DNA of 33,971 nucleotides, taken from assembly GCA_024998685.1 (NCBI GenBank), contig JACOEH010000052.1, positions 1 through 33,971 of the forward strand, read 5' to 3'. Shown here piece after piece: positions 1-33,971 of this stretch (its first letter is position 1; each line of letters starts with the position of its first letter). A model generated the notes under the pieces. The model was not told the origin of the DNA and ran no database searches. It worked only from the letters and a program-made list of their open reading frames with translations. The position numbers were made by a program, and so were the translations under genes. Source of the DNA: Nitrospira sp. (GTDB lineage Bacteria > Nitrospirota > Nitrospiria > Nitrospirales > Nitrospiraceae).

Positions 1-74
1 AGAACGACAGGAACCATCAGTCGGAGAGGACCGCCGCCTGAAACTTATTTACACATCTCTTGACGGTGGCTCAG

Positions 75-1781
75 TTAGAATGTGTTGGCCAGTCGCCCGG
101 CACGCAAACCTTGCGCAAGCTTGTAATAATGGTAGTGCATCGCACAGTTATAGAGGTAGTTCGTCATAAATCTCGGGCCGATACCTGCTGTCAATGCACG
201 CCACACCCGTCGAACATACTCAAGGCGCAACCCCTTCTCTTTCACATGGCTGAATAATCTGTACGCAAGCACGATGGCAATCACAGTATGCATTGCTTGG
301 TGCCTCACGCGCATCCATGGATGACGTATTTCATGTTGGTCAATGCCCAGTCGTCCATGGGTCAGATGGCCTTCGAGATTCAAGGCCTCGAGCCGTTCAA
401 AAAATGCCGTGGGGTCATAGATTTCGTGCATGACATTGATATAACCATTCCGAAGTTCGGCACGGCTCAGATTAAGGGGGATCACATTGGTGCCAAACTC
501 CGATTCATCGGCGGGATCGAGACGTCCTTCTTTAGTAAGTCGGTCGTGCAACGGTGTTTTGGGGATGGCGTTGAGCATCCCCACCATGGCATGGGGAATA
601 TGCGCGTCTGCTATAAACTGGCGCTGCGCCTGAAAAATTCCAGAATCATCATGGTCGAATCCCATGATCATACCGCACGTGACCTCAATGCCCGCCTGCT
701 GAATTCTTCTGATGCGCTCCAGCATGCTTCCCGCGTTGGGCCTGACATTCTGGTGTTTTTTCGTCTCCTTAAGTGCATCCTCATTGGGGGTTTCGATCCC
801 GATGAAGATGGCCTCGATATTAGCCTTGGCCATGAGCTGCATCAATTCGTCGTCTTCTGCAAGATCGAGCGTCGCTTCTGTAAAGAAGGTGAATGGGTAG
901 CCGTGGTGCTCTTGATACTGAATGACGTCTCGGAGCACGCTCTTGATAGCTTGTTTATTCCCGATGAGGTTGTCATCGACAATGAACACATGGTCCACGT
1001 TCACCCGGCGCAAGCTCTCCAGTTCCGCGAGAACTTGCGCGCTCGTCTTAAGTCGAGGGAGCCGCCCAAAGGTGACGATAATGTCACAAAATTCGCAGGT
1101 AAAGGGACATCCTCGAGAGATTTGAAGACTCGCGTAGAGGTATTTATCCATTTGTAACAGATCGAAGCGTGGCGTCGGCACGCGGGTCATATCTGATTTT
1201 GCCTGTTGCTCATAACGCCGATCCCACTGATGCTCCTGCCAGTCCATCAAAAAGGCAGGCCAGGTGGTTTCAGCCTCTCCCACAAAAATGACGTCGGCCA
1301 ACTCGCCGAAGTAGTCTTCTTGAACGGTAACCCAGGGGCCACCAACCACCGTAAAGCAACCGTGTTTCTTCAACTCGCGCAGAATCTCTTTCATACGTGC
1401 CCGCTGCACGCTCATCCCCGTCACGCCAACAATGTCCATACACGCTAGTGACTCATAGTCCAAAGACTCTACGTTTTCATCGATCAATGTCACCGTGTGC
1501 GGCTGCGGGGTCAGTGCAGCGAGCAACGGAAGTGCGGCGACCGGTGTGTTTGCGCGTTTCCCAACGATAGGCATCACATGATCGTGCCCCCAGAAGGATA
1601 TATTAAATCGCGGGTTAATCAGGGCAATGCGTGCCGTCCGCTCTTTATCTGCTTTCGGGCACAAAGGGGTTTCTCCATATGCCGTGTGGGCAGTCACGCC
1701 TTCCGCCTTCATCACGAGCTCTCGCATACGCACCAACTTTCTATATGTGTTGTGCACCGCCCCGCTTAGGTCTATCCGCAC
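75..1781 (-). CDS. B12-binding radical SAM protein (DUF4070 type, hopanoid-methylase-like)
   Basis: Predicted cobalamin-dependent radical SAM enzyme, likely a methylase or C-C bond-forming enzyme acting on a lipid-like substrate. Seen: an N-terminal cobalamin-binding Rossmann region (about residues 50-190), then the 4Fe-4S motif CPFTCEFC with Cys222, Cys226 and Cys229, a radical SAM barrel, and a C-terminal part resembling DUF4070. The stretch around the cluster (SRGCPF, EFCDI, FGRLPRLK) is the pattern of the family that includes hopanoid C-2 methylase HpnP, but many relatives have other substrates, so that name is not assigned. The annotated start is a GTG overlapping the stop of the upstream alpha-oxoamine synthase gene by 10 bp; ATGs at 1730 and 1712 are alternatives, the latter with a GAGAG upstream. 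The overlap indicates co-translation with the synthase. Substrate unknown. Confidence 0.85.
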   Translation of the reverse strand: MRIDLSGAVHNTYRKLVRMRELVMKAEGVTAHTAYGETPLCPKADKERTARIALINPRFNISFWGHDHVMPIVGKRANTPVAALPLLAALTPQPHTVTLIDENVESLDYESLACMDIVGVTGMSVQRARMKEILRELKKHGCFTVVGGPWVTVQEDYFGELADVIFVGEAETTWPAFLMDWQEHQWDRRYEQQAKSDMTRVPTPRFDLLQMDKYLYASLQISRGCPFTCEFCDIIVTFGRLPRLKTSAQVLAELESLRRVNVDHVFIVDDNLIGNKQAIKSVLRDVIQYQEHHGYPFTFFTEATLDLAEDDELMQLMAKANIEAIFIGIETPNEDALKETKKHQNVRPNAGSMLERIRRIQQAGIEVTCGMIMGFDHDDSGIFQAQRQFIADAHIPHAMVGMLNAIPKTPLHDRLTKEGRLDPADESEFGTNVIPLNLSRAELRNGYINVMHEIYDPTAFFERLEALNLEGHLTHGRLGIDQHEIRHPWMRVRHQAMHTVIAIVLAYRLFSHVKEKGLRLEYVRRVWRALTAGIGPRFMTNYLYNCAMHYHYYKLAQGLRAGRLANTF

Positions 1782-3052
1782 TTTAAGCGGGGCAGTACAG
1801 TTTTATGTCCTTGGCATAGAGTTTTGGAAGAATCGGCGAACACTCCACTTCGCTTGCCGATGATTCTCAAGTTCTTGCCTAATAGATGAAGCGTCTTGAG
1901 CACATATTCCAGATCTTCATCCGTGTGGGTCGCCATGTAGCTGGTACGTATTAACGCACCACCCTCTTGCACCGCAGGACGCACTACCGGGGTGGCAAAA
2001 ACACCCCGGTCATAAAGATTCTGAGCAAATTGAAATGCCGTATCATCGTTTCCAATAACGAGAGGAATGATGGGAGTACGACTATTCAATGTGTCATACC
2101 CCATTTGGCATAATTCCTGATTCATCCTATGGGTATTGTTCCAGAGACGAGCGTGCCGAGATGTATCTTCCTGCACGATCCTGAGACATTCCAAAGCTGT
2201 GGCCGCCGCTGCAGGAGGCATTGCAGCGCTGAAGATGAATGAGCGAGCTTTGTGCTTGATATAATGAATGACTTCCGCAGAGCCAGCGACATAACCTCCG
2301 ATCGAGGCAAACGATTTGGAAAAGGTTCCAATGACCAGGTCTGCTGCGCCCAGCATGTTGAAGTGAGACTCGGTGCCCTGGCCTTTTGGACCCAGGACTC
2401 CCAAAGCATGCGCGTCATCAATGTACAATCGACATTGGTGCTTTTTAGCCAACGCGACCGCTTCTGGAAGTTTGAAGATATCGCCGGACATGGAGAATAC
2501 GCCATCGGCGACAATTAATGCGCCCTGATATTTTTCGCGGGTACTGAACAGCAGACGTTCTAAATCCACCATATCGTTATGGCGAAATTTAATCGTATCG
2601 CTGATCGCCAACCGAGTGCTATCCATGATAGAGGCGTGGTTTTCACGGTCGCAATAAATGACATCTTTGCGGCCGACGAGGCAGGAAATACTTCCCATAT
2701 TGGCAGCAACCCCCGTCGAAAACACTACACAAGCCTCCCTGCCGAGAAAACTGGCAAGCTCTTGCTCAAGCTGTTCATGAAGAACGAGATTGCCGTTGAG
2801 AAAACGAGACCCTGTGCAGCCCGTTCCATAATGATCAATCGCGGATTTGGCTGCGGCAAGAACACGCGGGTGATGTGTGAGCCCCAAATAATTATTCGAT
2901 CCGATCATCACCCGACGTCGGCCATGGCTGATTACCCCAGATCCACATGTCGCCTCAATCGGTCTAAAAAATGGATACACCCCTGCAGCTTGAACACGTT
3001 TCGCATCTTTGAAAGTCTGACATTTGGCAAAAAGATCCGTCTCTCTATTCAT
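1772..3052 (-). CDS. Alpha-oxoamine synthase (serine palmitoyltransferase/BioF/Kbl family)
   Basis: PLP enzyme predicted to condense an amino acid with an acyl-thioester, releasing CO2 and giving an amino-ketone. Seen: 426 residues, family-typical SNNYLGL and GTGCTGSRFLNG near the N-terminus, DDAHALGVLG around the PLP aspartate, and GTFSKSFASIGGY holding the Schiff-base Lys246. The TFSKSF form is closer to serine palmitoyltransferase-like members than to the usual BioF (TFGK) or Kbl (TLGK) forms; this is a motif judgement only. An AGGA-type ribosome site lies just before the ATG. About 40 extra residues follow the usual C-terminus. It overlaps the downstream radical SAM gene, and an SDR lies upstream on the same strand, a set that would suit a long-chain base or other amino-lipid pathway. 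No bio genes are nearby, which argues against biotin synthesis. Confidence 0.88.
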   Translation of the reverse strand: MNRETDLFAKCQTFKDAKRVQAAGVYPFFRPIEATCGSGVISHGRRRVMIGSNNYLGLTHHPRVLAAAKSAIDHYGTGCTGSRFLNGNLVLHEQLEQELASFLGREACVVFSTGVAANMGSISCLVGRKDVIYCDRENHASIMDSTRLAISDTIKFRHNDMVDLERLLFSTREKYQGALIVADGVFSMSGDIFKLPEAVALAKKHQCRLYIDDAHALGVLGPKGQGTESHFNMLGAADLVIGTFSKSFASIGGYVAGSAEVIHYIKHKARSFIFSAAMPPAAAATALECLRIVQEDTSRHARLWNNTHRMNQELCQMGYDTLNSRTPIIPLVIGNDDTAFQFAQNLYDRGVFATPVVRPAVQEGGALIRTSYMATHTDEDLEYVLKTLHLLGKNLRIIGKRSGVFADSSKTLCQGHKTVLPRLKCG

Positions 3053-3716
3053 ATTGTTCCTGTCCTACACATACTACCTGGAGGCCAGATCAGGAGCGGA
3101 TCTTTGGTAAATCTGTGGGCAGTGTTCCGTTGAGACCTTCCACGGACTTCGGCATAACCTGAATTGATCAATTCCATTAATAGCTTTAACTATTAGTACA
3201 AACTATGCACAAAGGCGAGATTTGGTGAGGTCTAAGGGGCTGGTCATTCCGAATTATGATCAACGCAAACCACCCGTGGTTTCACGCTACCGGGCCACCG
3301 GTATCGACCATGGTTCACTCTTTCTGAGATGAGCAGTAAAAGAGAAGCACGTTTTGTTCCACGATCGAGATTTTCATCGCCCTACGCCAGGACAAATGTA
3401 AATCGATATTACTTTCTTAAGATGCCTAACATTACAACTGACAATCTGTGCGGATTCGGAATGAGAAGACAGTGCGAACTAGCACTTTCTGTTAGTGGCT
3501 TGGACGGAATACCTGATGGACGATCGTGTCTATGGAATAGTGATGGACTTGATGATGACCTTAAACAGGACGGTGTCAATCTGATCGCGCTGCACGAGGG
3601 AAACTGAAGATTCAAGATGCCGCTGCCTGGGCGATACGAACCTGTCCGACTCTTCATGGGGTTCTTTGTCTGTGGCACTGGAACCGACGCGTCTGATCCG
3701 ATGAGAGTATGCTGCG
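3053..3716. other. Intergenic region without a supported gene
   Basis: About 660 bp between the alpha-oxoamine synthase and the SDR gene. Short open frames exist on both strands but none has a recognisable motif, a convincing ribosome site or sensible composition. The part nearest the synthase is AT-rich and carries two inverted repeats (listed separately), so it probably holds the promoter of the synthase/radical SAM pair. The rest may be decayed sequence. Confidence 0.5.
3162..3195. promoter_or_regulatory. Paired inverted repeats upstream of the alpha-oxoamine synthase
   Basis: A perfect 12-bp palindrome AATTGATCAATT (3162-3173) is followed by TAATAG, six bases, then CTATTA (3178-3195), a second dyad. 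They lie about 110-145 bp upstream of the synthase start in AT-rich DNA. They could be operator sites, but no regulator is adjacent and chance occurrence in AT-rich sequence is possible. Confidence 0.25.
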
Positions 3717-4577
3717 TCATCCGTTGCTTTTCCTGCGCCTATCTTGAAGTGCCGAGGCAATACCGTAATGAGATGCGATGATTCGTCGAAACCAAAGATC
3801 GGGCAATAGGCGACGCGCGGGGACAGATATCCGTTCCCTCAAGTGACCGACGGTTTGCCACCCGATTGCCTTCTCATCGCAAATTATTTCCTCCACCATC
3901 TGAGCAACTGCGTCCGGATCCACTCCAGACTCCTCGTCAGCATTGTTTACAGCCATCGCGGCATCGGCCGAAGTCCGATATGGCTCGCTGGCAGCAACGG
4001 TCTGACGATTCTTAGTCATCTCTGTTCTTACACTGCCTGGCTGGACCGATATTATCCGAACCCCTTGCGGCTCAAGTTCATAGCGGAGCGCCTCGCAGAA
4101 TCCATTCAGCCCGAATTTGGTGGCAGAATAAAGAGCCTGATACGGCAGCGCAACTTCTCCCGCCAGCGAAGAAACGTGGATCAGACTGCTGGGAGCACTA
4201 TGACGAAGATAAGGTAATGCCGCGCGCGTCAGGTAAATAGCTCCAAGCAGATTCGTCTCCATCTGTGAGCGTACAAGTTCCAGAGGAGTATCCTCCAGCG
4301 ATCCTCCTACCGAGATACCTGCCGAATTGATAACCACGTCGAGTCGACTCATCCGACTGACCACTTCCTCCACTGTTTGCTGCACTGTATCAGCATCCGC
4401 GATGTCCATCCGAAAGTACTCGATGTTGCCGGAAGGTAGCACTGGGCCGGACTTCGCGTCAGGCGCGCCCGATCGGGACACTCCAATCACCTGGTGGCCT
4501 GCGGCCGCCAGTCGCAATGCGCACGCCCGGCCGATTCCTGATGACGCTCCCGTCACTAGAATACGCTTTTCCGTCAC
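3717..4577 (-). CDS. Short-chain dehydrogenase/reductase (SDR)
   Basis: NAD(P)-dependent oxidoreductase of the classical SDR family, 286 residues. Seen: cofactor loop TGASSGIG at residues 9-16, NSAG near residue 85, catalytic Ser in the VSSLAG segment, and Tyr150/Lys154 in YSATK, followed by the PG motif (VQPGSVRTEM). The start is placed at a GTG (4577-4575) because it forms a GTGA 4-bp overlap with the stop of the upstream small membrane protein gene and puts the cofactor motif at the usual distance; an in-frame ATG at 4637 would add 20 residues unlike the family. The best guess is reduction of a keto-lipid or keto-amine made by the alpha-oxoamine synthase downstream on the same strand, by analogy with 3-ketosphinganine reductases, but the two genes are about 660 bp apart and the substrate cannot be read from sequence. 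Confidence 0.85.
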   Translation of the reverse strand: MTEKRILVTGASSGIGRACALRLAAAGHQVIGVSRSGAPDAKSGPVLPSGNIEYFRMDIADADTVQQTVEEVVSRMSRLDVVINSAGISVGGSLEDTPLELVRSQMETNLLGAIYLTRAALPYLRHSAPSSLIHVSSLAGEVALPYQALYSATKFGLNGFCEALRYELEPQGVRIISVQPGSVRTEMTKNRQTVAASEPYRTSADAAMAVNNADEESGVDPDAVAQMVEEIICDEKAIGWQTVGHLRERISVPARRLLPDLWFRRIIASHYGIASALQDRRRKSNG

Positions 4578-4864
4578 TTCCCCCTCACAGAACCGTGGAT
4601 CATCACGACGAGGGTCCAGAGTCCAAACCAGATGCATCCGGCATGCACAACAACGTTAAGCCAAACTTGGGGCGAAGAGGCGTACTGACCGTGATGCCAG
4701 TTAAAGTGCACGTCCAGTAGACCTAAAAAAACTAGTCCGCCCGCCGCTGCGGAATTTGCCACGATCCCACGACTGTCCTCTTTCTTTAGACAGTAACTGG
4801 CAAATAGTAAGAGTCCCGCGAGCCAAACTAGGTCTGGGATTATGAAATTCGATTCACAATCCAA
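4574..4864 (-). CDS. Small integral membrane protein, unknown function
   Basis: A 96-residue protein with three hydrophobic segments (about residues 10-24, 36-53 and 66-90), so probably an inner-membrane protein. No known domain recognised. The middle loop has a polar HFNWHHG stretch that might bind a metal or quinone, which is speculation. Its TGA stop overlaps the GTG start of the SDR gene (GTGA), the classic sign of translational coupling, and this is the main reason to accept it as real. A role beside the SDR in a membrane-lipid pathway is possible. Confidence 0.6.
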   Translation of the reverse strand: MDCESNFIIPDLVWLAGLLLFASYCLKKEDSRGIVANSAAAGGLVFLGLLDVHFNWHHGQYASSPQVWLNVVVHAGCIWFGLWTLVVMIHGSVRGK

Positions 4865-5497
4865 GCCAACCTATGCCGGTTCATGTTTTCAGAGGCTTGG
4901 AATCCCGCCATCACACCAGTTGAGTTGATTGTCGCGAGGTAAATCTTGGTTGTCTCCGAGATATCAAAGGAAGTTTGCGCGAACGCTGGCTACCAGCAAA
5001 ACCTAAAGGAGCACCCATCTGACTCTTGTGAAAATTCTCATATATTATACACTTTCTGTCTTTTTCGGATTTGGATTTCCAACAGAATACACCAATTCGC
5101 CTCACTTAGAGTGGTCGGAGGCAAACCAAGGTTCTCCTTTTGGACCTCCCGATGATTAGGGAGAAAGCCCGGTTCCTGCCTTCAATTGCCTATCCAATCG
5201 TTGATGTCCGCGATTTATCGGAGCTTCAGCTGCGATCCATGACCAATCCCGAGGTCGGAAGGCGACGTCTGACATTACTTAGCCGCTGCTTTATCAACGC
5301 GTGCGTGTCTGATCGAAAGCTCCCACTTTAATCCGTGCTTCGCGAGAAGTGATGCCGCGCCCTCATTACCGATCCAATACGTGGGGACGTGTTACGACCA
5401 CCACGCGAGAGCTTCTGAACGCGGAACCTTTCATTGACGCCTCTGTTCTTGGTTGTGTATAACGAAAGCTCATCTTGGAATTTCGAATAAGGATCGT
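4865..5497. other. Intergenic region without a supported gene
   Basis: About 630 bp separating the minus-strand SDR block from the plus-strand polyamine block, so it should hold divergent promoters. Several 60-70 residue open frames occur (for example 5140-5331 plus) but none shows a motif or convincing start. The centre near 5035-5085 is AT-rich. I see no tRNA, hairpin terminator or repeat array here. Confidence 0.5.
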
Positions 5498-6604
5498 ATG
5501 TACCCACGCGAGTTTCGTGACGGTGCAAAAGACGGATTGGAAGCGCTCGAACCGCTTGATCCCGACAAGATCACCTCATTCAGCGATTTACTCGAAGCCA
5601 TGGGCAAGACTGCGTTCGGGGGACGGCATGTCGGCAAGGCGTTCGATGTACTCTGGGCGATGATCGAGGATCCTGACTGCCACGTCGTGATGACGTTGTC
5701 CGGTGCGATGACGATCGCCAAGATGGGGAAGATCATCACGAAGATGATCGATGAAGGCATGGTGCAATGTATCATCTCGACCGGGGCATTGATGGCTCAT
5801 GGTCTTAGCGAGTCGGTCGGCAAGACGCATTATCGACACGATCCTTCGATGAGCGACGAAGAGCTCTTTCGGAAAGGGTACAATCGCGTCTACGATACAC
5901 TCGAGATGGAAGCGAATTTGAATTATGTCGAGCATGTCGTCGCGCACACGTTGAAGCGTCTCAATCATGATCAGCCGCTTTCATCGGAAGTCCTCACGCG
6001 GGAATTGGGAAAGACGTTGGCGGAAGAATTAGACGGCGACGGAATCCTCAAAAGCGCTTACTTGAAAAAGGTGCCGGTCTATATCCCGGCTTTCACTGAT
6101 TCTGAAGTGGGGCTGGATATGGGAACTTGGGCGATGGCACGAGAGCTCGATCGAGCCCGCTCTCAGACAGGGCACGGGAGAGATCTGGATATTTTACGAA
6201 CGATCCATCTATCGTGTCCGCCATTCAATCCGTATCTCGATCTCAACAGCTATGCCGATCATGTCCTCTCCGCTAAACGACTTGGAATTTTCACGATCGG
6301 AGGAGGTGTCCCGCGCAACTGGGCGCAGCAGGTCGGCCCGTACATTGAAATCGGTAATCTTCGGTTGGGCCTGAACGTGAAGCCGCCTCGATTTCACTAT
6401 GGAGTGAGAGTTTGTCCCGAACCGGACTACTGGGGTGGACTCAGTGGCTGTACATATCAAGAAGGGCTTTCGTGGGGGAAATTTGTGACGCCAAAGGACG
6501 GTGGACGATTCGCCGAAGTGTTGAGCGATGCGACGGTCGTCTGGCCCTTGTTGATGATGGGGATTCTGGAAAAAAAGAAAGCCGGTGTGGTGCGTGGTTC
6601 ATGA
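5498..6604 (+). CDS. Deoxyhypusine synthase-like protein (possible homospermidine/spermidine synthase)
   Basis: Member of the deoxyhypusine synthase family, NAD-dependent enzymes that transfer an aminobutyl group from spermidine or a related amine. Seen: 368 residues, a Rossmann-like core with TLSGAMTIAKMG and ISTGALMAHGL, and the SWGK motif holding Lys328 in the position of the lysine that forms the enzyme-imine intermediate. Bacteria lack eIF5A, so protein hypusination is unlikely; some bacterial homologues act as homospermidine synthases, and the nearby arginine decarboxylase and agmatinase that would supply putrescine fit that role. The ATG at 5498 has AAGGA five bases upstream and was chosen over an in-frame TTG at 5453. 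Its stop overlaps the next gene in an ATGA junction. Family certain, reaction inferred. Confidence 0.9.
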   Translation: MYPREFRDGAKDGLEALEPLDPDKITSFSDLLEAMGKTAFGGRHVGKAFDVLWAMIEDPDCHVVMTLSGAMTIAKMGKIITKMIDEGMVQCIISTGALMAHGLSESVGKTHYRHDPSMSDEELFRKGYNRVYDTLEMEANLNYVEHVVAHTLKRLNHDQPLSSEVLTRELGKTLAEELDGDGILKSAYLKKVPVYIPAFTDSEVGLDMGTWAMARELDRARSQTGHGRDLDILRTIHLSCPPFNPYLDLNSYADHVLSAKRLGIFTIGGGVPRNWAQQVGPYIEIGNLRLGLNVKPPRFHYGVRVCPEPDYWGGLSGCTYQEGLSWGKFVTPKDGGRFAEVLSDATVVWPLLMMGILEKKKAGVVRGS

Positions 6605-7242
6605 AGTGGCTGATTGAGCAACGGTTGCTCCTGGGTTTTATTGGCGGCGCCCTCTTGTGGTCTTCTCACGCTTTTGCCGAAAACTCCCTCGAAGCTGATG
6701 TGCGGGTGCGAGGACAAGCCAACGCACCTCTGACCTTGATCGAGTACTCTGATTTCACATGCGGATATTGTTTGAAATTTTTCAAACGAACATGGCCACG
6801 GATTCAGGCTCGGTATGTCGATACAGGAAAAGTGCGGTTTGTTTACCGAGATTTTCCAAGAGGCGATCAAGGGCCCGGCTTAGACGCAGCGATGGCGGCA
6901 CGATGTGCCGGAGCGCAAGGCCATTATTGGGCGATGCATGATCGGTTGTTTTCTGAAGGCGGCCGGCTGGAAACGCAGGTGTATCTTCGACATGCTGCCG
7001 CCCTGAGTCTGGATCAAGCCGGGTTTGAACGGTGTATGAACGACGGGCGGTATACGAAGGCGATTTTCGAAGATCGTCGGGAAGCCAATCAGTGGGGCTT
7101 TCATGGAACACCGGGATTCATCCTTGTGCGAACGGCCGCCGAGCCGACGGAAAAAGAACCGGCCGTCGCGATCCCCGGAGCATTTCCCTTCGAGATGTTC
7201 GCAGAAGAAATCGATCGACTTCTGGCGAGCGACAAAAAATAG
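6601..7242 (+). CDS. DsbA-like periplasmic thiol:disulfide oxidoreductase
   Basis: Thioredoxin-fold protein exported to the periplasm and expected to make or reshuffle disulfides. Seen: a 213-residue product with an N-terminal signal peptide (hydrophobic LLLGFIGGALLW, likely cleavage after SHAFA), the redox motif CGYC (Cys54, Cys57) followed by a helix, and a cis-Pro loop in HGTPGFIL. This is the thioredoxin_4/DsbA-DsbG layout. The open frame extends upstream to 6412, but the ATG at 6601 is right because it gives the signal peptide and a 4-bp ATGA overlap with the deoxyhypusine-synthase-like gene. No DsbB partner is seen in the window. Its co-translation with a cytoplasmic polyamine enzyme is curious and may be only an operon accident. 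Confidence 0.88.
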   Translation: MKWLIEQRLLLGFIGGALLWSSHAFAENSLEADVRVRGQANAPLTLIEYSDFTCGYCLKFFKRTWPRIQARYVDTGKVRFVYRDFPRGDQGPGLDAAMAARCAGAQGHYWAMHDRLFSEGGRLETQVYLRHAAALSLDQAGFERCMNDGRYTKAIFEDRREANQWGFHGTPGFILVRTAAEPTEKEPAVAIPGAFPFEMFAEEIDRLLASDKK

Positions 7243-7341
7243 CTGAATTGCGCCGGAGAATCATGAATCGTTGCGCGTGATGTTGACATCGACACGCATA
7301 GTACGATAGTCCTCTTCGTCAATAAAGGTAAGGGTGTCCAT

Positions 7342-7614
7342 ATGGCTTCGATGCAATCGTTCTGGCCCGTTTCCCATCGCGATGACGACTTCTGGGTCTG
7401 TATGTCTTGCCTTACGGAAGTCTTCTACAGAAAAGTTCCGATGCCGGACTGTCCTTCTTGTCATGGTGTGTCGACCTACGAAGGATTTACTATGGAGGCG
7501 ATCCGCGATTGGGGCACGGAAGAACTGATTGCCAAGGCCGTCGCCGCACAGGAAACAGCCACGGCTGCTCAACCTGCCGCTGAAGTCACCGCGCCGGTTG
7601 AAGCGACTGACTAA
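7342..7614 (+). CDS. Small zinc-ribbon protein, unknown function
   Basis: A 90-residue protein with two CxxC knuckles (Cys20/Cys23 and Cys37/Cys40) separated by 13 residues, a typical treble-clef or zinc-ribbon layout, followed by an acidic, Ala/Pro-rich low-complexity tail. It probably binds one Zn(II) and could be an adaptor or nucleic-acid-binding protein, but no named family was recognised. Start is the ATG at 7342, with a purine-rich AAGGTAAGGG stretch upstream. It sits between the DsbA-like gene and the aldehyde dehydrogenase on the same strand with short gaps, so it is probably in the same operon. Confidence 0.7.
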   Translation: MASMQSFWPVSHRDDDFWVCMSCLTEVFYRKVPMPDCPSCHGVSTYEGFTMEAIRDWGTEELIAKAVAAQETATAAQPAAEVTAPVEATD

Positions 7615-7649
7615 TGCCAACCTTATTATAGACTCCGGCGAGTCTTCCC

Positions 7650-9086
7650 GTGCAGGAATGCCGTCCGTTCCTCGTTCATGGCCAATGGAAGTCGGGCGAG
7701 CTCTCGGCTTCCGTTGTGGATCCGTTCACCGGAAAACTCGTCGCCCAAGTCACTCAAGCGACTGAATCTGATGTCGAGGAGGCCATCGCGTCCACATGTA
7801 GTGCAGCTGCGGCGATGGAGCAACTGCCGTCACATGCCAGATACAATATCCTCCAGCAGGTCGCCGCCCTCCTCTATCGGCGCCGAGATGAATTTGTCCA
7901 GGCCATCACGGCCGAGGCGGGCAAACCGATCACCGACGCGAAGCGGGAAGTCGGTCGGGCCATTCAAACCTTTACGGTGGCTGCTGAAGAAGCACGACGG
8001 ATTCCCGGAGAAGTTGTCCCGCTTGATTGGACTCCCGGCTTCGATACCCATCTCGGCATGCTTCGCCGTTTTCCGATCGGTCCGATTCTCGGCATCACTC
8101 CCTTCAACTTTCCGCTGAATCTTGTGGCGCACAAAGTGGCGCCTGCGCTCGCTTCCGGCAACCCGATTTTGATCAAGCCGGCTCCTCAGACACCGTTAAC
8201 GGCTCTCCTCCTTGGAGAGGTGGTCATGGAAGCGGGAATTCCTCAAGGCGGGCTCAATGTGGTGCCATGCGATAACATCCTCGCCGAACGGATGGTCGTC
8301 GATCCACGATTCAAATTGCTCAGTTTCACCGGGAGCGCGTCGGTAGGATGGATGTTGAAGGCAAAGTGCGGCAAGAAAAAGGTCACGCTTGAACTCGGAG
8401 GCAACGCCGGCGTGATCATCGAGCCCGATGCCGATCTTGAGCTTGCGGCCCAGCGTTGCGCCGCAGGTGGATTTGGGTATGCGGGCCAGACATGCATTTC
8501 GGTGCAGCGGGTCTTCGTGCATCATGCGGTCGCCGATGTGTTTACGACCAAGCTGCTCATGCACGTCGCTCGATTGAAAGTGGGAGACCCTGCCGACGAG
8601 ACGACGAGCATCGGCCCCCTCATCGATCAGGCAGCGGCTCAGCGGGTGGAGAATTGGATCGGTGAAGCCGTTGCGGATGGAGCGCGTGTGCTGTTGGGAG
8701 GGAAGCGGATGGGATCGCTTGTTGAAGCGACGGTGTTGTCGAATGTAACGCCTGAAATGAAAGTCTCCTGTAAGGAGGTGTTTGGACCGGTTGTCACCGT
8801 CACGCCGTATCGTCAGCTCAGCGAGGTCGTGGCGTTGCTCAATCAATCGGACTACGGATTACAGGCCGGCCTCTTCACACAGGACATCAACAAAATCTTT
8901 TACGCGTTTCGTCACCTGGAAGTCGGAGCCGTGTTGGCAAATGAAATTCCTACGTTCCGGGCCGACCATATGCCGTACGGCGGCGTGAAAGATTCGGGGT
9001 CGGGACGGGAGGGCGTTCGTGCTGCGATTGAAGACATGACGGAGCCGCGGATGCTGATCATGAATCTGAAGGACCCACCCGCGTAG
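7650..9086 (+). CDS. NAD(P)-dependent aldehyde dehydrogenase
   Basis: Oxidises an aldehyde to the carboxylate using NAD(P). The 478-residue length is normal for the family. Seen: FNFPLNLVAHKVAPALASG and IKPAPQTP of the cofactor-binding region, FTGSASVG, catalytic Glu248 in LELGGN and nucleophile Cys282 in GQTCIS, and the late KDSGSGREG segment. The overall pattern resembles lactaldehyde, succinate-semialdehyde or phosphonoacetaldehyde dehydrogenases. A GTG at 7650 is the likely start, about 35 bp after the zinc-ribbon gene. Because putrescine-forming genes follow, oxidation of an amine-derived aldehyde such as 4-aminobutanal is possible, but no amine oxidase or aminotransferase is seen, so substrate remains open. 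Confidence 0.92.
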   Translation: MQECRPFLVHGQWKSGELSASVVDPFTGKLVAQVTQATESDVEEAIASTCSAAAAMEQLPSHARYNILQQVAALLYRRRDEFVQAITAEAGKPITDAKREVGRAIQTFTVAAEEARRIPGEVVPLDWTPGFDTHLGMLRRFPIGPILGITPFNFPLNLVAHKVAPALASGNPILIKPAPQTPLTALLLGEVVMEAGIPQGGLNVVPCDNILAERMVVDPRFKLLSFTGSASVGWMLKAKCGKKKVTLELGGNAGVIIEPDADLELAAQRCAAGGFGYAGQTCISVQRVFVHHAVADVFTTKLLMHVARLKVGDPADETTSIGPLIDQAAAQRVENWIGEAVADGARVLLGGKRMGSLVEATVLSNVTPEMKVSCKEVFGPVVTVTPYRQLSEVVALLNQSDYGLQAGLFTQDINKIFYAFRHLEVGAVLANEIPTFRADHMPYGGVKDSGSGREGVRAAIEDMTEPRMLIMNLKDPPA

Positions 9087-9260
9087 CCGAAAAAAGTGTT
9101 TAGAAGATATTGCGAAGCCGGTCCAATCTTGCTACAACAAGCGCCCGATACTATTGTTGATCTGGTCCAATGTGTTTGTCCGGCTGACCGCTCTGGGACA
9201 CGTCACGAAACAACTTCCGAACAACCAGACAGGCCGATTACCAGAGGAAAGGGAAAATGA

Positions 9261-9830
9261 ATGGTACCTACGCATATGTTTTTAACGAGAGGAGTGGGAG
9301 TCCACAAAGAAAAGCTGGCCTCCTTCGAAGAGGCGTTGCGCAGCGCCGGTGTGGCCTATTGCAACCTCGTCAGCGTATCATCCATCCTTCCTCCTCATTG
9401 TAAGATCATCCCTCGAAAGCGCGGAGAGAAGCTGGTGAAACCGGGTGAAATCACGTTTTGCGTCATGGCGCGTTCGGAAACAAATGAGCGGAACCGGCTC
9501 ATATCGGCGTCGGTCGGTTTGGCGAAACCCACAGACCACGGCACCTATGGCTATCTATCGGAACACCATGCTCATGGTGAAACAGATGAGGAGACCGGAG
9601 AGTATACGGAAGATCTCGCAGCGCAGATGCTCGCCACGACCTTAGGTGTCGAATTCGACCCGAACGTGGCCTGGAAAGAGCGCGAGCAGGTCTTTAAGAT
9701 GGGCGGAAAAATCGTGAGAACCCTGAATATCACCCAATCGGCCGTCGGCAAGAAGGGTAAGTGGACGACGGTCATCGCACTGGCGGTCTTCATCCCGCCG
9801 GAGAATGTGCCCACCCGTTCTCGCAAGTAG
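9261..9830 (+). CDS. Pyruvoyl-dependent arginine decarboxylase
   Basis: Converts L-arginine to agmatine plus CO2. The enzyme is made as a proenzyme that cuts itself between two serines, leaving a pyruvoyl cofactor instead of PLP. Seen: the self-cleavage region [11 protein letters not shown] with Ser40-Ser41 as the expected cut site, followed by the family's [10 protein letters not shown] and the [12 protein letters not shown] helix; 189 residues is in the family range. This archaeal-type enzyme also occurs in some bacteria. A strong purine-rich ribosome site (AGAGGAAAGGG) precedes the ATG at 9261. The 174-bp gap upstream may hold its own promoter. Agmatinase follows 66 bp later, giving a two-step arginine to putrescine route. 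Confidence 0.92.
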
Positions 9831-9896
9831 AGGTTTGCCGGTCTTGACTGTCGTCATATCTTCTCAGCCGTCGGTTTCATCAATAGAAGAACGCCC

Positions 9897-10829
9897 ATGA
9901 CGCTTCCAGCCGGTTGGGAGGGGCCTGACCACAATTTTCTGGGAATCGACGAGCCCTGGTGTCATCCGGACCAGGCGGGTGTCTACGTCTTACCGGCCCC
10001 CTACGAACACACCTCCAGTTATATTCGCGGGTCAGATCATGGCCCATCCGCCATCTTGGAAGCATCTTGCCAGGTTGAATTCTACGACGAGCAACTCGGG
10101 TGTGAACCGTTTCGAGAATGGGGCGGGATCGCGACGGCTTCACCCTTGGATCTCAAGGGGGATGTCGACCGTGCAGCAGTCGACGCCATCGAAGCGTTTG
10201 TCTCCCCCCACGTAGGAACCGGACGATTTCTCATCACGCTCACAGGCGAACACACCGGGGCATTGGGAGCGATCCGAGCCCATGCGAAACGATATCCGCA
10301 GATGACGGTTGTGCAGATCGATGCCCATGGAGATCTTCGGGAGGCCTACCAAGGCAATCCGTTCAGCCATGCCAGTGTTATGGCGCGGGTGGTGGAGGAC
10401 GGCTTACACTTGGTGCAAGTGGGTATTCGGTCGATCAGCTCTGAAGAGGTCGCTCGTATCGACGCCACAACCCGCATCAAGACATTCTTTGCGTCGACCA
10501 TTCTCGATCCATCCGGCCCATACGAAGGCAAAGCGTCGAACTGGATACCGGACGTGGTTGCGGCCTGTCGAACGCCCGTGTACCTGACCTTCGACTGCGA
10601 TGGGTTGGATGCGTCAATCGTTCCCGCCTTGGGCACACCCGAGCCGGGTGGACTCGGATGGTACGACACTCTCAATCTCATCACGGTTTTAGCCAACGGG
10701 CCCGGTATCGTCGGTATGGATATCAGTGAGATCGCCCCCATCGAAGGATTCGTGGCGCCGCAATTTTCCATCGCGCGGTTGATCTATCGTATACTCGGTC
10801 GTGTCCGGGCAGGCCGTCGCGTGCATTAA
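9897..10829 (+). CDS. speB: Agmatinase (ureohydrolase family)
   Basis: Di-manganese hydrolase predicted to split agmatine into putrescine and urea. Seen: 310 residues; metal-binding motifs GEHT (about residue 118), DAHGDL (about 142), the SHAS segment, and DCDGLDAS (about 230), all in the ureohydrolase order. Two small departures from consensus are visible: GEHT in place of the common GGDHS and Ala in place of Pro in the last motif (usually DxDxxDP). Agmatine specificity rather than arginase or formimidoglutamase activity is inferred from the decarboxylase gene directly upstream. Urea released here would not be usable by the urease alpha subunit in this window, because that gene is broken. 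Confidence 0.9.
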   Translation: MTLPAGWEGPDHNFLGIDEPWCHPDQAGVYVLPAPYEHTSSYIRGSDHGPSAILEASCQVEFYDEQLGCEPFREWGGIATASPLDLKGDVDRAAVDAIEAFVSPHVGTGRFLITLTGEHTGALGAIRAHAKRYPQMTVVQIDAHGDLREAYQGNPFSHASVMARVVEDGLHLVQVGIRSISSEEVARIDATTRIKTFFASTILDPSGPYEGKASNWIPDVVAACRTPVYLTFDCDGLDASIVPALGTPEPGGLGWYDTLNLITVLANGPGIVGMDISEIAPIEGFVAPQFSIARLIYRILGRVRAGRRVH

Positions 10830-10862
10830 CAGTCGGCATCACCGTCCATCGCCTATCTTGAC

Positions 10863-11609
10863 GTGGCGCAAACCATTCGCATCAATAAGTTCTTCACAGA
10901 GCATGGGATCTGTTCCCGGCGCGAGGCCGACCGTTTAATCGAATCGGGCGTCATCACGATCAACGGCCGAGCGGCCAAACTCGGCGACCAGGTAACGTCC
11001 AGTGACGTCATTGCCCGCGAGGGTCGTGTGATTTCTTGGGGCAAAGCGAATCTCTATATCAAGTATCATAAGCCGGTCGGCGTCACGACCACGAGTGAAT
11101 CGCATATCCCTCGGAATATTATTGGTGAGATCGGGCATCCGGAGCGGATTTTTCCGATCGGGCGGTTGGACAAGGATTCATCCGGCCTGATTTTACTCAC
11201 GAACGACGGCGACATCGTCAACGAGATTCTCCGTGCCGAATTCGGACATGAACGAGAGTACCTCGTGCAGGTCCATCGTCCGTTCGACCAATCTTTTTTG
11301 GATCATATGTCCCGGGGCGTGGTTATTCTTGGACGCAAGACGAAGCCCTGTCGGACATTGCGCGCCGGGCGTGATCAGTTTCGTATTATTCTAACGGAGG
11401 GACGGAACCGACAGATCAGGCGTATGTGCCGGGAGCTTGGCTATCGAGTAACCAAGTTGCACCGGACGAGGATCATGCACATTACCGACGAAGGACTATG
11501 CGCCGGCGAATGGAAAGAACTTACGAGTCAGGAGCGCGAACAACTCATGCAAGCCGTGGGGCGGGATCACGCAGGATGGATCGTATCGTGCAGTCGTGAA
11601 CGGCGTTAG
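10863..11609 (+). CDS. rluF: RsuA/RluF-type 23S rRNA pseudouridine synthase
   Basis: Isomerises a specific uridine in rRNA (or tRNA) to pseudouridine. Seen: an N-terminal S4 RNA-binding domain (RINKFFTEHGICSRREADRLI, then ITINGRAA) and the catalytic domain with the nucleophile Asp103 in GRLDKDSSGLILLTNDG, plus the late RNRQIRRMCRELGY motif. The match is closest to RluF/YjbC rather than RsuA by eye, so the symbol is tentative. The start is a GTG 33 bp after agmatinase. Its TAG stop overlaps the convergent NhaR-like gene's stop by 4 bp, so the two genes meet tail to tail with no room for a terminator. Confidence 0.88.
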   Translation: MAQTIRINKFFTEHGICSRREADRLIESGVITINGRAAKLGDQVTSSDVIAREGRVISWGKANLYIKYHKPVGVTTTSESHIPRNIIGEIGHPERIFPIGRLDKDSSGLILLTNDGDIVNEILRAEFGHEREYLVQVHRPFDQSFLDHMSRGVVILGRKTKPCRTLRAGRDQFRIILTEGRNRQIRRMCRELGYRVTKLHRTRIMHITDEGLCAGEWKELTSQEREQLMQAVGRDHAGWIVSCSRERR

Positions 11610-12505
11610 CCAAGCAGCTCTTGCCGGGCAGTCCGGACGAGAGTAAGGACGACAGGATGCTTCAGTCGTCGCTCTGCAGTGATGGCGTAGAAATGCTGTG
11701 TGAGAGTCTCCAACTGTCCGACTAGTTGGACACGGTATTGGCGGCAGATCTCTTTCTCGATCACCGACACGCCGGGGAAGATCCCATGCCCGTCCTGTCC
11801 GAACGCTTTCAATGTCGCACTGTCGTCGAACTCACCCACAATATTCGGATGCAGCCCATGGTTGACCAGCCATTGGTCGAGCAGCCGCCGAAGCGCGGCA
11901 TTCGGTGTCGGGAGGAGCAGAGGGGCGCCGCTTAACGACTGCGGAAATCCTCGACGATATTGTGCTGCCAACTTGGCCGTCGCAAACAGCGTCACTCCCG
12001 ATTCGCCCAAGGGATGGCTGTAGGTGTGTTCCTTGATGCTTGATGGGGCGGGTGTGTCGGCGATCACCAGATCCAATCGATGGGCCGTCAGGTCGGTCAG
12101 CAGTTGGCTAAGCTTGTCTTCCTGGCAGATTAACCGCGTCGGCCGATACAGCTTCAAAGCCGATTTGAGGAGCTGAGTCGCCAGCGGTTTCGGCACTGCG
12201 TCCGCAATGCCGACGACCAGCCGCGTCGGATGTCCATTGCCCTGCCCCTTCACGGTGCTCATCAGCTCTTGACCGGTCGCGAAGATGTCCTCCGCGTACT
12301 TGAACACGAGCTGGCCCATCTCCGTCAGGGCCAGGCGGCGGCCGGTTCGTATGAATAACTTTTCTCCCAGCGTATTTTCCAAGAGGTGGATCTGTCCGCT
12401 GATCGTGGGTTGCGCCAGACGGAGTTCTTCGCAGGCTTTCGTCACGGTCCCGTGTTTGGCGACGCACCAGAAATACAGCAGGTGGTGATAGTTCAGCCAA
12501 TCCAT
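11606..12505 (-). CDS. nhaR: LysR-family regulator, NhaR-like
   Basis: Transcription factor with an N-terminal winged helix-turn-helix (MDWLNYHHLLYFWCVAKHG, then LAQPTISGQIHLLE as recognition helix, residues about 1-65) and a C-terminal periplasmic-binding-protein-like effector domain. The start HHLLYFW..AKHGTVTKA is characteristic of NhaR, which in enterics senses Na+ and activates antiporter genes. The ATG at 12505 gives the usual NhaR N-terminus; the frame extends 20 residues upstream but those are not family-like. No nhaA is present; instead it is divergent from three TolC-like genes, with a T-N11-A dyad between them, so it probably controls that export cassette and itself. Ligand unknown. 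Confidence 0.88.
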   Translation of the reverse strand: MDWLNYHHLLYFWCVAKHGTVTKACEELRLAQPTISGQIHLLENTLGEKLFIRTGRRLALTEMGQLVFKYAEDIFATGQELMSTVKGQGNGHPTRLVVGIADAVPKPLATQLLKSALKLYRPTRLICQEDKLSQLLTDLTAHRLDLVIADTPAPSSIKEHTYSHPLGESGVTLFATAKLAAQYRRGFPQSLSGAPLLLPTPNAALRRLLDQWLVNHGLHPNIVGEFDDSATLKAFGQDGHGIFPGVSVIEKEICRQYRVQLVGQLETLTQHFYAITAERRLKHPVVLTLVRTARQELLG

Positions 12506-12542
12506 AATGGTCCTCGGTCTCGAATGAGGGAAGACACTATAC

Positions 12543-12557
12543 ATCGGATTAGCCGAT
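12543..12557. promoter_or_regulatory. Candidate LysR-type operator (T-N11-A dyad)
   Basis: A perfect inverted repeat, ATCGG-ATTAG-CCGAT, fits the LysR consensus T-N11-A (T at 12544, A at 12556). It lies 38-52 bp upstream of the NhaR-like start and about 90 bp upstream of the first TolC gene, the normal place for a shared LysR regulator site in a divergent promoter region. Binding is inferred. Confidence 0.5.
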
Positions 12558-12648
12558 AACTCCAATCCGTTTTATCTATTTTCAAAAATCAACGCGAGGT
12601 TGCTACTGTGAGCGCCGTCCGCCACCCGATGTGAAAGGAGCATCCCGC

Positions 12649-14199
12649 ATGATCGCTCTGGTATTGGCCGTTGTGACTCTCCTGCCAATGACCGCACTGG
12701 CGGAACCGGTGATCGACTCGCGTGCCGTGCAGGCTCAGTCGACTCGCACCGCACCCCTCACCATCGGAGAAGTGCTGGCTCGCATCGAGTTGACGCATCC
12801 GCTGCTTCGGGCGATGGGAGCCGAGCGATCGAAGGCCCGGGCGAAGATCTTGAAGGCGCTGGGGGCCTGGGAACCAATGGTCAAGAACTATACACAGACC
12901 GAACGTTATACCACGTGGAATCTCACGACGGCTTTCGACATTCCGAGTCAACATACGGCGGGATATGCCGACAGCACGATCCAGGCCGGGCATCCCTGGG
13001 GTTTCACGGTCGAAGGCGGGCTCCGCAGCGGCTTCGGGGATCGCGGCAACGCCAGAATTGCTTTTCCCCCTGATGTACTGGCCGGCTATCCTCAGCAGCA
13101 TTTCTACTACGGCGGGTCGTTCCATCTACTTCGAGGCTTCATGGTCAATGAGGAGAACGCCCAGTTTCAACAGGCCGAACTCGCGGGGCCGCAGGCGGAG
13201 ATTAAAGTGGCGCAGAAGCGACAAGATCTCTACCTGGCCGGGGCGGTGCAGTACTGGGATTGGCAGGTCGCGGTCAAACAAGCCGAGATCGTGAAGCGCG
13301 CCTTAGCCGTTGCCGAAGAGCGCTTGGTCCTGGTCGAAGGGTTGGCCAAAGGCGGGAAGTCCGCGCCGCTCGATGTCGTCGAGGTGAACCAAGAGGTTCA
13401 GAAGCGGCGACAGGCTGCGATCACCGCGCAACGGAAGGTGGAGTATGAGCAGTACAAGCTGTCACTCTTTCTCTGGGAGAACGGCGAGCCGGTGACGCCG
13501 AGACCGGAATGGGCGCCGGAATTCCAAGGCGAAACGCCGCTCCCGACCAACGACGAGGTCGCGGCCTATAAAGTAGAGGCGAAAGAAGCACGGCCAGAAG
13601 TGCAAGACATCTACATCGAAGCCAAGATCAACAATATCGACATCAAGCTCGCCAAGAACAAACTGCTCCCGATGTTGGATCTTGAGGGGGGGCCGACCAA
13701 AGGCGTCGCGGACTGGATTGTGGGGATCGGGTATCGGGTCGGCCTGCACAGTGAGATGCCGCTGTTCCAGCGGGAAGCGCGTGGGAAGGTCATGGCCGCG
13801 GAAGTGAGCCAGCAACAATTGGCGTTGAAACAGCTATATATCGAGCAACAAGTCAGCTTCGACGTGGATAACTGGCTCTCGGCCCAAGTGCGCGCCAGAG
13901 ATCGGGTGACGGCGGCGACGGAAGCCCTGCGGTTGGCCAAGACATTGGAGGAAGGTGAGCGTACGAGATTTAACATCGGGGCCACCACCGTGTTATTCGT
14001 GAACATCCGTGAGCGCCACGTGGTGGAGCAGGCGTACCAGCTGTATCGGGCGCAGGCCGACTACGCCGTGTCCAAAGGAGGGATGTTGTGGGCCAGGGGA
14101 GCATTGTCGAAGCCGTGGGCCGAAAGCGAGTTGAGCAAGTACGGGAACCAGCTGACGGCGGCGGGCATGAACGGTTACAAACAACCGGGCCGGGATTAA
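12649..14199 (+). CDS. TolC-like outer-membrane efflux protein, paralogue 1
   Basis: Outer-membrane channel of the OEP/TolC family, which joins an inner-membrane pump through an adaptor. Seen: 516 residues, a signal peptide (LVLAVVTLLPMTALA), then two OEP repeats rich in long amphipathic helices with the recurrent DLYLAGAVQYWDWQVAVKQ and EYEQYKLSLFLWE stretches, and the tail ending PGRD. The ATG at 12649 has AAGGAG nine bases upstream and starts directly at the signal peptide. It is the first of three tandem paralogues followed by an ABC protein and HlyD adaptor. The three share near-identical helical segments but differ in the region after the signal (about residues 75-160), which likely forms barrel or loop parts. 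Substrate unknown. Confidence 0.9.
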   Translation: MIALVLAVVTLLPMTALAEPVIDSRAVQAQSTRTAPLTIGEVLARIELTHPLLRAMGAERSKARAKILKALGAWEPMVKNYTQTERYTTWNLTTAFDIPSQHTAGYADSTIQAGHPWGFTVEGGLRSGFGDRGNARIAFPPDVLAGYPQQHFYYGGSFHLLRGFMVNEENAQFQQAELAGPQAEIKVAQKRQDLYLAGAVQYWDWQVAVKQAEIVKRALAVAEERLVLVEGLAKGGKSAPLDVVEVNQEVQKRRQAAITAQRKVEYEQYKLSLFLWENGEPVTPRPEWAPEFQGETPLPTNDEVAAYKVEAKEARPEVQDIYIEAKINNIDIKLAKNKLLPMLDLEGGPTKGVADWIVGIGYRVGLHSEMPLFQREARGKVMAAEVSQQQLALKQLYIEQQVSFDVDNWLSAQVRARDRVTAATEALRLAKTLEEGERTRFNIGATTVLFVNIRERHVVEQAYQLYRAQADYAVSKGGMLWARGALSKPWAESELSKYGNQLTAAGMNGYKQPGRD

Positions 14200-14222
14200 T
14201 CCGGAACAAGGAGCATCCTTCG

Positions 14223-15770
14223 ATGGCCGCTCTATTACTCGTGATTCTAATCTTGCTTCCCGTGGCGACAGGGGCGGAACCGGTGCACGATTCCAGCGCA
14301 TTGAAGGCGCAGTCCGAACGCACCGAGCCCCTGACCATCGGCGAAGTGCTTGCCCGTATTGAGTTGACGCATCCGTTGCTTCGGGCGACCGGAGTTGAAC
14401 GGATGGAGGCCCGCGCGAAGATCCTGAAAGCGCTCGGCGCGTGGGAACCGACGTTCAAGAACAGGACAGAGGCCGATCGGTATCAGTCTTGGAATTTCCT
14501 AGCCTTCGTTAATACGACTACGGGGGGATTTAACGACAGCACGATCGCGATGGGGCATCCCTGGGGCTTCACGGTCGAAGGCGGGATCCGCAATGGTTTT
14601 GGGGATCGCACCAACGAAGGTGCCCATGCTCTTCTCGCGAATGATGGACTGCTCTTTTGGCATAACCAGCAAATGATCGTCGGTGGGTCGGCCCACCTGC
14701 TGCGCGGCTTCATGATGAACGAGGAATACGCCGACTTCCAGAAGGCCGAACTCGCGGGGCCGCAGGCGGAGATCGCGGTGGCGCAGAAACGGCAAGACCT
14801 CTATCTCGCCGGCGCCGTGCAGTACTGGGATTGGCAAGTGGCTGTGAAGCAGAACGACGTGCAGCAGCGGACTCTGGCCGTGGCCGAAGAACGGTACACG
14901 CAGATCGAGGGCCAGGCGAAAAGGGGACTGTCCTCGCCGCTCGATGTGATTGAAGCCACTCAAGAAGTGCAGCGACGGCGAGAGGCCGCCATCGCCGCCC
15001 AGCGGAAGGTGGAGTATGAGCAGTACAAACTGTCCCTCTTTCTCTGGGAGAGCGGCGAGCCGGTAACGCCGCGACCGGAATGGGCACCGGAATTCCAAGG
15101 AGAAACGCCGCTCCCGACCAAGGAGGAGGTCGCGGCCTATAAAGTGGAGGCTAAAGAGGATCGGCCGGAAGTGCGGGAGCTCTACATCGACGCCAAGCTG
15201 AACAATATCGACATCAAGCTCGCCAAGAATTACCTGCTCCCAAAGTTCGATTTTCGGGGGGGGCAAATGGATGCCGGCTCGGACTGGAATGTGGGAATCG
15301 GGTATCGGATGGAATCGTTTTTTGCGATGCCGCTGTTCCAGCGGGAAGGGCGTGGGAAGGTCATGTATGCGGAAGCGGACCAGCAACAATTGGCCTGGAA
15401 ACAGCTGTACACCGAGCAACAAGTCAGCGTCGACGTGGACAATTGGCTCTCGGCCCAAGTGCGCGCCAGAGATCGGGTGACGGCGGCGACGGAAGCGCTG
15501 CGGTTGGCTAAGACGCTGGAGGAGGGAGAACGGACCCGATTCAATATGGGCGCGACCACCGTCCTCTTTGTGAACGTCCGTGAACGCAACGTGGTGGCAG
15601 CAGCGTACGAGCTGTATCGTGCGCAAGCCGACTACGCCGTGTCGCGTGGAGGCATGTTGTGGGCCAGGGGTGCATTGTCGAAGCCCTGGCCCCAAAGCGA
15701 GTTGGCCAAGTACGGGAACCCGTTGACGGCGGCGGGCATGGACGGCTTCAAACGACCGGGACGCGATTAA
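14223..15770 (+). CDS. TolC-like outer-membrane efflux protein, paralogue 2
   Basis: Second member of the tandem OEP set, 515 residues, with a signal peptide (ALLLVILILLPVATGA) and the same two-repeat helical layout. It is most like paralogue 1: long stretches such as DNWLSAQVRARDRVTAATEALRLAK are identical. The frame is open back to 14088, but the ATG at 14223 is preceded by AAGGAG and the GAGCATCC leader found before all three genes, and starts at the signal peptide. It follows paralogue 1 by only 23 bp. The closeness of copies 1 and 2 points to a more recent duplication than that producing copy 3. A long open frame on the opposite strand is a composition artefact. Confidence 0.9.
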   Translation: MAALLLVILILLPVATGAEPVHDSSALKAQSERTEPLTIGEVLARIELTHPLLRATGVERMEARAKILKALGAWEPTFKNRTEADRYQSWNFLAFVNTTTGGFNDSTIAMGHPWGFTVEGGIRNGFGDRTNEGAHALLANDGLLFWHNQQMIVGGSAHLLRGFMMNEEYADFQKAELAGPQAEIAVAQKRQDLYLAGAVQYWDWQVAVKQNDVQQRTLAVAEERYTQIEGQAKRGLSSPLDVIEATQEVQRRREAAIAAQRKVEYEQYKLSLFLWESGEPVTPRPEWAPEFQGETPLPTKEEVAAYKVEAKEDRPEVRELYIDAKLNNIDIKLAKNYLLPKFDFRGGQMDAGSDWNVGIGYRMESFFAMPLFQREGRGKVMYAEADQQQLAWKQLYTEQQVSVDVDNWLSAQVRARDRVTAATEALRLAKTLEEGERTRFNMGATTVLFVNVRERNVVAAAYELYRAQADYAVSRGGMLWARGALSKPWPQSELAKYGNPLTAAGMDGFKRPGRD

Positions 15771-15795
15771 TTCAGCAATATAGGAGCATCCTCCA

Positions 15796-17394
15796 TTGAT
15801 CCTTTTCTTGCTGTTCTCGCTGATGAGTGTGCCGGTGATCGCACTGGCGGAGCCGGTGCTCGACTCGAGCGCCGTGCAGGCTCAGTCGACTCGCACCGCT
15901 CCCCTGACCATTGAAGAGGTATTTGCCCGGATCGAACTGAACCATCCGTTGCTTCAGGCAACCGGACTGGAGCGGGCGCAGGCTCGGGCGAAAGTCCTGA
16001 AAGCGTTGGGTGTGTGGGAGCCGAGGGTTCGGAACGAGCTCGAGTTCGACCGGTATCAAACGTACAATCTGACGAACGTCAGTGGCGCGCCGAATCACTT
16101 AAGTGCTGGCTATGTCGATACCTTTCTCAAGGTTGGGCACCCCTGGGGGTGGGAGATCTTCGGCGGTATTCGTAACAACTTTGGAGATCATGCGACGCTC
16201 CTTGGGCAGAACACCCTGAATCCATCCGACCGTAACGTACAGAGTCCCGCAGTGGCGGTCCCTATGGACTTGCAACTGTTCTATCCGCAGCAAATGATGA
16301 TCATCGGCGGAAAGTTTAATCTCCTGCGGGGATTCATGGTCAACGAAGAGTTTACCCAATTTCAACAGGCGGAGGTCGCCGGGCCGCAAGCCGAGGTGAA
16401 GGTGGCCCAGAAACGGCAAGATCTCTATCTCGCCGCGGCTGTTCAATACTGGGATTGGCAGGTCGCCGTCAAACAAGCCGATGTGGTAAAGCGTGCACTG
16501 GACGTCGCGGACGAGCGCTATCGCATGATTGAGGGCAGAGCCAAAGCCGGCGCGGTCGCTCCGATCGACGTGGTCGAAGCCCGAGAAGAAGTTCAGCGGC
16601 GTCGAGAGGCTGCCATTGCCGCGCAACGGAAGGTCGAGTATGAGCAATATAAGCTGGCGCTTTTTCTCTGGGAAAAGGGCCAACCTGTGACACCTCGCCC
16701 TGAGTGGGCGCCGGAGTTTCAAGGGGAAACGCCGTTGCCGAGTGACGAGGATGTGGCGGCCTTCAAAGTGGAAGCGACGGAGGATCGGCCGGAAGTGCGC
16801 GATCTCTATATTGAAGCCAAATTGAACAATATCGAACTAAAACTGGCGAAGAATAATCTCCTTCCGAAGCTGACGGTTGAGGGTGGGCCGGCGATCGGCG
16901 CTATCTATTGGGCTGGAGGAATCGGCTACCGAATGGCTACTTTATTCAGTATGCCGTTGTTCAATCGGACTGCACGAGGGAAGGTCCTTCACGCCGAAGC
17001 GCAGCAAGAACGATTGGCATGGAAACAAGCATACACGGAGCGACAGGTTGCGATCGACGTTGATAACTGGCTTTCAGCGATTGTGCGAGCCAGAGACCGA
17101 GTGAAGGCCTCGACAGAGGCCCTGCGCTTGGCCAAGACCTTAGAAGAAGGCGAACGAGCCCGGTTTAATATGGGAGCAACGAGCGTGCTCTTCGTCAACA
17201 TACGAGAGCGTGCGGTGGTCGAAATGGCTTACGAGCTCTACCGAGCTCAAGCTGACTATGCCGTAGCCCGAGGCGGAATGCTCTGGGCAAGGGGAGCGCT
17301 ATCGAAGTCGCTAGCCGACAATATCCTGGCCAAGTATGGGGATCCACTGTACGCAGCCGGCTCGTCCGGACGCAAACTGCCGGGACGGGATTGA
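15796..17394 (+). CDS. TolC-like outer-membrane efflux protein, paralogue 3
   Basis: Third OEP-family paralogue, 532 residues, slightly longer because of extra residues after the signal peptide (about 110-150) before the conserved LLRGFMVNEEFTQFQQAE segment. The start is a TTG at 15796 with AGGAG nine bases upstream and the same GAGCATCC leader as its siblings; it begins directly with a signal peptide (LFLLFSLMSVPVIALA). Helical blocks and the PGRD tail are conserved, but the sequence diverges more from copies 1 and 2 than those do from each other. It is the copy nearest the ABC gene, 149 bp upstream, a gap that may carry an internal promoter. Confidence 0.9.
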   Translation: MILFLLFSLMSVPVIALAEPVLDSSAVQAQSTRTAPLTIEEVFARIELNHPLLQATGLERAQARAKVLKALGVWEPRVRNELEFDRYQTYNLTNVSGAPNHLSAGYVDTFLKVGHPWGWEIFGGIRNNFGDHATLLGQNTLNPSDRNVQSPAVAVPMDLQLFYPQQMMIIGGKFNLLRGFMVNEEFTQFQQAEVAGPQAEVKVAQKRQDLYLAAAVQYWDWQVAVKQADVVKRALDVADERYRMIEGRAKAGAVAPIDVVEAREEVQRRREAAIAAQRKVEYEQYKLALFLWEKGQPVTPRPEWAPEFQGETPLPSDEDVAAFKVEATEDRPEVRDLYIEAKLNNIELKLAKNNLLPKLTVEGGPAIGAIYWAGGIGYRMATLFSMPLFNRTARGKVLHAEAQQERLAWKQAYTERQVAIDVDNWLSAIVRARDRVKASTEALRLAKTLEEGERARFNMGATSVLFVNIRERAVVEMAYELYRAQADYAVARGGMLWARGALSKSLADNILAKYGDPLYAAGSSGRKLPGRD

Positions 17395-17543
17395 CATGAT
17401 AAATGAACTTTTTGGGATCGGTATTAGCGTATAGTTCATTCGGTGGGCTTGGATATAGGTTCCCAAACGTGATGTAGTTCAGCCGTCATTAAGTTCAGCA
17501 AGGTGCCGATCAATCACATTCTGACTTATTACTGGGGGTGCTC

Positions 17544-19220
17544 ATGAAAGAACCTCAGGGCGAAGGTAATCAGGGCCTGTTCGAAGCGCTGATGAAGCAG
17601 CTCTCCGTGGCGATGCGGGCTGAGAAAAAAATCATGAGTCTGATTTTTTCTTATGCCCTGGCCGTTGGGTTCTTTTCTCTTATCATTCCGTTGACCGTGC
17701 AGGAATTGGTCAGCACCTTTTCCTATGCGGTTCAGCCGGTCATGATTTGGACTCTAACCGGCATCATGCTCGCGGTTCTGTTGTTTGTCGGTCTGTTCAA
17801 GACATTCCATTTCTATGCGGTGGACGTCGTGCAACGCCGACTCTTTGCAAGAGTCGCGGTCGCGATGGTTGAACAGCTTCCTCGGAATCGATTTAAAGGG
17901 GTGCAGTCCGAGCTTGCGAATTACTTCATCGAAACGGTCTTTATGCAACGGGCCTTGTCCACGCTGCTCATCGACCTGATAAACGTCGTGGTTGGTGGGA
18001 CGGTCGGAATGATCGTGCTGATTGTCTACCATCCCTATTTTCTTGTGTACAACCTTCTGCTCATGGCCGGGTTTGGGCTCACGTTTTTCGTCCTCTCTCG
18101 TGGGGCACTGAAGACGACCCTCGCCATGTCTCACGCGAAGTACGACGTCTTCAATTGGATCCAAGAGATTTCGCGGAATGCGTTGCAGTTGAAAGCCACC
18201 GACAGCCGCCCATTTCTCATGCAGAAGACGAACGATCTCGTCACTCGATACGTCGAAACTCGGAAGGCTCGGTTTGCCGTTCTCGTGCGGCAGTATATCG
18301 GTTCAGTGAGCGGACAAGCGATCGCACAATCAGGCGCTCTTGGCCTCGCAGGCTATCTTATGGCAGCAGGGCAGTTGACCCTAGGGCAGTTGGTCGCTGT
18401 TCAAGCGGTCGTCGGCGCACTCGTCATCAATTTCGACTCCCTCATCAAAAACATGGGATATGTGTACTATTTCTTCACGTCCCTCACGCACCTGGATACG
18501 ATCTTTAGACAGGAGCAAGATTATGTCTCGGTCGAATCGCCCGTGGGACTTCCTAAACATTTGACTCAGGGGGTGCGTGTCACCTGTAAAGGTGTCAGCT
18601 TGATTCACGGTGGAGTGTCTGTGTTCGACGGTTTCAACTTGGATGTGGCCCCAGGCGAGAAGCTCGGTATCTACGCGCGGACGACAGGAGCCAAAACCGC
18701 TTTGGCCAGGGTGTTGGGCGGGCTCGAAACTCCGACCAATGGCGTTGTTCAGTACAATGGCGTGGATCTTCGGTATATCGATCCCAATGCGATCAATCAA
18801 ACCCGGAGCGTCATGATCGATTCTCAGTTGTCCTTAATCAAAGGAACGATCGAAGAAAATATCGTCATGGGGCGTTCTTATGTCACCTATGATGACCTCA
18901 ATTGGGCTCTCCGTTTTACCGAACTTGAAGAAGATGTCGAGGGTTTGGCGCGCGGTGTTAAGTCCGATGTCTCCTCACTGGGAGAATCCCTTTCTCCGAC
19001 TCACATCGTGCAGATTCTTTTGGCCCGAGCGATTTTAGGACGTCCGCAAGTTCTCATATTTGACGGATTGATTCACTCGCTCGAGCCGTCATTGCGCGAG
19101 CGTGTGCTGCGCCGGTTGTGCTCCAAGGATGAGGCATGGTCGGTGATCTTCGTGTCGACGGATCCCAATCTTACGGATCATGCCGATCGTCGTATTATGC
19201 TGCATCATGCTCATGCGTAA
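17544..19220 (+). CDS. ABC exporter (membrane domain plus ATPase domain) with degenerate ATPase motifs
   Basis: Half-transporter resembling type I secretion ABC proteins, 558 residues. Residues about 30-310 form a six-helix type I exporter membrane domain; residues about 335-558 form the nucleotide-binding domain. The Walker A lysine is kept (ARTTGAKT, Lys384), though its first Gly is Ala. Other motifs are eroded: the Q-loop glutamine is displaced, the signature LSGGQ reads LSPTH, the Walker B pair reads DG (Asp507-Gly508) where the catalytic Glu is expected, the D-loop reads SLE, and no histidine is at the H-loop (FVSTDP). ATP binding may survive while hydrolysis should be poor. No C39 peptidase domain. 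The ATG at 17544 has GGGGG upstream; a GTG two codons earlier is possible. HlyD follows, TolC paralogues precede, so it is the inner-membrane part of this cassette. Confidence 0.88.
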   Translation: MKEPQGEGNQGLFEALMKQLSVAMRAEKKIMSLIFSYALAVGFFSLIIPLTVQELVSTFSYAVQPVMIWTLTGIMLAVLLFVGLFKTFHFYAVDVVQRRLFARVAVAMVEQLPRNRFKGVQSELANYFIETVFMQRALSTLLIDLINVVVGGTVGMIVLIVYHPYFLVYNLLLMAGFGLTFFVLSRGALKTTLAMSHAKYDVFNWIQEISRNALQLKATDSRPFLMQKTNDLVTRYVETRKARFAVLVRQYIGSVSGQAIAQSGALGLAGYLMAAGQLTLGQLVAVQAVVGALVINFDSLIKNMGYVYYFFTSLTHLDTIFRQEQDYVSVESPVGLPKHLTQGVRVTCKGVSLIHGGVSVFDGFNLDVAPGEKLGIYARTTGAKTALARVLGGLETPTNGVVQYNGVDLRYIDPNAINQTRSVMIDSQLSLIKGTIEENIVMGRSYVTYDDLNWALRFTELEEDVEGLARGVKSDVSSLGESLSPTHIVQILLARAILGRPQVLIFDGLIHSLEPSLRERVLRRLCSKDEAWSVIFVSTDPNLTDHADRRIMLHHAHA

Positions 19221-19264
19221 ACGGTTGGAATGGCAATCAACACCGGTAAATGAATGGAGGCTCC

Positions 19265-20710
19265 ATGGCTAGCCTAGGTCGCGGTGTCGACGGCGGCGGG
19301 GAACGTGCGCTGGTTAAGCAAGGGGTGGGCTTGGAAGCGATCACGATCGAACAGGGACCCACATTGTCCAAGTTGCCGTGCTGGGAAGCGGTACAGATTC
19401 CAGGAGGAATGTTTACGGCATCTCGTGCCATCCTGACAATTCTTCTGCTCTTTCTCATCATCCTTGAGTTCGTCCCCTGGACGCAGACCATCGCTGTGAA
19501 CGGGAAAGTTTCTGCGTATACTCCCTACGACCGGCCACAAAAGATAGAATCCCGGATTACAGGTCGTATCAAAGCTTGGCATATTTATGAAGGAGTCAAA
19601 GTTAAAAAAGGCGAGCTCGTCGGCGAGCTTGAGGACTACGACCCGACATTCATGGCGCCTGAAATCCTCCCTCTCTTCGAACAACGCAAGATCGCTTTGG
19701 AACAGACACGCCAGGCGGCAATGGCGAAAGCTGACCAGCTCACCAAAAGAATAGGGGAAATGAAGAAACTGGTGCAGGCTGCTGTACCCTCCGCTGAGGC
19801 CCGCGTGGTCGAGGCCGACAACAAAGTGCGGGAAGCACAGCAGAAGGTGGAACAGCTTAAGATCGATGTGCATACAGCGCAACTCAACGTCGACCGGCAC
19901 CGGCAACTTGTCAGGGACGGGTTGGTTTCACAACGGGAACTTGAACTAACAATTCAGACAGAAATCGGTACAAAAGCAGGTTTGCAGGCAGCACAGGCCG
20001 GTTTGTTGGCTGCCGAGCAGGCTCGGTCCGCCTTGAGCTTCGGTCGGGATCAGATCACGGCAGATGTGCAGCAGAAACTTCTGGATGCGATAGCATCACG
20101 CGACGCCGCTGTGGCGGAAGCCGCCAAAGCTACCGAATCGTTGGCGGAAATCGCATACAAGCAACAGGGTGTCCAACAACGAATCGAGGCAGCTCGCCTT
20201 ATCGCTCCGATGGACGGAACCGTCGTCAAGATGGCGAAAGTCGGCATCAATGAGACGGTTAAACAGGGAGAGAATCTGGTCACTATTTCTCCCCTCGCCT
20301 CTGATCCGGCCATTGAAATGGTGGCTGAAGGGTTGGATTCTCCGCTGTTGAAACCTGGTCGGAAGGTTAGGATCTTGTTTTTCGGAGTGCCGGCTATTCC
20401 ATTGCCGGCTTGGCCATCGTTGATGGCGGGTACTCGTGGTGGTGTCATCAAAGTGGTCGATCAGATCGACGATGGAAAAGGGAATTACCGATTCTGGGTC
20501 GTTCCTGACCCGGATGATCCTCAACCATGGCCTGAGCAGGCTCAGGTGAGGCAGGGCACAAAGGTATTGGGTTGGGTGATCATGAATCGCGTTCCTCTTT
20601 GGTACGAACTGTGGCGACGCTTTAACTTCTTCCCACCGGATTATATTGAGCGGTCACCAAGTGTGTTCGAGATGTTCGCACCCAAGGTGGCGGCCCCTGG
20701 CGGTAAATAG
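19265..20710 (+). CDS. HlyD-family periplasmic adaptor (membrane fusion protein)
   Basis: Links an inner-membrane exporter to a TolC channel. Seen: 481 residues, a short cytoplasmic N-terminus, one transmembrane helix (about residues 55-78, LTILLLFLIILEFVPW), a first half lipoyl/barrel-sandwich segment, a long alpha-helical coiled coil (about 135-310, rich in Ala, Gln and Lys), the second half lipoyl segment (LIAPMDGTVVKMAKVGINETVKQGE), then a beta-barrel region. The start at 19265 has GGAGG six bases upstream; an ATG at 19250 is in frame but lacks spacing. A strong hairpin 44 bp after the stop ends the operon. Together with the ABC protein and TolC paralogues it forms a full tripartite set. 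Confidence 0.92.
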   Translation: MASLGRGVDGGGERALVKQGVGLEAITIEQGPTLSKLPCWEAVQIPGGMFTASRAILTILLLFLIILEFVPWTQTIAVNGKVSAYTPYDRPQKIESRITGRIKAWHIYEGVKVKKGELVGELEDYDPTFMAPEILPLFEQRKIALEQTRQAAMAKADQLTKRIGEMKKLVQAAVPSAEARVVEADNKVREAQQKVEQLKIDVHTAQLNVDRHRQLVRDGLVSQRELELTIQTEIGTKAGLQAAQAGLLAAEQARSALSFGRDQITADVQQKLLDAIASRDAAVAEAAKATESLAEIAYKQQGVQQRIEAARLIAPMDGTVVKMAKVGINETVKQGENLVTISPLASDPAIEMVAEGLDSPLLKPGRKVRILFFGVPAIPLPAWPSLMAGTRGGVIKVVDQIDDGKGNYRFWVVPDPDDPQPWPEQAQVRQGTKVLGWVIMNRVPLWYELWRRFNFFPPDYIERSPSVFEMFAPKVAAPGGK

Positions 20711-20753
20711 CCGGTCGTGCGGCACAATCGATGCCGCACATAGTCTCCTTACT

Positions 20754-20787
20754 AAAGATGGCTCAGGGAAATCCCTGAGCCATCTTT
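20754..20787. terminator. Strong bidirectional hairpin terminator
   Basis: A perfect 15-bp stem, AAAGATGGCTCAGGG with its complement CCCTGAGCCATCTTT, closed by a four-base AAAT loop. It sits 44 bp after the HlyD stop. The stem ends in A/T pairs on both sides, giving a short U-tract in either direction, so it can serve the export operon on the plus strand and the small cysteine-rich ORF on the minus strand. Confidence 0.85.
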
Positions 20788-20839
20788 GCGGTCAGTGGTA
20801 GATGCAAGCTCTATCCTCTGTCGATTTTCCGGTGCGATT

Positions 20840-20971
20840 TCATTTCTCCAACGCACAGCGATCGCAAACATACCTATTGCAGCCGACTTCGTGCCTACTC
20901 GCGCGTGTTACACATGCCTTATCCCGCCGGGCAGAGCAAAGCGAGCAAGTTGCAGGAGGAATAATTGCCAT
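20840..20971 (-). CDS. Tiny cysteine-rich (possible zinc-ribbon) protein
   Basis: A 43-residue open frame with six cysteines, arranged C9-x2-C12, C20, C31 and C36-x2-C39; the ending RYVCDRCALEK resembles a zinc knuckle. The start ATG at 20971 has GGAG only two bases upstream, a short spacing; the frame is open further back to 21124. Support comes from the two spaced CxxC pairs and the bidirectional terminator just past its stop. It is divergent from purE. It may instead be chance coding in a 345-bp intergenic region; no family recognised. Confidence 0.4.
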   Translation of the reverse strand: MAIIPPATCSLCSARRDKACVTRASRHEVGCNRYVCDRCALEK

Positions 20972-21055
20972 GACTCCAATCTTCTTGACCTCATTAAATG
21001 GACTCGCTAAGGTGCCGCTATTTATTCTATTGCTGGTGGAAAACAGAGGTAGACG

Positions 21056-21607
21056 ATGACAAGAATGCAGCGGGTAGCGAGCCGATCTCGGCAAAAGACA
21101 AGTCGAGAGGTCAAGAGCCGTCAACCGCTTGTCGGGATTTTGGGTGGTAGCAAATCAGATTTCCCTATTTTAAAAAAATCCGGAGCGATCTTGGATGAAC
21201 TAGGTATTTCCTATGAACTGCTCGTTGTTTCTGCTCATCGAACGCCGGACCGCCTTTTCGAGTACGCCACAAGCGCTTCTAGCCGAGGGGTCAAAGTCAT
21301 CATTGCAGGAGCTGGAGGAGCGGCTCACCTTCCCGGTATGTTGGCTGCTAAGACCTATCTTCCGGTGATCGGTGTCCCAATTCCGACAGAAAACCTTCGT
21401 GGGCTCGATTCCTTATTATCCATCGTCCAGATGCCCAAAGGCATTCCCGTGGCCACCGTGGCGATCGGGGGTGCCGAAAATGCAGGGCTCCTCGCAGGCC
21501 AAATCCTCGCAGGAAGCTATCCTGAAATTGCTGAGCGCATCAAGAGCTACCGGGCGACTCAAACGGCGAGCGTTCTTAATTCTCCAGAGGCTAAAGGCAT
21601 ACAATGA
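21056..21607 (+). CDS. purE: N5-carboxyaminoimidazole ribonucleotide mutase
   Basis: Purine biosynthesis: moves the carboxyl group of N5-CAIR to give CAIR. Seen: the class I PurE signature [24 protein letters not shown] with the conserved His, [16 protein letters not shown], and [30 protein letters not shown]. The 183-residue length includes a basic extension of about 22 residues at the N-terminus. AGAGG precedes the ATG at 21056. Its TGA lies 10 bp before the purK start, so the two are coupled; paired PurE/PurK marks the ATP-dependent bacterial branch. Confidence 0.96.
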
Positions 21608-21617
21608 GTCGGCAGCG

Positions 21618-22781
21618 GTGACCGAGCGAATCCTTGAGCCAGGCTCCACTGTGGGAGTATTGGGTGGCGGACAATTGGGAGCTATGTTTGCCGGGAGCGC
21701 CCTTCGCATGGGTTATCGGGTAGCTGTCTGGGATCCAGATACCGACGCGCCCGCTCATCGGATTGCCACCCACTCCTTTACAGCGTCATTCACGGATCTT
21801 GGCGTACGCGACCAATTCGCAAGTATTGCTGATGCCGTTACCCTGGAATGGGAAAATGTGCCTGCGGAACTATGCGAATGGTTGGAAGGCCGTTGTCCAA
21901 TGCGACCTTCCGGTGCTGTTCTCCGGATACTTCAGGACAGGATTGAACAAAAACAATACTTGTCGTCACGGCACCTCTCTGTCCCCGCTTTCGCTGTCGT
22001 CGAATCGACCGGTCAACTGGTCTCAGCTGTCGACCGTCTTGGCCTTCCTGCGGTTTGTAAAACAGCAAAGAGCGGGTACGATGGGAAAGGTCAGTGGCTA
22101 CTTCGGGACACTTCCGATATGAGAGAAGTTGAGCACATATTGGAAACAACCAAGCCCGGTCATCGGTGGATTCTTGAACAGTTCATCGAATATATCAGAG
22201 AGCTTTCGGTTCTCGTTGTGCGAAGCGAGAGCGGAACGTACTGTGTGTATCCTGTAGTTGAGAATCGGCATGAGCAGGGCATCTTACGAGAAAGCCGGGT
22301 GCCTGCTTCCATTCCTCTTGACGTCGCTGAGAAGGCGACGGAACTTTCAAAACAAGCCGTCGCTGCGTTACAGGGTGTCGGCGTTTTCTGCGTGGAACTC
22401 TTTCAGGCCAAAGACGGTTCCCTCCTGATTAACGAGATTGCGCCTCGCCCTCACAACTCTGGTCATTATACACTGGACGTCTGTACGGTATCCCAATTCG
22501 AACAGCAGGTACGAGTAACTTGTGGCCTCCCATTGGGAGAAATAAGACTCTTGAGTCCTGCGATCATGGTGAATCTCATTGGTGAAGAAGTACGATTCGT
22601 GGCATCCAGCGAAGGGGCCTACGCACTCCATGCAATAGCAGGAGCTGTGCTCCATTTGTACGGTAAGCGAATGACGCGTCCTGGTAGAAAGATGGGACAT
22701 GTGACATTTACTGCTCCCGAAGCTCTGACCGCAGAAGAATCGGCTCACCGGTTCATCAAGCACGCCCGAAGGCACGCTTAA
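21618..22781 (+). CDS. purK: N5-carboxyaminoimidazole ribonucleotide synthase
   Basis: ATP-grasp enzyme that carboxylates AIR with bicarbonate to N5-CAIR, the substrate of PurE. Seen: TVGVLGGGQLGAMFAGSALRMGYRVAVWDPD at the N-terminus, WENVPAE, the ATP-grasp core (KTAKSGYDGKGQW, LEQFIEYIRELSVLVVRS), and the metal-binding ending LINEIAPRPHNSGHYTLD. The GTG at 21618 gives 387 residues, within the usual range; the frame is open far upstream inside purE, but that part is not PurK-like. No hairpin follows within the next 100 bp before the convergent rhomboid gene. Confidence 0.95.
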   Translation: MTERILEPGSTVGVLGGGQLGAMFAGSALRMGYRVAVWDPDTDAPAHRIATHSFTASFTDLGVRDQFASIADAVTLEWENVPAELCEWLEGRCPMRPSGAVLRILQDRIEQKQYLSSRHLSVPAFAVVESTGQLVSAVDRLGLPAVCKTAKSGYDGKGQWLLRDTSDMREVEHILETTKPGHRWILEQFIEYIRELSVLVVRSESGTYCVYPVVENRHEQGILRESRVPASIPLDVAEKATELSKQAVAALQGVGVFCVELFQAKDGSLLINEIAPRPHNSGHYTLDVCTVSQFEQQVRVTCGLPLGEIRLLSPAIMVNLIGEEVRFVASSEGAYALHAIAGAVLHLYGKRMTRPGRKMGHVTFTAPEALTAEESAHRFIKHARRHA

Positions 22782-22885
22782 GTTCACGTAATACCTCCTC
22801 TATACGTCGTGAAAAGGCAGCAAGCGCTCTGCAGCGAGTGATGAGCGACGGTCTGGCGATAGGAGCGGTTCTGGAAGGTACGTTC

Positions 22886-23587
22886 TCATGAAGACCAGGT
22901 CGACCGGCCAGGCGAAAAAAAACGCACCTCCTTGCGCTTGAAGAGACCAATCAATGCCATGCCTGCGATGAATCCTCCGATGTGAGCAAAAAAGGCGACG
23001 CCGCCACCGGTAGCTCCTGCGCTCATGCCTCCACTGATCAGCTGCGTGATGAACCACATGCCGAGGACGATGCCCGCCGCCACTCGGGTCATCCCGATCG
23101 CCGGTAGCAAGACCAGCACGTGAGCGTGCGGAAATAACAGGAGATAGGCGCCGAGCACAGCCGAGATGGCCCCGCTTGCCCCAACCATCGGGATTTGGGA
23201 GGAAGGATCTGTAAAGGCATGGCTCAGAGCAGCGAGGATGCCGGATAGGATATAGAAGACGACGAATTTCGTGTGACCCATCGCATCTTCTATGTTATTG
23301 CCGAAAATCCAGAGATAAAGCATATTCCCGAGTAGATGCATCCAGCTCCCGTGAAGAAACATGCTGGTCACCAGGGTGAGGGATGCCGGAATCGCTATGG
23401 CTTCCTCAGGAAGTGAAGCCTGACCGAAGACAATGGCTGGGATGGCACCGTATTGAAACGCGAAGAGTTCTGCCGCCTCCGGGGAAAGATTTTCTTGATA
23501 GAGAAACACAGTGACACAGATACCGATGAAAATCATCGTGACGATGGGAGTCTGTTGAGTGGGATTATCGTCGTGAAGCGGAATCAC
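22886..23587 (-). CDS. Rhomboid-family intramembrane serine protease
   Basis: Membrane protease that cuts transmembrane segments. Seen: 233 residues, starting IPLHDDNPTQQTP, a typical bacterial rhomboid N-terminus; six or so hydrophobic helices; HGSWMHLLGNMLYLWIFGNNIED in the L1/TM2 region with the conserved His and Asn; nucleophile Ser138 in GASGAI; and the catalytic His in FFAHIGGFIAG. The start was set at the GTG (23587) just after the stop of the DHH gene; the longer frame to 23794 lies within that gene and is not rhomboid-like. The GGMSAGATGGG loop before the last helix is typical of this subgroup. Substrate unknown. Confidence 0.9.
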   Translation of the reverse strand: MIPLHDDNPTQQTPIVTMIFIGICVTVFLYQENLSPEAAELFAFQYGAIPAIVFGQASLPEEAIAIPASLTLVTSMFLHGSWMHLLGNMLYLWIFGNNIEDAMGHTKFVVFYILSGILAALSHAFTDPSSQIPMVGASGAISAVLGAYLLLFPHAHVLVLLPAIGMTRVAAGIVLGMWFITQLISGGMSAGATGGGVAFFAHIGGFIAGMALIGLFKRKEVRFFSPGRSTWSS

Positions 23588-23597
23588 GGTGTCCGAT

Positions 23598-24470
23598 TTA
23601 TGGAGTTCTTCGGTGATCGGGGACCGCACGAGGCAGTCTGGGATCGTCCGGGGGTATTCCGCCGATTTCGAGTGGAACGGAAAAGCCTGCAGCATGAGTA
23701 TGGCCTCCGCCTCCGAATGCGGAGGCGATTCTTCCGACATCGGTACCGTCAGATCGCGAACGCATACTGAAATAGCGACGGCCATCACGGTCATGCCAGA
23801 TCAGACAAAAGGGATGATGGGGCGACAGCCGTTCGCCGATTTGACTGGTCAAGATTGAGCTCTGCACCGCAGGAACGACGATACCTTGGAACTCCACCAT
23901 TGAGACCTGTGCCGCGAGCTTTCCAACGAGCTCATGTTCATAGCGCAAGATGGCTCGACCTTCCTGCTCAAGTGTCGGCTGAGTAAAATTATCCCATACC
24001 TTGAAGTCAAACGGGTAGGAGGCCAAAGCCGCGTTGATTTCTCGACTCTTCGGCAAAGTCCAGGTCCACAAATCCTTGTCCTGAATGTACTGAAGCAGCC
24101 ATGGAGCCGCCGTGCCGTGCGCCCATTCCCAACTCAGGACGGCACCGGACTTTGTTTGATCGAAGTAGGCGTTTGAGAAGCCGTCCAAGGTCCGCTCGGC
24201 GGTGATATGGTGATCCAAGACAAGGAGTTCCTTGGTCTCTGACGCCATGGCTTCTAAGATGGGTCGGGCGTAGCTGAAGTCAACGATTACGACACGGCGA
24301 TCCGTGAGGTCGGGAGGGGGGGGATGGCCGTGTTTGACGGGCAAAAAATTCGCATTCGGAAACTTTTTCCAGAGAGCCCATGCTGCCCCGAACCCATCGG
24401 AACATTCGGCATGGTACAGGACAATGTCTGGAAAACCATGGAATGGAGGTGCAGAGGATACGTTATCCAT
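23598..24470 (-). CDS. DHH-family phosphoesterase
   Basis: Predicted metal-dependent phosphoesterase of the DHH superfamily, 290 residues. Seen: the N-terminal metal motif YHAECSDGFGAAWA, VIVDFSY, the signature LDHH, and near the C-terminus the DHHA1-type substrate loop FGGGGHTHAAGF. Relatives degrade nano-RNA or cyclic dinucleotides, or act on polyphosphate; this shorter form without a full RecJ architecture cannot be assigned. The ATG at 24470 lacks a clear ribosome site but no better start is visible before the first motif. It lies 73 bp after the LOG gene and 10 bp before the rhomboid gene, all on the minus strand. Confidence 0.88.
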   Translation of the reverse strand: MDNVSSAPPFHGFPDIVLYHAECSDGFGAAWALWKKFPNANFLPVKHGHPPPPDLTDRRVVIVDFSYARPILEAMASETKELLVLDHHITAERTLDGFSNAYFDQTKSGAVLSWEWAHGTAAPWLLQYIQDKDLWTWTLPKSREINAALASYPFDFKVWDNFTQPTLEQEGRAILRYEHELVGKLAAQVSMVEFQGIVVPAVQSSILTSQIGERLSPHHPFCLIWHDRDGRRYFSMRSRSDGTDVGRIASAFGGGGHTHAAGFSVPLEIGGIPPDDPRLPRAVPDHRRTP

Positions 24471-24543
24471 AGAGTTGGAGAGAATAGCATGCCCAGGTCA
24501 GGACTAAAAGACGTCTGTCATGTCCACTATTATTAAAGATGGC

Positions 24544-25599
24544 TCACAGCTCGTTCAGATGACTGATCAGTTGGCGAAGTCGGCCGGCGCTGCGTCGGTT
24601 AAAATTGAATACGAGTCGAGGAAGATCGCGCAAGGCCGGTTCATCCAGCTCTTCATCCAGTGGACCACGAAGTTCGAATGTGCCGTCTGATAGGATATCG
24701 GCGAATCGACCCCGGAGCTGCTCGAGCTGTTCGGGTGTAATGGTCTGTTTGAGTCGCATCGCGAGTTCCCGTCCCACAAAGCGCATGGAATGGTAGCGCC
24801 GGTAGAATTTGAGGATCTGGCTCACAGCTGCTTCTGCGGAATTGACGATTGCAAAGAGACCCATGTCTTCTTCATTGATCAGCTTCCGGTTCAGCAGTTG
24901 CCTCCTCACAAAGGCCGACCAATCGTCCCAATAGTCGCAACCGGGAGCCTGAAGGCAGATGATCGGTTGGGGATCGCTCTTGCCGGTCTGGGCCAAGGTG
25001 AGGATTTCAAAGCCTTCATCGTGTGTGCCGAACCCTCCCGGGAAGAGGGCGATGGCGTTCGCTTCCTTTTGAAACATCAACTTCCGGGTGAAAAAATATT
25101 TGAAGGTAATGAGCTTCGGGTCGTCGGCGATCGTGGAGTTAGGACCTTGTTCGAACGGCAGCATGATGTTGACGCCGAAGCTGTTCTCGCGTCCGGCACC
25201 CTCTTGAGCGGCACGCATAATCCCATCCGCCCCGCCCGTGATGACCATAAACCCTTCCCGGACGATGGCTTGGGCGAACTGGTAAGCCAGTTCATAATTG
25301 GGATCGTCGGACAGAGTTCGTGCTGAGCCGAAGATGCTGACTTTCTGGCGATGGCGGTATCCGTGGAAGACACTGAATGCATGACGCAATTCTTTGACGG
25401 CACGATTCACGATTTTCACATCCAGGAGGTCTAAGTGCGCGTCGTGGAGTTTCAGTAATCCTGTCAGGAGTTCTGTCATGAGAGCGGCATGCAGGTCATC
25501 TTCACGGCTATCAAGAAGGGCACTGATTTGATGTATGATTTCATCTCGCGATAAGGCGGGACGGGGTCGAATCTGCGGAGATTTGCCGGTCGTATTCAT
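24544..25599 (-). CDS. LOG-family protein (nucleotide 5'-monophosphate nucleosidase-like)
   Basis: Member of the LOG/TIGR00730 family, Rossmann-fold proteins that cleave the N-glycosidic bond of nucleoside monophosphates (PpnN) or activate cytokinin precursors. Seen: 351 residues, VSIFGSAR, ITGGADGIMRAAQEGA, and the family signature FPGGFGTHDEGFE with the conserved Thr, Asp and Glu. The N-terminal 75 residues and C-terminal 90 residues flank the core, as in long bacterial forms. The ATG at 25599 has GAGGA five bases upstream; an earlier in-frame start at 25623 is less likely. Flanked on the same strand by the CBS-PilZ gene and the DHH gene, a set that hints at nucleotide salvage or signalling. 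Confidence 0.9.
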   Translation of the reverse strand: MNTTGKSPQIRPRPALSRDEIIHQISALLDSREDDLHAALMTELLTGLLKLHDAHLDLLDVKIVNRAVKELRHAFSVFHGYRHRQKVSIFGSARTLSDDPNYELAYQFAQAIVREGFMVITGGADGIMRAAQEGAGRENSFGVNIMLPFEQGPNSTIADDPKLITFKYFFTRKLMFQKEANAIALFPGGFGTHDEGFEILTLAQTGKSDPQPIICLQAPGCDYWDDWSAFVRRQLLNRKLINEEDMGLFAIVNSAEAAVSQILKFYRRYHSMRFVGRELAMRLKQTITPEQLEQLRGRFADILSDGTFELRGPLDEELDEPALRDLPRLVFNFNRRSAGRLRQLISHLNEL

Positions 25600-25674
25600 G
25601 GTGTCCTCTCTAGGTGGAGACAAAAAATTGTACCAATGGATCGGACGTTGGTCAAAGATTGGCGGAATCTGGTC

Positions 25675-26451
25675 CTAAGAAGGGTCGAAAGACGTAGGGA
25701 GATTGGCCAGCACCCAGGCTTTGATTCTGGACTGGTCTGCGGGAGAGAGATCGACGAACTGTATCTCTACACCGCGAGGTGCCGCCATAAGGGAACCGGT
25801 CGTGCCGGACACCGGCTCAACTCTCAGGTTATTCAAGACGGTCCCTCGGATGGTCAAAGGACTCATCATCTTAGAGAGGCAAAAGCTCACGAGGACTTTG
25901 GTTCCCGGCAACAGCAGCGCGGAAGACTCCACCTTGGCCCCGGCATGGCTGAGTTGTGAGATGGCGACCTCATGCTCAGCTCCAACACGCTCTCCCTCCA
26001 TGACACTGATGGTGGCGGAGATGTTCGTCGCGCATCGCTTTGGAGAAAGAATCAGGTCTCTCGCGGTGAGGACGCCGACCGGTTGATCTTGTTTCGTGAC
26101 GATGAGGATCGGTGTCCCGGCTGACATCATAAGCGCCGAGGCTTCATCCATTACTCGATCGTACTCGATGAATTGGACAGGTCGTGTCATGATGGTTCGG
26201 ACTTCGATGTCATCCGGTTCGAGGCCCTGCGCGACGACTTTTTTGACGATGTCGGTCGGTGTCATGAGTCCGAATCGAGACTCCGTGTCCTTGACCAGAA
26301 GGCAAGGCATTCGCTCTCGTTCCAGGAGCGATGCCGCTTCGGTGACCGATACGTCGCCTGGAATCTGAACGACGCCGGGTGTCATCATATGTGCAACCAA
26401 TATGGTCTGGTGATCCGCGGCTTTTTGCTGGTGATCGCCCTTGTCCGCCAT
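25675..26451 (-). CDS. CBS-pair and PilZ domain protein
   Basis: Likely regulatory protein of 258 residues. Seen: two CBS motifs (about residues 20-75 and 85-140: VAHMMTP...LMTPTDIVKKV and VRTIMTRP...VGVLTARDLI), which pair to bind adenine nucleotides, followed by a PilZ-like beta-barrel (about 145-255, ATISVMEGERVGAEHEVAI, then VEIQFVDLSPADQSRI). The c-di-GMP motifs are weak: the D/NxSxxG position reads QLSHAG and no clean RxxxR is seen, so c-di-GMP binding is doubtful. A fusion of adenylate sensing with a PilZ fold suggests a switch responding to energy state. It is the first gene of the minus-strand block, divergent from the MNIO gene. Confidence 0.85.
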   Translation of the reverse strand: MADKGDHQQKAADHQTILVAHMMTPGVVQIPGDVSVTEAASLLERERMPCLLVKDTESRFGLMTPTDIVKKVVAQGLEPDDIEVRTIMTRPVQFIEYDRVMDEASALMMSAGTPILIVTKQDQPVGVLTARDLILSPKRCATNISATISVMEGERVGAEHEVAISQLSHAGAKVESSALLLPGTKVLVSFCLSKMMSPLTIRGTVLNNLRVEPVSGTTGSLMAAPRGVEIQFVDLSPADQSRIKAWVLANLPTSFDPS

Positions 26452-26554
26452 TCCTTAGCGAGATCCTCTTTTCTCACGAATCTGTCCCCCTCCTGGCCGC
26501 AATGTATGCCAAGTATAGCAGAAGGTTCCTTGGGACCATGAGAGGGTGAAAGTC

Positions 26555-26584
26555 TTGTCATTCAATGGTTTGACGGCATACACT
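26555..26584 (+). promoter_or_regulatory. Candidate sigma-70 promoter for the MNIO/dus/maf block
   Basis: TTGTCA and TACACT separated by 18 bp form a plausible -35/-10 pair. Transcription would start near 26591, which leaves almost no leader for a TTG start at 26596 and so favours the ATG at 26620 for the downstream gene. Promoter calls by eye are weak. Confidence 0.3.
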
Positions 26585-26619
26585 AGGAATGCATTTTGAC
26601 CGAAGGCAAGCGAGAAACA

Positions 26620-28098
26620 ATGGTGTCGAGTGGGTCTTACCATAGAGAGTTCATTCATCGGCTCGGGACAATTCCGGTGCATGGGCTGGGCCTCTCCGTT
26701 GATATTCATGCTCCCGACCTCACTAGCTTGCGGCGAAGCCTACAAGAACGTCAAGTGCCGCCTGCCTACTTTGAAGTGTTCCGTGCGGCTTCCATGGCTT
26801 TGTCATCCACCAGGAAAGAGGTCGGCGCCGGTCTGCTGACATACCATGGCGAAGGGTTGTGGATCACTCAGCCCGAGATGGCCGGTTCTAGAGCGTTTGG
26901 ACGGCAAATCTCTGAGGCTGCGGAACAACTGAGGATTTTGCAAAGTGCCTGGCTGAATCATGAATGTGCGACAAAATATCTCGCCGGCTATTATTATGGG
27001 ACCTATCTTCCCCCCCTCTACACTCCGTTAAGCGCGAAGGTGGTGGCTGATAATACACGATTGATCCAACGTCTGCTCGATCAACAGTGTCGTTTGGCCA
27101 ATGGAAGCACGCCGTTGGTCCTGCTTGAAATGCCGCCGCTCACCTACTTTGTCGCAGGGACAATGTCCATCCCAAAGTTTTTCCGGGTCGTCAGCGAACA
27201 AGCTTCCTGCGGTCTGGTCTTGGACGTGGGCCATCTCTGGACGGTGTTTCGATATTCCGGAGCGCATCGAGCCATGTCGCTCACACGATTTGTCGATGAA
27301 TTCCTCAACGAGTTCCCTATGGATCGTGTGGTTGAGATTCACGTGGCGGGTCTGGGCATTCATGCATTACACCGAGCCCTCGCTCCACGGCTGAACGGTG
27401 GCATGGGCGATGATGCGCTTCCTGCCTGGATCGATGACCATGCCGCCCCCATTCCGACCGTCTTGTTCGAGATGCTCGATCAGATTCTATGCCATCCTGA
27501 GCTCACCAGCCTGAAAGGCCTTGCCTTGGAGGTAGATACAAAACCGGTCGCATTGATCGTGGATGAATTTGCAGAATTCTCCAGACGCTATGGGCCGCTG
27601 TTCCGCCGACCAAGCTCCACCGAGCAGGCCGAACTAGATTTCAAGATCCGCTCATTGCCAGAAGGGCAGATGGCGGTACCCGACATGCCCATTCTACAGG
27701 CGGCCTATGATCGATATGCACGCGTCCTAGCGGGAAAAGCCGAGCCGGTGGGAACGGAATGGAACCAAGGCACGGCCGGTATCCAAGATTTGGATCTTTA
27801 TCGTTCCGTCTATCTCCCGTATGAAATTCTTCACTGGGGAGGAAAGGTGGAGGACATGTTTGTAGAATCCTGTCGTCGTCTCAGAGAGCGTGATGTATCG
27901 CTCGATGGATTTGTGGCGTTCTGGTTCAGAGAGCCTCGGCCTTTCTCCGGCATCTATGATTTCTTTTTGCTGAAAGTCGAACGGTTCGTGGAGTTTGTCA
28001 ATGAGGTAGCGCCGGAGTTACAAGACATTGCCGAAGCAGAGGCTCAGGAGCTTCGTCGCGCCTACCGTTTTGCCAACGAACCCGCCGTCCCAGTGTAA
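26620..28098 (+). CDS. Divergent DUF692/MNIO-family protein with C-terminal extension
   Basis: TIM-barrel protein related to the multinuclear non-haem iron oxidative enzymes (UPF0276: MbnB, TglH, ChrH), which modify cysteines in ribosomal peptides. Seen: 492 residues. The first 310 align by eye in order with the family: HGEGL (His76; usual HGVGL), LLEMPP (Glu170; usual LLENP), LVLDVGH (Asp202, His205; usual LLLDVNN), EIHVAG (His241; usual EIHLAGH), IDDHAAP (Asp272, His274) and LALEVD (Glu304; usual LIEWD). Several consensus Asn and one His are replaced. Residues 310-492 form a helical, unrecognised extension. An in-frame TTG at 26596 with AGGA upstream is an alternative start. A dus gene follows 10 bp later. 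No MbnC-type partner or obvious precursor peptide is adjacent, so function is open. Confidence 0.72.
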   Translation: MVSSGSYHREFIHRLGTIPVHGLGLSVDIHAPDLTSLRRSLQERQVPPAYFEVFRAASMALSSTRKEVGAGLLTYHGEGLWITQPEMAGSRAFGRQISEAAEQLRILQSAWLNHECATKYLAGYYYGTYLPPLYTPLSAKVVADNTRLIQRLLDQQCRLANGSTPLVLLEMPPLTYFVAGTMSIPKFFRVVSEQASCGLVLDVGHLWTVFRYSGAHRAMSLTRFVDEFLNEFPMDRVVEIHVAGLGIHALHRALAPRLNGGMGDDALPAWIDDHAAPIPTVLFEMLDQILCHPELTSLKGLALEVDTKPVALIVDEFAEFSRRYGPLFRRPSSTEQAELDFKIRSLPEGQMAVPDMPILQAAYDRYARVLAGKAEPVGTEWNQGTAGIQDLDLYRSVYLPYEILHWGGKVEDMFVESCRRLRERDVSLDGFVAFWFREPRPFSGIYDFFLLKVERFVEFVNEVAPELQDIAEAEAQELRRAYRFANEPAVPV

Positions 28099-28108
28099 GA
28101 GAGCTGAT

Positions 28109-29281
28109 ATGAATTTTTGGCTGAGCCTCCCCCGCCCAATCATAGGGTTGTCCCCAATGGACGGTGTGACCGATGCCTGCTTTCGATCTGTCATCGCTCA
28201 GCAGGGGAAGCCGGACGTCAGCTTTACAGAATTTACGCATGTCCATGACGTCTGTCACGGAGCGGAGATTCACTTGGAGACACTCCTGTACAGCGAGAGG
28301 GAGCGTCCGATCGTGGCGCAGCTCTATGGGAAAGACCCGAATCTCTTTTATTTGGCGGCACAGGCTGTGTGCGAATTGGGATTCGACGGACTGGACATCA
28401 ACATGGGTTGTCCGTCGAAGAGCGTGGCATCGTCCGGGTCTGGTGCCGGACTGATCCGCACTCCGGAACTGGCTCGCACGATCATGCAAGCAGCCAAACG
28501 TGGAATCGAGGATTGGGCCGGCGGACAGACACTTGAACAGGCAGGCTTTAAGCCGGCGCGAGTTGCCGTCTTTGAACGGTTGAATAGGCAACGCGGCAAA
28601 ACCGGTCCGACCTTGCGACGCCGGCTGCCCCTTTCCGTGAAGACACGCCTTGGCTATGAGGCGGTGACGGTGGAGGGATGGGTCGAAGAGCTTTTGATGG
28701 AACAACCCGCCGTGATCTCGCTCCATGGGCGAACGCTCCGGCAAATGTATCGGGGCATGGCGGACTGGTCGGCCATTGGGCGCGCGGCCTCGTTGGTGAA
28801 GGGAACGGGAACATTGTTGGTGGGAAATGGGGACATTCAAAGCCTTGACGACATCGGGGTACGAGTTCGCGAAACCCGAGTAGATGGAGTGTTGGTCGGG
28901 CGCGGTGTGCTTGGCGCACCATGGTTCTTTCGTTCAAAAGAGCAGGCCCGCATGCGAGCCCGTGGTATGGATGGTACGGACGTCGGACGAGATCCCGGTG
29001 AGGTTTCGCTGAACGAGCGCTTCGCCGTGTTGGCCGATCATGCGCAACAATTCCAGGCACTGGGTGGGGAACAGCAATTCTATCGTATGCGGAAACATCT
29101 AGGCTGGTATTGTAAAGGCTTTCCACATGCCGCTTCGCTTCGCGCGCGTATGGTGCGGGTCTCTTCGGTCGAAGAACTCCATGCCCTCCTCGAAGATTTT
29201 CAGAATCGGCCGGAAGTAACGGATCTACCCCAAGCTGAATCAGCCGATGAGCCGAGTGCGCTGGTCTCACGATGCAGCTAG
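28109..29281 (+). CDS. dus: tRNA-dihydrouridine synthase
   Basis: FMN enzyme that reduces uridines in tRNA to dihydrouridine. Seen: LSPMDGVTDACFRSVI at the N-terminus, VAQLYGKDP, the active-site motif NMGCPSK with Cys101 as proton donor, SVKTRLGY, ISLHGRTLRQMY, and GNGDIQS, the standard Dus order, then a C-terminal helical domain. The protein has 390 residues, longer than most because of an insertion of about 35 residues (IEDWAGGQTLEQAGF and following) before SVKTRLGY. The ATG at 28109 was chosen since it begins just ahead of the conserved barrel; the frame extends into the MNIO gene. Its stop overlaps maf by 10 bp. Subfamily (DusA/B/C) not settled. Confidence 0.92.
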   Translation: MNFWLSLPRPIIGLSPMDGVTDACFRSVIAQQGKPDVSFTEFTHVHDVCHGAEIHLETLLYSERERPIVAQLYGKDPNLFYLAAQAVCELGFDGLDINMGCPSKSVASSGSGAGLIRTPELARTIMQAAKRGIEDWAGGQTLEQAGFKPARVAVFERLNRQRGKTGPTLRRRLPLSVKTRLGYEAVTVEGWVEELLMEQPAVISLHGRTLRQMYRGMADWSAIGRAASLVKGTGTLLVGNGDIQSLDDIGVRVRETRVDGVLVGRGVLGAPWFFRSKEQARMRARGMDGTDVGRDPGEVSLNERFAVLADHAQQFQALGGEQQFYRMRKHLGWYCKGFPHAASLRARMVRVSSVEELHALLEDFQNRPEVTDLPQAESADEPSALVSRCS

Positions 29282-29904
29282 TGCTGGCGTCGAGTTCACC
29301 ACGCCGCCAAGCACTCCTGGCCTTGCTAGGTCTTTCCTTCGAGGTGTATCCGTCTGAATTTCATGAGCACCCCACAGAGGGGTTGTCACCTATCGAGCAG
29401 GTCAGGCGCTTCGCTCTCGAAAAAGCTCGATCCGTGGCACTGGCGAGGCCGCGAGCTCTCGTGCTCGGCAGCGACACGGTGATTAATCTCGACAGCCGAC
29501 TGCTCGGGAAGCCGGTGGATCTTGAAGACGCACGCGCCATGCTGACACGTCTGGCCGGCCGTTCCCATCATGTCTATACTGCCGTCGCCTTATGCGACTA
29601 TGAGCAAAACATTGAGTCGGTTGAGGTTGCTACGGCGGAAGTTCGGATGAAAGCGGATGACGGACAGCTTTACGAGCGGTATCTTGCAACAGAGGAATCG
29701 ATGGACAAAGCCGGTGCCTATGCGATCCAAGGGGCCGGAGGAGACCTGGTGGAACGGATCGACGGCGACTATACGACCGTGGTGGGATTTCCGCTGAAGC
29801 TGGTGGCGCATCTGCTTCGGTCAGCTGGTTATCCTATTCTCGTAAACATAGAAGACCTGTATCGGCACAAGCCGTATGCGAATTGGAATCGATTCGCGGC
29901 CTAA
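29272..29904 (+). CDS. maf: Maf-family nucleotide pyrophosphatase
   Basis: House-cleaning NTP pyrophosphatase that hydrolyses non-canonical or pyrimidine nucleoside triphosphates such as dTTP/UTP to monophosphates. Seen: LASSSPRRQALL at the very start, VLGSDTVI with the conserved Asp, GKPVDLEDARAML, and DKAGAYAIQGAGG, all Maf hallmarks; 210 residues is slightly longer than the usual 190-200. The ATG lies inside the end of dus (10-bp overlap), so translation is coupled. Which triphosphate it prefers cannot be read here. Confidence 0.94.
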   Translation: MQLVLASSSPRRQALLALLGLSFEVYPSEFHEHPTEGLSPIEQVRRFALEKARSVALARPRALVLGSDTVINLDSRLLGKPVDLEDARAMLTRLAGRSHHVYTAVALCDYEQNIESVEVATAEVRMKADDGQLYERYLATEESMDKAGAYAIQGAGGDLVERIDGDYTTVVGFPLKLVAHLLRSAGYPILVNIEDLYRHKPYANWNRFAA

Positions 29905-29996
29905 TTGCAAAGGCATGACGGGTTCCCTACAATGCACCCCATCCATCTAATTTTGCGTTGGACCGTCGCCATGCCGGCGCTGTATAAAGGGAAGGT

Positions 29997-30644
29997 ATGA
30001 CTTTTTGCAAACAGATTGCGTCACTGTTGGGCTTCATCGGAATCCTTGTGACAGGGAACAGCGGTGTGTGGGCGATTGATGTCAATCTGTCGTCGGACGA
30101 GGCGCACAAAGCATTAGAGATTGGGCGAATTCCGATGGAAAAGGCCAATTCGCCCGAAGATGTGAAGAAGGTCCTTCAGCAGGCATCCTTAGCGACTCGC
30201 GTAGGGACTGATCCGGAGAAAGAACCCTGCGGCGCGAGCGCTGTTCTTCGCACCAAGCGGTATCGGCTGGAGGCCTTTGGTCGCCAAGAGGCGGCAGAAT
30301 CGAAGAAGCGGAAGACGGACGTGCGCATGCCCGAGGAGTTCATCCAGAAAGTGATGGACATGCCCAATATGGAAATGGACGTGCAGTTGTGCGGCGATGA
30401 CGAGTATTTCGCCGAGGGCGCATTGATTGAATTGCAGCAAGGATCGAAGCGGATCAAGCCCATCGATATCGGCAAGGCAGAACGAGGGCGAAAGAACGAA
30501 GGCAGCGGCCCGGTCTACCGGTCACGGTTCACGGCGCTCTTCGCCTATGAACAGTTTGACCCCGCTGCATCGTCGGTGTTCGTCATCAATCTGCAAGACG
30601 GGAAAGAGATCAGAATTCCAGCCGATTTCTCTAAAGTGAAGTAA
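29997..30644 (+). CDS. Secreted protein of unknown function
   Basis: A 215-residue protein with a clear signal peptide (FCKQIASLLGFIGILVTGNSGVWA, likely cleavage after VWA), so probably periplasmic. The mature part is charged, with two cysteines (in EPCGAS and VQLCGDD) that could form a disulfide, and no family was recognised. The middle is helical and Lys/Arg-rich; the end (FTALFAYEQFDPAASSVFVIN) looks like beta strands. AAAGGGAAGG precedes the ATG at 29997. It follows maf by 92 bp on the same strand and may be the last gene of that block. Coding is well supported by length, ribosome site and signal sequence; function is not. Confidence 0.75.
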   Translation: MTFCKQIASLLGFIGILVTGNSGVWAIDVNLSSDEAHKALEIGRIPMEKANSPEDVKKVLQQASLATRVGTDPEKEPCGASAVLRTKRYRLEAFGRQEAAESKKRKTDVRMPEEFIQKVMDMPNMEMDVQLCGDDEYFAEGALIELQQGSKRIKPIDIGKAERGRKNEGSGPVYRSRFTALFAYEQFDPAASSVFVINLQDGKEIRIPADFSKVK

Positions 30645-30707
30645 ACGCCGGTCATCTCTTATCAGTTTATTGCGCCAGTCTCCTAAGCTGGTTGCGCACG
30701 CCTCCTG

Positions 30708-32200
30708 TTAAAACAATTGATACCGCTGCGCCAGCGGCAGCACGATCGCCGGTTCGCAGATGAGCGGCACACCGTCGGCCGTCACGATGTACGTCTCTGG
30801 ATCGACTTCCACTTTCGGGAGCGCGTCGTTCAGCTTGAGATCGCGCTTCCCCACATGACGGCAGTTTTTCACCGCAGACACACGCCGTTGCAAACCAAGC
30901 CGCTTGGGGATCTCATGGTCCAAGGCAGCCTGAGACACGAAGGTAAAGCTGGTGCTGGACAGGGCACGACCGAAGGCGCCGAACATCGGCCGGCTGATCG
31001 TCGGCTTCGGCGTCGGGATCGATGCATTGGCATCGCCCATTTGAGCTTGAGCAATAAAGCCGCTCTTCAACACCATTTCCGGCTTCACGCCGAAGAATTC
31101 CGGCCTCCAGATGACCAGGTCGGCGATCTTGCCGACTTCGACGGAGCCGACTTCATGGGCGATGCCGTGGGTAATGGCCGGATTGATCGTATACTTGGCC
31201 ACATAGCGTCTGGCCCGGAAGTTATCATTCTGACCGGCATCCTTCCCGCTCGTGGGCGTGAGGTGCCCCCGCTGGGCTTTCATCTTATGGGCGGTCTGCC
31301 ACGTGCGCGTGATGACTTCCCCGACGCGGCCCATCGCCTGCGAGTCCGACGACATGATGCTGATGGCCCCCATGTCGTGCAGGATATCTTCTGCGGCAAT
31401 GGTCTCACGGCGAATGCGGGATTCCGCAAAGGCCACGTCTTCCGGAATCCGCGGGTTTAGGTTGTGGCAGACGATCAACATGTCCAGATGCTCATCCATC
31501 GTATTCACGGTAAACGGCATCGTGGGGTGTAGCTAGCATATGCTGTCTACATAAACGGCATCGTGGGGTTGGTCGAGGACGGCAACACGTTCGGCTCGCC
31601 GCAAATTTTAATAATGTCCGGCGCGTGGCCGCCGCCGGCGCCCTCCGTGTGGAAGCTATGAATCGCCCGCCCCTTGATGGCCTTGATGGTATCCTCGATA
31701 TAACCGGCCTCATTGAGCGTATCCGTATGGATCGCCACCTGCACATCGTAGCGATCCGCCACGCTCAAGCACGTATCGATCGCAGCCGGCGTGGTGCCCC
31801 AGTCTTCATGTAGCTTCAGGCCGAGCGCCCCCGCCTCAATCTGTTCATGCAACCCTTCCGGGCGTGACGCATTGCCCTTGCCAAAGAAACCGAGATTGAT
31901 GGGAATGCCCTCCGATGCTTCCAGCATGCGATGAATGTTCCAGGGCCCCGGCGTGCAGGTCGTCGCACTGGTTCCGCTTGCAGGGCCGGTCCCGCCGCCG
32001 ATCATCGTCGTCAGGCCGGCCGACAACGCTTCCCAACATTGCTGGGGACAAATGAAGTGGATGTGTGAATCGATCCCACCGGCGGTGATGATCCGGCCTT
32101 CTCCGGAGATGGCTTCGGTCCTCGGACCGATCTCCATGCCCGGCGTAACATTCGGCATCATCGGAATTGCCGGCATGACCACGCGCCGACCGATCTTGAC
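30708..32200 (-). pseudogene. ureC: Urease alpha subunit, broken
   Basis: Remnant of the nickel-binding catalytic subunit that hydrolyses urea to ammonia and carbamate. Two frames together cover about 500 of the usual 570 residues. The first (to 31547) keeps [27 protein letters not shown], the carbamylated-lysine segment [25 protein letters not shown] and [13 protein letters not shown]; the second (30708-31520) keeps [40 protein letters not shown] and the C-terminus LPLAQRY. A 41-bp insertion near 31511-31569 shifts the frame and brings a stop just after TNPTMPF. The N-terminal 100 or so residues are missing, replaced by transposase-like sequence, with small frame disruptions near 32150-32200. 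No ureA, ureB or accessory gene is present. Otherwise the sequence is well kept, so the damage seems recent. Confidence 0.88.
31511..31569. repeat. 18-bp direct repeat flanking a 23-bp near-palindrome in ureC
   Basis: TAAACGGCATCGTGGGGT occurs at 31511-31528 and again at 31552-31569. Between them (31529-31551) lies a foreign 23-bp piece built around the palindrome AGCATATGCT with GTAG and CTAC outer arms, mismatched at two positions per side. Removing one repeat plus the spacer (41 bp) restores the ureC reading frame exactly. It may be a miniature insertion with target duplication, a template-switch mutation, or an assembly error. Confidence 0.9.
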
Positions 32201-32205
32201 CAGGA

Positions 32206-32450
32206 TCAACTTCGACAACCGCGTGTAGCCAGGCACTTCAATTCGTTCACGCATTAGGATATCGGCACAGCGCCAGAAGATGACTGTGGGCTTGACGTGC
32301 GACTGAACCATGCCGGTGATTTCGTTGAGCAAGAGACGGGACGCCCCAGATGCGAAGATACGGAAACCCTGGAAGGTCCGGATTGTGGCTGGTGACATCG
32401 CCGGGTGTGTGCGCTTGTTGGAAGACACAAGCGTCGGGCATTATCGTAGG
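32206..32450 (-). pseudogene. Tn3-type transposase N-terminal fragment (DUF4158-like)
   Basis: The open frame that runs into ureC begins with sequence unlike any urease: [11 protein letters not shown], then [20 protein letters not shown], then [19 protein letters not shown]. This order (a GF-R-F segment, M-V-x-S-x-x-K-P-x-x-I-F, and RxIEVPxYxxLxxLI) is what I recall for the N-terminal DUF4158 region of Tn3-family transposases. Upstream of about 32400 the likeness continues in another frame (AYDNAR near 32450), so the fragment is itself frameshifted. The rest of the transposase and its inverted repeats are absent here. It is fused in frame to the ureC remnant. Confidence 0.6.
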
Positions 32451-32636
32451 CCTCAGTCCCATCACGCTTCAGGCAAGGTCACGAATAATGTGTGGTAGGG
32501 GTACCTCATCAGTCGGATGGCAACGTGATAGTTGGACAGGCAAAGGGTAACGCATCGGCGCGATAAGGAGAGGCAAGAAGTGAGGATGAGACGGGATTAC
32601 CGTGCGACGGTGGAGTGTTTATATATATGGAACTCA

Positions 32637-33971
32637 ATGGTCACACGGGTAATCCTCATTATCTTCACAACGACCTGTAGTTTAGCTTCGGCATTGGCGC
32701 AAGGGCCCGGCGCCGACGCTCCAAGTCATGAGCCATCCTCTCAACAGTCCGAGATAGAGGCGTTAAAAGCCAAGGTCAAACAGCTGGAGCAATCAGTCGA
32801 GGACATCAAGAAAAAAGAGTTGTCGCCTGCTGAACCGCTCTCATCGGAAACCCAAACGGAGGTTCCTGCCATCGATCGTGAACGTGAGTTGGTCTCAGAA
32901 GATGCATACGCGGACGCCCGATTGGATAATGCTCCGTTTGATCCGGCCCTTCGCGGATTCTTTCGCTTTCCTGGTTCTCATACGTTGATGCGAGTCGGGG
33001 GTTATATCAGGACCGATGCGATTTACGATTTCAGTCAGCTTGGGAATATTAACCAGTTTAGGCCAGAATCAATTCCAACCCCAAACCTAGATGCCTCAAA
33101 TTACAATATGGCCGCAAGAGCCTCGCGTATCAGCCTTGGAACAAGAACGGACACGCGTTGGGATGTCTTACGAACCTATATCGAGATTGATTTTGTCGGC
33201 CCAGGAAATAGCACTAACCTTCGTTTGCGCCACTTCTATGGGCAGTTTAAAAATTTCCTTATCGGACAATCTTGGTCGACGTTCCACGATTCGGATGTGA
33301 TCCCTGAAACTGTAGACTTCAATGGCCCAAACTCCTGGATCTTCCAATTCAATCCTCAGGTGCGATATACGCACCGCCTGATCAAGGGGCACACCGTATC
33401 AGTCGCCGCTGAGCAATCTTCTTCCAGCATACCTCCCATGAACCCTGTGACCGTCCAGCCTGTTTCTTCAACGAGTCCTCTTCCGGATTTTGTGGTCCGG
33501 TATCGGTATGAAACCGATGACTACCACTTCAACACGGCAGGACTTTTTCGCTCGGTCGGAGGTGTCATGAGCTCAGGGCAATCAGACCATGTGTTCGGAT
33601 TTGGTGTGATGGCATCGGGGCTGGTAAGGCTATGGGGTCGAGATAACTTGGTCTTTCAGGCTGTGTATGGAGAAGGAGTTTCTCGTTACTTCAACGACAC
33701 AAAGAATCTTAATCTCGACGCAGGTTATGACTCCTTGGGAACCATAAAAGCACAACCGGCGTATGGTGGTTATGCGGCTATCCAGCATTTTTGGAGTGAA
33801 CACTGGCGGTCGACGGTCACCTATGGCTACCTTCAAGTCAATACTGCGGAGCGGTCTCCTGTTGATACCTACAAGAGAACGCAGTACCTCGATTGCAATT
33901 TGATGTATAGCCCCGCTGCATATTCCGCCGAATCCGGCCGCCGATTCCGAGCGAATCCGGCCACCCCTCGG
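32637..33971 (+). pseudogene. DcaP-like outer-membrane porin, interrupted at its 3' part
   Basis: Outer-membrane beta-barrel channel, N-terminal 430 or so residues. Seen: a signal peptide (ILIIFTTTCSLASALA), a short coiled coil (EIEALKAKVKQLEQSVEDIKKKE) as found before trimeric DcaP-type porins, then RVGGYIRTDAIYDFSQLG, ARASRISLGTRTDT, LRLRHFYGQFKNFLIGQSWSTFHDSD and many alternating beta strands. The ATG at 32637 has GGA six bases upstream. After NLMYSP (about 33913) the sequence changes abruptly to repeats typical of an IS21-family end, so the gene is probably interrupted; the frame stays open through the 55 bases visible. Substrate could be a small organic anion, judging only from the family. 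Confidence 0.75.
33917..33971. mobile_element. Probable terminal repeat of an IS21-family element (partial)
   Basis: The last 55 bases start with TG and contain two tandem copies of a roughly 20-base unit: ATTCCGCCGAATCCGGCC and ATTCCGAGCGAATCCGGCC. Nested repeats of this ATTCCG..AATCCGGCC type are typical of the ends of IS21-family elements, where they form transposase binding sites. The unit interrupts the porin reading frame, and the window stops inside the element, so transposase genes are not visible. Confidence 0.6.

Follow-up and report, generated by a model that had tools for sequence, protein, structure and literature searches.

An ATP motor is the defining feature of ABC transporters, and in ABC exporters the residues of the catalytic motifs are needed for ATP hydrolysis. 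In the stretch of DNA analysed here (the window, 33,971 nucleotides of a Nitrospira sp. contig), one gene encodes an exporter in which nearly all of these motifs are altered, which raises the question of whether such a protein still hydrolyses ATP and what it may do if it does not. An earlier note on this DNA had considered an ATP-gated or a non-hydrolysing protein, or one pairing with an intact ABC protein encoded elsewhere.

The altered ATPase domain

The degenerate exporter encoded at 17544–19220 on the forward strand is referred to below as ABC*. Its membrane domain and reading frame had been described as intact, and the ORF is indeed unbroken and full length; it ends at 19220 and starts with either a GTG at 17538 (560 aa) or an ATG at 17544 (558 aa). 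The latter is probably the coding start, since a GGGGG run lies a few bases 5′ of it. Residue numbers follow the 560-aa frame (from 17538), those of the earlier note being lower by 2. Motif positions were set by alignment to intact exporters of the same genome, and only for the Q-loop could the position be off by one residue.

17544..19220, + strand: pseudo-ATPase ABC exporter gene ABC* (558 aa, half-transporter), by profile match and full-length type-I exporter fold
17625..18506, + strand: transmembrane domain, residues 30–323, by conserved columns and structure model
18570..19211, + strand: degenerate NBD, residues 345–558, by Pfam match, alignment and dN/dS
18675..18698, + strand: Walker A remnant ARTTGAKT, glycines lost, Lys386/Thr387 kept, by alignment
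18819..18824, + strand: Q-loop position, D428-S429 replacing Gln, by alignment
18990..19004, + strand: signature position, LSPTH (485–489) for LSGGQ, by alignment
19050..19067, + strand: Walker B VLIFDG, Asp509 kept, catalytic Glu replaced by Gly510, by alignment
19077..19085, + strand: D-loop SLE, residues 514–516, by alignment
19158..19160, + strand: H-loop position, Thr541 for His, by alignment

The P-loop, the LSGGQ signature, the Walker B Glu and the H-loop His, which together mark an ABC exporter's catalytic site, are thus all non-standard in ABC*. The alignment bears out what had been read from the sequence before, namely a retained Walker A Lys–Thr pair (K386/T387), a glycine in place of the Walker B Glu (then numbered Gly508), LSPTH at the signature, SLE at the D-loop, a missing H-loop His and a displaced Q-loop Gln, Q430 adjoining the D428/S429 position and being itself unconserved. 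That list was correct but incomplete, as it did not name the loss of all three P-loop glycines (A380, T383 and A385 in A380-R-T-T-G-A-K386-T387). As the same changes recur in relatives of 40–96 % identity, the comparison indicates that they reflect neither chance nor sequencing error.

ABC* scores above the cut-off of Pfam ABC_tran (37.5 bits, cut-off 25) and below those of the T1SS model TIGR03375 (109 bits against 693), TIGR01846 (81 against 726) and TIGR01842 (92 against 510). An AlphaFold2 monomer model built from 69 sequences (mean pLDDT 74.1, pTM 0.57) predicts a type-I exporter fold comprising both the membrane domain and the NBD. Among solved structures, HlyB from the HlyB/HlyD complex (8dck_B) matches best, with Z 26.6 and rmsd 3.2 over 531 residues, and the Z scores of BmrCD, TmrAB and PCAT1 differ from it by no more than about one unit; HlyB, PCAT1 and TmrAB are matched over 510–535 residues at Z 25–27, and PrtD (5l22_A) at Z 25.2. 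Because the top structure matches are effectively tied, the modelled fold does not by itself select a subfamily.

Conservation, selection and loss of the NBD

Each of the 175 genomes in this GTDB family yielded an exporter match of some kind, and about 150 of them have a close homologue. The motifs were counted in 180 distinct family proteins pooled from several sources. The first, second and third Walker A glycines were intact in 3, 8 and 25 proteins, respectively, and the Lys in 148 (Arg in 29); the Q-loop Gln was present in two, the signature Ser in 61, its first Gly in none and its second in eight, the Walker B Asp in 136 and Glu in two, and the H-loop His in none. The degenerate state, of which LSPTH, DG and the missing His had earlier been proposed for testing in homologues, is therefore family-wide, and close family members with standard motifs, named in advance as the finding that would speak against it, were found in none of the genomes searched. 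On these motif losses, ABC* very probably does not hydrolyse ATP, as the earlier note had suggested. Since the Walker A Lys–Thr and the Walker B Asp are retained in most Nitrospiraceae, ABC* may still bind nucleotide or even hydrolyse it slowly in a non-standard manner.

The substitutions are themselves conserved: the Q-loop has DSQLSLFEGT, the signature APTH or TTSQ, Walker B LIFDG and the H-loop VSNDP. Within 69 Nitrospirota sequences D428, S429, G510 and K530 are invariant and H513 nearly so, a pattern that would suit an active ATPase rewired onto non-standard residues, such as D428-S429, H513 or K530. We regard such an enzyme as quite unlikely, given that this residue set is not kept in the second Nitrospirales family, the Bacteroidota or the Sphingomonadales and that no known catalytic geometry is left once the signature glycines and the Walker B Glu are gone.

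Among 30 close relatives in Nitrospira, the NBD had a dN/dS of 0.046 and the membrane domain one of 0.093; in an intact MsbA-like exporter, taken as a control from genomes of the same family, the values were 0.056–0.074 and 0.084–0.090, respectively. Purifying selection on the dead NBD is strong and, on its similarity to this control, the domain is as constrained within Nitrospira as a live one; given such selection, it does something there. The number of missing catalytic residues could in principle point to a decaying pseudogene or an assembly error, a reading with a negligible chance of being right, as the frame is intact, the same changes occur in well over 100 genomes and the computed dN/dS lies well below 1. 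Local decay or sequencing error is ruled out by the 180 homologues together with dN/dS, and the earlier judgement that this is not simple decay holds.

Across three phyla the constraint is the reverse of that within Nitrospira, with 15 of the 16 invariant columns located in the membrane domain and one in the NBD. Residues that are near-invariant in the family and not in canonical exporters include Y39, R101, H165, S198, W207, Y238, Q252, Q284 and E289. The family is found in the Nitrospiraceae, a second Nitrospirales family, the Bacteroidota and the Sphingomonadales. The 80 best matches of the contig scan were nearly all titled Nitrospirota, and a plasmid search returned full-length relatives at 22–27 % identity in Persicobacter, Riemerella and Novosphingobium, canonical exporters being matched there over part of the protein only, mostly in the NBD. 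Additional members were found in Aureibacter, Sphingomonas, Sphingobium and Croceicoccus, and Novosphingobium aromaticivorans carries its copy on pNL2 (SARO_RS19820). All of these members are degenerate, and those of the Bacteroidota and Sphingomonadales come from plasmid-type replicons only. In a tree of the membrane domain alone, all 42 sampled members were separated from 10 canonical exporters with a branch support of 100/100, although the length of this branch requires that deep relations be read cautiously. A single loss of ATPase function in the ancestry of the family is plausible on this evidence.

The Walker A Lys is absent from the second Nitrospirales family and from the Sphingomonadales members. 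At two loci of the former (L206 and L207), the gene ends after the membrane domain (337 and 346 aa), while HlyD and TolC are intact, and the next gene begins about 50 (L206) or 500 (L207) bases further on. No NBD remnant was detected at either locus by tblastn with five NBDs or by three-frame inspection of the L207 gap, a search which rules out a split gene or frameshift concealing the domain. Judged from these genes, in L206 and L207 at least the module cannot use an NBD of its own. The family thus presents a graded series in which the Lys is kept, then lost, and finally the whole NBD is lost.

This series bears on the possibility that ABC* is an ATP-gated, non-hydrolysing switch, CFTR-like or SUR-like, in which nucleotide binding through Lys386, Thr387 and Asp509 would open or close the conduit. 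The frequent retention of the Walker A Lys (148/180, with Arg in 29) and the Walker B Asp (136/180), as well as the low dN/dS of the NBD (0.046), would be in keeping with it, but the loss of the P-loop glycines in nearly all members makes a normal phosphate loop unlikely, the Lys is missing from the second Nitrospirales family and the Sphingomonadales, and two species have no NBD. We therefore consider the switch rather unlikely. The earlier suggestion of ATP gating stands as a possibility where the Lys is kept and fails as a general account, because one family lacks this residue and two species lack the domain.

The HlyD–TolC module and the search for a partner

The conserved context of ABC*, which was left out of the earlier reading of the gene, is a module with a periplasmic adaptor and an outer-membrane factor. 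In the window, three tandem TolC genes (12631–17394), ABC* and HlyD form a same-strand run that is followed by purE/purK.

11606..12565, − strand: LysR regulator, NhaR equivalog (NF008284, 242 bits, cut-off 219), by profile; divergent from the module
12631..14199, + strand: TolC-type outer-membrane factor, copy 1, by profile
14223..15770, + strand: TolC-type outer-membrane factor, copy 2, by profile
15796..17394, + strand: TolC-type outer-membrane factor, copy 3, by profiles and conserved context
19265..20710, + strand: HlyD-type periplasmic adaptor (in-frame ATG also at 19250), by profiles and conserved context

The three TolC paralogues are about 66 % identical and common to close relatives, most other genera having one. 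Of the 88 Nitrospirota loci whose flanks both extend for 4 kb or more, 85 have HlyD and TolC next to ABC*; the three exceptions are orphan paralogues that are likewise degenerate. Gene order varies by genus (HlyD-TolC-ABC* or TolC-ABC*-HlyD), and the trio occupies either the purEK/rluB locus or a second one. HlyD, TolC and an ABC* with a degenerate NBD also occur together in Riemerella, Aureibacter, Novosphingobium, Sphingomonas, Croceicoccus and Sphingobium; wherever the record was annotated, the order in these other phyla was ABC*-HlyD-TolC, except for one gene interrupted by a transposase.

A LysR gene lies beside the module in many relatives, and related LysR genes adjoin it in the second Nitrospirales family as well. 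The NhaR-type regulator suggests Na+/pH control. Genes for inorganic-carbon transport, DabA/DabB, adjoin the module at L206 (5504–11728), L207 (1228–7438) and L230 (1–3911), and DabA lies near it at L200 (14247–17492), which places Dab genes in the vicinity of the trio in two phyla. Orphan degenerate copies with no HlyD or TolC nearby were also observed (L166, L168, L169, L208–L212 and L214–L219), for example in Candidatus Nitrospira defluvii (FP929003.1), and one of these paralogues adjoins a glycosyltransferase gene.

Heterodimers with a single degenerate site are common among exporters (PMC7756269), and in several genera a second ABC* gene stands in tandem with the first (L062, L063, L067, L068, L069, L078 and L080; 44–47 % identity to the window protein). 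Both observations would fit a heteromer of ABC* and an intact ABC half-transporter from another locus, in the manner of TM287/288, TmrAB or BmrCD. Yet both tandem copies are degenerate, and the pair is possibly a heterodimer of two dead subunits; the window's own genome holds no second family member, the genomes searched yielded no intact member, and the operons of three phyla encode degenerate copies only. Among 14 ABC*-carrying genomes, HlyB was found above the curated cut-off in nine and not in the other five, which include the single-contig genome G046, so an intact T1SS partner is not required. The partner subunit with a consensus site that characterizes heterodimeric exporters was accordingly not found for the ABC* family. 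A heteromer of this kind is highly unlikely, an intact partner in the same genome is ruled out as a general explanation by the own-genome and 14-genome results, and the pairing envisaged in the earlier note is not upheld; a distant partner from an unrelated family may exist. At one locus (L039, G000:C44:31475-33376), the genome's only HlyB above the cut-off ends after the D-loop (positions 1–631 of 694, no H-loop), the copies of relatives being full length; an insertion or an assembly break is a possible cause.

Proposed mechanism and relation to known systems

The reading that we favour, with moderate confidence, is that ABC* is the inner-membrane subunit of a tripartite ABC*-HlyD-TolC conduit, a T1SS-like exporter with a pseudo-enzyme ATPase. 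On the fold and the gene context, a homodimer of the membrane domain would probably dock the HlyD adaptor, which would in turn open TolC. In Nitrospira, the paired NBDs may stay folded and act as a clamp by which the inward gate is held or regulated, and they perhaps bind a nucleotide or some other ligand that is not split. Export would then be gated and powered outside the NBD, by a substrate gradient or by a proton or sodium motive force, which would act via conserved polar membrane-domain residues; this driving force is speculative. That the cross-phylum family as a whole abandoned the ATP motor and runs a HlyD–TolC conduit on an ion or substrate gradient, its NBD being no more than a clamp and in some species gone, is a tentative extension to which we give somewhat less than an even chance.

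No secreted substrate, such as an RTX protein, is evident near ABC* among the ORFs of the window. Together with the divergent NhaR-type LysR gene, this is a weak pointer to efflux, either ion-linked or of small molecules, and away from protein secretion. The gene context, with NhaR, DabA/DabB and, in Nitrospira, purEK, hints at ions or inorganic carbon, the purEK link being one conserved locus that counts once.

The family is conserved across nitrite oxidisers, and no copy found has a working site. It is a natural case in which to ask what the membrane domain of an ABC protein is capable of when no ATP is hydrolysed, and whether another force can drive a HlyD–TolC conduit. It also carries a warning for annotation, as counts of "ABC transporter ATP-binding protein" or T1SS genes in Nitrospira, Sphingomonadales and Bacteroidota may include genes that are not ATP-driven.

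Among known systems, the proton-driven EmrAB-TolC and AaeAB resemble the ABC* module in using a HlyD-type adaptor and TolC, and AaeR is a LysR regulator like that beside the module; their inner-membrane part is an MFS or FUSC protein, whereas that of the module is an ABC membrane domain. CFTR and SUR (ABCC7, ABCC8/9) are, in a manner that recalls ABC*, ABC exporters repurposed from pumping, but they bind ATP and keep one competent site, while ABC* is bacterial, pairs with HlyD–TolC and can lose its NBD entirely. Heterodimeric exporters (TM287/288, TmrAB, BmrCD and TAP) share with ABC* the fold and the loss of catalytic residues in an NBD, and differ in keeping one consensus site per dimer, every copy of ABC* found being degenerate. 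To our knowledge, the known degenerate exporters retain one working site per dimer.

A review of degenerate sites covers exporters that keep one active site, and a term search of it found no mention of two degenerate sites (PMC7756269). The literature searched, which was incomplete and drawn mainly from open papers, contained neither a description of the ABC* family nor a report of a HlyD–TolC operon whose exporter has two dead sites. SecA_DEAD/HlyD loci, with one member in Nitrospirae, combine HlyD/OEP genes with the lack of a normal ABC ATPase (PMC4452313); they contain a SecA-like ATPase and no ABC homologue, and a replacement ATPase of this type was not seen beside the ABC* module.

The T1SS ABC transporters (HlyB, LssB and PrtD) share with ABC* the full-length fold and the co-encoded HlyD and TolC. 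ABC* differs from them in lacking the ATPase motifs and a C39-like N-terminal domain, in scoring far under the curated cut-offs and in having an NhaR-type regulator divergent from its operon. In fold and module, ABC* is thus a T1SS-like ABC exporter, while its energy principle is probably not theirs.
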